From NCBI GenBank assembly GCA_022701275.1, contig CP031740.1, positions 2,367,001 through 2,431,000 on the forward strand: 64,000 nt of DNA. Reading direction: 5' to 3'. Positions 1-64,000 of this stretch are shown here, piece by piece. How positions within the stretch are numbered: position 1 is the stretch's first letter; each line of letters opens with the position of its first letter. The notes under the pieces are model-generated. The model worked only from the letters and a program-made list of their open reading frames with translations, did no database searches and had not been told where the DNA came from. The position numbers were made by a program, and so were the translations under genes. The DNA is from Microcoleus vaginatus PCC 9802 (GTDB taxonomy: Bacteria > Cyanobacteriota > Cyanobacteriia > Cyanobacteriales > Microcoleaceae).

Positions 1-130
1 CCAATACGTCACTATTATCTTGCAGTCAACTGACAAAGCGATAAGATATAGCTGTTTTAAAAGCTGACAAGGCAGAGCGTAAATATGTTTAAAGGTTTGT
101 TAGCTAGGCGTCGGCTCACTACTCCTGTTA

Positions 131-896
131 GGGCGTTGCACATATATGGTATGATATACAGGGAATGTGTATCAAGTTAAAATATGATTTGTCCTGAATG
201 TCAGTCCACCAATATAAAGAAAAATGGCTTGAAAAGAGGAAAACAGAACCATATTTGCAAGGGCGGCGGTCGGCAATTTATAGAAATTTACTCCAGCAGA
301 GGCTATTCAGAAGAAGTCAAACGACAATGCTTACAGTTGTATGTTGAAGGAAATGGATTTAGACGCATAGAACGTCTGACTGGAGTGTGTCATAACACCG
401 TGATAAATTGGGTAAGAGCTGCGGGAAATAGCAAACCCACCCGAACCCGATTACCAAGACATTCCCGAGGTTGCTCAAATTGATGAGTTACAAACTTACG
501 TCGGTAAAAAAAAACAAAATCTGGGTCTGGACTGTTGTAAACAAAAGCTTTCCGGGGATTTTAGCCTTTGTTTTAGGGGAGCGGTCTTCAGAAACATTTA
601 AACCGTTATGGAAGATTATTCGGGGATGGGAATGTTTCTTTTATGTGACCGATGGCTATGTAGTTTATCCGCAATTTATTAATCAGGGTGAATATAGTCA
701 GCAAAACCTATATGACTCGTGTCGAAGGAGAAAATACTCGCCTGAGGCATCCGGATAGCTCGCCTAGCGCGAAAAACTTTATGTTATTTAAAATCTTTAT
801 CCATGTTAGAAATTTCCCTTCGCCTGGTTATTTACTACCTAAAACACAAGACCGTGCCCCTGCCCTCTTGAATCATCCCCCAATTGTGCAACGCCC
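131..896 (+). mobile_element. IS1-family insertion sequence (766 bp, transposase broken)
   Basis: The ends are a 12-bp perfect inverted repeat, GGGCGTTGCACA at 131-142 and its complement at 885-896. They enclose an IS1-type transposase reading frame. The element is 766 bp, close to the 768 bp of IS1 itself. CTGTTA directly flanks both ends (125-130 and 897-902), and the match extends imperfectly to about 8 bp (TCCTGTTA/CCCTGTTA), which fits the 8-9 bp target duplications of this family. The frame is disrupted, so the copy is probably not autonomous. Confidence 0.85.
184..871 (+). pseudogene. IS1-family transposase, frameshifted
   Basis: The N-terminus (from 184) has the IS1 InsA zinc-finger start MICPECQSTNIKKNG followed by the helix-turn-helix region (GFRRIERLTGV.HNTVINWV). 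The protein then moves through three more frames. The DDE part with KKNKIWVWTVV and FYVTDGYVVYP lies in the frame open at 471-758. SKTYMTRVEGENTRLRH lies in the frame starting at 688. The C-terminus ending VPLPS stops at 869-871 in yet another frame. The breaks are near 440-475, 690-700 and 755. Programmed frameshifting between insA and insB could explain one shift but not three, so I call it a pseudogene. One zinc-finger cysteine also looks lost (GGGRQF where the family has a CGRQF-type motif). Confidence 0.85.
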
Positions 897-904
897 CTGT
901 TAGC

Positions 905-1011
905 AGAAGCGAGCATTTTTCCAGAACCAAAGCTACTATTTAACGCTCTGAATTTTTTACGTTTTAGGAGAAGCGAGCATTTTCCCAGAAGCAAAGCTAC
1001 TATTTCACGCT
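905..1011. repeat. Two-copy 43-bp direct repeat
   Basis: Positions 905-947 and 969-1011 differ at only 3 of 43 bases (period 64 bp). Both start AGAAGCGAGCATTTT. The repeat sits just outside the IS1-family element, in the 360-bp gap before the DUF2235 gene. I see no coding potential here, and nothing else is recognisable in 1012-1263. Confidence 0.75.
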
Positions 1012-1263
1012 GTAAATATTTTATCTGAGTAAATATAAATAAAATTAACATTTTAATACAGCCAACTAGACTATAGGGTATTTTAGGACTAATATCCTGA
1101 GAATTGAAATAACTAAAGATTGCCCAGCTACATAACAATTTCGATCCAAAAACTAGCAGGGAGCGCCTGACTCGATACAAAAACGGGAATTGGCAATTCT
1201 CTTGTAACCTATTACTAATGACAGCTCGCTATCCAATTTCAGATTCAAAGAGATAATTTAAAA

Positions 1264-2328
1264 ATGAAACGTTTAATCGTTTGCTGTGATGGAACTTGGC
1301 AACAACTAAATAGTAGTTACCCAAGTAATGTGATTAAGCTTGCCCAGGCAGTGAAATCGAGCGCTCGTGACGGGGTTCCGCAGATCGTGTTTTATGACGA
1401 GGGAGTTGGATCGGATAGTAACAAGATTTTGGGCGGAGCCACTGGACTGGGAATCGATAGAAATATACAAGATGCCTATCGTTTTCTTTCTCTCAACTAT
1501 GAGCGTGGTGACGAAATCTATCTATTCGGGTTCAGTCGCGGTGCTTACACAGTCAGGAGTCTAGCGGGAATGATCCATTGCTCCGGTCTCCTAGACCGGC
1601 CTCATATTACCAGGGCCTCAGAAGCTTACGAGCTTTACCGTAATCGAGACATTAAACCAAAGGATCGGATAGCCGCCAATTACCGCGAAGAATACGGCGA
1701 TCGGGTTCCGATTACCTTGCTTGGTTGTTTTGACACCGTTGGAGCCCTTGGTATTCCTACTCTACCCGCCTTTAAGAAGTATGGCGAACAGCTCAATAAG
1801 AGGTACAGATTCCACGACACCACTTTAAATAAGTCGATTCAGAATGCGTTGCACGCCGTGGCGATCGACGAAATTCGCGAAATCTTTGATGTTACCCTGA
1901 TGAAGAAAAATCCTGATGTTGAAAACCAGCGGGTTATTCAAGTTTGGTTTCCAGGGGAACATGGCTGCATCGGCGGTGGCACCGAAGAACACGGCGGCTT
2001 ATCAGATGCTGCCTTGCAGTGGATGTTGGATTCAACACGTAACCTGGGATTGGGGCTTGAATTCGATCCAAGTGTCATTCCCACAGGTATCAATCCTAAT
2101 TATGAGATTGATTTTAAAAACGATCCAGGGATCTTCAAATTGGCAGGAATCAAGTTCCGCGAGGTGGGCGATGCCCTTGAGGAGCTTCATGAAAGCACGA
2201 TCAAGCGTTTGGAAAGCCGAAAGGACTACCGCCCCAAGAATCTAGAAAAGATTTTATCCAAACTTAATTCAAAGCGAAGAGGACAGATAAGACTTCATCA
2301 AGATATCGGAATTAAGGCTGGGCAATAA
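1264..2328 (+). CDS. DUF2235 alpha/beta-hydrolase (Tle1-like lipase/phospholipase candidate)
   Basis: This 354-aa protein matches the DUF2235 family. It begins MKRLIVCCDGTWQQ and carries the nucleophile elbow GFSRG at residues 89-93 (Ser91), followed by AYTVRSLAG. FDTVGALG near residue 158 is another family hallmark, and the HAVAIDEIR region is also typical. Characterised members include the type VI effector Tle1, a phospholipase; most others have no known substrate. There is no signal peptide and no membrane segment, so it is probably cytosolic. It is the first gene of a probable operon: the dioxygenase gene starts 31 bp after its stop, and the catalase-related gene follows. Given those partners, releasing fatty acid from membrane lipid for oxygenation is a plausible role, but that is inference. 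The start ATG is preceded by AGAGATAATTTAAAA, a weak ribosome site. Confidence 0.85.
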   Translation: MKRLIVCCDGTWQQLNSSYPSNVIKLAQAVKSSARDGVPQIVFYDEGVGSDSNKILGGATGLGIDRNIQDAYRFLSLNYERGDEIYLFGFSRGAYTVRSLAGMIHCSGLLDRPHITRASEAYELYRNRDIKPKDRIAANYREEYGDRVPITLLGCFDTVGALGIPTLPAFKKYGEQLNKRYRFHDTTLNKSIQNALHAVAIDEIREIFDVTLMKKNPDVENQRVIQVWFPGEHGCIGGGTEEHGGLSDAALQWMLDSTRNLGLGLEFDPSVIPTGINPNYEIDFKNDPGIFKLAGIKFREVGDALEELHESTIKRLESRKDYRPKNLEKILSKLNSKRRGQIRLHQDIGIKAGQ

Positions 2329-2359
2329 ATCGAATCTGCCATAAAAAGGAAAAACAATT

Positions 2360-3020
2360 ATGTCTTCCAAAAGAGACACATCAAGAGACGGGCTGAAAAA
2401 CAAGATCGAGACTTTCCTTTTAACTAACTTAAAACCGTTTTGGAGCTTTATTCAAAGCAACGAGGGGCTTAGCAAAAAAGTTAACAAAACTCTGATTAAC
2501 AATGCCATTCTAAAAATTCCAACTCGCCCCTATCCGTTTAGTGCTATGTCTCCCTACACCTCTTGGGATTCATTAAACGATCGCACTTATTCGGGACTCC
2601 AACTACCGCCTACGGATTGGAAGCCATTAACGAAGAAAAACTACATAGGGGTTAATTTAGCTCCCACAGAAAATTTTGAAAAGAATCTTCCAGATGTCAA
2701 GGAACTGGAGGTCTTGTATCGCAAAAGAGGAGAGACTAAATACTCGCCCAAATCTTCTTTGATTTTCCCCTATTTCGTGCAATGGTTTACCGACAGTTTC
2801 CTGCGGACAGATCGGCTAGAGCCCCGCAGAAATAGTTGCAACCACCAAATTGATCTATGTAACGTCTATGGGTTGAACGCAAATATTACGCGCCTGCTGA
2901 GGTCTTATCAAGGAGGAAAGCTAAAAAGCCAAATTATTAATGGGGAAGAATATCCTCCTTTTTATTATGATGAGAACGGACAGCCTAAGGAAGAATTCAA
3001 CGGAATTCCCCATCTAATAG
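2360..3020 (+). pseudogene. Cyclooxygenase-like haem dioxygenase, N-terminal half (split by IS)
   Basis: About 220 residues of an animal-haem-peroxidase-superfamily fatty acid dioxygenase remain, ending where the ISAs1-family element begins. Recognisable blocks are FVQWFTDSFLRTDR, the NHQIDLCNVYGL motif typical of cyclooxygenase/linoleate dioxygenase relatives, and QIINGEEYPP. By recalled alignment, the distal haem histidine of animal cyclooxygenases (FTHQFF) falls on Asp in FTDSF; I believe bacterial relatives share this, but it needs an alignment. The residual frame reads HLIAG and then stops inside the IS end. The remainder of the gene is at 4502-5344. The gene is nearly always paired with a catalase-related gene when it forms the Nostoc-type 10S-dioxygenase pathway, as here. 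Confidence 0.8.
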
Positions 3021-4501
3021 CAGGGTAAACGCATCTTAACTTTAACCCAAAATATGCTACAGTTAAATCCGACTAAATTTTAATGTAGTTTGTTGTAGTT
3101 TATGGGTGCTATCGATGGCAAGAGGTTTTAGTAAAGCTGTAACTTCCCTACAAAAACAAACAGATTCATTGCCTTCAAGGAATATTTTAAATGCCAGCTT
3201 TTTAGAACATTTTGCCCATTTAAACGACCCAAGAATAGAAAGAAGTAAAGAACACTTACTCAAAGATATTATCGCGATTGCGATTCTAGCTATCATCAGC
3301 GGTGCAGACGGATGGGTGGCAATAGAAGCCTATGGTAACGCCAAATATGAATGGTTAAAAAGCTTTCTAGAATTACCGAATGGTATACCATCTCATGACA
3401 CATTTAGTCGAATATTTGCCCGAATTGAACCGCAGCAGTTTCAAGAATGTTTTTTGAGTTGGGTAAATGCGATAGTCGGGGAATTAGAACTAAACGTGAT
3501 TGCCATTGATGGCAAAACGATGAAACAATCTTATGACCGAAATGACCAGCAAAAAGCGCTCCATATAGTTACTGCGTGGTCTTCATCTCATCAATTAGTT
3601 TTAGGGCAAAAAAAAGTAGATAAAAAATCTAATGAGCTAACAGCAATTCCGGCATTAATAGAAATGTTAGAAATTGCGGGCAGCGTAATAACCATAGATG
3701 CTATGGGATGTCAAAAAGACATAACATCTTTGATTATCAAGAAAAAAGGAGATTATGTTTTAGCTTTAAAAGGGAATCAAAAACTCCTCTACAAAGCTGT
3801 GAAAGAGTGGTTTGAAGTAGCTCAAAAAGAAGATTATTTAGGCAGAGAGTACAATTATTATGAACAAGTAGAATCGGGACATCATCGAGTGGAAAAAAGA
3901 CAAGTCTGGACTGTTGATGTATCCGAGTTACCACCTCTGCATAATCAAGAATTATGGACGGGATTAAAAACAGTTGTCATGATAGTTAGTGAACGACGGC
4001 TGTGGAATAAAACCACGACTGAAGCTCGTTTTTACGTGAGTAGTTTAAGAAATAATGCTGAGACAATTGCCTTAGCGATCCGCAGTCATTGGGGCATTGA
4101 AAATAGCTTACATTGGACGCTAGATGTTACATTTTGTGAAGATGAAAGCCGAATTCGGAAACAGAACTCTCCCGAAAATTTTGCACTTCTACGTCGGTTA
4201 GCTATAAATTTACTGAAACAAGAACAAACTTCTAAACAAAGTCTAAAAATGAAACGGTATCGAGCGGCAATGGACAATAATTATTTAATTAAAATTTTAA
4301 ACTCTGCCAGTTAATACTCGAAATCTAACACCTATCTAAGAAGGAAAATTATCCGGCTTTAAGAAGTTCAGAAAATCTTAAGGTTCTGATTTGAGCTGCT
4401 CAAGTCGGGTTAAAATTAAGAATTTTAAGAATGTTTTTTTAGTTATTTAGTAATGCACAAATTCACGTTTTTGTCAAATTAATTTAGATGCGTTTACCCT
4501 G
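3021..4501 (+). mobile_element. ISAs1-family insertion sequence (1481 bp)
   Basis: Both ends carry CAGGGTAAACGCATCT in inverted orientation (3021-3036 and 4486-4501), and the match continues imperfectly. The element encodes one intact ISAs1-type transposase on the plus strand. It lies inside the haem dioxygenase gene. The flanks (CATCTAATAG on the left, AATCGCGTGT on the right) show no target duplication. ISAs1 elements normally leave 8-10 bp, so the insertion was probably followed by an adjacent deletion or by recombination between copies. The gap between transposase stop and right end (4315-4485) has no other gene. Confidence 0.9.
3115..4314 (+). CDS. ISAs1-family transposase
   Basis: A DDE transposase of about 399 aa. 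The family blocks are in order: LKDIIAIAILAIISGADGW near the N-terminus; AIDGKTMKQS (first Asp); ITIDAMGCQKDI (second Asp); DYVLALKGNQ; and HWGIENSLHW (Glu). The C-terminal LLRRLAINLLK is also typical. The frame is complete, so this copy may still be active. I chose the ATG at 3115 (MARGFSKAV); an in-frame GTG lies three codons upstream at 3106. Confidence 0.9.
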   Translation: MARGFSKAVTSLQKQTDSLPSRNILNASFLEHFAHLNDPRIERSKEHLLKDIIAIAILAIISGADGWVAIEAYGNAKYEWLKSFLELPNGIPSHDTFSRIFARIEPQQFQECFLSWVNAIVGELELNVIAIDGKTMKQSYDRNDQQKALHIVTAWSSSHQLVLGQKKVDKKSNELTAIPALIEMLEIAGSVITIDAMGCQKDITSLIIKKKGDYVLALKGNQKLLYKAVKEWFEVAQKEDYLGREYNYYEQVESGHHRVEKRQVWTVDVSELPPLHNQELWTGLKTVVMIVSERRLWNKTTTEARFYVSSLRNNAETIALAIRSHWGIENSLHWTLDVTFCEDESRIRKQNSPENFALLRRLAINLLKQEQTSKQSLKMKRYRAAMDNNYLIKILNSAS

Positions 4502-5344
4502 AATCGCGTGTGCGACCTCTTAGCAAAGAACTATCCAACTTGGGATGATGAACGCCTTTTCCAAACCGCCAGAAATATCGTGATGGCAGAGTTTCTGAAA
4601 ATTGTGCTAGAGGATTATATCAACCACATTACTCCCTATAACTTCCAATTCTTCACAGATCCCCCAGCATTTAATAATGAAAAATGGTATCGCACAAATT
4701 GGATGTCGGTAGAATTTACTTTAGTTTATCGTTGGCATAGTATGCTGCCCGATAAGCTAATCCATGACGGCAAAGAAATGTCTATGCCGGAGACGATGTG
4801 GAACAATGATATGATTATCAACAAGGGTTTGGGAGCTATGTTTGAAGAAACTTGTTCCCAACCAGCAGCGCAATTGAGTTTATTCAATACGCCTGAGTTC
4901 CTAATACCAACGGAGACAGCCAGCATTCGTGTAGGTCGTGCGGCGAAATTAAGAAGCTACAATGATTACCGCGAACTGTGTAGGTATCCAAGGGTGACTG
5001 ATTTTGCTCAAATTACTAGCAATGAAGATGTCCAAAAAGAATTGAAACGATTGTACGGTCACGTAGACAACATTGAGTTGTATGTGGGACTCTACGCCGA
5101 AGATCTGCGGGCAAATTCAGCTTTACCTCCTTTAGTAGGACGATTGATAGGAATTGATGCCTTTTCTCAAGCTTTCACCAATCCCCTGCTAGCCGAAAAG
5201 GTCTTTAATCCAGAAACTTTTTCACCTGTAGGTTGGGAAGAGATTATGAATACCAAGACCCTCTCGCAGGTGTTGAATCGTAATGTTCCTCCCGGTAAAG
5301 AGTACAGAGTTTCTTTCTATAATGAGGGTTGGAAACGAGCTTAA
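4502..5344 (+). pseudogene. Cyclooxygenase-like haem dioxygenase, C-terminal half (split by IS)
   Basis: The frame resumes right after the IS with NRVCDLLAKNYPTW, the block that follows LREH in this family, then DDERLFQTARNIV and EDYINHITPY. It contains VEFTLVYRWHSMLPD: Tyr and His here match the catalytic tyrosyl radical (Tyr385) and proximal haem ligand (His388) of cyclooxygenases. The family normally has roughly 25-35 residues between the region ending in HLIAG on the left and NRVCD here (estimated from memory), and they are missing. Removing 3021-4501 would also join the halves out of frame by one base. The gene is therefore dead even if the IS excises exactly. Confidence 0.8.
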
Positions 5345-5445
5345 GGATCTGACTGAACACGAGTGGGGTTAAAAATTGTAAAGGGTACGGCTTTATTTCA
5401 AATATATAACTCCTATTCAATAATCGCCACCAGTCGCAGTGTTGA

Positions 5446-5488
5446 GTTGTTCGTGGTTTATAGGATTATGCAATTAACCGCGAACAAC
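5446..5488. repeat. Imperfect 13-bp inverted repeat in the dioxygenase-catalase gap
   Basis: GTTGTTCGTGGTT (5446-5458) pairs with AACCGCGAACAAC (5476-5488) with one G-T mismatch. It lies in the 243-bp gap between the broken dioxygenase and the catalase-related gene. It could be an attenuator or an operator; there is no T-tract, so a simple terminator is unlikely. Confidence 0.4.
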
Positions 5489-5587
5489 TTAAACCTGAGT
5501 TCCCTCGACATCCCGTTAAAAATGAGGTGACTTAGAAGGGAAAAATGCCAACAATTATCGCCACAATCAGCTTTTAAAAGGTTATTT

Positions 5588-6790
5588 ATGAGCAAGAAGT
5601 TATTTACCGAATATCCCGAACAGGATGAGCTCAAATACTACGATCTTTTGGTTGAGCAAGCCCAGCTTCGGATGGATAATCTTTACGGGGATAAAGAGCG
5701 GGCGCTGCGAGATACTCACGCCAAAACTCATGCGTGCGTTAAAGGAACTCTGGAAATTTTTGACTTTGATGAGGAAGCGATTAAACGGAAATTGGGCAAA
5801 CGCGCTTCGTTAACTTCTTCGCAACTCAATGCGATTTCCATTAAGCAAGGTTTGCTAGCAAAACCCAAACAATATCCTGTTTGGTTGCGATTTGCTAACG
5901 GGGCTACCAAAGTAGCCAATGATTACGCCCGAGATTCGCGCTCAATTTCAGTGAAAGTCATGCGGGTGGAAGGGGAACGACTCGCGCAAAGCCACGAGTC
6001 AAAAACCCAGGACATCATTGTTCACAATTCAGAGATATTTGTGAGCCAAACCATCAAAGATTACTACGGCTTTTTTTCTGCTCTTGTTGAATCACCAGAT
6101 ACATTGAAAAAGTGGCTAATGCGACATCCCAGACACTTTCTAGCGGTGTCAACGCTTACGGGTAGCCGGACTCCGAAGAGTTTGCTAACAGCAAAATATT
6201 GGAGCGGTTCACCCTCTGCTTTGGGTCTCAATCCCGATTTCGATCCCTCCCAGCCTGGTGTAGTTCCTGTCGAATATCCGGCTGTAATTAAGTATGGGTT
6301 TACTCCGGTTTCATGCGAACCACCGCACAAGATAATTCCAGAACAATCTCGACCGGGAATTCCTAAAATGCCCTTTGTTGATCGCGCTAAAGCCTTGGGT
6401 TTAGATCCCAATCAACCAGACAATTATTACCGGGAGGATCTAATTCAAGCCTTGGCGAAACCTGACGCTCAATACTGTTGGGATTTTGGCATTCAGTTCC
6501 AAACCCGCCTAAAAATGCCGATCGACGATGGCATCAATGTCTGGAAGGAAAAGGAATCACCCTTCTTGAGAGTAGGTCGTCTCACCGTCAAGCATCAGAT
6601 TATTGATTATGAAAAACAATCTGATTTCAACGAAAACCTGCGATATTCTCCCTGGAACGGCTTAGCAGTTCATCGTCCAGTAGGTGCGATCAATCGGATA
6701 CGCGGTGTGGTTTACCCCGTTGTAGCGAATTATCGCCTTCAAAAGCGAGGTCTTGTCCACCAAGAACCAACCGGAGAAGAAACATTTTAA
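5588..6790 (+). CDS. Catalase-related haem protein (fatty acid hydroperoxide lyase/allene oxide synthase type)
   Basis: At 400 aa it is shorter than true catalases (about 480 or more) and matches the catalase-related enzymes that act on fatty acid hydroperoxides. The distal haem block is AKTHACVKGTLEIF with His48. YPVWLRFANG and RSISVKVMRVEG follow. The proximal haem motif R-x3-Y appears as RGVVY (Arg372, Tyr376) near the C-terminus. In Nostoc punctiforme a protein of this type is a hydroperoxide lyase specific for linoleate 10S-hydroperoxide, made by the dioxygenase encoded immediately upstream. The same gene order here supports that role, but which product it makes (lyase or allene oxide) cannot be read from sequence. 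It is intact although its upstream partner is broken. A good AAAAGGTTATTT ribosome site precedes the ATG. Confidence 0.85.
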   Translation: MSKKLFTEYPEQDELKYYDLLVEQAQLRMDNLYGDKERALRDTHAKTHACVKGTLEIFDFDEEAIKRKLGKRASLTSSQLNAISIKQGLLAKPKQYPVWLRFANGATKVANDYARDSRSISVKVMRVEGERLAQSHESKTQDIIVHNSEIFVSQTIKDYYGFFSALVESPDTLKKWLMRHPRHFLAVSTLTGSRTPKSLLTAKYWSGSPSALGLNPDFDPSQPGVVPVEYPAVIKYGFTPVSCEPPHKIIPEQSRPGIPKMPFVDRAKALGLDPNQPDNYYREDLIQALAKPDAQYCWDFGIQFQTRLKMPIDDGINVWKEKESPFLRVGRLTVKHQIIDYEKQSDFNENLRYSPWNGLAVHRPVGAINRIRGVVYPVVANYRLQKRGLVHQEPTGEETF

Positions 6791-6890
6791 GGGAATAATT
6801 TGAGGCTGGGACATCATTTAATGCCATCAACCAGGTCTCGTCTGAGCACAGGGCTACTCAAGGAAGTTAACCAGGGAAACCTTCAAAAAA

Positions 6891-6915
6891 TCCCATCCCT
6901 TTTTAGGGGGTGGGA
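6891..6915 (+). terminator. Hairpin after the catalase-related gene
   Basis: TCCCATCCC (6891-6899) pairs with GGGGTGGGA (6907-6915) with one G-T pair. A T-poor tail follows, so it is a stable stem but not a textbook intrinsic terminator. It sits between the convergent ends of the catalase-related gene and rpsD. Confidence 0.5.
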
Positions 6916-7062
6916 GTGTTGAAAATTATTAATTTTTAGTGCTCAGTCCTTAGTTTTCATTATTCAGTAGCAATTAATCAATAACTGGGTTCGTACCCAA
7001 TTATTAATTATTCTGCTAGCAACCAACTGATGACTAATGACCAACGACTGATGACTAATAAA

Positions 7063-7671
7063 TTAGGCTTGCCGTGAGTAGTATTCCACGACTAGCAGTT
7101 CGTTAATCTGTAGAGCAATCCACTCGCGTTCGATAACGCCGTTAACTTTGCCAATTAGTTTTTGCTTATCAAATTCCAAGTGATTGGGCAAGTGAGCCAA
7201 GCCTGGGTCTTTGAGATTAGCTTCTACCATTGTGCGCGAGCGCTCTCTATTTTTCACCGCAATCACATCACCAGGCTTGCACTGATAGCTGGCGATATTG
7301 ACTTCACGGTCATTGACAGTTATGTGACCGTGATTTACCAATTGTCTAGCGGACGGAATGGTTGGAGCCATTCCCATCCGAAACACAGTATTGTCCAAGC
7401 GCATTTCCAAAAATTGCAGTAACACTTGACCTGTGGAACCCGTGACACGGCGGGCTTTGCGGACGTAACGGAGCAGTTGGCGTTCCGTCACACCGTAATT
7501 GAAACGGAGTTTTTGCTTTTCTTGCAAGCGAACCGCATACTCAGAGAGCTTTTTGCGGTTTTGACCGTGCTGTCCAGGCGGATAATCTCGTCTGGGGGTT
7601 TTGCGGGTTAGACCCGGCAACTCTTTCAGGCGACGGACGATTCTCAATCGGGGGCCTCGATATCGAGACAT
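7063..7671 (-). CDS. rpsD: 30S ribosomal protein S4
   Basis: 202 aa, the usual cyanobacterial S4 length. It starts [21 protein letters not shown]. It has the N-terminal S4 region [25 protein letters not shown] split over residues 30-55, and the RNA-binding S4 domain [18 protein letters not shown] with RQLVNHGHI. It binds 16S rRNA early in small-subunit assembly. It is a single-gene unit on the minus strand, with AGAGGA six bases before the ATG. A possible promoter upstream reads TTGACC then, 15 bases later, TATAGA (about 7713-7739, minus strand). Confidence 0.98.
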
Positions 7672-7867
7672 TTATTTTCCTCTCTAATATCTGTATGCAA
7701 TTTTATGCAGACTCTATATTATATGTTGGTAACGGTCAAAATTCCAACAAAGATCGATAAAAAAACGATCGACCGGAGGGCGATCCATAATGTGCGGTAA
7801 ATTCTGAAGGAAAAGCCGATCGCTCGATCGCCCCAATCAGCCAAAAAAACTCACTACTCGATCTGCC

Positions 7868-8497
7868 ATGCACAACCGCAATTTTTCCCGCACTTCTTCC
7901 TCAAAGCCAGCACCGACAGGCTCAAGCCCTACCGCGCGCTGGATATTGGCTTTCGGCACACAGCTAGCAGCACTTGGTTTGTTGGCAACAGCACTGCCAA
8001 TCTCACCAGCATCAGCCATCACTATTAGAATCCCTCGCTCTAGGAATCCCTATCGCGTCTGCGCCCTGGAACTAATCGACGCCGGAGTGGGAGCAGAGGC
8101 CGCCGCCGCCGCTTGTGCTGACGCGCTCCACCCCCGCGACATATCTAAATGCGCCCTCCAAATCAACCGCAAAACCAATATTTCTGGTGTCGAAGCGCTC
8201 TCTAGCTGTCGCCGGGTGAGGCGTCCCAAGGAATTGGCTAGTTGCGTAGTAAATATTAACGGCAAAAGTCGAACTCAACCTGCAGCTCCCCTGTTAGTGC
8301 TTGATGGATGCCGCCGCAGTTTATTGCCACAACAGTTTGCTGAATGCGTAGTCGGTTTGAGCGGCAGGCTCGACTTTGCCACTGAGCGGTTAATCGCCAC
8401 TTGTCTTGACCCCAGGGACAGCGTGAGCCAGTTGGACGGGCGCCCTGCACCTACCCCTCCTGTGGAGCTAATTCCACCGCCTTCGCCCCCCAATTAA
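7868..8497 (+). CDS. Secreted protein with four two-cysteine repeats
   Basis: 209 aa, no family recognised. Residues 25-52 form a hydrophobic signal segment (WILAFGTQLAALGLLATALP) ending at a likely cleavage site ASA-IT. The mature part has four related units of about 30-35 residues. Each begins with a Cys-hydrophobic stretch (VCALEL, KCALQI, SCVVNI, ECVVGL) and has a second Cys about 20 residues later (ACADALHPRD, SCRRVRRPKE, GCRRSLLPQQ, TCLDPRD). Eight cysteines in that spacing suggest disulphide-stabilised helical repeats in the periplasm or outside the cell. The C-terminus is a proline-rich tail. It is flanked by rpsD and a rhodanese, with no operon partner. Confidence 0.65.
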   Translation: MHNRNFSRTSSSKPAPTGSSPTARWILAFGTQLAALGLLATALPISPASAITIRIPRSRNPYRVCALELIDAGVGAEAAAAACADALHPRDISKCALQINRKTNISGVEALSSCRRVRRPKELASCVVNINGKSRTQPAAPLLVLDGCRRSLLPQQFAECVVGLSGRLDFATERLIATCLDPRDSVSQLDGRPAPTPPVELIPPPSPPN

Positions 8498-8501
8498 TAA
8501 C

Positions 8502-8590
8502 GGTTGACTGTTAACGGTTAACTGTTAACTGATGACTGTTAACGGTTAACTGATGACTAATGACTAATGACTAATGACTGATGACTACTT
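8502..8590. repeat. Short tandem repeat tract (GACTAAT / GTTAACG type)
   Basis: Overlapping heptamer-like units of TGACTAA and GTTAACT/GTTAACG fill the gap between the Cys-repeat gene and the rhodanese. Similar TGATGACTAATGAC units lie at 7028-7058 beside rpsD. Such heptanucleotide STRRs are common between genes in filamentous cyanobacteria. Confidence 0.75.
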
Positions 8591-8602
8591 TTTCCTAATC
8601 AA

Positions 8603-8950
8603 ATGTCAGCAATTTTTTCTCAAATTACAGTCGAAGAATTAGGTCGCCAATTAGCAGAAATCAATGCTGATAAATGGCAGCTTGTAGACGTGCGGGAACC
8701 TTACGAAATTGAACTCGCGGCGCTGCCGGGATTTGTAGCTTTTCCGCTGAGCGAGTTTGCCGAATGGTCTGGTGAAATTGACGCTAGACTCGATCGCGAC
8801 ACAGAAACCCTAGTTCTGTGCCATCACGGAGTGCGATCGGCTCAAATGTGCCATTGGTTAACGGAGCGAGGATTTACCAACGTTAAAAATATTGTTGGCG
8901 GCATCGATGCTTACTCAATGGTGGTCGATCGAACCGTCCCCCGCTATTAA
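8603..8950 (+). CDS. Rhodanese-domain sulfurtransferase
   Basis: A single rhodanese domain (115 aa). LVDVREPYEIELAALPG is the conserved N-terminal block. The active loop is CHHGVRS, with the catalytic Cys at about residue 74. The C-terminus GFTNVKNIVGGIDAYS is typical. Single-domain rhodaneses transfer sulfane sulfur; the acceptor here is unknown. It stands alone between an STRR tract and the minus-strand signalling pseudogene. Confidence 0.93.
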   Translation: MSAIFSQITVEELGRQLAEINADKWQLVDVREPYEIELAALPGFVAFPLSEFAEWSGEIDARLDRDTETLVLCHHGVRSAQMCHWLTERGFTNVKNIVGGIDAYSMVVDRTVPRY

Positions 8951-9042
8951 CATCAAATCCAGTTCTTAACTATCGTTTTCTTCAGAGTCCGCGCGGGCGG
9001 ACTTTGTATGTGTAGAAACGAATTATATTTCCCCGGAATGAG

Positions 9043-10767
9043 CTAATTCACAGCAGCAAATCGAAAATTTAAAAGCGTACTCATAGTGAGCCGATCGCGC
9101 CCCTGCCTTTTCGAGTCATAAAGAGCCTCATCAGTCGCCAGTAGCAGCGTTACCGCATCATTTTCCTCGTCCGGAATAACGCTGGCAATTCCTAAACTAA
9201 TCGTTACCACATAATTAGGCAGACCGTCAAGACTCTCCGGGTTAAAAACAATATTCAAATCTTTCACTTTCGCTCTAATTTGTTCGGCAACAACCACAGC
9301 CGCCGACGCATCAGTTTCCGGTAACATTACAGCAAATTCCTCGCCCCCGTAGCGAGCAGGTACATCTGCAGGACGGTCGAGCGATCGGCGAATTGTCTGA
9401 GCTACTAATCGCAAACAATCATCTCCTGCTTGATGTCCGTAGGTATTATTATATATTTTGAAATAATCGAGGTCGCACAAAATTAAAGATATCGGAGACC
9501 CCTCGCGAGCCATGTGTTTCCATTCGGTTCGCAAGCAACTATCAAAATGCCGTCTGTTGCCAATTTGAGTAAGTTCGTCCACATTCACCAAACCTTGCAG
9601 CCTTGGATTTTCTTGCTGCAACTCCTCAAAACCTACCACCGACAACTTGTACTCGCACAAATTTTGCTCTTGAAAATACAGGCGATATAATACGCAAGAC
9701 AAACTACAGCTATTTCCCTCTAATTAGATAAGTCCCATGCTGTCTAACTGATAAGCCATCAAAGGTTCGAGGTGAATGCTATTTTTAGCATCGACAACTT
9801 GTTGGAATGCGGAGGCGAGTTCGGGCTGCTCTTGAATGGCGATCGACTGATTTTGCAAGTAGTCGCTATAAATTCCGCTGTGAGTAGGAGCTGCTGTTAA
9901 CAGTTCTGCCAACTCTGCTCGCCCCAGTTCCTTCCCGGATTCCTCCCGATCGACAGACAGGCGGTTTTGTTGCAAAATTGCCAGGTGATACAGCGCTAAA
10001 TGCACTAAATAAGGATGCCCGCCTACCATGTTCATTAATTGCTCTATCGGATCGCGATCGCTCCTGTTTAGTCCGTATCTGCACGCCAAATCTTGAACTT
10101 TTTCAACAGTAAATTGTGAGAGTTTAGTCGGCATTCCTACATTAAAGGGAGATTGATTAACATTCAAAGTAATATAAATTGCGGGCGAATGAATAACCAC
10201 GGTGCGGAGTTTTTGCCAAGTTTTGCTAGCACGAGCTTGTTCGTGCCAAAAACGGATAACCTACAGAAAGTCTTGAGCAATATGGGTGCGTTCAAATACT
10301 CGATTGATTTCGTTGATTACTAAGACAATAGGACTGTCAATTTGTTCAAGCAAAGAGTTTTCAAAGTAAATAGTGCAGCTTACCTTGCTGCCCATATCTT
10401 CATCCCAGAAGTCATCAATATTTGGTTCGAGTATGAGTTGCCGAGCGACATTGACACAAAGCCAGCGCAAAAATTTATCTAAACTAGCAAAAACCGCTGT
10501 GTCGGCTTGCTGAAAGTCTACAGTTACTGTGCGGTATCCACGATCGACTGCCGCGTGAATTATCCGCAGCATCAGCGAACTTTTGGCCATTTTTTTGGGA
10601 GCTTTAATGCGAACAAGGCCTCCGGGTTTGCTAATTTCTGCACAGGCCAGGGCTTCGGCTCCTGAGCGATCGATATAAAATCGAGAGTCAAGGGGTATGG
10701 GGCCGCCGGGAAATTGTAGGTCGGCAACTGTTTGGAGCAAGTTTGGTGATTTTTGGAGTCCTGCCAT
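9043..10767 (-). pseudogene. AAA-like ATPase / GGDEF fusion with two in-frame stop codons
   Basis: One reading frame runs from ATG at 10767 to a stop at 9043 (574 residues plus stop), interrupted by TAG at 10261-10263 and TAA at 9724-9726. Sequence stays homologous and in frame across both. DFL-stop-VIRFWHEQARASK bridges the first; SMGLI-stop-LEGNSCSLSC bridges the second. The N-terminal part is the cyanobacterial AAA-like domain (AAA_35) with a degenerate P-loop, KAPKKMAKSS, where family members usually have MGK. The C-terminal part is a GGDEF domain with VDELTQIGNRR, CDLDYFK and an intact GGEEF active loop, so a downstream fragment starting near 9702 could in principle still make cyclic-di-GMP. 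Two independent nonsense codons plus the P-loop change indicate decay. A sequencing error would have to occur twice. Confidence 0.85.
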
Positions 10768-11069
10768 AGTCCTTGCACAAGGCGATACCCTGACTGTATC
10801 TTACCTTTGTCAGGTTAGGGGGTAGACCGGCGGTGTCCAAGATCGATCGACAATCCTAAAAAATCTAAGTTTTTAGGGACTTCTCGGAACTGACTTTGCT
10901 ATAGTAGTGTCACTTTACCCAGTCTCAAACCCTGCTTCAACACGGCTCTGCAGATCGACAAAAATTCGACGGTAGCCCAGACGCGCTCATTCTTGGCTTT
11001 TACCTGAAAAATAACTCGTTGGTCGTCGATGTCGCGCAGGAAGAGCCCCTATCTAAGGAGAAATAATCA
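10768..11069. other. metK upstream region with one hairpin
   Basis: About 300 bp between divergent genes. CCTAAAAA (10855-10862) and TTTTTAGG (10870-10877) form a perfect 8-bp stem. TATAGT near 10901 could be a -10 box for metK, with a long leader. I looked for a SAM riboswitch fold and could not identify one. Confidence 0.4.
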
Positions 11070-12332
11070 TTGTCACGTCGCTACCTGTTTACCTCTGAAT
11101 CGGTCACTGAAGGCCATCCCGATAAAATCTGCGATCAAATTTCAGATACGATTTTAGATGCCTTACTGACTGAAGACCCTAAAAGCCGCGTCGCAGCCGA
11201 AGTTGTCGTCAACACCGGCTTAATGCTGCTGACGGGCGAAATTACCACTAAAGCTCAGGTAAATTACATAGAATTAGCCCGGAAAAAAATAGCCGATATT
11301 GGCTACATCCACGCTGACAACGGCTTTTCGGCCAATAGTTGCTCAGTGTTGGTGGCTCTTGATTCTCAGTCTCCCGATATTGCTCAAGGGGTGAATACAG
11401 CCCAGGAAAGCCGGGAACAATCGAGTGAAGAAGAATTAGACGCAATCGGCGCTGGCGACCAAGGTTTGATGTTCGGCTTTGCTTGCAACGAAACGCCGGA
11501 AATGATGCCTCTGCCCATCAGTTTAGCGCACCGGATTTGCCGTCAACTGGCAGCAGTCCGCAAAACCGGTCAGTTATCTTACCTGCGTCCCGACGGCAAA
11601 AGCCAAGTTACAGTCATCTATGAGGACGGCAAACCTGTTGGCATAGATACGATTTTAATTTCTACGCAGCACACTGAAACGATCGGCGACATCACAGACA
11701 CAGCGGCAGTTCAAGCCAAGATCAAAGAAGACCTGTGGACTGCGATCGTCCAACCGGTGTTTGCCGATATTAGTGTGAAGCCGGATGCAGAAACTCGCTT
11801 CCTTGTCAACCCCACCGGCAAATTTGTGGTCGGCGGACCTCAAGGAGATTCGGGTTTGACGGGCCGCAAAATTATTGTGGATACCTACGGCGGCTATTCC
11901 CGTCACGGCGGCGGTGCTTTTTCTGGGAAAGACCCCACCAAGGTAGACCGCAGCGCGGCTTATGCTTGTCGCTACGTTGCTAAAAATATCGTGGCGGCTG
12001 GTTTGGCCCAAAAGTGCGAAGTGCAGTTGAGTTATGCGATCGGCGTTGCGCGGCCTGTTAGCATGATGATCGAAACTTTTGGCACTGGAAAAGTTGATGA
12101 CGATCGCCTTTTAGAAGTTGTGAAGCAGCATTTTGAATTGCGTCCTGCGGGAATCATTCAGGCATTTAACTTGCAGAATTTGCCTGCTGAAAGAGGCGGC
12201 CGTTTCTATCAAGATGTGGCAGCTTACGGTCACTTCGGGCGCACTGATTTAGATTTGCCTTGGGAGGAAACTGATAAGGCGGAACTTTTGAAAGAAGCTT
12301 TGAGCCAGAAGTTGTCGGGAGTAGCTGGATAG
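11070..12332 (+). CDS. metK: S-adenosylmethionine synthase
   Basis: 420 aa. It makes S-adenosylmethionine from methionine and ATP. Signature blocks are [17 protein letters not shown] (residues 9-25), [16 protein letters not shown] (ATP/methionine site) and [21 protein letters not shown] followed by [19 protein letters not shown] (P-loop-like and Mg-binding region). The start is the TTG at 11070, because AAGGAG (11055-11060) lies nine bases upstream and the protein then begins [10 protein letters not shown] as in cyanobacterial homologues. Single-gene unit, intact. Confidence 0.97.
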
Positions 12333-12344
12333 TACGATTTTGGG

Positions 12345-12515
12345 GTGCGCGCAGCGCACCTTATCGATAAATAAGATCGGGTGCTACCAATGAATGTAGG
12401 GTGCGTACTCCGCACCTTATCCATAAATAATATAGGCGGTTCTTCGGCGCATCTTATTCATAAATAATACCGGGTTCTACCAATCAATAACGTAGCGGGT
12501 TCAGTACCCACCTTC
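12345..12515. repeat. Imperfect tandem hairpin repeats downstream of metK
   Basis: Three to four related units of about 55-65 bp, each with a GGTGCG...CGCACC-type stem followed by TTAT(C)-ATAAATAA. Stems include GGTGCG/CGCACC at about 12345-12360 and GGGTGCG/CGCACC at about 12400-12418, with more diverged copies to 12515. They may act as metK terminators as well as being repeats. Confidence 0.6.
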
Positions 12516-12536
12516 AAAGAAAAAAAGAATAAATAA

Positions 12537-13712
12537 ATGCGACTTTTCACACCTTTCCAATCAGCAATTCGCAGTTTTGCCTCTTCCCTCCAACAGCGGT
12601 TGGCGACGACTGGATCTTCGGCACCAAATCCAGCAACGCTGCCCAGTTCGTTTGCGACTAAGAATCCTGGTGGAATTCGCGGCATTTGGATACCCACCAC
12701 TGACTCCAAAGTTCTCACATCAAAAGAGCGAATTGCTGAGGCAATGGACTTTCTCGCCGATACGGGATTTAATACCGTTTTTCCTATAATTTGGAACCAG
12801 GGTTATACGGCTTATCCTTCTAAAATTATGCGAGAAAAATTTGGGGTGGAAATTGACTCGCGCTATCAAGGTCGCGACCCCTTAGCAGAAATATGTGTTG
12901 AGGCCAAGAGAGTTGGTTTAAAAGTGATTCCTTGTTTTGAATACGGATTTGTGAGTTCTTACAATCGCAAGGGCGGTCATTTGCTGGCGAAAAAACCTGA
13001 GTGGACCGCCCGTGATGCCAGCGGCAATTTACTTAAGAAAAATAACTTTGACTGGATGAATTCTCTTGACCCGGAAGTGCAAGACTTTGTGCGGGGGTTG
13101 ATGCTGGAAGTTGCTAAAAATTATCCGGTAAACGGGGTTCAAGGAGACGATCGCATAGCGTTTCCGGTAGAAGGTGGTTACGACGAAAAAACGGTTAAAC
13201 GCTATCGAGAAGAATGCGGTAGAGCCGCACCATCGGATTGTAAAGAACAACATTGGGTGCAGTGGCGCGCTGATATTATTACTGAGTTTGTGGCTCGTTT
13301 ATACCGAGAAGTGAAAGTGATTAATCCTGATTTGTTGCTATCGATGTCGCCGAGTCCTTATGACTGGGGGCTGGTGGAATATTTGCAAGATTCTAAAGCT
13401 TGGGTTGACAAAAATGTGGTCGATCTCTTTCACCCGCAGTTTTATCGCCGCGATTTTAATGCTTACAAACAATTGGTCGATAAAATGATGTCGGGACAGC
13501 TTAGCGGGCAGCAAGTAAAGTGCGTGTCGCCCGGTATTTTGTTGGCGAATCGAGGCACCAAATATAGCATAACTCCCGAGCTGTTGTTGCAAGTAATTGC
13601 CTACAACCGCTCTCAGGGCATTCAAGGAGAAGTGATGTTTTTTTACGAAGGTTTGCGAGATAACGATAACGCTTTGGCTAAGGTTTTGAAAAAAGGGCCC
13701 TATGCTCGTTGA
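12537..13712 (+). CDS. GHL10-type glycoside hydrolase-like protein (DUF187)
   Basis: 391 aa. The family signature IRGIWIPTTDSKVL begins near residue 48, followed by ADTGFNTVFPIIWNQGYTAYPS and the TIM-barrel strand VIPCFEYGF (residues 130-138). VNGVQGDDRIAFP holds acidic residues of the likely active site. Family members are predicted extracellular polysaccharide hydrolases with unknown substrate. The first 45 residues are Ser/Ala-rich, not a clear signal peptide. The DNA-level start ATG follows AAGAATAAATA and has no strong ribosome site. Confidence 0.85.
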   Translation: MRLFTPFQSAIRSFASSLQQRLATTGSSAPNPATLPSSFATKNPGGIRGIWIPTTDSKVLTSKERIAEAMDFLADTGFNTVFPIIWNQGYTAYPSKIMREKFGVEIDSRYQGRDPLAEICVEAKRVGLKVIPCFEYGFVSSYNRKGGHLLAKKPEWTARDASGNLLKKNNFDWMNSLDPEVQDFVRGLMLEVAKNYPVNGVQGDDRIAFPVEGGYDEKTVKRYREECGRAAPSDCKEQHWVQWRADIITEFVARLYREVKVINPDLLLSMSPSPYDWGLVEYLQDSKAWVDKNVVDLFHPQFYRRDFNAYKQLVDKMMSGQLSGQQVKCVSPGILLANRGTKYSITPELLLQVIAYNRSQGIQGEVMFFYEGLRDNDNALAKVLKKGPYAR

Positions 13713-13801
13713 GAGATTGTCCCGCAATCAAGCTGTTTCCGCTTGGCTGCGGTCAACCCCGTCGATCGCTATTTCAAACCAAGTTGGTATAAAATAAGAG
13801 G

Positions 13802-13906
13802 TTGCACCATTCTCAATAAGCTTTATTAACAGGCAAGATGCCTGTTCCACAAAGGGTGAATTTTCTTGTGGAACAGGCATCTTGCCTGTTGCTGACAATG
13901 GTGCAA
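13802..13906. repeat. Large nested palindrome, copy of the AACAGGCATCTTGCC repeat family
   Basis: The outer arms TTGCACCATT (13802-13811) and AATGGTGCAA (13897-13906) are perfect inverted repeats. The inner arms are a perfect 25-bp inverted repeat (13828-13852 and 13866-13890) containing GGAACAGGCATCTTGCC. Related copies are at 23558-23628 and, twice, at 61690-61841. The surrounding 13713-14177 gap (465 bp) holds no gene that I can support. Confidence 0.8.
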
Positions 13907-14177
13907 GATGTGAATATAAAATGATGATATAGCAGAGCTAGGCCAGTTAAAAGCGCAGCTATGCCCATCAGCAAGCGCAACTAATTGTCAAGCCGATAGC
14001 CCAAACAAACCCGATAATTAATAATTGGGGAGTTGCAAAAATAGGGGAATGAGACATATTTTAGAAGTGGTGCAAGCTTTTTTTGATTAGAAGTAGCGTT
14101 TTGTAGATGCCATATTTTTTTTAAAAATAGTTTAAAAGAGCAATCTCAACCGCTCGCCAAAATATCAGGATAAATCA

Positions 14178-16094
14178 GTGAACTCAGCAGCAACCCTCAT
14201 CCAACAGCTACCCGAGCTCAGCGATGCTCAATTTCATCAAAAATATTTGAAACAAAAACAAGGGATGCGAACCTTGGCAACAATATTGCCGCAAGTAGAA
14301 CAGCAAAGTCTGGCTTTGCGGGCAGTAAAATTAGCTCTAAAAGTAAATTTAAAACTCGGCTCGAAGCTAGCAGGAACGGTAAAGCCAGAATTTCAAATAG
14401 CCACAATAAAATTAATCGAAAAAATCCCCACTTCGCCTCTGCTCAAAATTCAACTGCTGGCCCTAACAAGTTCGGATATGGCAATTCCGATGCTGGTGGC
14501 GGCATTGAACCACAAAGAAAGTGCCGTGCGCCTTCATGGGATTCGAGCGATCGGGAAAATCGGCTCCGAAGCGGCAGTAATTGAATTAGCCCGATCGCTC
14601 GAATCCCAAGATTCCCAAATGCAAGCTTGGGCCGCTTGGGCTTTAGGAGAAATTGACTCGAAACCAGCCGCCGTCGCACTGTTCAAAGCCATCAAACACC
14701 CAGAGTCCAAGGTGCGCGCCTGGGCTGTTTGGGCCTTGGGCAAAATTAACCCGAAAACAGCCGTCCCCGCGCTGCTGAGAGCCCTCAAACACCAAGATTC
14801 CGAGGTGCGCTGGCGGGCGGCGGTCAACTGCGGGAAAATCGGCGTCTCTGAGGCAGTACCCGGGCTGCTGAATGCCCTCAGAGACGAAAATCACATCGTC
14901 CGCGCTAGGGCCGCGGCGGCTTTGGGGAAAATCGGCGATTGTGAGGCAGTACCCGGCTTAATAGAATTGCTTCACGACGATCCAGACTCCTATGCAGTTT
15001 CTTTGAGGGCCGCCGAGGCCTTGGGACAAATCGGCACGGAAACGGCTGTGGCCGGGCTGGTGCAAGCCCTCAACCATGACGACTCAGACGTGCGCGGCAG
15101 TGCAGTTTCTGCCTTGGGGGAAATCAGCAGCGAGGTGGCTATGGTGGCGGTAATCCGATCGCTCTCGGATCGAGATATTTTCGTGCGCGGCAGAGCGGCG
15201 GTTGCCCTCGGGAACATCAATACACAGGGAGATGCGAAATTGCAAAAAATGGTGGTCGCCGGACTGGCGAGCGCAATTGGCGACAGCGAATCTTATGTGC
15301 GGTGGAGAGTTGCTGCTGCTTTGGGGGAAATAGGGACAGAGGAAGCTGTGGCAGGTTTGGTGCGGCTGCTGGGGGACGAAACTTCTGGAGTGCGCCAAAA
15401 GGCTGTTAAATCCCTCGGTCAAATTGGCTCAACGGCTGCTATTTTGGCTCTGGAAACAGCTTTAAATCGCGAATTTGCTGACGTTCGTGCGCTGGCTGCC
15501 CAATACTTGGCGGATGTCAGCACTCAGGCAGAAACAGTTGATTTTGAGCCCTCTGTTTCCCCAGATTTATCGAGTGAAAAACTGCCGAAAATCCTGATTG
15601 CTTCGCAAGTAGAAGCCAGCGAATACATTGTTGAGCGCCCTGCGCGACGCGAGATTAAATACCTGATCTCGATCGGCAGTCCGGGTGTGCCCGAACCCAA
15701 AACTTTTCATCAAATCCCAAACCGAATGTGCCTGGAGTTTAACGACCTCGACACTCCCGTTGACGACCCCGATCAAATCTTGCCTACCCTTGAGGATGTA
15801 CTGAAAATTATTGACTTCGCCCTCAAAATGTCGTCGCAGGGAGGCAGTTTGCTCATCTGCTGCCAAAGTGGGATCAGCCGTTCAACGGCCACAGCTTTGA
15901 CTGTTTGTGCTGCGCTGTTGGGTCGTGGCAAAGAACGGGAAGCTTGGGCGTTAGTGCTCGCCGCCAGACCCCAAGCCAAGCCTAATCGCTGGATGGTACA
16001 CTTGGCCGATGAAGCTTTGGGTAGAGACGGTAAGCTAGCACTGGCGATCGAATTGACCACCGCAACTCCAGAACTGGCAATCGCCAACAGTTGA
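14178..16094 (+). CDS. HEAT-repeat protein fused to a dual-specificity/tyrosine phosphatase domain
   Basis: 638 aa from a GTG start. Residues about 85-445 are consecutive HEAT/PBS-lyase-type repeats of 31 residues (AVPALLRALKHQDSEVRWRA and similar), a protein-binding superhelix related to phycobilin lyase CpcE-type repeats. Residues about 490-625 form a compact phosphatase-like domain. It contains LEFNDLDTPVDDPDQILP, an acidic loop, and the CX5R catalytic loop CQSGISRS with Cys562 and Arg568. The residue before the catalytic Cys is Cys561 instead of the usual His. The C-terminal NRWMVHLADEALG matches the small cyanobacterial/proteobacterial PTP-like family. The fusion suggests a phosphatase whose target is chosen by the HEAT scaffold. 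The target is unknown. Confidence 0.8.
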   Translation: MNSAATLIQQLPELSDAQFHQKYLKQKQGMRTLATILPQVEQQSLALRAVKLALKVNLKLGSKLAGTVKPEFQIATIKLIEKIPTSPLLKIQLLALTSSDMAIPMLVAALNHKESAVRLHGIRAIGKIGSEAAVIELARSLESQDSQMQAWAAWALGEIDSKPAAVALFKAIKHPESKVRAWAVWALGKINPKTAVPALLRALKHQDSEVRWRAAVNCGKIGVSEAVPGLLNALRDENHIVRARAAAALGKIGDCEAVPGLIELLHDDPDSYAVSLRAAEALGQIGTETAVAGLVQALNHDDSDVRGSAVSALGEISSEVAMVAVIRSLSDRDIFVRGRAAVALGNINTQGDAKLQKMVVAGLASAIGDSESYVRWRVAAALGEIGTEEAVAGLVRLLGDETSGVRQKAVKSLGQIGSTAAILALETALNREFADVRALAAQYLADVSTQAETVDFEPSVSPDLSSEKLPKILIASQVEASEYIVERPARREIKYLISIGSPGVPEPKTFHQIPNRMCLEFNDLDTPVDDPDQILPTLEDVLKIIDFALKMSSQGGSLLICCQSGISRSTATALTVCAALLGRGKEREAWALVLAARPQAKPNRWMVHLADEALGRDGKLALAIELTTATPELAIANS

Positions 16095-16556
16095 CTGGCC
16101 GAAACCGGGTTTCTTTTCACAAGCCCTACAGTTATACTCAACTAACGACACTTCACCTCAGACTTGTCTGTGCGGGGCAACGATGCCAAAAGTCGATCGC
16201 CAGGGTGCAAAAGTTCGATCGGCTGCTGCATTTGTGACATTCTGTGCTAAAAAGTCGTCGCATGCTCAACAAAAACCGTCCAGCAATCGTCGCATTGCTG
16301 GGAGCAAAACTTCCAAGCTGAGGAATCGGGTGCATTGTCAACAGACAATATCAGCTTTGGGCTACTCACAGGCAAAACAGGTCAGAGAGAATTTTCTGCC
16401 TGCAGAATTCCATGCTTGGATAAAATTTTCTTTATTTTGCCTGCTACAGACTTGGACGAGCCGAAAAAGTAATTTGACAACAGCCATCAACAGCCTAATT
16501 ATCTATTAGACATCCACTAAATTTAAGTTTCTCCTCTGACTCGACAAGAGTTTCAG
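16095..16556. other. Intergenic region, no supported gene
   Basis: 462 bp between the HEAT-phosphatase and the histidine kinase. A 108-codon frame on the plus strand (16183-16509) has no recognisable domain and an unremarkable composition, so I left it out. No repeat or hairpin stands out. Confidence 0.4.
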
Positions 16557-18617
16557 ATGCTTTTTCACAGATGTCTACTGGAAAATAGACCAGATTTCCC
16601 GTTTGGAAAACTTAAGAGCGTGGTAGATTTCAACAGAATACAGGGGTTGCATATGTCAAAAATTAACTTGCTAAAAAAAACAGGGAACGAAGCAAGTTTA
16701 TCGGTTGCCGTTTCGGAATACCAGGGCGAGTTCAATCCAGAGTTAGAACCATTTAACCCGCAGAAAGAACCTATGGCAACGCGAAAGGTAAACCCAAAAA
16801 ATAGCAAAGTAGGTAAACTGATGCCGCTCTTTATTTCTGAACAAGTTGCTTCTCTAGAAACCCGACATAAGAAAATCCCCAGCCAGGATATTGCAGAAAG
16901 ATCATACTTAAAACTCCGCAAAATGTTGCCATCTAAAATTGGCGGTTGGTCCATCCATAAAAAAATTGGCGGCGGGTATTTCCTGGCAATAGGAATCGGA
17001 TTTATTGGCTCCCTGAGCGGGCTGGTGATTGCCGATTACTACCAAGGACAAGGATTAGAACAATTCAATGACGCTCACCTACAAGCGCAATTGCTGGGCA
17101 ATTTTAAAGATGCAGCGCTGGCGGCACAATTGCAGGGAGCGCAGCTAGATTCTTTTGTAGATAATCCTGCCAAGTTGGAACTGAAACAAGAGCAGTTTGT
17201 CAAGAGTATTGTTCAGGCAAAAGAGCTGCGGTTGCGTATAGAGAAGTTTGCCGACAGCAAACCTGCTTGGCGGGCAGAAAAGCCGGAAGTTCTAAAAAGT
17301 TTACTGCAAGATTGCACCGAAGATTTAGAATCCTACGCCGATACTCTCAAGCCAACTTTGCAGCAAATCCAGCAATCGCAACTGTCACCTCGGGAGATAG
17401 AGTCGGCCAGAAAACTTTTGGCGACAGAAAGCGGAGAAGGTGTAAAACAGCTTAACAGCAGCCTTGAGAAATTGAGCAAAATCCTCGATATTGCCCAGCA
17501 GCAAGAGGGGCAAGGCGGTGAAGTGATGGAGGAGGCTCAAGGAATGGAAAAAGCCATAATTATTATTAGTATGCTGCTGTCGGTAGTGGTGGCTGGAATG
17601 GTGGCTGACCGCACCAGTCGGGCGATCGCCAAACCAGTGGTGAGCGTCACTCAGATTGCCGAACAAGTGGCCGCCGAGTCAAATTTTGATTTGCGAGCCC
17701 CCGTCACCGGACAAGACGAGATAGGGTCATTAGCTGTGTCTCTCAATCACCTGATCGAGCGAGTTTCCGAACATACAAAAGAATTGGAACAAGCTAAGGA
17801 AGCCGCCGTCACCGCTAACACTGCTAAAAGCCAGTTTTTAGCAAATATGAGCCACGAGTTGCGGACGCCTTTAAATGCGATTATCGGCTACAGTCAACTA
17901 CTTTCAGAAGATGCCCAAGATGCGGGATGTGATGAGTTTGTACCCGACTTGGACAAGATTCAGAAGGCGGGCACGCACCTGCTATCTTTGATTAATGATA
18001 TCCTCGATTTGTCAAAAATTGAAGCGGGGGGTATGAAACTCGAAATCCAGGAGTTTGACATCGAATCCCTGGTTGACAATGTTGCGAGTGCCGCGAAACC
18101 GTTGGTAGAGAAAAATGGCAATGTTTTAGACATAGAGTGCGATCGAACTGCGGGTATCATTCACGCAGATTTCAAAAAAGTGCGGCAGGTTTTGATCCAC
18201 CTGCTGAATAATGCTGCTAAGTTCACCAAAAACGGCAGGGTGAAACTGAGTGTCAGGCGCATTGAAGGCAGTGGCAAATTGAATACAGCAGATCAATCGG
18301 CGATTGACGATTCAATGCTTGCCGATGAAACTCATTCTGCGGCGATCGCTTGTCCCCTGCTGAATGTTCAAGAGTCGGATTGGATTTGCTTATCTGTTAA
18401 GGATACGGGAATTGGAATGTCGGAAGAACAACAGCACAAATTGTTTGAAGCTTTTGTGCAAGCTGACTGTTCATCAACGCGACCGTACGACGGCGCCGGA
18501 TTGGGGCTGACACTTAGCCGCTACTACTGTCACATGATGGGCGGGGAAATTTTGGTAGAAAGCGAAGAGGGAAAAGGGTCTATTTTCACTGTCCGCATAC
18601 CGGCGGGAAATGGGTAA
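16557..18617 (+). CDS. Membrane sensor histidine kinase (HAMP)
   Basis: 686 aa. A transmembrane segment ([21 protein letters not shown], in two parts) near residues 140-165 is followed by a helical sensor region of about 180 residues. A second membrane segment, [17 protein letters not shown], comes next, then HAMP (residues about 365-420). HisKA has the phospho-acceptor in [12 protein letters not shown], His433. HATPase_c shows the N box [14 protein letters not shown]1 DTGIGMS, F box LFEAF and G2 GAGLGL. A Ser/Ala-rich insert sits between the N and G1 boxes. The input signal is unknown and no response regulator is adjacent. An alternative ATG at 16653 (MSKINLLKK) follows CAGGGG and may be the true start, since the first 32 residues look non-conserved. 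Confidence 0.92.
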
Positions 18618-18949
18618 TGTGATGTTTGGGCGAGAGATTTAGGGGGTAGGCAGAGGGGCGAAAATTTATGTTTCAAACCTCTGGCGGTATGTCCAAATGC
18701 TTTCCCCTTGTCAGTGGGGGCGCTCGCACTCTATTAATTCTAATTGGTTATTTTACCAATTCAAACAGCACAAACCGCTTGCTTTTGAACTCCAACCTAA
18801 ATCGATTCCGATAAATTTCATTTACTATTATTGAACATTATTGAACCGCGAAGACGCGAAGGACACGAAGGAAGAAGAGGGAAGAAGAAGGAAGAAGTAG
18901 ATAATTTTCTACCGGGAAGAGAGTAAAATATTGATCGCACAAACTGCCC
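18618..18949. other. Intergenic region with AAGGAAGAAG-type tract
   Basis: 332 bp. The stretch 18840-18870 has the GAACCGCGAAGACGCGAAGG unit that recurs in cyanobacterial genomes (a diverged copy is near 23665-23690). It runs into a purine-rich GGAAGAA tract up to about 18898. No gene is supported. Confidence 0.5.
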
Positions 18950-19135
18950 TCAAGTTTTATCTTGTTTCTCATCCGATGGTGGGGACTGTTTTTGCATTTG
19001 TTTTTGACGTTCCCTCACAGCTTGTTCCAAAATGAATGCTGACAAGCCGCTGATTGAACGGCGTTCCTCATTGGCCCACTCTTGAAGTAGGTCATAAATT
19101 CCTTCTCCTATCGAGGTTGATATGCGTTTAGACAT
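18950..19135 (-). CDS. Small ribbon-helix-helix (CopG/Arc-type) DNA-binding protein
   Basis: 61 aa. KRISTSIGEGIYDLLQEWAN is a typical ribbon-helix-helix start (beta strand then helix A). ERRSISGLSAFILEQAV is the turn and helix B. The C-terminus is charged and Gln-rich. Such proteins are repressors, often antitoxins, binding short repeated operators as dimers. The divergent gap of about 210 bp toward the 160-aa gene carries repeated TGCTGCAT-type half-sites, probably its operator. No toxin partner is seen beside it on the same strand. Confidence 0.7.
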   Translation of the reverse strand: MSKRISTSIGEGIYDLLQEWANEERRSISGLSAFILEQAVRERQKQMQKQSPPSDEKQDKT

Positions 19136-19202
19136 TAGAAGTTAATTGTTTCTTATTTAAGCCGATCGTCATTGTCCAGTATTTTAGACAATCTTGTCGA
19201 GG

Positions 19203-19246
19203 ATGCAGCAAAATGTTGCATTGTGCTGCATTATGCGCTATATTCT
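19203..19246. promoter_or_regulatory. Operator-like inverted repeat with a third half-site, next to a -10 box
   Basis: ATGCAGCA (19203-19210) and TGCTGCAT (19224-19231) are a perfect inverted repeat, and TGTTGCAT between them (about 19214-19221) is a third near-copy. TATATT at about 19239-19244 could be a -10 box for the 160-aa gene. A 7-bp stem CCAGCGC/GCGCTGG (19260-19291) follows in the leader. The layout suits binding by the divergent ribbon-helix-helix protein. Confidence 0.5.
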
Positions 19247-19345
19247 TAGAGAGTCAAAAGCCAGCGCTGAACTTTTGCAGGGCCCGCGCTGGCTGATGGT
19301 TCCCCAAATACAAGGAGACAATCCACATAAAAGGAGACTATTACT

Positions 19346-19828
19346 ATGGTAAAGCCTGTGAGCGACGGCAGCGAATATAACCGCGGCTATCAACAAGCTT
19401 TGAATGATTTTGGCATCACGCAACTGCTGTCGGGTATCCGCAGCTACTCTGATGAGGACTTTGATGCCGATCGCGCGCGCATGACTGGGCCAGAGATCGA
19501 AAGCTTTGCGGTGTTTCTGATTCTGCGCGTCGGGGCGAATCTCAAAGGTAGTACGATCGCCCGCTACCTCAACACTCTCAGAAAAGCAAATTCCCCGACG
19601 ATCGCCGATCGCCCCGCGATCGAACTCAACTCAAATTCGCCAGGGAAAACACCTGAAAAGTCAAAGCAGGGCGAGATCAATTCTTGGGCGATCGTCCGAA
19701 TTTTACCGAATGCTGAGCATTATACAATTGCGCGTTTTGTCAACCGCCAAGATGCGGACGATCGGCGGAGGGCTTTGTGTCGGTTTATTCGAGGGGGTGT
19801 GTTTGAAGTTGTGTGCGATCGGGCCTAA
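19346..19828 (+). CDS. Hypothetical protein, 160 aa
   Basis: No family recognised. It has an N-terminal helical part (EYNRGYQQALNDFGITQLL) and a possible winged-helix-like middle (MTGPEIESFAVFLILRVGANLKGSTIARYLNTLRK). The latter may be a short DNA- or protein-binding region. A Ser/Pro-rich linker follows, then a small basic C-terminal domain (RFVNRQDADDRRRALCRFIRGG). AAAAGGAGACTATTACT provides a strong ribosome site. The coding DNA contains several GATCGC sites, which suggests long residence in the genome. The upstream operator links it to the divergent ribbon-helix-helix gene. Confidence 0.55.
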   Translation: MVKPVSDGSEYNRGYQQALNDFGITQLLSGIRSYSDEDFDADRARMTGPEIESFAVFLILRVGANLKGSTIARYLNTLRKANSPTIADRPAIELNSNSPGKTPEKSKQGEINSWAIVRILPNAEHYTIARFVNRQDADDRRRALCRFIRGGVFEVVCDRA

Positions 19829-20006
19829 TCAATAAACACAAAGGACGGGGACAATTGTAGCGACTCCGTGTTAAGTCCGTCGGGGGTTTTAACCCTCGCC
19901 GGACTGTTGTGTGAAATATCAATTGCAATGGACTTTCGCTAAAAGGTCTATCGCTTCAATACCGCTTATACTACAATTAAAATCTCTACTCTCTTTACTA
20001 AAACCG

Positions 20007-20507
20007 ATGGAAACTATCAACATCAAAGAAGAAGCCCGCAGCTTAATCGATCGACTGCCTGAAAACTTTACTTGGTATGACCTAATATCCGCAATTTATC
20101 TCAGACAAAGGATGCCTTCTCAATCAATTCAAATCAAAGACATCAAACCAGGAGTTGAACCAGAAACTTTCGACGAAGTTGAAGAATCCTCGCCTACACC
20201 CCGCCGATTTGGGAGTGAGCGAGGATTAATTACAATTTCTGATGATTTTGACTACCCCCTGGAGTTATTGCCATCGCCGTGGGTCGATCGCTTGCTTGAA
20301 AAAGCTAAAAAATTGACTAAAGTATCCGCAGAATTAGCTGAAATTATTACTAAAGTTGAGAAAGAACGCCATATCGATAAACCTGATAATTTTTGGGAAG
20401 CACTCCACAACTTTCGTCAAAAAAACAATTTAGAAGCAGTAGGAATTGAGCCAGAAGTTTTTGAGGTAGTCAGGGATTCATCACCGGGGCGCGAGGTTAT
20501 TTTGTGA
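20007..20507 (+). CDS. Probable antitoxin-like protein, apparent fusion of two antitoxin modules
   Basis: About 166 aa from the ATG at 20007 (METINIKEEARSLIDRLP); an in-frame GTG at 19911 would add 32 poorly supported residues. The middle has GLITISDDFDYPLELLPS, which resembles the tail of DUF2281-type antitoxins. The end, HNFRQKNNLEAVGIEPEVF then VRDSSPGREVIL, resembles VapB-type antitoxins. The earlier VEPETFDEVEESSPTPRR looks like a related copy of that ending. The stop overlaps the GTG of a truncated VapC-like PIN gene, the usual antitoxin-toxin arrangement. I infer an antitoxin locus rearranged by fusion. Family assignment is from memory of motifs and uncertain. Confidence 0.5.
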   Translation: METINIKEEARSLIDRLPENFTWYDLISAIYLRQRMPSQSIQIKDIKPGVEPETFDEVEESSPTPRRFGSERGLITISDDFDYPLELLPSPWVDRLLEKAKKLTKVSAELAEIITKVEKERHIDKPDNFWEALHNFRQKNNLEAVGIEPEVFEVVRDSSPGREVIL

Positions 20508-20596
20508 GTTGGCGATTTTTATTAGATACTAACGTGCTTTCGGAACCAACTCGGCCACTTCCCAATTCCAATGTAATCGACTTTGGTGAATTATAA
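20504..20596 (+). pseudogene. Truncated PIN-domain toxin (VapC-like), 30 codons
   Basis: From GTG at 20504, overlapping the antitoxin stop, the frame reads WRFLLDTNVLSEPTRPLPN. This is the N-terminal strand and first acidic residue (Asp in LLDTNVLSE) of a PIN-domain RNase. It ends after 30 residues at TAA 20594-20596, whereas intact VapC is about 130 residues. The missing acidic residues make it inactive. The TPR gene begins 5 bp later, so its insertion or a deletion probably removed the toxin. Confidence 0.7.
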
Positions 20597-20601
20597 AAAA
20601 G

Positions 20602-21279
20602 ATGAAACGAATTATTAGCAGTGTTTTGGTTTTGGGTGTGTGTCTGACTCCTCTGACTGTGCCAGTGATGGTGCAACCAAGTTGGGCGCAAAGTCAAAAT
20701 TTACAGCTTGAAAAATTAAAGCAACTCATAGAACAAGCAAAGCAACAGACACAACAAGGACAAGCCCGACAAGCGATCGAAACATGGCAGCAGGTTATAG
20801 CTATTGTGCGACAATTTAAAGAAAGAAAAATTGAAGCTATAGCACTCAATTATATTGCTTTGAACTACAGTGCCCTCTCCCAACTGCAAGAAGCTTTGAA
20901 ATACCTGAAGCAAGCTTTACCAATTTTTCGGGAAGTGGGCGATAGCGGGTGGGAAGCTACTACGTTGGGTACTATTGGTTTAACCTACCTTGGCATCTCC
21001 CAACCACAAGAAGCATTGAAATACTATAACCAAGCTTTACCAATCTGGCGGGAATTGGGCGCTCGCGCCCGGGAAGCTGCTACTTTGAATACTATTGGTT
21101 TAGTGTACGACAGCATTTCCCAACCGCAAGAAGCATTGAAATACTATAACCAAGCTTTACCAATCTGGCGGGAATTAGGCGATCGCGCCCGGGAAGCTGC
21201 TACTTTGCGTTATATTGATGAAGTAAACAACAGAAGTCAACCGCCAAGCAGAACAAATATCCCGCCAATTCCCCAATAA
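20602..21279 (+). CDS. Secreted tetratricopeptide-repeat protein
   Basis: 225 aa. The signal peptide is MKRIISSVLVLGVCLTPLTV, with a likely cleavage after SWA. At least four TPR units follow; the last three are nearly identical 40-residue repeats (YYNQALPIWRELG.RAREAATL). The repeat is visible in DNA with a 120-bp period over about 20880-21200, a substrate for copy-number change. In cyanobacteria this type of TPR often precedes a CHAT protease domain, which is absent here, so the gene may be a truncated version. It starts 5 bp after the VapC remnant. Confidence 0.8.
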   Translation: MKRIISSVLVLGVCLTPLTVPVMVQPSWAQSQNLQLEKLKQLIEQAKQQTQQGQARQAIETWQQVIAIVRQFKERKIEAIALNYIALNYSALSQLQEALKYLKQALPIFREVGDSGWEATTLGTIGLTYLGISQPQEALKYYNQALPIWRELGARAREAATLNTIGLVYDSISQPQEALKYYNQALPIWRELGDRAREAATLRYIDEVNNRSQPPSRTNIPPIPQ

Positions 21280-21321
21280 ACCAGGTTATTTCCCTGCTGT
21301 ATTCCAGGCAATTAAGAACCG

Positions 21322-21906
21322 CTAAACTCTCCCCCACAAAGCCAACCCGCCGCCCCTTCCCCTAGCAGCAATTATCCCATCTTCTACCAGAAAATATGCA
21401 AAAAATGCCTGCTTCCCCACACTCAAACTAAAAAATTCCGCCTCCCGCGCTTCACCGCCGCGAATAAATCCTTGATACACAGTTTTTCCCAACAACTTGA
21501 TCGCAATTCTGGTAAAATCAAAAGCTAAAATATTATTAGGCAAAAACTTAGTCGGCCCGGAAAGAGTTAGTACGATCGCCCCAACTTGCACCGAATTTTC
21601 CACCCGGCCCCTTTCGCTAGGCGCTTCTCCTTCAGCAACAGGTTCAGCCGAATAAGCAATTTGAATTTTCGCCACCCACTCAGGGATATAACGTCCCGCA
21701 CCTAACACAATTCCCGCTTTTTGTCGAGTCTTTTTCGTGCCGGTGATAAAGCAGAGTTGCCAGTTGCCGATTAATTGCTCGAAAGAATAGCGAATTTTGG
21801 TTTTTTTCGCGCTTTTCTCAGCTTCTAGGAGGGCGGCAACTACGGCGTTGGAAGATGGTTTAGAATTAGATTTAGCAGCTTGTTCTAGAAGAGATATATT
21901 TTCCAT
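21322..21906 (-). CDS. Conserved cyanobacterial protein, possibly fibrillin (PAP)-like
   Basis: 194 aa. After a charged N-terminus it has LIGNWQLCFITGTKKTRQK, then IVLTLSGPTKFLPNNILAFDFTR and FFSLSVGKQAFFAYFLVEDG. The alternation of beta strands and the GNWQL start suggest a lipocalin-like barrel as in plastid-lipid-associated (fibrillin) proteins; that assignment is tentative. The gene is divergent from a carotenoid isomerase-like gene about 66 bp away, which suits a lipid or carotenoid binding role. No signal peptide. Confidence 0.55.
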   Translation of the reverse strand: MENISLLEQAAKSNSKPSSNAVVAALLEAEKSAKKTKIRYSFEQLIGNWQLCFITGTKKTRQKAGIVLGAGRYIPEWVAKIQIAYSAEPVAEGEAPSERGRVENSVQVGAIVLTLSGPTKFLPNNILAFDFTRIAIKLLGKTVYQGFIRGGEAREAEFFSLSVGKQAFFAYFLVEDGIIAARGRGGGLALWGRV

Positions 21907-21972
21907 TTAATATACAAACCAGTTTTATTGTTGGTAACAGAGATAATATTAGCTGATGTAGCGGAGAAAAAC

Positions 21973-23550
21973 ATGGTTGCGATCGCCCCCACAGACACAG
22001 AAATCATCGTCATCGGCAGCGGGATTGGCGGCCTGACTTGCGCTGCAATGCTGGCCCGCTATGGCTTTGAGGTTGTGGTGTGCGAAAGCCATTCGATCGC
22101 GGGCGGCGCCGCACACGGTTTTGAACGCGACGGATTTAGCTTCGACTCCGGGCCCTCCCTGTACTCAGGATTATCCTACAGCCCGTCTGCCAATCCGCTG
22201 CGGCAAGTTTTGGATGCGATCGGCGAAAAACTCCCCTGCATCACCTACGATACCTGGGGTTGCTGTTTGCCAGAAGGCGATTTCGACACATCCGTTGGTG
22301 CGAGTCAATTTGCCGAAGTGCTCGCACAACTGCGCGGCGCGGAAGCAGTCGCCGAATGGCGGCAACTCCAGCGCGTCATGGAACCCTACGCCAAAGCTGC
22401 CACAGCCTTGCCATCCCTGGCTTTGCGCTTCGATTTGGGCGCTGTTTTTACCCTCGGCCAATTTACGCCGGCTTTCCTGCAAAGTGCTGGCGACGCGATC
22501 GCACTTGCAGGCCCTTTCAGCAAAATTATGGACAAAAATGTCAAAGATCCGTTTGTCCGAAATTGGCTGAATTTGTTATGTTTCCTGCTGTCTGGACTTC
22601 CCGCCGACGGAACGATCGCAGCCGAAGTCGCTTTCATGTTCGCCGATTGGTATCGCCCCAATGCAGTTTTGGACTATCCGATCGGCGCTAGTGCAGCTCT
22701 GGTAAATGCCCTGGTACGCGGTTTAGAGCGCCACGGAGGGCGGTTGCTGCTAAATTCCCACGTTGCAGAAGTTTTGGTGGAAAACAACCGGGCTGCGGGC
22801 GTGCGGCTGCGATCGGGCAAAATTATTCGATCGCACAAAGCCGTCGTCTCCAACGCTTCCGTTTGGGATACACTGAAACTCTTGCCTGAAACCTCAGTCC
22901 CGCAAAGGTTTCGGCAACAGCGGCAGGCGACGCCCGAGTGCGACAGCTTCATGCACCTGCATCTGGGAATTGATGCAGCCGGAGTGCGATCGGAGTTGGC
23001 TTGTCACTACATCTTCGTGAAAGACTGGGAAATGGGCGTTTCGGCGCCTCAGAACGTCGTTCTCGTCTCGATTCCCTCCCTCCTCGACCCCCACCTCGCG
23101 CCTCCGGGAAAGCACGTCATTCACGCATATACCCCCGGAAACGAGCCTTACGATTTGTGGCAAAAGCTCGTGAAGCGCAGCTATCCCGTAGGGAATCGCA
23201 CCAGCGAAGAGTACAAGCTGCAAAAACAAGCGCGCGCCGAGGTAATGTGGGAAGCCTTAGAGAGAATTATCCCCGATATTCGATCGCGCGCAGAAGTCAC
23301 CTTAGTTGGGACACCCCTAACCCACGAAAGGTTTTTGCGCCGCCATCGCGGTTCCTACGGGCCCGGAATTCGGGCGGGTAGCGGCTTGTTTCCCGGGCCG
23401 AGAACGCCTTTAGCGGGGCTGTTTTGCTGCGGAGATTCGACGTTTCCGGGAATTGGTTTGCCGGCTGTTGCTGCTAGCGGTGCGATCGCAGCCAATACGA
23501 TCGCACCTTTGTACAAACATTTGCAATTGATTGGGGAAGTTATTAGTTAG
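21973..23550 (+). CDS. FAD-dependent carotenoid isomerase/phytoene desaturase-family oxidoreductase
   Basis: About 525 aa. The dinucleotide-binding motif IVIGSGIGGLTCAAML is at the N-terminus, followed by ESHSIAGGAAHGFERDGFSFDSGPSL. Family blocks continue with LDYPIGASAALVNALVRGLE and end with FCCGDSTFPGIGLPAVAASG, the C-terminal FAD motif. Closest in layout to CrtH/CRTISO-type enzymes that convert poly-cis to all-trans carotenoids, but a CRTISO-like paralogue of unknown substrate is equally possible, so I give no symbol. I chose the ATG at 21973; the in-frame TTG at 21928 adds 15 residues before the Rossmann motif. The DNA is rich in GATCGC. Confidence 0.85.
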   Translation: MVAIAPTDTEIIVIGSGIGGLTCAAMLARYGFEVVVCESHSIAGGAAHGFERDGFSFDSGPSLYSGLSYSPSANPLRQVLDAIGEKLPCITYDTWGCCLPEGDFDTSVGASQFAEVLAQLRGAEAVAEWRQLQRVMEPYAKAATALPSLALRFDLGAVFTLGQFTPAFLQSAGDAIALAGPFSKIMDKNVKDPFVRNWLNLLCFLLSGLPADGTIAAEVAFMFADWYRPNAVLDYPIGASAALVNALVRGLERHGGRLLLNSHVAEVLVENNRAAGVRLRSGKIIRSHKAVVSNASVWDTLKLLPETSVPQRFRQQRQATPECDSFMHLHLGIDAAGVRSELACHYIFVKDWEMGVSAPQNVVLVSIPSLLDPHLAPPGKHVIHAYTPGNEPYDLWQKLVKRSYPVGNRTSEEYKLQKQARAEVMWEALERIIPDIRSRAEVTLVGTPLTHERFLRRHRGSYGPGIRAGSGLFPGPRTPLAGLFCCGDSTFPGIGLPAVAASGAIAANTIAPLYKHLQLIGEVIS

Positions 23551-23557
23551 TTGTTAT

Positions 23558-23628
23558 TAGACATCTGCCATAATTCTTGTTGAACAGGCACGGTGCCTGT
23601 TCAAAATCTGCTTTTTAGGAGATGTCTA
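23558..23628. repeat. Palindromic dispersed repeat (TAGACATCT ends, AACAGGC core)
   Basis: The ends TAGACATCT (23558-23566) and AGATGTCTA (23620-23628) are perfect inverted repeats. The core GAACAGGCACGGTGCCTGTTC is a palindrome. It is a relative of the repeats at 13802-13906 and 61690-61841, which carry GGAACAGGCATCTTGCCTG instead. Confidence 0.75.
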
Positions 23629-23779
23629 TTAGTTATTTGTTATTTGTTAACGAAATTATTGAAGAGCTTTCCTAGCGAAGGACGCGAAGCAAGAGTAAAC
23701 AATAATTTCATATAGTTCGTAAAATGTGACCGATATCTGTCAGCATAGAAATAGATAGTTCGATCGCCCTGAGAATACC

Positions 23780-25546
23780 GTGCAACCCGTAGACTTTACA
23801 ACTTTAACCGCCACTTGCAGCGAACTGCGAGCCCAATGGCTGCCAGCGCGCTTAGAACAAGTCTACCAGCGCGATCGCTTCACCGTGTCCCTCGCCCTCC
23901 GCACCATGAAAGGGCGCGGCTGGATTGACCTTTCCTGGCATCCTGTGGCCGCCCGCATCTGCGTCGGCGACCCCCCGCCCCGCCTTCCCGATACCTTCAC
24001 CTTCAGCGAACAACTGCGGCACCAACTCAGCGGTTTAGCCTTAGTTTCCATCGCCCCTGTTTCATCCTGGGAAAGAGTCATAGACTTGCAATTCGCCAAA
24101 CGCCCCGGAGAACCCGCCCTGTGGCACCTCTACGCCGAAATCATGGGCAAATATAGCAACGTCATCCTCACCGCCCAAGACAACCTCGTTGTCACCTGCG
24201 CCCACCAAGTCAGCGCCAAACAGTCCACCGTCCGTCCCATCCAAACCGGGCAACCCTACGAAATGCCCCCGTCTTTGACCGATGCGGTGCCGAGTCTGAG
24301 CGAATCTCAAAACCGCTGGCAAGAACGAATTAGCCTGGTTCCTGGGCAATTAAAGGGCAATCTGTTGAAGAATTACCGAGGGATGAGTAAAGCCTTAGTT
24401 TTGTCAATGATTCGATCGGCTTCTTTAGACCCCGAACAATCCACCGACAGCCTCAATCCCGACCAATGGCAGCAACTATTCCAGCGCTGGCTATACTGGC
24501 TGCAATGCCTAGAAAACTCCAAATTTCAACCGAGTTTTACCCCCGAGGGCTACACCGTCATCGATTGGCCCGCACCAGATGCAAAAGAGGCAGAACCTGC
24601 AAAGGAATCTAACTCCTCTGTGCCTTCTTCCTTCTCTTCTGTTCAAGAAATACTTAACAGCTACTACACAGGCCAAATCAATCAAGAAGTATTCGCCCAA
24701 CTCCGGCATCAGCTTACCCAAAAACTCAACAACGTCCTGGCAAAACTGCGTCTCAAAGCCAACACATTTAAAGAACGCTTGCAGCAATCAGCAGACGCAG
24801 ACACGCACAAATCCCAAGCCGACTTGCTGATGGCAAATTTGCAGCATTGGGAACCGGGAATGAAATCAATTTCTCTCCCCGACTTTGAAACCGAGAAACC
24901 CGTTATCATTGCCCTAAACCCGGAAAAAAACGCCGTTCAAAATGCTCAAGCCCTATACAAAAAACACCAAAAACTTAAAAGAGCCCGCATTGCAGTAGAA
25001 CCTTTGTTAGCCGCCGTACAGGAAGAAATCGACTATTTAGAACAAGTTGAAGTCGCACTTTCGGTGTTGGAAACCTACCGCCACACCCAAGATTTGCAAA
25101 CCCTCGCCGAAATCCGCGAAGAACTGATCCAGCAAAAATATCTAGACGTACCAGATTACCGCAGTACCGACAAAAATGCTGCGATCGAATTTCACCGCTA
25201 CGAAACCCCCAGCGGCTTTGAATTATTAATCGGGCGCAACAACCGCCAAAACGACCAACTCACTTTTCGCACCGCCAACGACTACGACTTGTGGTTCCAC
25301 ACCCTAGAAATTCCCGGAAGCCACGCTTTGCTGCGTCTCAAACCCGGTACTGTGGCTGAAGAAACCGATTTGCAATTTGCCGCTGACATGACTGCTTACT
25401 ACAGTCGCGCCCGCCACAGCGAACAAGTTCCGGTGGTTTATACAGAACCGAAATATGTATACAAGCCGAAAGGTGCTAAACCGGGTATGGTTGTATACAA
25501 GCAGGAGCGGATTGTCTGGGGAAGACCGCAGCAAGCTCCGGCATAG
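23780..25546 (+). CDS. RqcH/NFACT-family ribosome quality-control protein
   Basis: 588 aa from a GTG start. The NFACT-N domain (residues 1-260) includes LARLEQVYQRDRF-like sequence and HLYAEIMGKYSNVIL. A long coiled coil (about 300-430) carries many Leu/Gln/Lys heptads. The NFACT-R domain (about 465-580) has YETPSGFELLIGRNNRQND and DLWFHTLEIPGSHALLR. Bacterial RqcH binds stalled 50S-peptidyl-tRNA complexes and adds Ala tails to mark the nascent chain for degradation; older annotation calls it fibronectin-binding protein. No operon partner. The gene is cyanobacterial in length and base usage. Confidence 0.92.
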   Translation: MQPVDFTTLTATCSELRAQWLPARLEQVYQRDRFTVSLALRTMKGRGWIDLSWHPVAARICVGDPPPRLPDTFTFSEQLRHQLSGLALVSIAPVSSWERVIDLQFAKRPGEPALWHLYAEIMGKYSNVILTAQDNLVVTCAHQVSAKQSTVRPIQTGQPYEMPPSLTDAVPSLSESQNRWQERISLVPGQLKGNLLKNYRGMSKALVLSMIRSASLDPEQSTDSLNPDQWQQLFQRWLYWLQCLENSKFQPSFTPEGYTVIDWPAPDAKEAEPAKESNSSVPSSFSSVQEILNSYYTGQINQEVFAQLRHQLTQKLNNVLAKLRLKANTFKERLQQSADADTHKSQADLLMANLQHWEPGMKSISLPDFETEKPVIIALNPEKNAVQNAQALYKKHQKLKRARIAVEPLLAAVQEEIDYLEQVEVALSVLETYRHTQDLQTLAEIREELIQQKYLDVPDYRSTDKNAAIEFHRYETPSGFELLIGRNNRQNDQLTFRTANDYDLWFHTLEIPGSHALLRLKPGTVAEETDLQFAADMTAYYSRARHSEQVPVVYTEPKYVYKPKGAKPGMVVYKQERIVWGRPQQAPA

Positions 25547-25766
25547 TTTATATAAAGTGAGGTAAAAGGTCGATCGGCAAGCGAAACTTCGTTTTCACCC
25601 CAAATAACCTGTTTGGAACCGATAAACCTAGGCAGGAACCGGGTTTTTGAACCCAGGCTTGATTATACAAAGTGACCGAGAGTGCGATCGCCCCCTCAAA
25701 ATTAAAATCCGTCTGTAATGTAAAGTATTATTACAAAAAATTAAATTTTGTTGTTATAATACCGCT

Positions 25767-25912
25767 TAAGAGAGATGATATTTCTTTTAGAACCCTTTGC
25801 AAAGAAACGTGCAACTTGGGTTTCCTCACTGTGAGAAAAACACTGTGGGAACACAACACAACGGATTTAACTATTTGTGCAGACCAGCTTTAGCAAAAGC
25901 TGGTCGTTTTTG
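25767..25912 (+). ncRNA. Candidate small RNA with its own promoter and terminator
   Basis: A promoter-like pair, TTACAA (25731-25736) and TATAAT (25755-25760) with an 18-bp spacer, points to a start near 25767. A perfect 10-bp hairpin with a T-tract ends it at about 25912, giving a transcript of about 146 nt. The open frame over this region starts upstream of the promoter and has no coding signature. A 19-codon frame from ATG 25775 is the only peptide possibility. It does not match Yfr1 or 6S RNA as far as I can tell. It lies between the convergent rqcH homologue and porin genes. Confidence 0.5.
25882..25912 (+). terminator. Intrinsic terminator
   Basis: GACCAGCTTT (25882-25891), loop AGCA, AAAGCTGGTC (25896-25905), then GTTTTTG. 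The stem is perfect and followed by a T-run, a textbook terminator. It is 336 bp past the rqcH homologue stop and most likely belongs to the small RNA. Confidence 0.85.
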
Positions 25913-25959
25913 TTGAAACCTTAAACCCAAGCTGGGACAATTTTAGATGGGCGACTTTA

Positions 25960-25990
25960 GATTTTAGATTAAAACTGCCAATCTAAAATC
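25960..25990 (-). terminator. Hairpin downstream of the porin gene
   Basis: GATTTTAGATT (25960-25970) and AATCTAAAATC (25980-25990) are a perfect inverted repeat 22 bp beyond the porin stop. It is made from the AATCTAAA repeat unit common in this window, so it may be a repeat that doubles as a terminator. Confidence 0.5.
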
Positions 25991-26011
25991 TAAAATCCCC
26001 AAGGGCTGCTG

Positions 26012-28102
26012 CTAGAAAGTAAACGTCGTTCTGACAACCCCAATCACCAAATCAGAATTATTCTTATTGTGGTCGGGAGCAGTCAGCCAAATCAGACCAG
26101 GAGTGATAGAAATATTGTCGCTCAACTTAAACTGATAGAAACCTTCAACGTGCAGCGAAGTATCCTTATCTTCCGGCAAAGTTCGATTAGTAGAACTCGT
26201 TACCCGCGGCTCCATACCTACGACAATTCCCGCCACATTTCCTTCTTTGAGCAAATCGGGAAAAGCCAAAGTAACCGCCCAGTTCCAGATTTTTTGATCG
26301 CCCCGCTGCACAGAACCCGTAGGAGTAGCCAAGTTGGATAAAATGCGCTGGTTGGTGTAACCCGCCCAACCGCCAATTGCAAATCTCCGGTTCAACTGCC
26401 ACGAAGCTTGCGCCCCGTAGGAATTGCTAGAAACTGGCAGATTGCTATCGCTGTCGAGCCCGAAGGAAGCGAGACGCGCCGGGAAATTAGAAGCATTGCT
26501 GCCGGTACCGGTGAGGACGTTGTAGGAATTAACGTAAGTTAAACCTAAAGCAATGCTGTCGCTCGGTGTAAAAGTCAACTGAGCCAAACCGCCGTAAGAG
26601 CCGTTAAACAAACCATTTCCCCGCGTCGGGTCCGCAGCATTGCCGGCCATATATCCCAAACTCAGTTCGAGTTTTTCCCCAAACTGATGCCGCATAGCGA
26701 TGCCAGAACCCCCAATCAAATAGTAAATTGGGTTGCGAGTACCGAAGTTAGAAAGAGCGCCGTAGCTGCCGTCTCCGTCAAAGTAAGGGTTGACAGTGTT
26801 AACAAAATCATCAGCAGCGCCGGCATTAGCTTCAAGAATTACAGTAGTGCTTTTGCCGATAGGGAATTGATAAAGCAGCGCATCTAAACCTACCGTATTG
26901 CTAGCCTCGGCAAAAGGCCCGGCATTAAACCGCAATTCCCCTTCAGCGGTTTTCGTATTATTAGTCGAAAACGAACCCAAATTTAAAACTTGCAATCGAG
27001 TTCTCAGCAAATCTTCTCCAGAGAAACTCGTGTCGAAATTGATCCGAACCCTGCTGCCAAAAGCCGTGGATTTATCAGCTTCGCGGCCCTCGGCATCCTC
27101 TCCCCCAGCGATACCCGCCAAACCAAATATGACTTCGCCGTTGAGTTTAGTCGTAGTTGAAAACTGATTTGCTTCTAATTCAGACGCGCGCGCTTCCAAA
27201 ACATCGACGCGGCCGCGCAAAGTTGCCAATTCTGCCGCAAATTCTTCTTGCAACCTTTGCACAGAAGCCAAATCTTCTCGCGTCGCCAGATTTCTGGAAC
27301 CGCCTTGAATCAGCTCGCTAACTTTATCCAAACACGCATTTAAACCTGCTGCAAACTCGTAGCGAGTCATCGCCCGGTTGCCGCGAAAAGTGCCGTCAGG
27401 ATAGCCAGCTATGCACCCGTAGCGCTCTACTAGAGACTGCAAAGCTTGGAACGCCCAATCCGTGGGTCGAACGTCGGAAAGTTGCGACACAGATGTTACT
27501 TGGCCGGCCGCATCTTCGCTGCTACTGCCTTCTGTGCTGTATTCATTGATTTGTTCTAAAAGATTAGACTGTGCTTGAGGTTGGGCACTTGAATCAGTGG
27601 ATTGCGAAATCCGATCGGGCTGTGCGGCGGATTTTTCTGCGTTTAAATTAGCCAGTGGTGCGGCGGGTTGCGTTTCGCTTAAGTTTGCGGGCGCTACTGC
27701 GGGGATTTGCTCCGCGACTGGTTGTTCGGGACTTAAATTTGCGGGCGCGACTGCGGGTTGGGTTTCGCTTAAATCTGCTGCTGCAACTTCCGGTGCTTTT
27801 GCTTGTTCGGCAACTGGGGCGATCAAATCGTTAGTGAAGCCCTCGTAGAGGTTCGCACTTTCTTTCTCAATAGTTTCAACAGTCGATTTGCTAGCTAGTG
27901 ACGCTGGTTCGGCTGTCTCAGGCTTTGCCGTCTCAGACTTGGCTGCCTCGGTGGCAGCACCTGCTAATGGCAATTGATGAGCTTGATATGTGATGGCAAT
28001 TTCTACAGGTTGCTCTGCTGCTAGCGCCGTCGAAGATACGACTAAACTTGCTGCCAATACACCCGGACTAACTAAAAGTCCCTTCCACAAAAATTTGGAC
28101 AT
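26012..28102 (-). CDS. SLH-domain outer membrane porin (iron-uptake porin/OprB family) with long Pro/Ala/Glu linker
   Basis: About 696 aa from MSKFLWKGLL. The ATG is at 28100-28102 and GAGG lies just upstream; an in-frame extension to 28201 lacks that support. Signal peptide residues 1-28 end at ALA. Residues about 30-185 are a low-complexity linker with repeated PANLSETQPA-type units. One SLH domain follows (DVRPTDWAFQALQSLVERYG..AGYPDGTFRG), then a coiled coil (VQRLQEEFAAELATLRG). The beta barrel ends in a terminal Phe (GVVRTTFTF), the usual outer-membrane signal. The family moves small solutes and iron. The linker is much longer than usual and contains internal repeats, so its length probably varies between strains. 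Confidence 0.92.
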   Translation of the reverse strand: MSKFLWKGLLVSPGVLAASLVVSSTALAAEQPVEIAITYQAHQLPLAGAATEAAKSETAKPETAEPASLASKSTVETIEKESANLYEGFTNDLIAPVAEQAKAPEVAAADLSETQPAVAPANLSPEQPVAEQIPAVAPANLSETQPAAPLANLNAEKSAAQPDRISQSTDSSAQPQAQSNLLEQINEYSTEGSSSEDAAGQVTSVSQLSDVRPTDWAFQALQSLVERYGCIAGYPDGTFRGNRAMTRYEFAAGLNACLDKVSELIQGGSRNLATREDLASVQRLQEEFAAELATLRGRVDVLEARASELEANQFSTTTKLNGEVIFGLAGIAGGEDAEGREADKSTAFGSRVRINFDTSFSGEDLLRTRLQVLNLGSFSTNNTKTAEGELRFNAGPFAEASNTVGLDALLYQFPIGKSTTVILEANAGAADDFVNTVNPYFDGDGSYGALSNFGTRNPIYYLIGGSGIAMRHQFGEKLELSLGYMAGNAADPTRGNGLFNGSYGGLAQLTFTPSDSIALGLTYVNSYNVLTGTGSNASNFPARLASFGLDSDSNLPVSSNSYGAQASWQLNRRFAIGGWAGYTNQRILSNLATPTGSVQRGDQKIWNWAVTLAFPDLLKEGNVAGIVVGMEPRVTSSTNRTLPEDKDTSLHVEGFYQFKLSDNISITPGLIWLTAPDHNKNNSDLVIGVVRTTFTF

Positions 28103-28324
28103 TTTTTCCTCACACCACATTGAGCCGATCGCCGGTTCCGAAGATTTAGGCGCCCGCAAATCACCTTTAGTATTCCGCCTAATAGTATTTCTTGTCAACA
28201 ATCGGGGAAATCACTGCCGGAGAGTGCAGTTTGGCTGTGGCTGATTTGACAAAAACTCCGTTTATTCCCAAAATCCTTGGTTTGAGCTAAATACCTACCT
28301 AGAAACCTGGTTGATGGCTGGATA

Positions 28325-29569
28325 TTGCGTAAGTTATCCCTCAGTAAGACTAATATTGACAGCACTGGCGCTAACAAATCGTTTGATCGGCTACAAATAC
28401 AAGTGAAAAAACTCAAATACGCCCTAGTTCACGAATGGTTGACGCCGTTAGCTACTGGCGGTTCAGAACTCGTAGTGCAGGAAATTCTCAAACACGTAGA
28501 CGAGGCAGATGTCTATGCCCTCATCGACTTTGAATCAGCCAATCCCGAAAGCTATCTTTTCGGGCGACAGATTGGCACAACATTTTTGCAGCACTTTCCC
28601 AAGGCCCGCAGCGGTGTCCAAAAATATTTGCCATTTCTGCCGATCGCGATCGAACAACTAGATCTGCGAGAATACGACATCATCCTCTCATCATCCCATG
28701 CCGTCGCCAAAGGCATCCTCAGCAGTCCCCAGCAACTGCACGTCTGCTACTGCCACACGCCCATGCGCTACGCTTGGGACTTAACTTTTGACTATTTGCG
28801 TAGCAGCAAAGCCGGACGGGGCATCCAGGGTCTGCTGACGCGATATTTGTTGCATCGACTGCGGCAGTGGGACGTAATTGCTGCCAATCGTGTTGATTAT
28901 TTCATCGCTAACTCTCAACACACTGCGCGCCGAATTTGGCGGTGCTATCGGCGGCGGGCCCAGGTGATTTATCCGCCGGTAAATATCGAGCGATTTTCCT
29001 TGATGCGACAAAAACAAGACTTTTACGTCACAGTTTGTCGGTTAGTAAGTTACAAAAACGTAAGTGCGATCGTCCAAGCATTCAATCAACTCGGGCATAC
29101 TCTAATTGTCATCGGCACCGGGCCAGAATTAGAAATGATTCGGCAAATCGCCAAACCCAACGTGCAAGTGCTCGGCTGGCAGCCCGCCTCCATAGTTGAA
29201 AAGTACATGGCAGAGGCGAAAGCCTTTGTATATGCAGCTTGCGAAGATTTTGGCATAGCTTTGGTAGAGGCTCAAGCTTGTGGAACACCGGTAATTTCCT
29301 ATGCAGCAGGGGGCGCTTTGGAGACAGTGCTCGACATTCGCCAACACCCAGAGACAGGGACTGGTGTATTTTTTTCCTCCCAAACCGCAGCAGCATTAGT
29401 CGAAGCTGTCAAGGAATTTGAGCAGTTGCAAGGCAAATTTCGGCCAGAAATCTGCAGGTTGCGCGCTCAACAGTTTGCCCCGGAAGTTTTTGGGCAGCGC
29501 TATCTAGCTTTTGTGGAACGCTGCTATCAGGAATTTCACTCCCGTGATTTTACCGAGTCTGGGGCTTGA
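28325..29569 (+). CDS. GT4-family glycosyltransferase
   Basis: About 388-414 aa depending on start. The N-terminal ALVHEWLTPLATGGSELVVQE is the acceptor-side glycine-rich loop. NSQHTARRIWRCYRRRAQVIYPPVN and the C-terminal donor-site motif ACEDFGIALVEAQACGTPVISY (E-x7-E type, split around residues 330-350) define GT4. It probably adds a sugar to a lipid-linked surface polysaccharide precursor. It is the first of a run with a sugar-phosphate transferase, gmd and GDP-fucose synthase. A GTG at 28403 (VKKLKYALVHEW) fits the family start better than the TTG at 28325. Divergent from the porin. Confidence 0.9.
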   Translation: MRKLSLSKTNIDSTGANKSFDRLQIQVKKLKYALVHEWLTPLATGGSELVVQEILKHVDEADVYALIDFESANPESYLFGRQIGTTFLQHFPKARSGVQKYLPFLPIAIEQLDLREYDIILSSSHAVAKGILSSPQQLHVCYCHTPMRYAWDLTFDYLRSSKAGRGIQGLLTRYLLHRLRQWDVIAANRVDYFIANSQHTARRIWRCYRRRAQVIYPPVNIERFSLMRQKQDFYVTVCRLVSYKNVSAIVQAFNQLGHTLIVIGTGPELEMIRQIAKPNVQVLGWQPASIVEKYMAEAKAFVYAACEDFGIALVEAQACGTPVISYAAGGALETVLDIRQHPETGTGVFFSSQTAAALVEAVKEFEQLQGKFRPEICRLRAQQFAPEVFGQRYLAFVERCYQEFHSRDFTESGA

Positions 29570-29579
29570 GAGTGCCAGA

Positions 29580-29735
29580 ACCCGATAGCGGGACAATCTT
29601 CCTTCTGCCTTGGTATAAGTGCCTTCAGAAGACCTCTGCATAAGTGCCTTGTGCCTTTTTCCTTCTGCCTTGAGAAGCCCTCTTTTTTCTTCCTTCTGCC
29701 TTTTAAAGCCTTCTGAAGGCAGAAAATTGAGTATT
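29580..29735. repeat. CCTTCTGCCTT repeat tract
   Basis: Several copies of CCTTCTGCCTT and TAAGTGCCTT are interspersed, with an inverted copy AAGGCAGAA at about 29715-29724, in the gap between the glycosyltransferase and the sugar-phosphate transferase. No gene is supported. Confidence 0.6.
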
Positions 29736-29812
29736 GGAAACATAATTCAGAGAACAAAGCGTCTTGAGGCTTTATGATCAGGACTGTGTGTGGTGTGAAG
29801 TGAAGGAGTAAG

Positions 29813-30544
29813 ATGACTGCCGACAGCCAACTAATCTCCGGCAAGGTAATTCGAGCGATCGCAAGACGCGGTTTTGGGTCTGTCCTGCAAGGAGATAGAC
29901 GCATAAGTCGTTCTCTACAGAACCTCGACGGAGAACTTTTCAAGCGGTTATTTGACATCCTGTTTTCCTTATCGGTTCTGATCCTGTTTGCTCCGGTTTA
30001 CCTGCTTTTGGCTTTCTTAATCGCCTTAAGCTCGCCCGGTCCTATTTTTTACGTACAGGAACGAGTAGGCAAAAACCGTAAAAGGTTTTATTGCCTTAAA
30101 TTCAGAACGATGGTGGAAAATGCGGACGATATATTGCTGGAAATCATGGAAAATTCTCCGCATTTGCGTCAAGAGTTTGAGGACAATTTCAAGCTGAAAC
30201 AAGACCCTCGAATTACCTGGATTGGAAGATTTTTACGAATGACCAGTTTAGACGAGTTTCCCCAGTTTTGGAATGTTTTAAAAGGAGATATGAGCGTCGT
30301 CGGACCGAGACCTTTAGTTGAAGAAGAACTGCCGAGATACGGTCGTCACATCAACAAAATTCTCACCATAAGACCTGGAATTACAGGCTTGTGGCAAGTG
30401 TCCGGTCGCAACGACATTCCCTATCCCCGCCGAGTCCAAATCGACCTCTATTACGCAAATGACAAAAACCTTTGGATGGATATGTGGATTGTTTTCAAAA
30501 CAATTGGAGTTGTGATTTTTCCCAAAAATAACGGCGCATATTAA
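29813..30544 (+). CDS. Bacterial sugar transferase (undecaprenyl-phosphate sugar phosphotransferase, WcaJ/PssY type)
   Basis: 243 aa, the short monotopic form. A membrane hairpin (ILFSLSVLILFAPVYLLLAFL, residues 45-67) is followed by the signature GPIFYVQERVGKNRKRFYCLKFRTM. DPRITWIGRFLRMTSLDEFPQFWNVLKGDMS follows with its catalytic Asp-Glu, then GPRPLVEEEL. It starts polysaccharide synthesis by moving a sugar-1-phosphate onto undecaprenyl phosphate at the inner membrane. AGGAGTAAG gives a strong ribosome site. It sits between a GT4 transferase and nucleotide-sugar genes. Confidence 0.94.
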   Translation: MTADSQLISGKVIRAIARRGFGSVLQGDRRISRSLQNLDGELFKRLFDILFSLSVLILFAPVYLLLAFLIALSSPGPIFYVQERVGKNRKRFYCLKFRTMVENADDILLEIMENSPHLRQEFEDNFKLKQDPRITWIGRFLRMTSLDEFPQFWNVLKGDMSVVGPRPLVEEELPRYGRHINKILTIRPGITGLWQVSGRNDIPYPRRVQIDLYYANDKNLWMDMWIVFKTIGVVIFPKNNGAY

Positions 30545-31000
30545 TTTTTGTCCGCAGTCAGCAATCGGTAGTTAGTTTTATTTGTTACTGACCACTGATG
30601 CTGACTACTGACAATCAGCCACAAACTCTTTGTCAAAACTAAACAGTTCCTGGATGCCGATCGAAGAATTGTGAGCTTAACTAAAGGGGCAAATAGTTAA
30701 ATAAACCTACCTCTTCTTCATCTAGAAAGATCAGTTCTTCTAGATAGACTACTTTAGGTTTAGGTGCTAAACTTAACTCTATAACCTTTGGCTTAAGGGG
30801 GATAGCCTACTTATCTGGGGATAGCCCACTACCCAACAGCGTAGGAAGTAAACTTCAACGGGCTTTAGGTAACTAAAGTTAAGTTTGAGTAAGTTTTATA
30901 AAGCAGTTAACGTAGAGTTTGAGAATACGGCCGGCAGGGAGCAACAGCCTCTGCCAAAAAATTTATTGTGAAATAACACAGCCTGTCAAAGGAAAATCAG
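30545..31000. other. 456-bp leader region before gmd
   Basis: No gene. AAACTTAACT (30769-30778) and AGTTAAGTTT (30877-30886) are a perfect inverted repeat about 100 bases apart, enclosing GGGGATAGCC direct repeats (about 30797 and 30819). This may be a structured leader or a cis-regulatory element for the polysaccharide genes; I recognise no known motif. Confidence 0.4.
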
Positions 31001-32032
31001 ATGACGCAACGTAAGCGAGCGCTAATAACAGGTATTACAGGTCAAGACGGCTCCTACTTGAGCGAATTACTGTTAGAGAAAGGATATGAAGTTCACGGCA
31101 TTATCCGGCGCAGTTCGAGTTTCAATACCGATCGAATTGACCACATCTATGTTGATCCTCACAGCGAGGGTGCGCGCCTGTTTCTACACTACGGCGACTT
31201 GACGGACGGCACCACTCTCCGCCGGATATTGGAAGAAGTTCAGCCGGTAGAAATTTATAACTTAGGCGCTCAATCTCACGTTCGAGTCAGTTTTGACTCG
31301 CCGGAATATACGGTTGACGCAGTAGGAATGGGAGTATTGCGCCTGCTAGAAGCAATTCGGGACTATCAGCGCCGCACCGGCATAGAAGTGCGGTTCTATC
31401 AAGCAGGTTCTTCGGAAATGTTCGGTTTGGTGCAGGAAGTTCCGCAGAAGGAAACAACTCCTTTTTATCCCAGAAGTCCTTACGCCTGCGCCAAAGTTTA
31501 CGGTCACTGGCAAACAGTAAATTATCGCGAATCTTACGGACTTTTTGCCTGCAACGGCATCTTGTTCAATCACGAATCTCCCCGCCGCGGCGAAACTTTT
31601 GTAACTCGCAAAATTACTCGCGCTATTGCCCGAATACTCGCCGGCAAGCAGAAAAAGATTTTCTTGGGCAATCTCGATTCCAAGCGGGACTGGGGCTATG
31701 CTAAAGACTACGTGCAGGCGATGTGGCTGATGCTGCAACAAGAGAAGCCTGACGATTATGTCATTGCTACTAACGAGACCCATTCCATTAAGGAATTTCT
31801 GGATTTGGCTTTTACTTACGTCAATTTAGATTGGCAAAAATATGTGGAGTTCGACGAACGCTACTTGCGTCCGGCAGAAGTCGAACTGTTGATTGGCGAT
31901 TCGACTAAGGCGCGCCAGCAATTAAATTGGGAACCTTCTGTAACTTTTCAGGAGTTAGTACATTTAATGGTAGATGCTGACATGAAAGCTTTAGACGCGC
32001 AAGGTCGGGGTTCGGGCAACGGATTTGATTAA
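31001..32032 (+). CDS. gmd: GDP-mannose 4,6-dehydratase
   Basis: 343 aa. It converts GDP-mannose to GDP-4-keto-6-deoxymannose, the first step to GDP-fucose and GDP-rhamnose. The Rossmann motif is [41 protein letters not shown] and the catalytic SSEMFG plus the YxxxK-type [12 protein letters not shown] are intact. [17 protein letters not shown] is the substrate-binding block. AAAGGAAAATCAG precedes the ATG. The next biosynthetic enzyme is encoded 0.5 kb downstream. Confidence 0.97.
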
Positions 32033-32212
32033 GTCGCTAAACAAAGCGGTCACTGGGAACAATTTGTAGGGGTAGTGCCCCGTGTCTACCCCCGCGAAAG
32101 GCTCGCACCGGGGGGGTTGCCCCTGCACACAGTCCATAAATGATGAGAGGATTGTTACACAACGGATTCAGCTAAGTAGGTGGCGACAAATAAACATTAC
32201 ATGGGAGGACGG

Positions 32213-32368
32213 GTGAACTCACTGCTCTACTCGCTTGTATTTCGCTATCTTAATCGGCACCGGCCCCTACAAGATACTATGGTTTTTGTCGATCATCTAC
32301 TCATTAGGGCGAGCGGCATTCAAAAAACCAGCTTAATTGCTCGCAAAATTTTCGGAGGTGCGGGCTAA
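32213..32368 (+). CDS. Possible small protein in the gmd-fcl gap
   Basis: GGGAGGA at 32203-32209 lies four bases before GTG 32213. The 51-codon frame reads NSLLYSLVFRYLNRHRPLQD, then VDHLLIRASG. No family recognised; a longer start at 32180 is possible. It may be chance. The rest of the gap has a GGGGTAGTGCCCC hairpin unit at about 32071-32095, a common cyanobacterial repeat. Confidence 0.25.
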   Translation: MNSLLYSLVFRYLNRHRPLQDTMVFVDHLLIRASGIQKTSLIARKIFGGAG

Positions 32369-32569
32369 TAAAAACATTAAAATGACAGTTGAGGACTGGC
32401 TACTCATAAATCTAACTTTCCGGTGTGCACGCAGCAGTCCCTATCAGCAGCAGCTAAAACAGATTTGTGGGCAACCGCGTCCTGTAGCTGGAGGCTTTTT
32501 TAGCTAAAGCAACAATTTTAGAATTGAAATTGTCGATCGACCTTTATTCAAAATCCCGAGGCTAAAATT

Positions 32570-33514
32570 ATGACAAGCTTGGATTTAAGCAGCAAACGCA
32601 TTCTAGTAACAGGTGGTGCCGGTTTCTTGGGCCGTCAGGTAATCGACCAGTTAGTCAAAGCAGGGGCCGATGCTGATAAAATTTCTGTGACTCGATCGCG
32701 TGACTGCGACCTCCGCATCATGGAAAACTGCAAGCGCGCCGCCGACCAACAAGATATCATCATTCACCTCGCCGCCCACGTCGGCGGCATCGGTTTAAAC
32801 CTAGTCAAACCCGCTGAATTATTTTACGACAATTTGATGATGGGCGCGCAACTAATCCACGCCGCCTACGAAGCAGGAGTCGAAAAATTTGTCTGCGTCG
32901 GCACGATTTGCGCTTATCCCAACTTCACCCCAGTTCCTTTCAAAGAAGATGACCTGTGGAACGGCTATCCAGAGGTAACTAACGCACCTTACGGAGTAGC
33001 GAAAAAAGCCTTATTAGTGCAACTGCAATCCTACCGCCAGCAGTACGGATTCAACGGTATCTACTTGCTACCAGTAAATCTGTACGGCCCGGAAGATAAC
33101 TTTGACCCAAAAAGTTCCCACGTCATCCCCGCATTAATTCGCAAAGTCTACGAAGCGCAAGAAAGGGGAGACAAAACACTGCCAGTTTGGGGCGACGGCA
33201 GCCCTAGCCGCGAGTTTTTGTATTCCACAGATGCCGCGCGGGGAATTGTGATGGCGGCTCAATCTTACAGTGAATCTGACCCGGTTAATTTGGGAACGAA
33301 TAGCGAAGTTAAAATTCGCGATTTAGTGGAAACGATTTGCGAATTGATGGGATTTGAGGGTGAAATTGTTTGGGAAACAGACAAACCGAACGGTCAGCCG
33401 CGTCGCTGTTTGGATACGGCAAGGGCTAAGGAAAAGTTTGGTTTTGTTGCGGAAGTGAAGTTTAAGGAAGGGTTGAAAAATACGATTGAGTGGTATCGAA
33501 AACACGCAGTTTGA
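32570..33514 (+). CDS. fcl: GDP-L-fucose synthase
   Basis: 314 aa. It epimerises and reduces GDP-4-keto-6-deoxymannose to GDP-L-fucose with [22 protein letters not shown] is the nucleotide-binding loop. [20 protein letters not shown] and the catalytic CVGTICAYP with the YxxxK motif YGVAKKA follow. [23 protein letters not shown] is family-specific. Together with gmd it makes a complete two-step GDP-fucose pathway, feeding the glycosyltransferases upstream. A strong terminator follows 6 bp after the stop. Confidence 0.96.
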
Positions 33515-33520
33515 GTGTGA

Positions 33521-33555
33521 AAAACCCGGTTTCTTGAAGAAACCGGGTTTTTTTA
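33521..33555 (+). terminator. Intrinsic terminator of the GDP-fucose synthase gene
   Basis: AAACCCGGTTTCTT (33522-33535) pairs perfectly with AAGAAACCGGGTTT (33537-33550), followed by TTTT. The AAACCCGGTTTC unit is also a frequent cyanobacterial repeat. Confidence 0.88.
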
Positions 33556-33562
33556 TGAAAGG

Positions 33563-33890
33563 TGGTGAATAGAAGTAAATCAGCAGAAAGAACTTTTCAG
33601 TAAAGCTTATGTACCCGCTGTGGTGGCAGTTGCAGGTTTTTCAGTCGATTGGCTAGAGTTAGACTTTGAAAGCATCGAGCGGCAAATCACTGCTGGCAGC
33701 GGTGAAGGAAGCGTTAGTTTTCCAGAGAGTTGAAGTTACAGTTAAAATGTACTTCCAGGGATGTAATAGATGGCGATCGGGTGAGATTTCTGCTCAAAGT
33801 CAAGAACTACAACGATCTAACAAGGAACGTCCGAATACCCCGCATCTGGGTTGTCGTTTTAGTCCTAGACATAGAGATCTTCAGGGCGAA
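33563..33890 (+). pseudogene. DUF4365 gene remnant, frameshifted
   Basis: Three frames together read the family pattern. NRSKSAER comes from GTG near 33563. ELFSKAYVPAVVAVAGFSVDWLELDF then comes in a second frame that ends FPES-stop. LQLKCTSRDVIDGD and KVKNYNDL follow at 33730-33860 in a third frame. DUF4365 is a predicted nuclease-like domain often found in defence and accessory regions. The C-terminus is lost where Uma2 sequence begins near 33885. Confidence 0.7.
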
Positions 33891-34406
33891 ACCTCTGCAA
33901 GGGCTGGTGCAAGCGATGCTCACGTGACGGTTGCCGCCAACTTATTGGCACTTTTGAGAAATCATGTTCGGCGTAGTGGCTGTCGTGTCTATATGTCGGA
34001 CATGAAAGTTAGGATTGAATCTTAGAATATTTACTACTATCCTGACGTGATGGTAACGTGCGATGAACGGGACAAAGCTTTTCAATATTATAAAAAATTT
34101 CCTCGTTTAATTGTTGAGGTTTTGTCCCATGTTACTGAAGGATTCGATCGGGGCGATAAGTTGACTGACTATCAAGAATTAGAAAGGCTTCAAGAGTATG
34201 TGTTAATTAGCCAAAAACGGCAGCGGGTAGAGTGTTTTCGTTGCAAGGCTGAAGGGTTGTGGGTTTTGTATTCCTATACTCTAGGAAGCGAAATTCACTT
34301 GGCTAGCGTAGATTTTCGCACAGGTATTGATACTATTTATGAGGATGTAATTTTTACTAAGGAAGATTCAGAAGCAGAATTTGAGGAACTGCGATCTAGG
34401 GGATAA
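33885..34406 (+). pseudogene. Uma2-family (DUF820) nuclease remnant with in-frame stop
   Basis: The frame runs HVTVAANLLALLRNHVRRSGCRVYMSDMKVRIES-stop-NIYYYPDVMVTCDERD and ends near 34406. TAG at 34023-34025 interrupts it, and the first 50 or so residues of the family are missing. The PD-(D/E)xK-like pair YYPDVMVTCDE and LIVEVLS is still visible. Uma2 proteins are very abundant in cyanobacteria and of unclear function. Upstream sequence is the DUF4365 remnant, so a deletion joined two unrelated genes. Confidence 0.8.
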
Positions 34407-34413
34407 ATGGAAA

Positions 34414-34450
34414 GTGCGATCGCCCTTCAGTCACAAAAGGGCGATCGCAC
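34414..34450. terminator. HIP1-containing 14-bp perfect hairpin
   Basis: GTGCGATCGCCCTT (34414-34427) and AAGGGCGATCGCAC (34437-34450) pair exactly. It lies between the Uma2 remnant and the convergent dynamin-like gene. Another GGGCGATCGCC copy follows at 34473. It may terminate in both directions. Confidence 0.6.
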
Positions 34451-34548
34451 TTGCGGATGTGATTAAAAAAAGGGCGATCGCCTAGTTAAAACTCAATACG
34501 TCGTTTTATTGGGTTGTGGTTGTTTGCCACGAGAACCGCTGGTTTTTT

Positions 34549-36798
34549 TTACAAACATTCTCCCTGGGTATCCCAAGGAATGTTGGCGAAAAAAACCCTG
34601 AGTTTCTCCAGATTTATGATAATCTCTTCAATTCGTTCTTTTGACTGGGTATCAGGTGAAGTAATTTCATGCAGATGCTTAAGAGACTCTTTACATTTTG
34701 CTTCAACTGCATCCGCACCTTTCTCAAAGGCTGTGGCTGTCTCTTGCCAATACTGGTCGATTCCTTCTAAGAATTTATCAACAATACCCTGTTTTTTGAA
34801 TTGTTGGTGAATTTCTTTTGCTAACCGCTTCTGCCAAGCTTCCCCAAAACGATTCCACACAAAAGAAGCCAGTCCAGCAGCTAAACCGATCCCTAGAACT
34901 ATTGGGCCACCAATCGCAGCTACGAAAGAAATTACTGCTGCCGTGCCACCACCGATACTAATACCAAGTGCTGACAAAAGACTGACTAATTTCGCTACTA
35001 AGATATAGCTGCCAAGATTGCCAAGGCCTGCTGCCCAAGCGGCTAAGGCACCATAAGCACCTAATCCCGCTATCCCACCAAGAAAAGCTCCTTTTGTATC
35101 GAAGGGAATAGAGACTACTGTTCCGTCTTTGTTGGGAAGCTTAGGTACTGGGTATTTTTCCAGAAAAGCGTCAATCTCAGCCTTGAGTTTTTCAGAATTG
35201 ACACTAATCCGATTTTCTACATGACTTTGTAGCAGATCGAGTAAATAACCGCGAGCGTATTCTTGAGCCTCTTTCTGTTTGTCGTATCTCTGGCGAATCA
35301 TTTGTTCTATGGAATCTACATCAATCTGTTTTTCCGCATAGGTCTGAAATGATTTGCGAGTATCTTTCTCTAATTCCTTAATTTGTTTGCTCACTTGACT
35401 GCGTTTTTGCCGCATTTCTCGCTGACGTTCAGGTTCATTTTTCTCCGCTTTCTCAAGCTCTTTTCGATACTCCTCTATTTTTGCAACAGTTGTTTGATAT
35501 TGCTCAATCGAGTTAGCGTATTCTTGGTTTTTGTCCTTTTTGACCGCATTAATTTCGCGGTCGATACGAGAGATGACTGTTTTAGGAAGAGTCTCGCAGA
35601 GGAGTTGAGTTAAATCATCAAAGAGACGCTGACAGCGCTCCGGCCTTTCTGACCAGAAAGTGAAGAAACGCTTTTGCACATCTTCCTTCGTAATATCCCG
35701 CTTTGTTAGCTTCCGACGAAACTCTATAGCAGTTTCATCAAGTTCTTTATACAGTCTGGCTGAAGCTTTATTGAGAATTTTGGGAAGCTCATCGTCAGGG
35801 ATACTCGGATCTGCGTGTGTCGCCACAATAAAGAAATTGCCTAGCGTCGGAAAGTCATTGCATTCATTCTCTGGGGCCGGCAACAAACGCAGCAAATTCC
35901 GAAGTCGCACCATATCTTGACCATTGATGTGACCCTTGGCAGGAGAAGCATAAAGCAAGACATTAGCAATCTTGGTGGCACTATTAGCTTTCTCAACATC
36001 CTTTGATACTTCATCTTGTTTATCAGAGTAACCGGGAAGGTCAATCAGGTTACACGCTCTTAACAAAGGAGCATCTACATAAACTATAGCTGTATGTCCG
36101 CCGTCATTGCTGTCGTCAGAGTCATCATATTGGTGTACGCCATATTTTTCTAGCAGGTCAAAGGAGCCGAATTGCAAAAAATGCTTCTGACAACGCTCCC
36201 GATCCTCTAAATATAGGAAGTCAAAATTTAGCTTGCCGTTTTCATCTTGCCAAAATTTCTCCTCAATAATTCCCACGTTTCCATCAAACCATTCGGGGCG
36301 ACTTTCCACATGACAAACAATGGTAATGACTCTTGTTGCAGGCTGATAGCCTGTTGGCAATACTTTTTGACCTAAAAGAGTATTAGCAAGATAGGATTTA
36401 CCAGAGTCAAATGCTCCTGTCAAGACAACATTTGGTTTTTGGTAATACTGGTTAATTTGTTCTTGCAGAGCGTTAGGTTTACGTAGTTCCGTTGGCAATT
36501 CTAGCCAAGGTAAAAAAGAATTTTCATCGATATACTGATTAAGTAAATTTAGCCGGCGATAAAGTTCAGCGTAGGGACTGCCTGGTTCAATTCCTGGGAG
36601 TGGAGGTATTTCCTCTGACATGGCAGTTGTAATGTCAACACCTAATATTTGCAGCCATTTTACTGCCATTCCCATCGGAACTTTTGCAGGGAAATGCTCA
36701 TAATTTTTAACCTGATCTACAGAAATGCCGATCCCGCTGGCAACTGATTCTGGACTGATACCTTTCTGTTCCCGATAGCGTCTAAAATTAATGTTCAT
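34549..36798 (-). CDS. HTH-fused dynamin-like GTPase
   Basis: 749 aa. Residues 1-52 are an XRE-type helix-turn-helix (FRRYREQKGISPESVASGIGI). A dynamin-type GTPase domain follows: G1 GAFDSGKS (128-135), then G3 DLPGYSDKQ near 258 and G4 THADP near 335. A charged coiled coil (about 430-500) leads to a hydrophobic hairpin region (about 575-660, GIAGLGAYGALAAWAAGLG and GPIVLGIGLAAGLASF) like the membrane paddle of bacterial dynamins. A DNA-binding domain on a dynamin is unusual. Bacterial dynamin-like proteins act in membrane repair and in antiphage systems (for example Leo-type Eleos). The divergent HTH-STAND gene shares its promoter region. I infer a self-regulated stress or defence GTPase; function unproven. 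Confidence 0.85.
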   Translation of the reverse strand: MNINFRRYREQKGISPESVASGIGISVDQVKNYEHFPAKVPMGMAVKWLQILGVDITTAMSEEIPPLPGIEPGSPYAELYRRLNLLNQYIDENSFLPWLELPTELRKPNALQEQINQYYQKPNVVLTGAFDSGKSYLANTLLGQKVLPTGYQPATRVITIVCHVESRPEWFDGNVGIIEEKFWQDENGKLNFDFLYLEDRERCQKHFLQFGSFDLLEKYGVHQYDDSDDSNDGGHTAIVYVDAPLLRACNLIDLPGYSDKQDEVSKDVEKANSATKIANVLLYASPAKGHINGQDMVRLRNLLRLLPAPENECNDFPTLGNFFIVATHADPSIPDDELPKILNKASARLYKELDETAIEFRRKLTKRDITKEDVQKRFFTFWSERPERCQRLFDDLTQLLCETLPKTVISRIDREINAVKKDKNQEYANSIEQYQTTVAKIEEYRKELEKAEKNEPERQREMRQKRSQVSKQIKELEKDTRKSFQTYAEKQIDVDSIEQMIRQRYDKQKEAQEYARGYLLDLLQSHVENRISVNSEKLKAEIDAFLEKYPVPKLPNKDGTVVSIPFDTKGAFLGGIAGLGAYGALAAWAAGLGNLGSYILVAKLVSLLSALGISIGGGTAAVISFVAAIGGPIVLGIGLAAGLASFVWNRFGEAWQKRLAKEIHQQFKKQGIVDKFLEGIDQYWQETATAFEKGADAVEAKCKESLKHLHEITSPDTQSKERIEEIIINLEKLRVFFANIPWDTQGECL

Positions 36799-36884
36799 AG
36801 CATTCTGCTACCCGCTAGTTTAACCCACAAGAAGTTATTGGTTTTTTATAATTATCTTCTAATTATAAATTTATCGAAGTAATA

Positions 36885-36975
36885 AAATGTCAAATTTTAT
36901 CAGCAATTGAGACGAGCGATATGTCTGAATTGGTCAGAAATGTCAGAAAATGTCATAAAAAGTCTGATAAAATAA
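36885..36975. promoter_or_regulatory. Tandem TGTCA-type repeats between the HTH-dynamin and HTH-STAND genes
   Basis: GGTCAGAAA, TGTCAGAAAA, TGTCATAAAA and AGTCTGATAA follow one another from 36932 to 36975 at about 10-11 bp spacing, on one face of the helix. ATGTCAAATT (36887) and ATGTCTGAA (36921) are outlying copies. TAATTATC/TAATTATA repeats lie nearer the dynamin start (36848-36868). The helical phasing suggests cooperative binding by an HTH protein, and both flanking genes encode one. Confidence 0.6.
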
Positions 36976-37000
36976 GAAAAAACCCTACACCACTCGACCA

Positions 37001-38428
37001 ATGGACGTTAAAGAAGTCTTGAGATTTGCCGAGGAGCTGGTTTTCGCCAAAACAGGAGAACACTTGGACGATCTGCAAGAAGCTATCTTGCGGGGTGCAT
37101 GGAAAGGTCAAAGATACTCTAAAATTGCAGAAGAATTTCACTGCACTGAAGGTCATGTCAGAAATGTAGCCTCTGAATTATGGCAAGTTCTCTCTAATGT
37201 CTTAGGTGAAGAACTCAATAAATCAAATTTTAAAACAACATTAGAAAGATGTCGATTCTCAATTATTTCATCAAAGTTTGCGAAAGACTGTACACAAATT
37301 AATAATGTCAATGTTTGTGGAGACACTTTGCAACCTCCCGAAGTTCCAAAAGAACGATCGCCCTCAACCCCCACCTCAGACACCTCCCAACCCCAAACCA
37401 GACTAGACTTAGCAGACGCACCTCATATTTCATTATTGTGCGATTCGCCTGATGGCGATAGCTTCGCTTCACGCACATCCGAACTCGCCACCCTCGAAAA
37501 ATCTATCGTCGAAGACAAGTGCAACCTTGCAGCCATATTAGGAATAAGCGGCATTGGCAAAACCGCACTTTCCCTCCACCTAATACAAAAAATTCAGCAT
37601 AACTTTGAATGCGTCATCTGGCGAAGTCTCCGCCACTCCCCACCCTTAGAAACTACCCTAAAAACTCTGCTAGAATTTCTCTTAAATAAACCAGCAATCG
37701 AACTCTCTAGCAGCATCCCCGATCGACTTTCCCTGTTAATGGAATATCTGCGAAAAAACCGCTGTCTCATCATCTTCGACGACGTGCAAACCATTCTCAG
37801 CAGCGGACAACTAGCAGGAAATTACCGCCCAGAATGCGAAAATTACAGCATTCTATTCAGACAAATCGGAGAAACAACCCACAACAGTTGTTTAATCCTC
37901 AACAGTTGGGAACCACCCAGAGAAATTACCGCCTTAAAAGGTGAAAATTCCCCAGTGCGCGCCTTGCAACTCAAAGGCATAGGTATAGCCTCTACCGAAA
38001 TTTTCCGACATAAAAGGTTACTCAATCCCGAAAAATGGGAAAACCTAATTAACGCCTACCGAGGCAATCCATTGTGGTTGAAAATAGTCGCCACCACGAT
38101 TCAGGAAATATTCCGAGGTAGGGTTGCAGAATTTTTAAAATATGATAGGCTATTCTTAGGGGAAGAATTGGCAGCAACATTGCACCCGCAGATAAATCGT
38201 TTGTCAGAATTAGAGAAAAAGCTAATCTCCCAGCTCAGCCACGAAGTGAATCCAGTTTCAATAGAGCAGTTGCTAAAAGATGCGGATTTATCGCCCTCCG
38301 AGTTATTCAACGGGCTGCAATCTTTGGGGAGGCGATCGTTCGTTGAAATAGAAGAACAGGAGAATGAAACGCTATTCAGCGTTTGTCCTGTGGTGAAACA
38401 ATATGTGGTTTCAAATCCAGTTAATTAG
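37001..38428 (+). CDS. vMAP-type HTH fused to STAND NTPase (NB-ARC-like)
   Basis: 475 aa. Residues 1-75 are the cyanobacterial vMAP N-terminal HTH (FAEELVFAKTGEHLDDLQEAILRG..YSKIAEEF). A variable Pro/Ser linker reaches about residue 140. The NTPase has a P-loop GISGIGKTAL at 181-190, Walker B RCLIIFDDVQTIL and an ILNSWEPPREI block, then a winged-helix region. There is no C-terminal WD40 or TPR sensor, which most family members have, so the protein ends at the switch domain. STAND NTPases are ligand-activated switches, including the bacterial Avs defence proteins. It is divergent from the HTH-dynamin gene across 200 bp. Role inferred only. Confidence 0.82.
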   Translation: MDVKEVLRFAEELVFAKTGEHLDDLQEAILRGAWKGQRYSKIAEEFHCTEGHVRNVASELWQVLSNVLGEELNKSNFKTTLERCRFSIISSKFAKDCTQINNVNVCGDTLQPPEVPKERSPSTPTSDTSQPQTRLDLADAPHISLLCDSPDGDSFASRTSELATLEKSIVEDKCNLAAILGISGIGKTALSLHLIQKIQHNFECVIWRSLRHSPPLETTLKTLLEFLLNKPAIELSSSIPDRLSLLMEYLRKNRCLIIFDDVQTILSSGQLAGNYRPECENYSILFRQIGETTHNSCLILNSWEPPREITALKGENSPVRALQLKGIGIASTEIFRHKRLLNPEKWENLINAYRGNPLWLKIVATTIQEIFRGRVAEFLKYDRLFLGEELAATLHPQINRLSELEKKLISQLSHEVNPVSIEQLLKDADLSPSELFNGLQSLGRRSFVEIEEQENETLFSVCPVVKQYVVSNPVN

Positions 38429-38439
38429 CCACGATATCT

Positions 38440-38499
38440 GTAGGGACACGGCAATGCCTTGTCCCCAATTTTGAGGACACGGCAATGCCGTGTCCCTAC
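38440..38499. repeat. GGGACACGGCAATGCC palindromic repeat pair
   Basis: Two tandem copies of a cyanobacterial palindromic repeat: TAGGGACACGGCAATGCC at 38441 and GGACACGGCAATGCCGTGTCC at about 38474-38494. The second is itself palindromic, so large hairpins form. The first copy has a single-base change (GCCTTGTCCC). Location is directly after the STAND gene. Confidence 0.8.
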
Positions 38500-38524
38500 C
38501 GGCAGCGATGATTTAATATGAAAT

Positions 38525-39124
38525 ATGAATACTGCTGAACCTTCATTAACTAAAACAGAATTAAGAAAATCGCTCCTCAACACCCGCAAATCCCTATCAG
38601 CACAAGAATGGAGACAAAAGAGCGATCGCATCTGCAATCACCTACAAAACTCGCCCCAATTCACCGAAGCAAAAACAATCCTCGCCTACTTCAGTTGTCG
38701 CCAAGAACCAGATTTAAGTCCCCTATTTGTAACTCACCGCAAATGGGGATTTCCACGCTGTGTCGGCAAAGAGCTATCTTGGCACATCTGGCAGCCCGGA
38801 GACGCTTTACATACTGGAGCTTATGGCATACTCGAACCCCTGCCGGATGCTCCTAAAATAGATTACTCAGAAGTAGATTTAATCCTCGTACCCGGTGTAG
38901 GCTGCGATGTTCGCGGGTATCGCTTGGGCTACGGCGGTGGCTATTACGACAGAATGCTCAGTTTAGCTGAGTGGGAATCACAAATTACGATCGGCATTAT
39001 CTTTGAATTTGCCTTGCTTGCCCAACTACCAGTTGACTCCTGGGATAAACCGCTGCACGGAATTTGCACGGAAAGCGATTTGACAATCGTACAGCAAAAA
39101 TCAAGAAGGTCGATCGAGCAATAA
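38525..39124 (+). CDS. 5-formyltetrahydrofolate cyclo-ligase
   Basis: 199 aa. It converts 5-formyl-THF to 5,10-methenyl-THF with ATP. LTKTELRKSLLNTRKSL is the usual N-terminus with basic ATP-binding residues. ILAYFSCRQEPDLSPL and the C-terminal VPGVGCDVRGYRLGYGGGYYDRML (nucleotide-binding glycine-rich region in two parts) are diagnostic. A plus-strand single gene. The next gene begins 102 bp downstream, so co-transcription is possible. Confidence 0.93.
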   Translation: MNTAEPSLTKTELRKSLLNTRKSLSAQEWRQKSDRICNHLQNSPQFTEAKTILAYFSCRQEPDLSPLFVTHRKWGFPRCVGKELSWHIWQPGDALHTGAYGILEPLPDAPKIDYSEVDLILVPGVGCDVRGYRLGYGGGYYDRMLSLAEWESQITIGIIFEFALLAQLPVDSWDKPLHGICTESDLTIVQQKSRRSIEQ

Positions 39125-39226
39125 ATTTTCAGAAATTATCCCTAGATCCATGTTTATATATATTCTATTTAGGACTTGCACAAGTCTTTTTGAATCTAGA
39201 ATCTAACACCTAAAATCTAAAATACT

Positions 39227-40000
39227 ATGGCCCAGCGCTACGTTCGAGTAAAAACAACACAAGGACACATCCATTACGGTTTACTGCAACTCAGCCACAG
39301 CGTTCAAGTATTTGATGCACCGCCCTGGTTAAAAGGACAACCAACCGATTTGGAACTTTCACCAGATACTTACCAAATTCTCGCCCCGTGTTCTCCCTCA
39401 AAAATTGTAGCCGTAGGCAAAAATTATGTCGATCACGCCGCCGAGATGGGAACCCCAGTACCGGAAGAACCCCTGCTGTTTTTCAAGCCTCCGAGTGCTG
39501 TCATCCGTGCTGGTGCAGCGATTCGCTATCCACAGCAGTCGGAAAGGGTAGACTACGAAGGAGAATTGGCCCTGGTAATTGGCGAACATTGTACCAACTG
39601 CACTCCCGAACAAGCACATAGCAAAATTTGGGGCTATACGATCGCCAACGACGTAACAGCCAGAGATTTGCAAAAGCGGGACAACCAGTGGGCGAGGGCC
39701 AAAGGGTTCGATACATTTTGTCCGTTGGGGCCTTGGATTGTCCGCGAACTGAGTCCTGCTGCACAATTGCAGACTTTTGTCAATGAGAGCGAGCGACCGG
39801 TACAGTCATCCCAGATCGATCGCATGGTATTTTCGCCAGACTTTCTCGTCTCCTACATCAGTCAAGTAATGACCCTAATTCCAGGCGATGTGATACTGAC
39901 TGGAACTCCGCAAGGAGTAGGGCCGCTACAAATAGGCGATCGAGTCCGCATCGAAATAGAAGGCATTGGCAGCCTTGAAAATACAGTTGTCAGTTGTTAG
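39227..40000 (+). CDS. Fumarylacetoacetate hydrolase-family protein
   Basis: 257 aa. SKIVAVGKNYVDHAAEMG is the start of the catalytic domain; EPLLFFKPPSAVI and the metal-binding VDYEGELALVIG (Glu-x-Glu pattern) follow. NDVTARDLQKRDNQWARAKGFDTFCPLGPWI is the classic FAH signature. The first 55 residues form a small beta domain. Members hydrolyse or decarboxylate beta-keto acids such as oxaloacetate; the substrate here cannot be fixed by sequence. Confidence 0.92.
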   Translation: MAQRYVRVKTTQGHIHYGLLQLSHSVQVFDAPPWLKGQPTDLELSPDTYQILAPCSPSKIVAVGKNYVDHAAEMGTPVPEEPLLFFKPPSAVIRAGAAIRYPQQSERVDYEGELALVIGEHCTNCTPEQAHSKIWGYTIANDVTARDLQKRDNQWARAKGFDTFCPLGPWIVRELSPAAQLQTFVNESERPVQSSQIDRMVFSPDFLVSYISQVMTLIPGDVILTGTPQGVGPLQIGDRVRIEIEGIGSLENTVVSC

Positions 40001-40069
40001 TAGCTGTTGGGAATTGGAAATTGGTAATTAGAACCAACAGTCAACAGTCAACCGTCAACTGCCAATTGA

Positions 40070-40543
40070 CTAACGTACCTGCATATAAACAGCATCCGAA
40101 AGCGGAGGAATCTCTGCATAGCGTCCCAAAAGCGACTGCACGACTGCATATACAAATGCAGCAAAAGCGCCCAAAAACACCATGTTATAAAGAGTTTCCG
40201 CAATAAATGCGACTTGGACGCCGTTAGAAAAAATCGGCAAAACCAGACCGCACAGCATCAAAACAATGTCTAAAAGAATCGCCTGCATCGCATTAAAACG
40301 AATGAAGTGACTGATGTTTTCGTTTCTAACTACTCCTAAATACAGAGCAAAGAAGATAATCAAGCTAGCAAAGGGCAAACTATAAATCTGCATCAATGGA
40401 GCTAGCGGTATCAACAACAGTTGCAGGACAGGAAACTGTTGAAACAGAAACCTGCCAAAGGCAAGCCCGTCAATCAGCGGGAGCAAATAAGGCAAAGAAG
40501 CAAAAATCCGGTCTCGAACAGTTGTAGACCCGCGCCAAGTCAT
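40070..40543 (-). CDS. Tic20-family membrane protein
   Basis: 157 aa with four predicted membrane helices (about residues 15-32, 50-68, 90-110, 120-140). RDRIFASLPYLLPLIDGLAFG is the conserved first block. The plastid homologue forms the inner-envelope protein import channel; in cyanobacteria the role is not established. The final residues lie within the short repeats after the FAH-family gene, with which it is convergent. Confidence 0.88.
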   Translation of the reverse strand: MTWRGSTTVRDRIFASLPYLLPLIDGLAFGRFLFQQFPVLQLLLIPLAPLMQIYSLPFASLIIFFALYLGVVRNENISHFIRFNAMQAILLDIVLMLCGLVLPIFSNGVQVAFIAETLYNMVFLGAFAAFVYAVVQSLLGRYAEIPPLSDAVYMQVR

Positions 40544-40685
40544 AATGAACTCTCCTGAGTCGATCGATTAACTATTAATTCCATTAAACTCAGGATAACG
40601 CAGCAGCAGGGTTTGTGTTTCGACTCTGCCGGAACTTGCTTTTCACTCAGCACGGAGCAGCCTCAACTACCAACGGCAGGCTTTC

Positions 40686-40883
40686 TTATTTAATATTGGC
40701 AATGACGAAGCCCATTTGACACTCGTACCGATCGGGCAAATTTTCCGTAGGTTTAGCAACTGGATGTCCGCAGCGAAGCTCTCCACCGCTCCAGCGCGGT
40801 TGGCCAGTGCGATCTGCCAGCAAACAACTTTGGCAAACACACTGAGGGGCAAGCATCTGATTTTCCATTAAAATGACTAACAT
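40686..40883 (-). CDS. Small Cys/His-rich conserved protein
   Basis: 65 aa. CVCQSCLLADRTGQPRW, then LRCGHPVA and YECQMGF, give five Cys and one His in zinc-ribbon-like spacing. GGAGG lies seven bases before the ATG at 40883, supporting this start over the shorter MENQM. I recall similar short proteins in cyanobacteria but know no function. Alone between the Tic20 gene and glyA. Confidence 0.6.
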   Translation of the reverse strand: MLVILMENQMLAPQCVCQSCLLADRTGQPRWSGGELRCGHPVAKPTENLPDRYECQMGFVIANIK

Positions 40884-41051
40884 TTGATACCTCCGGCAGG
40901 CTTCACACCAGTAATTTCATTGTATGTCAGGAGTTGGGGACAAACCGCTTAACCTGAACACAACGTAATATTTATGTCAATGGTGCGAAATCCGTAGTAG
41001 GGTATAAGATCCCCAATTCCCAATCCCAAAATTGTCAAGAGGTTGATTATT

Positions 41052-42335
41052 GTGACGGACACTAACTTAGAATTCCTTTCCAAAACCGATCCGCTGATTG
41101 CCGATTTAATCGGGCAAGAGCTCCAGCGGCAACGAGACCACCTAGAACTCATCGCCAGCGAAAACTTTACCTCCGCAGCCGTAATGGCAGCTCAAGGCTC
41201 AGTGCTGACCAATAAATACGCCGAAGGACTGCCAGCGAAACGGTACTACGGCGGCTGCGAATTTATTGACGGCATCGAGCAAATCGCGATCGACCGCGCC
41301 AAACAGCTCTTTGGAGCCGCTCACGCCAACGTCCAGCCCCACTCCGGCGCTCAAGCCAACTTTGCAGTATTTTTGAGCTTGCTGGAACCCGGAGACGGAA
41401 TTATGGGCATGGATTTGTCCCACGGCGGACACTTGACCCACGGTTCGCCGGTCAACGTATCCGGGAAATGGTTCAAAGCTTTTCACTACGGCGTCAGCCA
41501 AGAAACAGAACAGCTCGACTATGACGAAATTTTGGCACTTGCCAAAGAAAACCGACCGAAATTGCTAATTTGTGGCTATTCAGCATATTCGCGAATTATC
41601 GACTTTGAGAAGTTTAGAGCGATCGCCGACGAAATCGGAGCCTACCTGCTCGCCGACATCGCCCACATCGCCGGGTTAGTCGCCACAGGGCACCACCCCA
41701 ACCCCCTCCCCCACTGTCACGCAGTCACCACCACCACTCACAAAACCCTGCGCGGCCCCCGTGGTGGCTTGATTATGACTAATGACCCGGAATTAGGTAA
41801 AAAGTTTGACAAAGCTGTGTTCCCCGGCACTCAAGGTGGCCCCTTAGAACACGTCATTGCGGGCAAAGCAGTAGCTTTCGGCGAAGCCTTAAAGCCTGAA
41901 TTTAAAACTTATTCCGCTCAAGTAATTGAAAATGCGCGCGCTTTAGCTGCACAGTTGCAGCAGCGGGGTTTAAAACTCGTTTCCGGCGGCACGGACAATC
42001 ACTTAATGCTAGTTGATTTGCGATCGGTAAATATGACAGGCAAGCAAGCGGACCAATTAGTCAGCGGTGTGAATATTACTGCTAATAAAAATACCGTGCC
42101 TTTCGATCCGGCATCGCCCTTTGTCACCAGCGGTTTGAGACTCGGTTCGCCGGCGATGACCACCAGGGGAATGGGAACAGCAGAATTTACCGAGATTGGC
42201 AATATTATTGCCGATCGCCTGCTAAATCCAGATGATGAAAGCGTCGCCGCCGACTGCCTGCGTCGAGTAGCAGCACTGTGCGATCGCTTCCCCTTATATC
42301 CCCACTTGTACTTGAAAGTGCCGGCATTAGCTTAA
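41052..42335 (+). CDS. glyA: Serine hydroxymethyltransferase
   Basis: 427 aa from GTG 41052, preceded by AGAGG; the TTG at 41043 adds only three residues. PLP enzyme interconverting serine and glycine while loading one-carbon units on tetrahydrofolate. [29 protein letters not shown] and the PLP-lysine block [13 protein letters not shown] are intact. [11 protein letters not shown] and [12 protein letters not shown] complete the family pattern. Stand-alone housekeeping gene. Confidence 0.97.
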
Positions 42336-42789
42336 TTTTCCTGATCGGCAATGGGAAATTGGTAGTTGGAAGTGTACGGGTAAAAGGGTAAAAGAGCACG
42401 AAAAGATTGAGAGTTGCCGGTAGCGATATTGACAAGCGGTTTTCACCAAAAATATCGATCGCCAATACGGTTTTTAGTAAAGATATTTGTCGGGCGGGGC
42501 TGGTTTGACTAACGGTATTTGTCGGTTGCGAAAGATACCGCTCAACTGAGCTCGCTCGCCAAATATTGATTTTTTTGCTCGCGAAAGAGTCGATATTTCC
42601 AATCGTTAATTCGAGAGTTATGAATGAAAAACCTCACAATTCGCCCCAGGGCAACTGCCATTGCGGCAAATCTCCGACTCCCAAACCCCCAGTCGCTCTT
42701 CAAGATGTTTCCTTGTTATAAGCCATCTGAAATGTAGTAGACTCTGCCTGACAGCCTAATTGCCCCGCACTATTTAAAATTGATTTCAG
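42336..42789. other. glyA-to-glycosyltransferase gap with a possible 33-aa ORF
   Basis: 454 bp. At 42620-42721 a 33-codon frame, ATG with GAGAG just upstream, reads NEKPHNSPQGNCHCGKSPTPKPP and continues to a TAA; CHCG and the prolines are its only notable features. It may be a tiny gene or chance. The rest has short hairpins such as GGTATTTGTC near 42513 but no firm feature. Confidence 0.3.
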
Positions 42790-43845
42790 ATGCCGTACCA
42801 GTATCTGTACCACATACTCGCTTTTCTGGTTTCTGCGATCATCGTCCTCTGGAGTACGCCAATAGTCAAAAAAATTGGTCTCAAAAGCGGGCGAGTCGAT
42901 CGGCCAGGCGAGCGAAAAGTCCACAAGCGCCCGATGGTGCGCCTGGGAGGAGTTTCCATCTTTCTCGGCACTATCACTGCCCTCTTATTTGTCTGGCTCT
43001 CAGGAGGCTTCATCGATGCTAACGGACAAGTTCTCAATCCCAAAGACGAATACGAAATTTGGGGAGTCACCCTCGGTGGCATCGGATTCTTCCTCATCGG
43101 TTTAGCAGACGACCTATTTTCGCTCTCGGCATTAAAACGCTTGCTCATGCAAATTGGCGTATCCAGCATCGTTTGGATGGCAGGCGTACAAATTGAGTTT
43201 CTCACAGTTCCCTCCCTGGGATTGACTAATATTGGCTGGCTGAGCTTGCCAATTACCGTGATTTGGCTTGTAGGCATGGCGAATGCCATCAACTGGATTG
43301 ACGGTTTGGACGGTTTAGCTGCCGGAGTTTCAGGGATTGCAGCAGTTGTAATGCTGATTGTCAGTCTGGCGATGCACCAACCGGCGGCGGCCCTGATTGC
43401 AGCGGCTTTAGCTGGCGGGGCCTTGGGATTTCTGCGCTACAACTTCAATCCGGCTCAAATCTTTATGGGAGATGGCGGGGCTTATTTTATCGGGTTTACT
43501 CTTGCTGGAGTGGGAGTAATTGGGTTAGTTAAAACTACGGCTGTTACTTCTGTGTTGCTGCCATATTTAATTTTAGCTGTACCGATTTTAGATATGTCGG
43601 CGGTGATTCTCGATCGACTTCGCAACGGCAAGTCACCGTTTATTGCTGACAAGCGCCACCTCCACCACCGACTTCTACAAGCCGGACTATCCCATCGATT
43701 TGCGGTTTTATTTATTTACTCGCTGACACTGTGGGTAGGAAGTTTAGCCCTAGCTTTTTCGCTTCCCAGCGGCGTAATTTACGCTATGGGTGCAACAAGT
43801 TTGCTGGGATATGCTAGCTGGAAAGTTTGGAGACACGCTAGGTGA
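42790..43845 (+). CDS. WecA/MraY-family undecaprenyl-phosphate N-acetylhexosamine-1-phosphate transferase
   Basis: 351 aa with about ten membrane helices. VDRPGERKVHKRPMVRLGG, GLADDLFSL, NAINWIDGLDGLAAG, FMGDGGAYFIGF and the HLHHRLLQ loop are the five cytosolic catalytic motifs. It starts lipid-linked glycan synthesis by moving a HexNAc-phosphate to undecaprenyl phosphate. It is WecA-like rather than MraY by the HLHHRL motif. The initiating sugar is unknown. The stop is followed directly by an STRR tract, and cinA is 173 bp downstream. Confidence 0.93.
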   Translation: MPYQYLYHILAFLVSAIIVLWSTPIVKKIGLKSGRVDRPGERKVHKRPMVRLGGVSIFLGTITALLFVWLSGGFIDANGQVLNPKDEYEIWGVTLGGIGFFLIGLADDLFSLSALKRLLMQIGVSSIVWMAGVQIEFLTVPSLGLTNIGWLSLPITVIWLVGMANAINWIDGLDGLAAGVSGIAAVVMLIVSLAMHQPAAALIAAALAGGALGFLRYNFNPAQIFMGDGGAYFIGFTLAGVGVIGLVKTTAVTSVLLPYLILAVPILDMSAVILDRLRNGKSPFIADKRHLHHRLLQAGLSHRFAVLFIYSLTLWVGSLALAFSLPSGVIYAMGATSLLGYASWKVWRHAR

Positions 43846-43847
43846 AG

Positions 43848-44013
43848 GAAGAAGGAAGAAGGAAGAAGGAAGAAGAAAGAAGGAAGAAGGAAGAAGGAAG
43901 AAAGAATAAAAATAATTTCTAATGCCCCATGCCCAATTCCCCAATTCCCCAATTCCCCAATTCCCCAATTCCCCAATCTAAAATCCGAAATCTAAAATCT
44001 AAAATCTAAAATC
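43848..44013. repeat. Short tandem repeat cluster upstream of cinA
   Basis: Three different tandem tracts in a row: GAAGGAA heptamers (about 43848-43905), AATTCCCC octamer-like units (about 43932-43977) and AAATCTA heptamers (about 43985-44012). Together they span nearly the whole gap between the transferase and cinA. Confidence 0.85.
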
Positions 44014-44018
44014 GAATA

Positions 44019-45275
44019 ATGGTTGCTGAAATTATTTGTGTTGGCACTGAATTGCTGTTAGGCGATATTCTTAATAGCAATGCCCAGTTTTTAGCCAAAG
44101 AATTAGCGAGTCTGGGAATCCCTCACTACTATCAAACAGTGGTGGGGGATAATCCAGAACGCATCAAACAAGTGTTAGAAATCGCTGTCAGCCGATCGCA
44201 GCTTTTGCTCTTCACCGGAGGCCTGGGCCCCACACCAGACGATCTGACAGTCGAAACGATCGCCGATTTTTTTGGGGTTCCTCTCATCGAAAAGCCGGAA
44301 ATTATTGCCGATATCGAATACAAATTTGCCCAGCGGGGACGCACCATGAGTCCCAGCAATCGCAAACAAGCTTTAATTCCAGAAAGTGCGGACATTCTGC
44401 CGAACCGCAGCGGTTCTGCACCGGGCATTATTTGGCAGCCGGTTTCTAACGTGACAGTAATGACATTCCCGGGCGTACCGGCGGAAATGCACTTGATGTG
44501 GCAAGAAACCGCGGTTCCTTACCTGAAAAATGCCGGCTGGTGCAGCGCAACTATTTACAGCCGGACATTAAAATTTTGGGGGATTGCTGAGTCGGCATTG
44601 GCCGAAAAAGTAGATAGTTTTCTGAATTTAACTAATCCTACTGTAGCTCCCTACGCCAATCACGGCGAAGTCAAACTGCGGATTTCGGCCCGCGCGGAGT
44701 CGTCCCTGGCTGCGAAAAACTTGATTGAGCCGATCGAACAACAATTGCGCCAAATTGCGGGCTCGGACTGTTACGGTGCTGATAGCGATACCCTGGCTTC
44801 GACTGTGGGCCAATTGTTGCTGGATGCGGGGCAAACTCTTAGCGTGGCTGAATCCTGCACCGGAGGAGGATTGGGGGCGATGCTAACTGGAGTTCCCGGC
44901 AGTTCATGCTACTTTTTAGGTGGGATAATTTCTTACGACAATCGGGTCAAAGAAGGATTATTAGGTGTTAATCCACAAGATTTAGCGGAATTTGGGGCAG
45001 TCAGCCACCAAGTGGCAAAACAAATGGCTGCGGGAGTTCGCGCCAGCCTCAATACCAATTGGGGATTGAGCATTACAGGCATCGCCGGGCCCGGAGGCGG
45101 CACAGATGCTAAACCAGTGGGACTGGTTTATGTTGGTTTAGCAGGGCCCCACGGCGACGCAGAAAGTTTTGAATACCGCTTTGGCGATGCCAGAGGCCGC
45201 GATTGGATTCGGAATCTGAGTAGCTGTACGGCGCTCGATCGGCTCCGCCGTAAATTATTGTTGGCAAAAGCGTAG
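44019..45275 (+). CDS. cinA: CinA-family protein (damage-inducible / nicotinamide-nucleotide amidase)
   Basis: 418 aa, the two-domain form. The N-terminal MoCF-like domain has EIICVGTELLLGDILNSNAQ and FTGGLGPTPDDLT. The C-terminal CinA domain has LSVAESCTGGGLGAMLTGVPGSS and GIAGPGGGTDAKPVG, with the catalytic Ser in ESCTGG. It deamidates NMN to NaMN in pyridine nucleotide recycling; in competent bacteria it is also linked to DNA uptake. Two bases separate the ORF from an AAATCTA repeat tract that must replace a standard ribosome site. Confidence 0.95.
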   Translation: MVAEIICVGTELLLGDILNSNAQFLAKELASLGIPHYYQTVVGDNPERIKQVLEIAVSRSQLLLFTGGLGPTPDDLTVETIADFFGVPLIEKPEIIADIEYKFAQRGRTMSPSNRKQALIPESADILPNRSGSAPGIIWQPVSNVTVMTFPGVPAEMHLMWQETAVPYLKNAGWCSATIYSRTLKFWGIAESALAEKVDSFLNLTNPTVAPYANHGEVKLRISARAESSLAAKNLIEPIEQQLRQIAGSDCYGADSDTLASTVGQLLLDAGQTLSVAESCTGGGLGAMLTGVPGSSCYFLGGIISYDNRVKEGLLGVNPQDLAEFGAVSHQVAKQMAAGVRASLNTNWGLSITGIAGPGGGTDAKPVGLVYVGLAGPHGDAESFEYRFGDARGRDWIRNLSSCTALDRLRRKLLLAKA

Positions 45276-45574
45276 AAAAAATCCTACGGTTGGTCAATTG
45301 TCAACAGTCAACCCTAAGCTTAAGCTTTATTTAACACTCTCTACTCCGAGATAGTTCGGCAATATTCCGCTGGCCTATTGATTATCTGTAAAGATTCGTT
45401 ATGATAATAAGATAGGACTGATTGGCCAATATACTGACTCTCTCCATTGCTCAAAATAACCAGCAAGTGAGAAAGCAAGTTTGACCTTTGGTTTCAAAGT
45501 CGTGCTTGCTTATTTTCAGATATTTAGCCGTTGGTTTAGCAATCTAGACTATAAAAAAAGGAGCTATCCGTTCA

Positions 45575-45712
45575 ATGGAAGACATTGAAAAGGTGCTGGA
45601 ACAAATTAAAGAATGGGTTCGCAAGCTGATAGAAGGACTGCTGAGTCCCGAACCTGAACCGGAACTAGAACCGATTCGTATACCTGTCAACCAACCGAGG
45701 AATCGCAGGTAG
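45575..45712 (+). CDS. Small acidic protein, 45 aa
   Basis: ATG 45575 follows AAAAAAAGGAG (ending 45562). The frame reads MEDIEKVLEQIKEWVRKLIE, then GLLSPEPEPELEPIRIPVN and a basic tail. The first half is an amphipathic helix; the second is a Pro-Glu repeat. The strong ribosome site and regular composition argue for a real gene. I recognise no family. It lies between cinA and aroQ on the same strand. Confidence 0.55.
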   Translation: MEDIEKVLEQIKEWVRKLIEGLLSPEPEPELEPIRIPVNQPRNRR

Positions 45713-45817
45713 TCGGGACTGAATTAGAAGTTTGAGGTTTGAGGTTTGAGGTGGCAGACTGGTTCTAAATCTCATGTCAAAACTCTCATAGTTTTTGTTG
45801 CGCTGGAAATTTTAAAA

Positions 45818-46258
45818 TTGTTAAATATCCTGGTACTTCACGGCCCTAATCTGAATCTATTGGGTCAGCGAGAACCTGGAGTTTATGGTTCTGCGACTTT
45901 AAATGATATCAACAAGTTGCTAGAACGAGAAGCGCAAGCCCTCCAGGTGCAAGTCTCAATTCAGCAGTCGAATCATGAAGGGGTCTTGGTGGATGCAATT
46001 CACTCGATGTTAGGGCAGCACCAAGGCTTATTGATTAATGCTGGAGCTTATACTCATACGAGTGTGGCAATTAGAGACGCGATCGCCGCAGTGAATATCC
46101 CTGCGGTAGAAGTTCATCTGAGCAATATTTACCGGCGGGAAGCTTTTCGGCACCACTCGTTTATCGCAGCGGTGGCGATCGGGCAAATCAGCGGTTTTGG
46201 CTCAGAAAGTTATCGGTTGGGGTTGCAAGCTCTAGTTAGTTACCTGATTAAAAATTAA
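45818..46258 (+). CDS. aroQ: 3-dehydroquinate dehydratase, type II
   Basis: About 146 aa. Shikimate pathway enzyme removing water from 3-dehydroquinate. [17 protein letters not shown] holds the flexible active-site loop (Asn and Arg), with [29 protein letters not shown] and [18 protein letters not shown] completing the pattern. The TTG at 45818 gives [10 protein letters not shown] at the start and a normal length; longer in-frame starts up to 45746 add unconserved sequence. No clear ribosome site. Confidence 0.93.
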
Positions 46259-46425
46259 AAATTTACCGATTGTAGCGATCGGATGAGGGCAGGTTTTAGA
46301 TGGAAAACCAGCCCTTATATGTTTGGGGTGAATTCAAATTAATCACAAGAGTTAGGCAAAGAAGCAAACCAGGAAGAATTCTAAATTACCAATTACCAAT
46401 TACTAACAACTTGAGTTAAATTCAA

Positions 46426-47574
46426 ATGCGGCATTCCCTGTTGAGCAAGTTTCAAGGAACCATCCTGGGGGCAGTTTTAGGAGACTCTATAGGCCTGCAA
46501 TACCAAAGGCAACTCGTGGGTATTCCCCCCCAAACAGAAGACTTGCAGCCGATTTTACAACTGACGAAACACCAACAATTGACCTTAAGTGGGGCAACAT
46601 TGGCGTTGAATTCTGTCAACAGTAAAATCCCAAGTGGCAAAGACTCATCCGAATCCGGGAGACTTGCGGTGGCGTGCGCTCAAAGTTTAATTCGGTGTAG
46701 CGGTTTAGATTTAAAAGATTGGCGCGATACTTGGGAAGCATTTGCCAAGTCGGAAATCTACCATCGGCCAAGCACTGAGTTTGAAAGCATCCTTAATCCT
46801 TGTGAAGCTGCCGTTGCGACGCTTCCTGCTGCGATGTTTTTTCACGAAAATAAAGCCAAGCTGCGAGAAAAAATCATGCTGGCGATAGAGGTTTGGCCCA
46901 ACGAAAAGCAGCCAGAATGGGAAACAGCAATTTTAGCAGTAGCATATATGCTCGCCCGAGCTCTCAAAGAAAGACTTGACCCGGCAACAGCGATCGAGCA
47001 AACAATTGCCTACGTGAAAACAGATCATGGCTTAACAGAGCTGCTACTGCAAGTACAAATACTATTAGAAAAGGGAGCCGATTTAGAAACAGCCACAACT
47101 CACCTGTGCAAAAGCGCCACAGCTTTGCGAGAAAGACAGGACGAGGGCAAGAAAAAATCACACACCAACTCAATTATCAACCCGGGAATTTTCATTCCCA
47201 TTGCCGTAGCTTTCTACTGCTTCTTGAACACCCCAGAAGATTTACGCTTGTCAGTGGTGCGGGCGGCCCGCTGCGGCATAGCCGGGCAACTCACCTGCGC
47301 TTTGACGGGAGCTTTGTCTGGAGCATACAACGGTGTTGCTGCGATTCCTGTAGAATGGCGACAAGTATCTTCGGCTGCGCTTACATCGGTGCCGCTAGCT
47401 GAGGGCCCTGAACCCTCGGTCTGGGAAACCCGCAGCGATGCAAAAATTGTAGAGTTAGCAAATAACCTGTTTGCTGTTTGGGCGGGAGTTTACAGGCCCG
47501 ATGCCACCCAGGATTCCGCAGCACTAGCCCGAGCGGTGGCTGCACCTTATGTCATTAGACCTCGTAATATATAA
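46426..47574 (+). CDS. ADP-ribosylglycohydrolase-fold protein, probably catalytically inactive
   Basis: 382 aa. The N-terminus FQGTILGAVLGDSIGLQYQ is the family start, and the C-terminal ALTGALSGAYNGVAAIPVEWRQ matches the last helices. The two metal-binding motifs appear degraded: the TDDT-type motif corresponds to KDSSESGRLA, and the GGDTDT-type motif before the last helices corresponds to CGIAGQLTCA. Active ADP-ribosylglycohydrolases need those Asp/Thr residues for two Mg ions. I infer a pseudoenzyme or altered chemistry. Such divergent cyanobacterial members exist, to my recollection. Single gene. Confidence 0.75.
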   Translation: MRHSLLSKFQGTILGAVLGDSIGLQYQRQLVGIPPQTEDLQPILQLTKHQQLTLSGATLALNSVNSKIPSGKDSSESGRLAVACAQSLIRCSGLDLKDWRDTWEAFAKSEIYHRPSTEFESILNPCEAAVATLPAAMFFHENKAKLREKIMLAIEVWPNEKQPEWETAILAVAYMLARALKERLDPATAIEQTIAYVKTDHGLTELLLQVQILLEKGADLETATTHLCKSATALRERQDEGKKKSHTNSIINPGIFIPIAVAFYCFLNTPEDLRLSVVRAARCGIAGQLTCALTGALSGAYNGVAAIPVEWRQVSSAALTSVPLAEGPEPSVWETRSDAKIVELANNLFAVWAGVYRPDATQDSAALARAVAAPYVIRPRNI

Positions 47575-47995
47575 AAAAGTTTTGAGCTTTTCATAGGGAG
47601 GGGTAAGCAGAAATTAGCACTTAGCAATTAGTAAGCCAAAAGCGCAAGTGGAAGGAGAGCGACAATTAAATATTAAAAACTCAAAAATTAAATCGGACGC
47701 GCCTGCCCCAAAAAACAGGGTTTCAACGAGAATATGGGGTTGGGAAACGAAGCATTTACGGAGAAACAGGGTTTGTAGGCCTCGCGCGCGAGTTCTGTTC
47801 AAGATGGACAAGGGAAGGAAAAAAGGTGCTTGCGTTGTTGGTCACAGTCAGGAAACCCAACTGCTGGCCATAGTCAGGCAAAGTAGGCTGGGGGGTTGAA
47901 TATTCAGCCAGGGTAGTTCGCATAAAATCAATCAAGATGCATAGTCAGAAATTCTGACAAAGCTGCTGGATAACAGTGATATATCTTCGACACAA
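47575..47995. other. 421-bp gap, no supported gene
   Basis: It contains two AAACAGGGTTT copies (about 47713 and 47763), a short GCGCGCGAG stretch, and an AATTAGCA-type tract near 47613. These are repeat debris rather than a gene. Nothing else is seen. Confidence 0.4.
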
Positions 47996-50551
47996 ATGAA
48001 TACGCTCTCCTCATTGATGCGGCAGATTGAGCAGCTAGGGGCTGCGCGCTCACTGCGCCAACACATTGCTAAAGTGCAAAATGTCGGCAGCAAAGCAGAT
48101 ACCTCACGCGCTGGCGGGTCTCTCCTGAGCCGTTTGTCGCGCCAGAAATGGGATTTGCCCGAGACTTTTACTACTAGATTTACAAGTAAAGCCTCCAAAT
48201 CAAGCCTCAAAAATCAAGCTCGTTCCCCTATGTTGGCGCTGGTCGCGGTAGTTTCCCTAAGCAGCACTCTGGGCCACCGCTTCTACAACCAGCCGAAACT
48301 GGATGTGGGGACGAAAGCTCCTCAGACGATTAAGGCTCCTGCTAGTGCTAGCATCCCTGATTACAAAACTACTGAAGAACAGCGGAAAGCAGCGCGGATC
48401 GGAGCTGTAGCGATGTTAATGCTCGATCCAGCAGTTGACGGACAAATTTATCGAGAATTACAACAATTTTTGCAGCAGGGAAGCGAGCTGCGGGAAGCGG
48501 TAGGCCCGTTTCCGTTTGCGAGTCCCTCGGTGCTCTCAAATACGGCTCAGGTTTACTTGCGGGGCTGTCCGGAGTGGGAGTGGCGATCTATTGTGGCGCA
48601 AGCGGGTGACACAAGTGCAACTTCCGAGCGATTGAGTTTGGATTCCCCCGCAATTGCTGCGGCAACAGATAACAAGTCTCAGCAAGATGCTATCGCTCAA
48701 CTGCAAGCTTACAGCCGATCGGTCCGGGCAGCAGAGTTTCAAAGCCTGACAGACAGTATTTCCTCTGCTCGCCGCCGCTATCTCCATGCTGTGGAGGCGC
48801 TGGGAGAACCATCGGTTTTGGGGCTCCCACAGATTTACGATACTTCGCTGTTTGATTTGTCGGATGCAGCTTGGCAGAAAACCCAAACCGGTATGAGTCG
48901 GGCGGCAAAAAGGATGGTGGCTCAAGGTATCCCGCAGGGGTTGCCAAAGGAGATTTTGAAAGAAGCTGTGAAGTTGCAAGTGGCTGAGGAAGTGCCGTTA
49001 GAGTCCCAAGCTTTGGCGGTTGAGGGTTTAACAGCCATTTTGCAGCCAAATCTGGTGAGAGATCCGGAGGAAACCAAAGAGTTAGCTGAATTAGCGGCGC
49101 AAAAGGTGAAACCGGTGATGATCGCAGTCGATCGGGGCGAGATAATTGTTGCACAAGGACAAGAGATCTCGCAGCAGGATTTCGTGTTGCTGGACTATTT
49201 TGGTTTAAGCCGGCGGGGGGTAAATTGGCTGGGGCTGACGGGTTTTGTTTGTTTAGTCGCGGGGGCAATTGCGATCGTACTGCTGGTGGAAAGGCACTAC
49301 CGCTTGCGCCGCAGAGATCATTTGCTATTGCTGCTGCTGACTTTGAGCGCGCCGGTGCTGGTGAGTTTGGGGCTGCCTTGGACGAGTTTGCCCGCGATCG
49401 GGATTTTAGCGGGCGGCTTCTACGGTTCGGCGGTAGGAGTGACTGTGGTGGGGCTGCTGTCGGTGGTGCTGCCCGTTGGCTTAAATGTGGAGTTGATTCA
49501 TTTAGTCGCTAGCGGGGCGGGGGGATTGCTGGGCGCTTTTATGGCCGGGCGGCTGCGATCGCGCGAGGAATTGGCTCTTTTGGGCTTGGCTCTTGGGTTG
49601 ACTCAGGGCACGGTTTATCTGGTGGGAACTTTGATTGCCAGCGCCGCTGTCGGTGCGATTTGGTACGTCGTGCTCGGTACTGTGGGCGCGCAAAGTTTGG
49701 CCGGTTTGGCTTGGAGCGTTGTGGCGATCGGCATCAGCCCTTATTTGGAACACGTTTTTGACTTGATTACGCCGACTCGGCTGGCGGAACTTGCCAATCC
49801 CAACCGCCCGCTGTTGAAGAAATTGGCTGCCGAGGCTCCGGGGACTTTTCAGCACACGCTGTTTGTGGCGAGTTTGGCGGAGGCTGCGGCCCGGGAACTC
49901 GGCTGCAATGTTGAGCTGGTCAGAGCTGGGACATTATACCACGATATTGGAAAAATGCACGACCCCCTCGGATTTTGTGAAAATCAAATGGGCGGGGGTA
50001 ACAAACACGATGAAATTAATGACCCTTGGGCGAGCGCGGAGATTATTAAAAAGCACGTTAGCGAGGGCTTGGTGATGGCGCGGAAGCATCGATTGCCGAA
50101 GGCAATTCAGGCGTTTATTCCCGAGCACCAAGGTACAATGTTAATTGCTTATTTCTACCACCAAGCGCAGCAAATTGCTGCAAAAGAAATAGAAGATTTA
50201 AAGATTGCTTTGCCAGATGCGAATAATTCAAAGTTAGCAATCGCAAGTCGCCAAGTGAGGGAGGAGGATTTTCGCTACGATGGGCCGATTCCGCAGTCGC
50301 GGGAAACGGGGATTCTGATGCTGGCGGATTCTTGCGAGGCTGCTTTGCGATCGCTCAAGGATGCTACTCATGAAGAGGCTTTGAATATGGTTAATCGGAT
50401 TTTGAGGGCTCGCTGGCAGGATAATCAGTTGATGGATTCGGGTTTAACGCGGGAGGATATGTCTCTAATTGCGGAGATTTTTGTGCGGGTTTGGGAACAG
50501 TTCAATCACAAGCGGATTGCTTACCCTAGTGCAGTTTTTACTCCTAGGTAG
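47996..50551 (+). CDS. 7TMR-HD family phosphohydrolase (PgpH-like cyclic-di-AMP phosphodiesterase)
   Basis: 851 aa. A membrane anchor lies near residues 75-95. The extracytoplasmic 7TMR-HD sensor domain covers about 100-410, ending KPVMIAVDRGEIIVAQGQEIS. Seven membrane helices cover about 415-600. The HD domain begins EAPGTFQHTLFVASLAEAAA with the metal pair in TLYHDIGKMHDPLGF, then INDPWASAEIIKKHV and HQGTMLIAYFYHQA. In Firmicutes the homologue PgpH hydrolyses c-di-AMP. All HD residues visible are intact, so the same activity is likely here. Confidence 0.93.
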   Translation: MNTLSSLMRQIEQLGAARSLRQHIAKVQNVGSKADTSRAGGSLLSRLSRQKWDLPETFTTRFTSKASKSSLKNQARSPMLALVAVVSLSSTLGHRFYNQPKLDVGTKAPQTIKAPASASIPDYKTTEEQRKAARIGAVAMLMLDPAVDGQIYRELQQFLQQGSELREAVGPFPFASPSVLSNTAQVYLRGCPEWEWRSIVAQAGDTSATSERLSLDSPAIAAATDNKSQQDAIAQLQAYSRSVRAAEFQSLTDSISSARRRYLHAVEALGEPSVLGLPQIYDTSLFDLSDAAWQKTQTGMSRAAKRMVAQGIPQGLPKEILKEAVKLQVAEEVPLESQALAVEGLTAILQPNLVRDPEETKELAELAAQKVKPVMIAVDRGEIIVAQGQEISQQDFVLLDYFGLSRRGVNWLGLTGFVCLVAGAIAIVLLVERHYRLRRRDHLLLLLLTLSAPVLVSLGLPWTSLPAIGILAGGFYGSAVGVTVVGLLSVVLPVGLNVELIHLVASGAGGLLGAFMAGRLRSREELALLGLALGLTQGTVYLVGTLIASAAVGAIWYVVLGTVGAQSLAGLAWSVVAIGISPYLEHVFDLITPTRLAELANPNRPLLKKLAAEAPGTFQHTLFVASLAEAAARELGCNVELVRAGTLYHDIGKMHDPLGFCENQMGGGNKHDEINDPWASAEIIKKHVSEGLVMARKHRLPKAIQAFIPEHQGTMLIAYFYHQAQQIAAKEIEDLKIALPDANNSKLAIASRQVREEDFRYDGPIPQSRETGILMLADSCEAALRSLKDATHEEALNMVNRILRARWQDNQLMDSGLTREDMSLIAEIFVRVWEQFNHKRIAYPSAVFTPR

Positions 50552-50680
50552 GAGGAAATTTTTAGTTAGGGAAAATCAGCTCGCATTTCAGTTGTGAATG
50601 AGATTTCATTGCGATTTGCCCCGCGAATAACGATGCACTTCAGAATTGTCGCTGACAATTACCACAGGTTGTTTGATTCC

Positions 50681-50827
50681 TCAAAACTCCGAAGAGTCGA
50701 TATCTCTTTCGCCGGCTAGGTGCGATCGCAATTTTTGCCAGTCTTCGGCATCGATCGCATTTGCAAAAGCGATGATAGTATCTACAACCGCAGCGCCGTC
50801 AACAATCCAGCGGATTTGGGGCCGTTC
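50681..50827 (-). pseudogene. NTF2-like (SnoaL-type) fragment
   Basis: Reading the minus strand from 50827, the frame gives IRWIVDGAAVVDTIIAFANA, then AIDAEDWQKLRSHLAGERDID and a stop TGA at 50683-50681. This resembles the first helices of NTF2-like proteins. An in-frame TAG lies just upstream and no start codon is present, so it is a remnant. The remaining 372-bp gap holds nothing else. Confidence 0.4.
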
Positions 50828-50923
50828 CTACATCACAAATAAATTTGGTGAGTTGTGAGTTCAAAAGATTTTAATTTTTAACCGCCGATGAACGCGGATA
50901 AATGCCGATTGTTTATCTTAATT

Positions 50924-51790
50924 CTATCCTTTGACTCCCGCAGCAGTTTCTGTTGGCACAATGTATTTTTGCAAGAGCAAAAATAGCCCTAAAACGGGAA
51001 CAATAGAAATAATAGAACCCGCCGCAACTAAACGCCAATCTAAAGAAAAGGTCCCGGCTAAATTGGCTACCCCTAAAGGTAAAGTGTAATATTCCGGTCT
51101 GTCTAAAACTAGCAGCGGCCACAGAAAGTCGCTCCAAGAACCGATAAATACGAAAATTCCTAGAGTGACTAAAGCTGGCTTAATTGCCGGAATCATGACG
51201 TGCCACCAAATGCCTAATTCACTGCAGCCGTCGATGCGGGCGGCTTCTTCTAGTTCTTTGGGAACTGCTAGGAATGCTTGTCGCAATAAAAATATGCCGA
51301 AGGCTGAGGCTAGTCCGGGAAAGATTACCCCTAAATAACTATTTTTTAGTCCGAGTTGTACAGTCAATATGTATAGGGGAATCATGACTATTTGGAAGGG
51401 AATCATGATTGTGGAAATGATTGTGATTAAGATGGCTTCGCGGCCGCGAAATTTGAGTCGGGCTAAGGGGTAAGCGGCGAGGGCGCAAAAGAGGACGTGG
51501 ATGCTAACTGTGAGGCCGGCAATTAGGGTGCTGTTGAACAGGTAACTGCCGAAGGGGTTGGTTTGCCAAACTTTGATGAAGTTTTCGAGGGTTGGCTGTT
51601 GTGGCCACAGTTGCGGGGGAAATTGAAAGATGTTTTCGTTGGGGGATTTGAGGGAGGTACTGAGCAGCCACAGCAAGGGAAACAGCATTAAAAGTGCGAT
51701 CGCGCTCATGATGCTGTACGTCCACAGGGTGCTCCACGGCGAGGGAGTGTTGTTTGGGGAATTTGGTTTTTTAGTTTTGAGATTGTTCAT
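50924..51790 (-). CDS. Sugar ABC transporter permease (MalG type)
   Basis: About 288 aa with six membrane helices. The EAA loop, [26 protein letters not shown] (split around residues 190-215), docks the ATPase. [16 protein letters not shown] and [20 protein letters not shown] are MalG-type blocks. The start is [10 protein letters not shown] at 51790; the longer frame to 52204 overlaps rpsF on the other strand and is not real. No binding protein, second permease or ATPase is adjacent, so it must work with components encoded elsewhere. Divergent from rpsF, 66 bp apart. Confidence 0.93.
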
Positions 51791-51856
51791 TGTTGGGATA
51801 TGATAATAAGTCCTTGCTTCGTGAGAAGCCTTGTTGTCCATAAGGGGATTATTGCC

Positions 51857-52192
51857 ATGAAACCGTTTATTTACGAAACTATGTACATTCTGCGCCCTGA
51901 TTTGGGTGAGGAAATGACAGACCAGGCGATCGCTAAATATCAAACTATTTTGCGCGATCAAGGTGCTGAAAGCATCGAAACTCAGCACCGTGGCAAGCGC
52001 CGTTTGGCTTACGAAATCGGCAAGCACCGGGACGGAGTATACGTTCAAATGAACTATACAGCTCCGGGCGCTGCAATTTTTACCCTGGAGCGCGCGATGC
52101 GTCTGAGCGAAGAAGTGATTCGCTATTTGACAATCAAGCAAGATGTGCCCGATGCACCTGAAGCGGAAGCGGAAGCTGAAGTCGCCGAGTAG
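51857..52192 (+). CDS. rpsF: 30S ribosomal protein S6
   Basis: 111 aa from ATG 51857 ([19 protein letters not shown]), preceded by AAGGGGATT. It binds 16S rRNA with S18 on the platform of the small subunit. [26 protein letters not shown] is the conserved core. The acidic tail [10 protein letters not shown] is typical of cyanobacterial S6. The upstream in-frame start at 51800 lies before the conserved sequence and is not used. The region after the stop is full of mobile debris. Confidence 0.97.
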
Positions 52193-52280
52193 CATTCGTG
52201 TCAACTTAAGGTCTTATGTAGTACCACTCTACTGTGTGACGATTAGGGCCGCTTATGCCCCGGCACGCCTTTCTTAAGGG

Positions 52281-52389
52281 CTACCCTGTACACACAACTT
52301 GAAAAACTAACGTCAGAGCCTTTCCCTCCCCCTGGCATCCTCCTGAAAAAGAGGCTAGGGGGATCTCTGTAATTGTGGGTACAGCATAG
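52281..52389. mobile_element. Miniature inverted-repeat element, 109 bp, with 11-bp target duplication
   Basis: The ends are imperfect 17-bp inverted repeats (14 of 17 match): CTACCCTGTACACACAA at 52281 and the complement of CTATGCTGTACCCACAA ending at 52389. TTTCTTAAGGG occurs directly on both sides (52270-52280 and 52390-52400), an 11-bp direct repeat as expected of a target duplication. It has no coding capacity. It lies 90 bp past rpsF. Confidence 0.75.
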
Positions 52390-52427
52390 TTTCTTAAGGG
52401 CGGGACTTGATGTTAATTGAAATTATA

Positions 52428-52551
52428 AGTAGGTAAGCGGGATTAAACCGAGCTATGTAACAATATGTAAACAGGGCTAACTTAGCCATGCTTAGGGATA
52501 AGGATACTTTACAATCCTTAATATAAGTGTGTTTTACAGCGCCTACCTACT
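52428..52551. mobile_element. MITE-like element, copy 1 (left of the beta-helix gene)
   Basis: 124 bp with ends AGTAGGTAAGCG and CGCCTACCTACT, inverted repeats that match at 11 of 12 bases. It is flanked by TA on both sides, as expected for IS630/Tc1-mariner-type targets. Inside are a TAAGGAT/ATCCTTA stem and a GGCTAACTTAGCC stem. A second copy in the same orientation is at 54259-54382. Over the 126-bp comparison including flanks, they differ at 7 positions (about 94 percent identity). Confidence 0.85.
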
Positions 52552-52625
52552 TACTAGATTTACAAAATTACGAAAGTGCTTTAATGTTTAAACAGTGAGG
52601 ATTAAATGCTGCCTAAAAAGACTTC

Positions 52626-54158
52626 ATGATTAGAAAAACCCTTCATAGGTTCATCACGTTAGTATTAGCAGGATTTCTATTGGCGATTAGTGGCGAGTGC
52701 TGGACATCGCAAACTTTAGCACAAATCCCTCCTCATGTTTTTTATGTTGCACCAAATGGCAGTGATACAAATAACGGTTCACTTGAGCATCCTTGGTCAA
52801 CAATTAATCACGCAGCGGGGGTATTAAAAGCGGGTGAAACAGTTTATATTCGGGGGGGAAATTATCGCCTCACCGAACAAATTCAAGCTAAAAATTCAGG
52901 GACAGAAAAGGCTTGGATTACTTATCGAGCCTATCCTGAACAACGGGTTATTATTGATGCGGATGCAGTTAAAGTAGAGCCTCCCTCTGGTAAGAAATCC
53001 CATTATCCTCATGATCAAGGTGCATTTTTGTTACAAAATGTTAGTTATATTAAAGTCGAAAATTTAGAAGTTATTAATTCCCATAATTCTGGGATTACAG
53101 TTAGAAATAGCCATTTTATTAACCTTTATAATAATAAAACAGAAAATACATTTTCCCCAGGTATTGGTGTTTGGTGGGGTGATCACTATAAAGTAATGGG
53201 AAATACGGTTATTAATGCAAACGATCTGAAGATGGCTGACTTTTTAAATGATTTCCCAGAAGCTCCCCATGAAGCAATTTCAATCGGTGGGGTTGAAAAT
53301 TTTGAAGTTGCTTATAACTTAGTTAAGGATGGGAAAAAAGAAGGGATTGATGTTAAAGAAAAGAGTAAATATGGAACCGTCCATCATAACTATATTCACC
53401 ACATGGCACGACAGGGATTATATGTTGATAGTTGGTTTGGAGTCTTAGAAGATGTTGAGGTCTTTAATAATGTTGTTCATGATTGTAATGGAGCAGGATT
53501 TGCTTTAGCAGTAGAAGGAGGAGCAGAAGCAAAAAATATTCGATTTCACCATAACTTAATTTATGATAACTGGGGAACCGGAATTCTCTTTGCCCGATGG
53601 GGAAATGATGGGTTACGGCATAATATTAAAGTTTATAATAATACGGTTCATCATAATGGTTATGGTAAACCGAACCTAGGAGAAAGCTTTTTTTGGATTA
53701 CTGGAGGGTTATATTTATTTTCTGATAATCTTCAAAATGTTGAAATCAAAAATAATATTTTTAGCAAGAATAGGGGATTTCAAATCGGTTATAGCGATCG
53801 CTATTTGGCGGCTAACTCTGACATCGAAAAGATTTTTCGTCAAAAAGATATTGAGATTAGCCAGAACTTAATCTTTGGAGAAAATAACACCACCCGTCCG
53901 ATTTATGCTGGATGGCTTCCTGATAACTATGCTAATATCTATGGAACGAATGGAACTGCTGCAGTCAGAGAAGAACCTCAATTTGTTAATCCTGAAGAAG
54001 GGAATTTTTACTTAAAATCTCCGGTCAGTAACCCAACCCCATTAACTGCTAATTCTAAAACATCTCAGATGAGAGTTGGAGCTTTTCCCAATGGAGAAAA
54101 ACCCCATTTTTGGTGGCAGGGTAAGTTCCCACCTCAATTTCCTGATTTACCCCAATAA
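52626..54158 (+). CDS. Secreted parallel beta-helix (pectate-lyase-like) protein
   Basis: 510 aa. The signal peptide RKTLHRFITLVLAGFLLAIS ends near residue 33 (LAQ). FYVAPNGSDTNNGSLEHPWSTI is the DUF1565-type start of right-handed beta-helix proteins, and GETVYIRGGNYRLTE, NNKTENTFSPGIGVWW and repeated NIKVYNNTVHHNG units show the helix coils. It is probably a carbohydrate-binding or cleaving exported protein. The gene is AT-rich with weak GATCGC content (one HIP1 site) unlike its neighbours, and lies between two direct MITE copies, so it is probably acquired. No partner gene. Confidence 0.85.
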   Translation: MIRKTLHRFITLVLAGFLLAISGECWTSQTLAQIPPHVFYVAPNGSDTNNGSLEHPWSTINHAAGVLKAGETVYIRGGNYRLTEQIQAKNSGTEKAWITYRAYPEQRVIIDADAVKVEPPSGKKSHYPHDQGAFLLQNVSYIKVENLEVINSHNSGITVRNSHFINLYNNKTENTFSPGIGVWWGDHYKVMGNTVINANDLKMADFLNDFPEAPHEAISIGGVENFEVAYNLVKDGKKEGIDVKEKSKYGTVHHNYIHHMARQGLYVDSWFGVLEDVEVFNNVVHDCNGAGFALAVEGGAEAKNIRFHHNLIYDNWGTGILFARWGNDGLRHNIKVYNNTVHHNGYGKPNLGESFFWITGGLYLFSDNLQNVEIKNNIFSKNRGFQIGYSDRYLAANSDIEKIFRQKDIEISQNLIFGENNTTRPIYAGWLPDNYANIYGTNGTAAVREEPQFVNPEEGNFYLKSPVSNPTPLTANSKTSQMRVGAFPNGEKPHFWWQGKFPPQFPDLPQ

Positions 54159-54258
54159 ACCCTTCATTAAAATAAGTTGTGTCTGTAATAATTAATTGTT
54201 AATAGTTGTATTAAGTACCTAAACAAAATTAATTACACAACTCAATAATAATGATTTA

Positions 54259-54382
54259 AGTAGGTAAGCGGGATTAAATCGAGTTATGTAACAATATGTA
54301 AACAGGGCTACCTTAGCCACGCTTAGGGATAAGGATACTTTACAATCCTTAACATAATTGTGTTTGACAGCGCCTACCTACT
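54259..54382. mobile_element. MITE-like element, copy 2 (right of the beta-helix gene)
   Basis: 124 bp, same orientation and ends as copy 1, with TA on both sides (54257-54258 and 54383-54384). Differences from copy 1 include a compensating change in the internal stem (GGCTACCTTAGCC). With copy 1 it encloses a 1.96-kb unit (52426-54384). Confidence 0.85.
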
Positions 54383-54638
54383 TAGCTACTTATTAAGTTT
54401 ACTGTTAACTAAGGCAAATTCTACTTTCTTGAGAGGCAAAATTCTGCATCTATAACTCTGAACCAAACTATAAAGTTATTTTTGCCCTTGGCAATTAGGT
54501 AGCCGCTAAAATGTGGCTCTTAGAAGTGGAATATTGTCAAATTTTGCCAACTGCTGCTTGAGGTTGGGTCTGAATCAACTAGCCCAAGCTCGATCGCACT
54601 CCCTGCAACCTCGATCGAGATTCTCGCCCCATAGCCCC

Positions 54639-54700
54639 ATTGTAAAGTTTTGTTACAATTTTAATTTGGTAGCTTTAGATACAGAATTGTCTGTTATAGT
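54639..54700 (+). promoter_or_regulatory. Operator-like inverted repeat and -10 box upstream of the small paralogue pair
   Basis: ATTGTAA (54639-54645) and TTACAAT (54653-54659) form a perfect inverted repeat. TATAGT (54695-54700) is a possible -10 box, 60 bp before the first small gene. The rest of the 54385-54759 gap holds no gene. Confidence 0.45.
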
Positions 54701-54759
54701 GATAGAAGAGAAGAAAAAACCAGCCCAACATTAATCTAAAGAATACCGAGGAACTCCCT

Positions 54760-54954
54760 ATGTCTACCGAAAATCAAGCTCGCTCTCTGATGATGCGCCA
54801 CCACCAACTGGTGAAGAACCGCCAGCAATCCATGCTCAACCGCACCGCCACCGAAGTCGGGATGGAAGATACGCATTACTGGGGTCACATACAAGGCAAA
54901 CCGCAGCCGAGCTTTCAAGCCAGTTACGATCGCAGCAACGCCACTATGAGCTAG
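54760..54954 (+). CDS. Small conserved protein, paralogue 1 of 2
   Basis: 64 aa. STENQARSLMMRHHQLVKNRQQ is a basic helix, followed by SMLNRTATEVGMED and an extended tail. The next gene is a shorter copy: the first 35 residues align almost throughout (TxEQARxLMMRHxxLVKNRQxSML.R.A.EVG). The pattern of methionines and basic residues suggests a helical protein binding an acidic partner. I know no function. The start follows GGAACTCCCT and is supported by paralogue alignment. Confidence 0.65.
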   Translation: MSTENQARSLMMRHHQLVKNRQQSMLNRTATEVGMEDTHYWGHIQGKPQPSFQASYDRSNATMS

Positions 54955-55015
54955 GGCAAGCTCAATTTCGACAATTGTCTACGAAGTTATTACCTATAAT
55001 TGGGAGAAATCAGTT

Positions 55016-55156
55016 ATGTCAACTCAAGAACAAGCCCGCACCCTGATGATGCGCCATCAACACCTCGTCAAAAACCGTCAGGAATCCATGCTGAGCCGTG
55101 TGGCTGCTGAAGTTGGTTTAGAGGCTGTCTCTCCAGCGAGTATCGATCGCAAATAA
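55016..55156 (+). CDS. Small conserved protein, paralogue 2 of 2
   Basis: 46 aa from ATG 55016 with GGGAGAA eight bases upstream. STQEQARTLMMRHQHLVKNR then QESMLSRVAAEVGLEAVSP, ending ASIDRK. It is a tandem duplicate of the previous gene 61 bp upstream, without that gene's tail. Tandem duplication with conserved first halves and divergent ends suggests both are functional. Confidence 0.65.
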   Translation: MSTQEQARTLMMRHQHLVKNRQESMLSRVAAEVGLEAVSPASIDRK

Positions 55157-55282
55157 CTCCTTTTTTCAACGGCGAGATAGTTGAATCGAGTTTGTTGTTT
55201 GCCAGCTAAAAATTAATAATGTCAATTACAAAACCGTCGCGACTTCTTCTTGAGTTCTAACTCTAGATTGGAAGTCGCGATT

Positions 55283-55425
55283 AGTTTTATGGGAATTGGG
55301 AATGGGGAATGGGGAATGGGAAATTGGGCTCCAAAGAATGGGGAATCTAAAATCTAAAATCTAAAATCGTTCGACTGAGCGCTCACGCCAAAGTCTAAAA
55401 TCTAAAATCTAAAATCTAAAATGGT
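55283..55425. repeat. GGGAATGG and AAATCTA tandem repeats upstream of argJ
   Basis: TGGGGAAT-type units at about 55285-55320 are followed by AATCTAAA units at about 55344-55368 and 55390-55422. The tract ends beside a TATAAT at 55425-55430 that may be the argJ -10 box. Confidence 0.7.
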
Positions 55426-55468
55426 ATAATCCCCTTTCAGCAGATTGAAGGCTACTAGGGAGGTCATC

Positions 55469-56710
55469 ATGTCGGACTGGAAAGAAATTGACGGCGGAGT
55501 TACAGCACCCAGAGGGTATCGAGCCTCGGGAATTACAGCGGGCTTGAAGCCTTCAGGCTTGCCAGATTTAAGTTTAATTTTGTCAGAGGTAGACGCGATC
55601 GCCGCCGGAGTCTTCACCACATCGACTGTCCGGGCTGCTTGCGTGGACTACTGCCGCCAGCTTTTGCAAGCTAAACCCAGCGCGAAAGCAATTTTGTGCA
55701 ATGCGGGACAAGCTAATGCTGCTACTGGCGAACAAGGTTGGGCAGATGCCCTCGAAAGTGCCAAATTGTTGGGAGAAGCGCTGAATATTCCTCCAGAATC
55801 TATTCTTTTGGCCTCCACTGGCGTCATTGGACAGCGAATTAAAATGGAGCCGCTGAGGGCGGGAATTCCGCGATTAGTCGCTGAGGCATCCGAAACTGGT
55901 TCCGCTGCGGCGGCTAAGGCTATTTGTACGACGGATTTAGTGCCGAAAACGATCGCCCTGGAAACCATGTTTGGCGATCGACCTGTCCGCATCGGCGGCA
56001 TTTGCAAAGGTTCGGGAATGATTCACCCGAATATGGCAACAATGCTGGCATTTGTAACTTGCGATGCAGCAGTGTCATCGCATTTGTGGCAAGAAATGCT
56101 GAGTCGGGCTGCTAACAGAAGTTTCAATCAAATTACTGTTGACGGCGATACCAGTACCAACGATTCGCTAATTGCTTTGGCGAATGGTCAATCCCGCACA
56201 CCGGCAATTACGGAAATGGGGGCAGATGCTGAAAAATTAGAAGCGATGCTGACAGAAGTTTGCGTGCATTTAGCAAAGGCGATCGCCCGTGACGGCGAAG
56301 GTGCAACTTGTTTGGTAGAAGTGCAAGTTAGTGGCGCGCTGGATGAAGTTTCTGCGAGTAAAATTGCCAAAACAATTGTCGGTTCTTCTTTGGTAAAAGC
56401 TGCTATTTTCGGACGCGATCCGAATTGGGGCAGAATTGCGGCGGCGGCTGGGCGCGCTGGTGTACCTTTCGATCAAGAGAATTTGCGGATTCAATTGGGG
56501 GATTTTTTGATGATGGAAAACGGACAACCTAAAGAGTTCGATCGCGCTGCTGCGAGTAATTATATGAAAGCGGCTGCGGAGGGGGAATATTTGAAGGCTG
56601 ATACGGTTTTAATTCAGGTTAGTGTCGGGAATGGCAGCGGTTTTGCGAAAGCTTGGGGATGTGATTTGAGTTACGACTACGTGAAGATTAATGCGGAGTA
56701 TACGACTTAA
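55469..56710 (+). CDS. argJ: Bifunctional glutamate N-acetyltransferase/amino-acid acetyltransferase
   Basis: 413 aa. It transfers acetyl from N-acetylornithine to glutamate in the arginine pathway. The self-cleavage/nucleophile site is HPNMATMLAFVTCDA, with the nucleophile Thr after Ala. QITVDGDTSTNDS and AAIFGRDPNWGRIAAAAGRAG are signature blocks. The start ATG at 55469 follows GGGAGG, so the upstream in-frame start at 55445 is not used. Stand-alone gene, intact. Confidence 0.97.
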   Translation: MSDWKEIDGGVTAPRGYRASGITAGLKPSGLPDLSLILSEVDAIAAGVFTTSTVRAACVDYCRQLLQAKPSAKAILCNAGQANAATGEQGWADALESAKLLGEALNIPPESILLASTGVIGQRIKMEPLRAGIPRLVAEASETGSAAAAKAICTTDLVPKTIALETMFGDRPVRIGGICKGSGMIHPNMATMLAFVTCDAAVSSHLWQEMLSRAANRSFNQITVDGDTSTNDSLIALANGQSRTPAITEMGADAEKLEAMLTEVCVHLAKAIARDGEGATCLVEVQVSGALDEVSASKIAKTIVGSSLVKAAIFGRDPNWGRIAAAAGRAGVPFDQENLRIQLGDFLMMENGQPKEFDRAAASNYMKAAAEGEYLKADTVLIQVSVGNGSGFAKAWGCDLSYDYVKINAEYTT

Positions 56711-56813
56711 ATAAGTCCAGGCGGTTAGAAGTCCGGGCGGTTAGAAACCGCGCCTACACAAACAAAAACAGACGAGAGAAAGTTGAAGGCAAATTTCACA
56801 CAATTTAAACTAA

Positions 56814-56835
56814 ATTTCCCCCCTTGGGGGGAAAT
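56814..56835 (+). terminator. Hairpin downstream of argJ
   Basis: ATTTCCCCCC (56814-56823), loop TT, GGGGGGAAAT (56826-56835). It lies about 100 bp after argJ. A GGCGGTTAGAA repeat pair (56721 and 56738) lies between. No T-run follows, so termination is plausible but not certain. Confidence 0.5.
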
Positions 56836-57029
56836 CCAAAAATCTCAAACCTTTACTCACCGAGTTAATCTCAGCTTTTTTGCTCCTCATTTTAAAATCG
56901 CTAAAGCCCTTACAGAGATCAGCTTTTTATGATTTTAACAAAAGAGCGCTAAAAATCTTATTCAGACTAAGTTTCAAGACTTTTTAAGCTTATTATTAAT
57001 AAGTCTAATATAAAGTTTGAAAACACGCC

Positions 57030-58349
57030 CTAACCAAAACTATCGGAGACAAACACATAGCCACCACCATACCCGACAGCATTATCCACTAATATTAAGC
57101 CCTCGTTACCCTGTGGCTCGCCACTTTGGGCAAGTCCATAATTCACCAAGCGCAACAACCGCTGCGGCGTAAATGATTCTAATTCCACAAAATTGCCTGC
57201 ATCCAGCCATGCTAGTTCTTCTGTTGTTAAACTTTGCCTTACAGCCTCGGGTAATTGACGGGCGATTTGTGCCATTGTTTGAGATTGTTGCACAAACATA
57301 TCACGGGTTGCTAAGATTTGACGGGGAGAAATTCCCAAATCAAAAATGGTCACCGCTTGATTCGTAAACCACTCGGGATTAGTCCGCAGTTGATTTACCA
57401 AACCAACCCCACCAGGACTCGCATTGTGCAGTGCATACACTTTTAAATCGGCATTGCGGCGCAGCATTTCAATCACGGTGTTGAAGATGCTTTGGGGATA
57501 GCCGCTGATGCTTAGAATGGCGCAGTTGTTTTCAAAATGGACGTTGTTGGCAATGAGGAATTGAGCTATTTCGTCACTGTCACAGATAATTGCGCGATCG
57601 AAGCTGTAGGCGCTAACTTCGGGATCGATGCTGGCGCGTAAAGCTTCTTGGCGAGGTGCAGGCAGCAGTTTTTCTAGTGTACCGTTCACTCTTTGCCAGC
57701 GTTGTAGCCACTCATCATTCTGCGCTGCATTGACAATAAATACTTCACTAATTTCGTGTAGGCGATTTTTTTGTGAAATGCCGAGCCAGTAGGAAAATAG
57801 CCCTAGTGTAATCGCTACGATGTATCCTGAAAAATAATCAAATATCAGGCTTCCTGAAATGCCCAGAACTAAAATAATTCCCCCTAAAATCTGGAGGAGT
57901 TTAGCATTATTTTTTCGACCGCGAATACCTTGAGCAGGAGATTTGCTGTCGTAGAAAACTCGCCATATCCAAATCAAATTGTAGAGAGCGAAGGGAATAA
58001 CCACTGCGAATTGTGACGGAAAAATAGCAGTAGCCCAGGTAAGGGCGAAGATGCCCACAACTCCGCTATAAAAGAAGTATAAAACAATCCAAGTGGTTGG
58101 TGGGACGCGATATTTAAGCTTTTGGTCAATAAAATACAAAAACTGTTTGTGCGTAAAAAACAACATATTTTGGCTGGAAATATTTTCGATCGCCTTCTTG
58201 AAAAAGGGATCGGTGAATGCCAACTTTTTATCAGTGACGGTAGTCGGTTCAAAGACAAACGGATGGTTGCACCGTTTACAGCGACCTGAGTTCCTGGTAC
58301 GATCGCTCAAAATGTTGTCGGTTTGACACTGGACGCATTTCATTCCCAT
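57030..58349 (-). CDS. Zinc-ribbon membrane protein with TOPRIM-like C-terminal domain
   Basis: 439 aa. Residues 4-27 contain CVQC..CKRC, a zinc ribbon. Four membrane helices lie at about 85-130 and 145-190. After the membrane part, residues about 255-330 read RAIICDSDEIAQFLIANN, then AILSISGYPQSIFNTVIEMLRRN and KVYALHNASPGG. This resembles the TOPRIM fold of Spo11/TopoVI-A-like proteins (strand, ISGYP loop, DxD-type loop). The acidic DxD motif is degenerate (HNAS), so nuclease or topoisomerase activity is unlikely. I recognise no named family; the TOPRIM call is from pattern only. Confidence 0.55.
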   Translation of the reverse strand: MGMKCVQCQTDNILSDRTRNSGRCKRCNHPFVFEPTTVTDKKLAFTDPFFKKAIENISSQNMLFFTHKQFLYFIDQKLKYRVPPTTWIVLYFFYSGVVGIFALTWATAIFPSQFAVVIPFALYNLIWIWRVFYDSKSPAQGIRGRKNNAKLLQILGGIILVLGISGSLIFDYFSGYIVAITLGLFSYWLGISQKNRLHEISEVFIVNAAQNDEWLQRWQRVNGTLEKLLPAPRQEALRASIDPEVSAYSFDRAIICDSDEIAQFLIANNVHFENNCAILSISGYPQSIFNTVIEMLRRNADLKVYALHNASPGGVGLVNQLRTNPEWFTNQAVTIFDLGISPRQILATRDMFVQQSQTMAQIARQLPEAVRQSLTTEELAWLDAGNFVELESFTPQRLLRLVNYGLAQSGEPQGNEGLILVDNAVGYGGGYVFVSDSFG

Positions 58350-58462
58350 TTCGCTTACTCCTGATTAATTTAATGGATTTATATCGTTGGCGGTTGTTTC
58401 GGAATGATTTAAGCGCAGAGGCCGCAGAGGCCGCAGAGGAAGAGAGAGATGAATAGTTTGGT

Positions 58463-59704
58463 TTAAAAGATTTGCCCGTTCAACAAGATAGAATAGTCTT
58501 CTCGCTGTCGAATTAATCGATCGCCCTTAGCATCAATCAACACCTCAGCAGGGCGGGGGCGGTGCAGAAAATGCGACGACATCGCATAGCCGTAAGCCCC
58601 GCTATCCAAAATCAGGATCGCATCTCCAATTTTGAGTTTCGGTAGCCAACAGTTGCGCCCCAAATAATCCCGCGAATAAGTAGTGTTGCCACAAATATCC
58701 GTTTCATGTCGCGATACATCGCCAGTTTCCCAAGTTGCGATCGCCCGATAGCCCCCGTGCACCGCAGGCACCGATAGATTTGATACAGTCGTATCGACGC
58801 CGACAATTTGCCGTAGCTTGCGGGGCGGGACGCCATCACCCAACCACTTCACCGACACAACTTTTGCAAGCAAAACGCCACAACCTGCGATCGCCGATCG
58901 TCCCGGTTCAATCACCAACTCGATCGGGCGAGATAGCGCACTCAATCGTTCAGTAATCGCCGCACCAAACTCCCGCCAGTCAAACACTGCACCGCCTCGA
59001 TAGGGATAGCCAAAACCACCGCCAAAATCGAGGGTTCGCCAATGGGGCAACTGTTGGGCGATCGCAATTAGGCGATCGATCGCCTGCGTAAAAGCACTCG
59101 TGGCGTTCGTTCCTGTCCCCCGATAAAAATGCAATCCGGTAATCCTCAACCCCTGCTGCTGCGCGATTTCGTTGGCTTTCTCGAATTCGGCGGGACGCAC
59201 TCCAATCCGACTGTCTCCCGTCAATTCCGGTGAGTTGAGGCGCAGTCCGATTTCGGCACGGATCGATCGCGGTTGACTGCGCGAATATTCGCAAAAATCC
59301 TGGAGTTGCGACAGACTATCGAAATTGAATCGATCGATCTTCCATTCAATCAATTGCTGAATATCCGCCCTATTGAGGTTACTGCCGGTGTAGACAATGC
59401 GATCGCTCGTAAAACCCGCTTTCAGTCCTAAAAAAACATCCCCTGGTGTATTCGCGTGTAGCCCCCAACCAGCCTGCTGAATCAATTTCAACAGAGCAAT
59501 ATTGCCGTTAGTGACGGTGGCAAAATGAAACTGAACGTGCGGATAGTCGATCGATCGCGTAATGTGCTCAAGGGTTTGATGGAGGCGATCGGCCTGATAC
59601 ACATATAAGGGCGAACCATAAGTTGACAAAAGTCGCTGGGCTAATGCTTCCGAGAACGGCGGCGAATGTATTTTGGTTTCATTCTGTAGCAAAGATTCAG
59701 TCAT
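58463..59704 (-). CDS. LysA/ornithine decarboxylase-fold (type III PLP) protein without the usual PLP lysine
   Basis: About 413 aa from ATG 59704 (MTESLLQNETK). Fold-type III features remain: HANTPGDVFLGLKAGF, LDFGGGFGYPY, VIEPGRSAIAGCG, CGNTTYSRDYLG and a C-terminal DSGAYGYAMSS. At the place where decarboxylases have the PLP Schiff-base lysine (AVKAN), this protein reads ATVTN, with Val in place of Lys by my alignment. The enzyme may therefore be inactive, use another lysine, or belong to a family with different chemistry. A GGAAGAA repeat tract abuts the start. It follows an asparagine-synthetase-like gene on the same strand, probably one biosynthetic unit. Confidence 0.8.
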   Translation of the reverse strand: MTESLLQNETKIHSPPFSEALAQRLLSTYGSPLYVYQADRLHQTLEHITRSIDYPHVQFHFATVTNGNIALLKLIQQAGWGLHANTPGDVFLGLKAGFTSDRIVYTGSNLNRADIQQLIEWKIDRFNFDSLSQLQDFCEYSRSQPRSIRAEIGLRLNSPELTGDSRIGVRPAEFEKANEIAQQQGLRITGLHFYRGTGTNATSAFTQAIDRLIAIAQQLPHWRTLDFGGGFGYPYRGGAVFDWREFGAAITERLSALSRPIELVIEPGRSAIAGCGVLLAKVVSVKWLGDGVPPRKLRQIVGVDTTVSNLSVPAVHGGYRAIATWETGDVSRHETDICGNTTYSRDYLGRNCWLPKLKIGDAILILDSGAYGYAMSSHFLHRPRPAEVLIDAKGDRLIRQREDYSILLNGQIF

Positions 59705-59945
59705 ATAGAAGAAGGAAGAAGGAAGAAGGAAGATGGAAGAAGGAAGAAGGAAGATGGAAGAAGGAAGATGGAAGAAGGAAGAAGGAAGATGGAAGATGGA
59801 AGATGGAAGAAGAAAGATGGAAGATGGAAGAAGAAAGATGGAAGAAGAAAGATGGAAGAAGAAAGATTGTAAAATCGAGGGAATAGTAGTCAACAGTCAA
59901 CAGTCAACAGTCAACAGTCAACAATCAACAGTCAACAGTCAACCT
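59705..59945. repeat. Heptamer STRRs (GGAAGAA/GGAAGAT and AGTCAAC) at the decarboxylase-like gene start
   Basis: 59705-59868 is a GGAAGA(A/T) tract in 7-bp steps beginning one base beyond the start codon on the minus strand. 59888-59943 is about eight AGTCAAC units. On the minus strand the first tract stays open in the decarboxylase frame (repeats of LPSSIF/HLPSS), which artificially extends the ORF to 59893. Confidence 0.9.
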
Positions 59946-61691
59946 CCTTCGATATTTCCAAATGCGCTGCCCGATCGCCGGTGGCAACCAAAACACATGA
60001 TCCAGCGATCGCTTGCCCGGAATTTCGCCTAAAACCTCGGTTCGCCATGCCTGCCACATCAGCAGCAGCCAGAGATTATTGCCAATATAGCGATCGCGCA
60101 TAGCAACTCCGAGTTGTCCCGATAACATTGAGTCGGGCAAATGGGGCTGCCAGCAATTTTGCGATCGCAACAGATTCGGATTCAGCCGATCGCCGATCGC
60201 AGCTCAAAACTCCCGGTAATACCAAACCTTCAACGGCACACCCATCCCGCGCTTTTCCCGCCAGACAATTTCCGGCGGCAACCAGCGTTCAGAGGCTTTT
60301 TTGAGGATGTATTTTTCGCACGCACCTTGCAGCAGCAGCTCTCCTGGCAGTTGAAACGTCCATGCTGTGAGGTCGGGGTCGCAGAAGGGCGATCGCACCC
60401 ACAAACCGCAAGCAAACCCCAATGCCGTTGCCCTCGGCTGAATATTTTGGGCACCTTTGAGCATCAGCGAAGCGCGCCGCAGCCTCGCTAGCAGGGAAGG
60501 ACAGGTTTCGGGATCGATCGCGTCTTGCAGGTAAACGCTTAAATCGTGAGACTGGATGCGATCGAGCATTTCTGGCGAAAAAATCTGTTTTTCATAACCA
60601 TAAAATCGCTGAAACGTCCGCAAATATTGCTGTTCAAAAGTTTCTTTTCCGGCGGGATGCTCTGCAGTGTAAACTCCGTGTGCAATCAAAGGCTTGTTCG
60701 TCCATCCAGCAAATAGCTGATCGCCATTCTCGCCATTGAATACAACTCGCACGTCTTGCGCCGCCGCCTGTTTGAGCAAAAACAGGGCGGCTGTTGTGCC
60801 ATCTCCATAGGGTAAATCGAGGGCTTTGGCGGTTGGCGCGATCGCCCGCAACACTGCATCGCCCGTCGCCGCCACCCGGATCAGCGGAATCTGGAAAAAG
60901 TCCGCCACCTGTTGGGCGTAGGGCAGTTCGGAATAGGCTTCGACACCAAAATCGAGGGCATAGGCGCGCACTTGCAAGCCCGCTTTCACTAGCAGCGCCG
61001 TCACTAGGGAAGAATCGATGCCACCGGAGAGTAAAACGCCTACGGGTTCGTCGATCGGCAAATCGGCCACTTGTCGATCGATCGCCTTTTGCAACAGCCC
61101 TTGCAACTGTGCGATCGCCTCATCCTCACGGCGCAGTAATTGGGGCGCTTCTTGCCAAGCCGATTGCAGCGATTCCCTACAGGATAGCTTCGCCGCGCGT
61201 ACTTTCGGCCGATCGTTAACATCGGCGATTTCCCAAATCATCTCGCTTCCGGCTGCTACGGATGCTATTTGCTCGATCGGCGTTAACGGCGTGGGTACGT
61301 AGGAAAAACAAGCATAGCTGTGTAGGGCGATCGGGCTAATTTGAGGGGAAGCAATCAGCGGTAGCAGCAATTGCAGTTGCGTCGAAAACCAAATCGTTTC
61401 TCCCAACTGCATCCAGTAAAGCGGCACTCGCCCAAACGGATCGCGCCCCAGCCGTAGCTGTTTCGCTTCTACCGCCGCCCAAGCATCTCCCGGTAAATCG
61501 GTTGGCTGAAATCGCCCGCAAGCATTCAGCGTCACTGTGTCAGCCGTGAGTACAGATGCAGAGGCGATCGCCCACTGGGATAATTTGCCCTGCCGAATGC
61601 AGTAGTCTGGGACTAAACGGCTGAGCGTTTTTGTGCGATCGTCCTCTCCCCAGTAGCCGATAAAATGTGAAGGTTTGTCGATCGCACCCAT
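59925..61691 (-). pseudogene. Asparagine-synthetase-like (Cys-less, synthetase type) gene with in-frame TGA
   Basis: From ATG 61691 the frame runs to TGA at 60204-60206, and homologous sequence continues in the same frame (YYREF-stop-AAIGDRLNPNLLRSQNCWQP) to a stop at 59925. The codon after REF is normally Trp in relatives, so TGG to TGA is likely. The N-terminal domain lacks the glutaminase Cys (SHFIGYWGEDD), as in beta-lactam synthetases and lasso-peptide cyclases. The PP-loop motif VGVLLSGGIDSSLVTAL near residue 225 is intact. Such proteins adenylate a carboxylate and form an amide. The truncated 495-aa product may still be stable, so partial function is possible. Confidence 0.75.
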
Positions 61692-61841
61692 TAGATGTCT
61701 CCAATAATTATTGTGGAACAGGCATCTTGCCTGTTCAAAACAGGCTGTTTTTGGATAAGTCTATTTAGATATCTCCCATAATCCTTGTGGAACAGGCATC
61801 TTGCCTGTTCAAAACAGGCTTTTTTGGATAAGTCTATTTAT
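61690..61841. repeat. Two tandem copies of the AACAGGCATCTTGCC palindromic repeat
   Basis: Two units of about 75 bp, 61690-61767 and 61765-61841. Each is TTAGAT-GTCTCC or TAGATATCTCCC, then CTTGTGGAACAGGCATC, TTGCCTGTTC, a CAGGC copy and TTGGATAAGTCTATTTA. The first also supplies the ATG region of the asparagine-synthetase-like gene. Confidence 0.85.
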
Positions 61842-62461
61842 TTCACAGTGAAAGGTTCAGTGCTGATCGCGCGCCCATCCAGGGACATCCGAACTTCCCA
61901 TTTGCCTGGGGCTGCTGCAGAGCCGAGATCGTAAAAGCAGTGCGTATTCCAAACCGCAGTATCGATCGTGCGAGTTTGATACCTCCCCTGATGCACAGTT
62001 TGACCGCTAGAATTAATCCAGTCGCATTGTAAAGACAAGTCACGACCGATCGGAGCATTTTTCAACGTCACCTGGTAGTAGATGCGGGGGTTGATTAGAC
62101 GGTTGACTTGAGTAAGGCTGTCACCACCTTTTTTCGATAGCGCAATCCTGTCTTCTCCTCCCACAACTTGAGCAGTTTTTTGTTGCTGATTTTGCCCGAA
62201 CAGCACGCCTATACCGATCGCAGAGATGACAACGGCTGTCGAGGCGATCGCGATCCAACGGTTGCGTCGCTGCTGTTTTTCTAGGACTTCGCGGCGGCGC
62301 ATTTGGGCGATCGCATCTTCTAAAAGCTCATCAGGAAGATTCAACTCTCGTAAAATTTCTCTTACCTGATCTGGGGCCAATTCTAACTCGCGCTGCTGCG
62401 ATAACTTGTCGATTTCAGCGACTACCTGTGCTAACTGAGTTTGAGTGAGCCGAGTTTCCAT
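61838..62461 (-). CDS. Conserved membrane-anchored protein, 207 aa
   Basis: The N-terminal 75 residues are a charged helical region (LAQVVAEIDKLSQQRELELAPD then VREILRELNLPDELLEDAIAQM), possibly a UBA-like or coiled-coil motif. A membrane helix follows (WIAIASTAVVISAIGIGVLFG, about 70-90). The outside domain (about 105-205) is a beta-rich fold with SLQCDWINSSGQTVHQGRYQTR and NTHCFYDLGS, including two Cys. DUF3859-like arrangement is a guess. The ATG at 62461 (METRL) has no clear ribosome site; a GTG three codons upstream is possible. Confidence 0.55.
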   Translation of the reverse strand: METRLTQTQLAQVVAEIDKLSQQRELELAPDQVREILRELNLPDELLEDAIAQMRRREVLEKQQRRNRWIAIASTAVVISAIGIGVLFGQNQQQKTAQVVGGEDRIALSKKGGDSLTQVNRLINPRIYYQVTLKNAPIGRDLSLQCDWINSSGQTVHQGRYQTRTIDTAVWNTHCFYDLGSAAAPGKWEVRMSLDGRAISTEPFTVK

Positions 62462-62712
62462 AAAGTTCACGATTAGTATCTGTAATGTTCTTTCCCACTA
62501 GAAAGTTAAATATAGCGATCGCCTCTCTCTTCTCGAACTCAGCGCCCTCTGCGCTCTCTGCGGTTAAATTACTCATATTATTCAATAAACAGCTCTCTAA
62601 GTCAATTCATAAAAATCATAACCTTAACCTCATAAAATTCATATTTATAGTCTTGGACGCATCGGGACTCATGCAAAACCGGGTTTTTTGTGTGAGTGTG
62701 TCTAGGACTGAC

Positions 62713-63429
62713 TTATATAAAATCCAGACTAGAAAACTCTTCTACTTTTTGGGAATCAGTTAAATTAAACTTTCCTGAATCTATTTTTTCCTGTTGGCGA
62801 TTCAACCAAATTGCGTTTAATCCCGCATTTTTAGCACCGCAATAATCTGCTTTGAAGCTGTCGCCGATATGCAACACCTTCTCGGCAGTGCAGTTGTGCT
62901 TTTGCAAAGCAGCGGTAAAAATTTTAGAGTCTGGTTTTGCTGCACCAACCTCGGTAGAAATTGTCACTGATGTGAAATAATCAGCTAAATTTAGTGCTTT
63001 TAATACTGGATAAATTCTGGAATCGAAATTCGATACTACTGCTAATTCAATTCCTTGTTGCTGCCACTTATTTAATGCTGGCAATACGTCGGGATAGACG
63101 GACCAAGGTTCGGCGGTGGCAAAATGAGCGTAGAGTTCCACAAAGAATGTGGAAAAGTCGGAAAATTGGTGAAAAATTCCTGCTATTTGGAATGCTTTTG
63201 CGGCAACTGTTTGCCACCACTCAAATTCTAATTCGGGAATTTTGGCTGTTTCTATCCCTGGAAATGCCATCGGACTTGCTGAGGCGAAGCTTTGGGAAAA
63301 TGCTGCATTTAACTCTTCACTCTTAACTGTTACTCCAAACCTCTGGGCTATTTGTCCGTATACCTCGCCGACGCTACCGCGAACATCAAATAGTGTACCG
63401 GCGGCGTCTAAAAAAATTACTTTGGTCAT
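62713..63429 (-). CDS. HAD-family hydrolase (HDHD3-like)
   Basis: 238 aa. Motif I is FLDAAGTLFDVRGSVGEVY: the first Asp is present but the second acid position is Ala, unlike phosphatases. Motif II is VVSNFDSR, motif III has the Lys in GAAKPDSKIF and motif IV is HIGDSFKADY. Cyanobacterial HDHD3-like members share this pattern. Substrate unknown. Divergent enough from the dehalogenases that a simple phosphatase assignment should be avoided. Confidence 0.85.
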   Translation of the reverse strand: MTKVIFLDAAGTLFDVRGSVGEVYGQIAQRFGVTVKSEELNAAFSQSFASASPMAFPGIETAKIPELEFEWWQTVAAKAFQIAGIFHQFSDFSTFFVELYAHFATAEPWSVYPDVLPALNKWQQQGIELAVVSNFDSRIYPVLKALNLADYFTSVTISTEVGAAKPDSKIFTAALQKHNCTAEKVLHIGDSFKADYCGAKNAGLNAIWLNRQQEKIDSGKFNLTDSQKVEEFSSLDFI

Positions 63430-63520
63430 TTGTTATTTGTTATTGGTTTGTAGTAAGAACTTTAGTCTGGAGTGCCTAGGATTTTAGGTTTGAGGACTGA
63501 AGTCCTCACTACAAACTTTT

Positions 63521-64000
63521 TCAGTTGTGAGTTGTTTGCGGATTCACCACGCCAGAATGATTGGCAATGTTGCCCGCAGGTTCAAATCTGCCTCCTAAAT
63601 ATTTGGCTAGGAATTCTTCGGCGATCGCATAAAAGTGCAGGCGATTTTCTGGTCGCGCAAATCCGTGTCCTTCGTCTGTATAAAGCACGTATTCTACAGG
63701 TTTGCCGGCTTGCTTCATGGCATTGACAATTTGCTCGCTTTCTGATTCTTTTACTCGCGGGTCGTTAGCACCTTGGGCGATTAGTAAAGGTTTCTGGATG
63801 CGATCGACAAAAAATAAGGGCGAGATCGATTTTAGAAACTCTGGTTCTGTTTCCAGGTTTCCGACGCGGTGATACATATTTGCTTTGAGCGGTTCCCAGT
63901 AAGGGGGAATAGTTTGCAGCAGTGTAATCAAATTGCTTGGCCCGACAATATCGACGGCACAGGCAAAAACATCGGGACTAAAAGTCAATCCCACTAAGGC
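63521..64000 (-). CDS. Prolyl oligopeptidase-family (S9) peptidase, C-terminal fragment at window edge
   Basis: 159 codons plus stop are visible; the gene continues past 64000. GLTFSPDVFACAVDIVGPSNLI is the strand after the nucleophile elbow. QGANDPRVKESESEQI contains the catalytic Asp and YTDEGHGFARPENR the catalytic His. The Ser lies beyond the window. Family members cleave short peptides after proline or act as acylaminoacyl peptidases. Confidence 0.9.
   Translation of the reverse strand, partial: ALVGLTFSPDVFACAVDIVGPSNLITLLQTIPPYWEPLKANMYHRVGNLETEPEFLKSISPLFFVDRIQKPLLIAQGANDPRVKESESEQIVNAMKQAGKPVEYVLYTDEGHGFARPENRLHFYAIAEEFLAKYLGGRFEPAGNIANHSGVVNPQTTHN

Follow-up and report, generated by a model that had tools for sequence, protein, structure and literature searches.

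Two genes that point away from each other, one encoding a dynamin-like GTPase and the other a STAND NTPase, and both of whose products carry a predicted helix-turn-helix (HTH), raise the question of whether they form one regulated unit, as a sequence-only reading of this DNA had proposed, and of what the repeats lying between them do.

The divergent locus and its two proteins

The back-to-back arrangement claimed for the 749-aa dynamin and the 475-aa STAND protein was confirmed: both open reading frames lie at the positions and on the strands given in Table 1, separated by 202 bp. Pfam assigned to the dynamin the expected N-terminal XRE-type HTH (HTH_3), followed by a Dynamin_N GTPase domain. 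Its AF2 model (mean pLDDT 79.8) had BDLP 2j69 as the closest PDB fold, and the Dynamin_N GTPase together with the helical stalk (Pfam, AF2, fold search) places it among the bacterial dynamin-like proteins. A segment flanked by the two halves of the stalk, where the greater part of the model's low-confidence stretches falls, is the presumed membrane paddle, and the protein may remodel membrane in a GTP-dependent manner. The HTH on a dynamin had been thought unusual, but it is not rare: HTH_3 or a related domain is present in many of 113 clusters of homologues, and XRE-family regulator is the name that several sources give them.

Table 1. Coordinates of the features at the locus (positions in the analysed stretch).
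Feature	Position	Strand	Evidence or remark
Split Uma2 gene	33666..34406	+	Split over two ORFs that align to consecutive parts of a single profile; outside the system
Bacterial dynamin-like GTPase with N-terminal XRE-type HTH, cargo gene (749 aa)	34549..36798	-	Pfam, AF2, PDB fold match
Presumed membrane paddle, dynamin aa 553-651	34846..35142	-	AF2 model; role inferred
Dynamin_N GTPase domain, aa 124-290	35929..36429	-	Pfam
HTH_3 (XRE) domain, dynamin aa 6-57	36628..36783	-	Pfam
Perfect palindrome, 10-bp arms	36845..36869	.	Weak candidate operator for dynamin XRE domain
Solitary distal GTCA site	36889..36894	+	Motif scan
Putative phased tandem operator array, five GTCW	36923..36967	+	Motif scan, family-wide periodicity
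TAAAAT, candidate -10 box of STAND promoter	36968..36973	+	Adjoins array end
HTH-NB-ARC STAND regulator (475 aa)	37001..38428	+	ORF, Pfam, AF2, fold search
Helix-turn-helix, STAND aa 39-68; helix 50-68 taken as recognition helix	37115..37204	+	AF2
Gly51 codon (residue covaries with operator base 3)	37151..37153	+	Covariation
Asn55 codon (residue covaries with operator base 4)	37163..37165	+	Top column of covariation scan
NB-ARC match, STAND aa 165-263	37493..37789	+	Pfam

In PADLOC, the dynamin matched LeoA and LeoBC partially (E about 1e-12), with the top-scoring profile stretch C-terminal, within aa 394-734 and outside the GTPase domain, and a second stretch that the output did not place; the STAND protein gave a marginal match. 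The dynamin retrieved only itself from the genome at E<=0.001, a threshold that might overlook dynamins of greater divergence, and the Pfam-scanned neighbour proteins included no second one. The palindrome, which starts 71 bp ahead of the dynamin ATG, was rejected as a general operator for the XRE domain, since its arms are reduced to 7 in three sibling loci (G018, G012, G020) and a scan of further dynamin loci did not find it.

The STAND protein is one of a large family of cyanobacterial paralogues, and its P-loop match to the NB-ARC profile (37.3 bits against a cut-off of 23.5) places it in the AP-ATPase (NB-ARC) clade. The earlier assignment to the STAND NTPases was thereby upheld, whereas the accompanying label of a "vMAP HTH" was not reproduced by Pfam, NCBIfam or PADLOC, none of which named the N-terminal HTH above cut-off. 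In the AF2 model, helices 39-45 and 50-68 adopt an HTH arrangement, followed by a disordered linker, the NBD-HD region and a winged helix (about aa 387-475), where the protein ends; no C-terminal sensor or superstructure repeats were seen in this model. Plant NLRs, CED-4 and Apaf-1 provide both the best PDB folds and the best sequence profiles. For some relatives, the open frame spans about 1200 aa.

Putative phased operator arrays and the presumed recognition helix

The spaced repeats reported in the gap are real and comprise five GTCW elements, starting at 36923, 36933, 36942, 36952 and 36962, although the steps between them (10, 9, 10 and 10 bp) are 9-10 bp rather than 10-11 bp. None of 5000 dinucleotide shuffles of 36799-37000 reached five elements (maximum three), and no other GTCW chain of three or more was found on either strand of the window, that is, the whole 64-kb stretch of DNA analysed. 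Scans of 36700-37100 returned neither a sigma-70-type promoter with a -35 element nor a terminator.

Similar arrays characterise the family. Upstream of 96 family genes, 5-mer self-matches at period 10 numbered 571; mononucleotide shuffles gave 35, and the genes themselves contained 71. Across 81 loci, core sites are concentrated at -40/-50/-60, -80/-90 and -130/-140 relative to the STAND ATG, the distal cluster near -130/-140 being common across the family, and TANAAT lies mostly at -34/-35. The proposal of a shared divergent control region is supported.

The core sequence of the arrays differs between paralogues and tracks the residues of the recognition helix. In a table of 97 loci, residue 55 was associated with operator base 4 (Asn with A in 31/33, Asp with G in 31/34, Lys with G in 15/18) and Gly51 with C at base 3 (45/49), residue 51 being the best column for that base. 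We scanned aligned columns 1-195 having at most 20% gaps, using an operator regular expression written once the HTH alignment and the sequences upstream had been viewed. Residue 55, located in the second helix of the modelled HTH, was the top column for operator class at all four redundancy cuts, with z values, from a permutation that ignores kinship, of 28.8, 15.7, 8.1 and 6.6 at 81, 49, 29 and 17 loci. This covariation supports the link between HTH and operator that had been put forward.

If the repeats served merely to bend the promoter through A-tracts, their cores would hold no specific information. AAAA(A/T) does recur at 10-bp steps within the repeats, and A-tracts at such steps are expected to curve DNA; still, the non-A core varies by paralogue and follows the recognition-helix residues, and exact double sites are confined to their own loci within the genome, making this explanation very improbable. 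The sequence GTCWKAAAAWGTCWKA has its only exact match in the 6.7-Mb genome at its own locus, as does the operator double site of a Lys-Lys paralogue with GTAG cores. This privacy is not absolute, as the paralogue at 5.306 Mb (Lys-Glu), whose core is GTCA too, has a one-mismatch match in its upstream region, and the 11 one-mismatch matches in the genome equal the number for a reversed-pattern control.

Shared descent could also produce the covariation, with related copies having both residues and operator in common in the absence of functional coupling. Well-supported branches of the phylogenetic trees carried only 2-6 independent switches, and in eight sign tests for residue-base coupling the median p ranged from 0.125 to 1, never reaching 0.05; both findings suit this explanation, as does weak prediction in distant loci. 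We consider it unlikely nonetheless: residue 55 is still the best column when redundancy is cut at 60% (n = 17), it falls within the presumed recognition helix, and independent changes of Asn55 and base-4 A were concordant in 3.6/4 and 3.7/6 cases, compared to 0 and 0.1 in the opposite sense, while the net reached at most +1.9 for 25 columns used as controls (residues 62-98, with 6-15 pairs per column). Almost none of the independent switches run opposite to the coupling.

Over all scorable full-length loci, the residue pair predicted the core correctly in 48 of 58. A further set of 28 loci, most of them distant, included 22 that gave no phased core, and prediction was right in two of the five that could be scored (L243 and L257, as opposed to L244, L247 and L261). 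The exceptions among closer loci combine Lys-Asp with GTAG cores (L134, L146, L147). A universal rule by which residues 54-55 give the core was rejected, since it fails in distant loci; residue 51 accounts for part of this. As indirect evidence, the covariation suggests that each STAND protein binds its own array.

Exchange of the divergent partner

A divergent partner of at least 65 aa within 620 bp was found at 88 of the 96 STAND loci examined, compared to 108 of 257 ordinary neighbours scored with a similar, crude gene caller. This difference, and the pairing of one dynamin family with different STAND paralogues, argue that the neighbours are not accidental; a functionally meaningless arrangement would fit the frequent lack of a detected STAND neighbour beside the dynamin and the great diversity of partners, but we regard it as very unlikely. 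The partners fall into 45 sequence clusters, and some cargo genes start more than 370 bp away. The layout and the distal sites, which form the whole basis for this step, suggest that the STAND protein controls the divergent cargo gene.

The co-occurrence of the two genes was assessed in 21 dynamin-bearing genomes, revealing a divergent STAND-dynamin pair in eight; assigned by their best match in a query panel, the STAND members of these pairs fall into at least three groups. The proposed unit hence recurs, but it is not a dedicated one, because the STAND gene kept at the same chromosomal site in 14 genomes of the genus meets six partner kinds (the dynamin in four genomes), and because 12 of the 21 dynamin-bearing genomes have no detected STAND neighbour (with about 1.5 kb or less of upstream sequence inspected in seven, and more in five). 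The retention of the STAND gene with five other cargo kinds, the many dynamins beside which no STAND neighbour was found and the lack of a sensor domain in the STAND model all weigh against a dedicated antiphage unit in which a STAND sensor and a dynamin effector have co-evolved. Such a unit, which we deem rather unlikely, would agree with the recurrent pairing across STAND groups, the LeoA/LeoBC match, the resemblance of the STAND fold to NLR cores, and the phage resistance reported for a Bacillus subtilis dynamin-like protein (PMC8844932).

Exchange of cargo is also apparent among close relatives, as regulator pairs 80-90% identical have homologous partners in just 27 of 82 cases. STAND dS ranged from 0.22 to 0.41 across 12 comparisons, independently of flank dS, which was 0.06-0.19 in G020/G002/G013 and 0.44-0.77 in G018/G006/G025. 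Cargo examples include the dynamin, an AIG1-type GTPase pair, glycine-rich hydrophobic proteins and small secreted-type proteins. According to a crude classifier, 27 of the 38 clusters of at least 100 aa are of membrane or signal type, compared to 103 of 252 background ORFs (p = 7e-4), and 27 are so among all 45 clusters, short ones included; the cargo may thus often act on the envelope.

The Uma2 remnant next to the dynamin, consisting of ORFs at 33666-34025 and 34047-34406 (Pfam), is real. At the same site elsewhere (G028, G002), longer and apparently intact Uma2 ORFs lie next to other cargo. Its interpretation as part of a defence island was rejected, as it recurs at this variable site beside other cargo and looks like flotsam.

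A proposed autoregulatory switch and its relatives

From the computed features (arrays, residue-base covariation, a locus-private exact operator, divergent layout, cargo swapping and dS decoupling) we infer DNA binding, an oligomeric mode, cargo control and envelope action, and we consider it probable that the STAND protein is a CED-4-like HTH switch, devoid of a sensor domain, that controls itself and exchangeable cargo in a swappable cassette. As an autoregulatory transcription switch, it would combine an NBD-HD-WHD core with a DNA-binding HTH in place of a CARD or coiled coil. Several subunits would sit side by side on one helix face of the 10-bp-phased array, just upstream of the gene's -10 box, and every HTH would read a single GTCA core via Gly51 and Asn55. 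Nucleotide-dependent assembly or release on the array would set how strongly the STAND gene and the divergent cargo are expressed, the cargo here being a putative membrane-remodelling dynamin that itself has an XRE domain. The pair would then be one allele of an exchangeable cassette, in which the regulator-operator half is retained and the cargo half is exchanged by recombination between species. Given that paralogue operators have diverged, several such switches could coexist per genome with little cross-talk.

A broader proposal, which we advance only tentatively, envisages, for filamentous cyanobacteria, a genus-wide pool of NLR-like cassettes with a two-residue/two-base HTH-operator code and a DNA-templated oligomer, serving as a self-recognition or defence repertoire. 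Recombination would join the CED-4-like core to ever-changing, often envelope-directed cargo, and the repertoire would resemble a library of exchangeable regulator-cargo alleles. The tandem array would template the assembly of an NLR-like oligomer, so that a resistosome-style switch would have gene expression as its output.

If the autoregulatory switch is real, it would link an NLR/Apaf-1 core to promoter control by a readable protein-DNA code, provide many paralogues whose diverged operators make near-orthogonal switches, and offer a clean test of the use of DNA by STAND oligomers. It would also define a site with a fixed regulator and cargo exchanged across species, and many unknown cargo proteins, such as the types exemplified above, would therefore become approachable via one switch.

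Among known systems, the resistosome core of CED-4, Apaf-1 and plant NLRs (AP-ATPase clade) shares with the STAND protein the NBD-HD-WHD order and the P-loop, and switching by nucleotide-dependent assembly is presumed. In contrast, the STAND protein has an N-terminal HTH instead of CARD, CC or TIR, no LRR or WD40 sensor, and DNA binding as its probable output. MalT and AfsR-type regulators fuse a STAND NTPase to a DNA-binding domain and use repeated sites near promoters. The STAND protein resembles them in this fusion and in its promoter-near sites (putative here), and differs in its N-terminal HTH, the lack of a TPR sensor, an operator diverged per paralogue and an exchangeable divergent target. 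Avs proteins are large STANDs with an N-terminal effector and a C-terminal TPR sensor, whereas the 475-aa protein is HTH-NBD-WHD only, and PADLOC gave no Avs match.

A catalogue of cyanobacterial sigma70-type proteins counts NB-ARC and WD40 among accessory domains (PMC11119718), and its sigma70-region-4-like fusions possibly include some members of the STAND family; it treats such fusions as sigma factors, and the portions of it drawn on here make no mention of operator arrays, partner swapping or a recognition code. The open-licence PMC literature searched likewise yielded no description of HTH-NB-ARC regulators whose divergent partners are swapped or that follow such a code, which is weak evidence of absence. 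VMAP/iSTAND ternary conflict systems, with STAND-related modules and swappable effectors, are described as enriched in multicellular forms including cyanobacteria (PMC7159879, PMC8195603) and have MoxR and vWA components; neither a MoxR ATPase nor a vWA protein was found by Pfam among the six focal and neighbouring proteins. Eleos (LeoA/LeoBC) shares the dynamin GTPase, with the difference that here an XRE HTH is fused and no second dynamin gene is seen alongside. Compared to BDLP (2j68/2j69), the dynamin has the same GTPase and helical stalk fold, with an extra N-terminal XRE domain and, in some genomes, a divergent STAND partner.

The divergent locus and its proposed operator

In Microcoleus vaginatus PCC 9802 (G000; one contig, 6.7 Mb; window G000:C1:2367001-2431000), the divergent pair described in the sequence-only reading, a 749-aa HTH-dynamin and a 475-aa STAND regulator, is present between a sugar epimerase and a 5-FTHF cyclo-ligase gene. 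The dynamin contains HTH_3 and Dynamin_N domains, and its AF2 model (mean pLDDT 79.8) has BDLP as the top fold match. The STAND protein contains an NB-ARC domain, and its AF2 model (pLDDT 83.1) is composed of an HTH, a disordered linker (~92-130), an NBD-HD and a winged helix through residue 475, similar to NLR, CED-4 and Apaf-1 cores. The model ends at that residue, with no sensor domain after the winged helix. Uma2-like longer ORFs (201-207 aa) occupy the site of the split Uma2 gene in G028 and G002.

Features of the HTH-dynamin/STAND locus (window positions)
Feature	Coordinates	Strand	Source	Location
Sugar epimerase gene	32570-33514		Pfam	outer flank of the locus
Split Uma2 gene, two ORFs	33666-34406			between epimerase and dynamin genes
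Dynamin gene	34549-36798	-		between epimerase and cyclo-ligase genes
GTCW cores, five	36923, 36933, 36942, 36952, 36962			between dynamin and STAND genes
TAAAAT	36968			directly abutted by last GTCW core
STAND gene	37001-38428	+		between epimerase and cyclo-ligase genes
5-FTHF cyclo-ligase gene	38525-39124		Pfam	other flank of the locus

The phased repeats that had been noticed between the two genes were borne out as a five-core array reached in 0/5000 dinucleotide shuffles, and no further GTCW chain of three was found elsewhere on either strand of the 64-kb window. No sigma-70-type promoter with a -35 element was found in 36700-37100. Across the family, putative operator sites lie at -40/-50/-60, -80/-90 and -130/-140 from the STAND ATG and TANAAT most often at -34/-35, so that the proximal sites fall in the -35/spacer region. 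The STAND protein could thus act either as an autorepressor or as an activator replacing sigma region 4 at a -35-less promoter, and the site positions suit either role. In a number of loci the distal sites are ~70-90 bp from the partner ATG, where they would be suitable for cargo control. The regular 10-bp steps would place the cores on one DNA face, as expected of a side-by-side oligomer; the longest unbroken core chain comprises 2-3 cores in 63/81 loci, with a maximum of 6.

Divergent partners of the STAND family and their exchange

STAND relatives were detected at E<=0.001 in 143/148 related genomes, often with ten or more matches each (~10 candidates scored per genome), and at E<=1e-30 in 95/386 genomes of the phylum (57/142 genera). 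Many phylum-wide relatives, such as L206, lie in ~1200-aa open frames and are perhaps WD40-type fusions. G000 itself has 14 matches, four covering nearly the full query. The N-terminus could be placed in 96 of 97 STAND loci (all but L170); L171, which has a wrong start, was counted among these but excluded when the code was analyzed, for which 95 loci were used.

Of the 96 loci, 88, L171 included, have a divergent partner that is 65 aa or longer, lies at a distance of 51-619 bp and is not separated by a longer tandem gene; two of the other eight (L102, L166) have a divergent gene less than 51 bp away. As background, 108/257 ordinary genes encoding 150 aa or more have a divergent upstream neighbor, using a similar crude caller and with STAND genes included. 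The partners form 45 sequence clusters, of which 27 were assigned membrane or signal-peptide features by a simple hydropathy classifier (27/38 among clusters of at least 100 aa), compared to 103/252 background ORFs (Fisher p = 7e-4 against 27/38) and 66/185 size-matched ones. Pfam searches of ten partners identified two AIG1 GTPases, both encoded at a single locus, as well as DUF4189, a pilin N-methylation motif and a sub-threshold JAB domain; one partner had a sub-threshold match only and four had none.

In 14 genomes of the genus, G000 included, the STAND gene has the same flanking gene beside it on one side or on both. Its partner at this site is the HTH-dynamin (G000, G018, G012, G020), an AIG1 GTPase pair (G027, G010), a 105-aa hydrophobic protein (G013, G002, G024, G004), a 168/169-aa secreted-type protein (G028, G001), a 159- plus 158-aa pair (G025), or a 203-aa membrane-type protein and, after it, a 112-aa protein like the 105-aa one (G006). 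Nei-Gojobori estimates place STAND dS at 0.22-0.41 in 12 comparisons, for near flanks (dS 0.06-0.19 in G020, G002, G013) and far flanks (0.44-0.77 in G018, G006, G025) alike, and dynamin dS at 0.06-0.19 in three genomes, including G018 despite its far flanks. Omega is 0.29-0.37 for STAND, 0.18-0.37 for the cyclo-ligase and 0.02-0.14 for the remaining flank genes. This pattern fits an exchange of cassettes by recombination. Outside-lineage gene flow has been reported to touch 1.5-29% of Microcoleus genomes (PMC10923798).

Beyond this site, a homologous partner is shared in only 27/82 locus pairs with regulators 80-90% identical (N-terminal 195 aa) and in 11/23 pairs above 90%. Swapping is thus general across loci. 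The arrangement described in the sequence-only reading is real and conserved, and it is more general than described there: the regulator stays constant and has an operator of its own, the cargo can be exchanged, and dynamin is one instance of such cargo. A role in defence is possible.

Covariation of HTH residues with operator cores

Pooled 5-mer self-matches upstream of the 96 STAND genes peak at 10 bp (571, compared to 35 in mononucleotide shuffles and 71 inside genes); additional peaks occur at 20, 29 and 39 bp. The operator core varies by paralogue (GTCA, GTCGG, GTAGG, GTGGG, GTACG, GTATG), and a phased-core regex composed after viewing these upstream sequences assigned a class to 81/95 loci. 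Among aligned positions 1-195 with at most 20% gaps, residue 55 was the top column for operator class at every redundancy cut. An enlarged set yielded a phased core in 90/116 loci, with cores inside genes in just 7 of those 90; here residue 55 was the top column for base 4, and for base 3 the best two columns were residues 51 and 55. With orthologues kept (97 loci), Asn55 accompanies A at base 4 in 31/33 loci, Asp55 G in 31/34, Lys55 G in 15/18 and Glu55 A in 6/8, while at base 3 Gly51 accompanies C in 45/49, Ser51 A in 8/12 and Asp51 G in 3/3.

To account for kinship, we compared independent pairs on supported branches of a tree built without the HTH columns. Asn55 and base-4 A changed in the same direction in 3.6/4 pairs and in the opposite direction in 0 (3.7/6 and 0.1 on a full-length-protein tree); the other three contrasts of each analysis gave 1.3-3.8 of 2-6 and 0, and 25 control columns at most +1.9 net, with pairs too few for any of the contrasts to reach significance. 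Core prediction was right in 48/58 scorable full-length loci overall and in 2/5 scorable loci among 28 newly added, mostly distant ones, 22 of which had no phased core. The simple Asn55 rule is not transferable to the seven Asn55-Ser51 loci examined, since by plain counts all of them contain GTAC (1-4 copies), five also GTCA (1-2 copies).

Within G000, exact GTCA double sites are confined to the focal locus, where two copies overlap, and the GTAG double site is found nowhere but at the 3.82 Mb paralogue. One-mismatch GTCA-type matches number 11 further, equal to a reversed control pattern. One of these lies upstream of the 5.306 Mb paralogue, whose core is also GTCA, and separation of the focal operator from that paralogue's must therefore rest on more than the core. 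The G000 paralogues at G000:C1:3823176 (one internal stop reported), 5306249 and 873298 differ in residue-55 type; their partners are, respectively, a 154-aa AIG1-group relative, a protein of 423 aa containing a single hydrophobic segment, and a 195-aa protein rich in Gly/Ala.

Distribution and variants of the HTH-dynamin

At E<=1e-60, with few candidates scored per genome, the dynamin was found in 21/388 genomes of the order. The divergent pair recurs in some of these: a STAND relative adjoins the dynamin divergently in 8/21 (G000, G018, G012, G020, G091, G030, G509, G497), none was found in 12/21 (upstream span examined ~1.5 kb or less in seven, more in five), and the remaining genome has fragments only. 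These STAND neighbors belong to different paralogues, indicating repeated origin or movement of the pairing.

The dynamin genes with no STAND neighbor found are L077, L079-L082, L271-L276 and L279. Those of G124 and G063 have a similar upstream stretch, with TTATGCA...TGCATAA palindromes in G063, imperfect in G124, that are possible operators of the dynamin XRE domain. In M. vaginatus HSN003 (G020; L075 8441-11983), the dynamin breaks off after residue 683 and is followed by a 481-aa ORF resembling an IS66-type transposase; a stretch matching its final 71 residues is found ~1.5 kb further along. In G091, a hydrophobic 115-aa ORF between STAND and dynamin (L076 7707-8054) defines a three-gene form of the locus, and a 115-aa ORF with equal spacing also lies between the two genes in G497 (L278).
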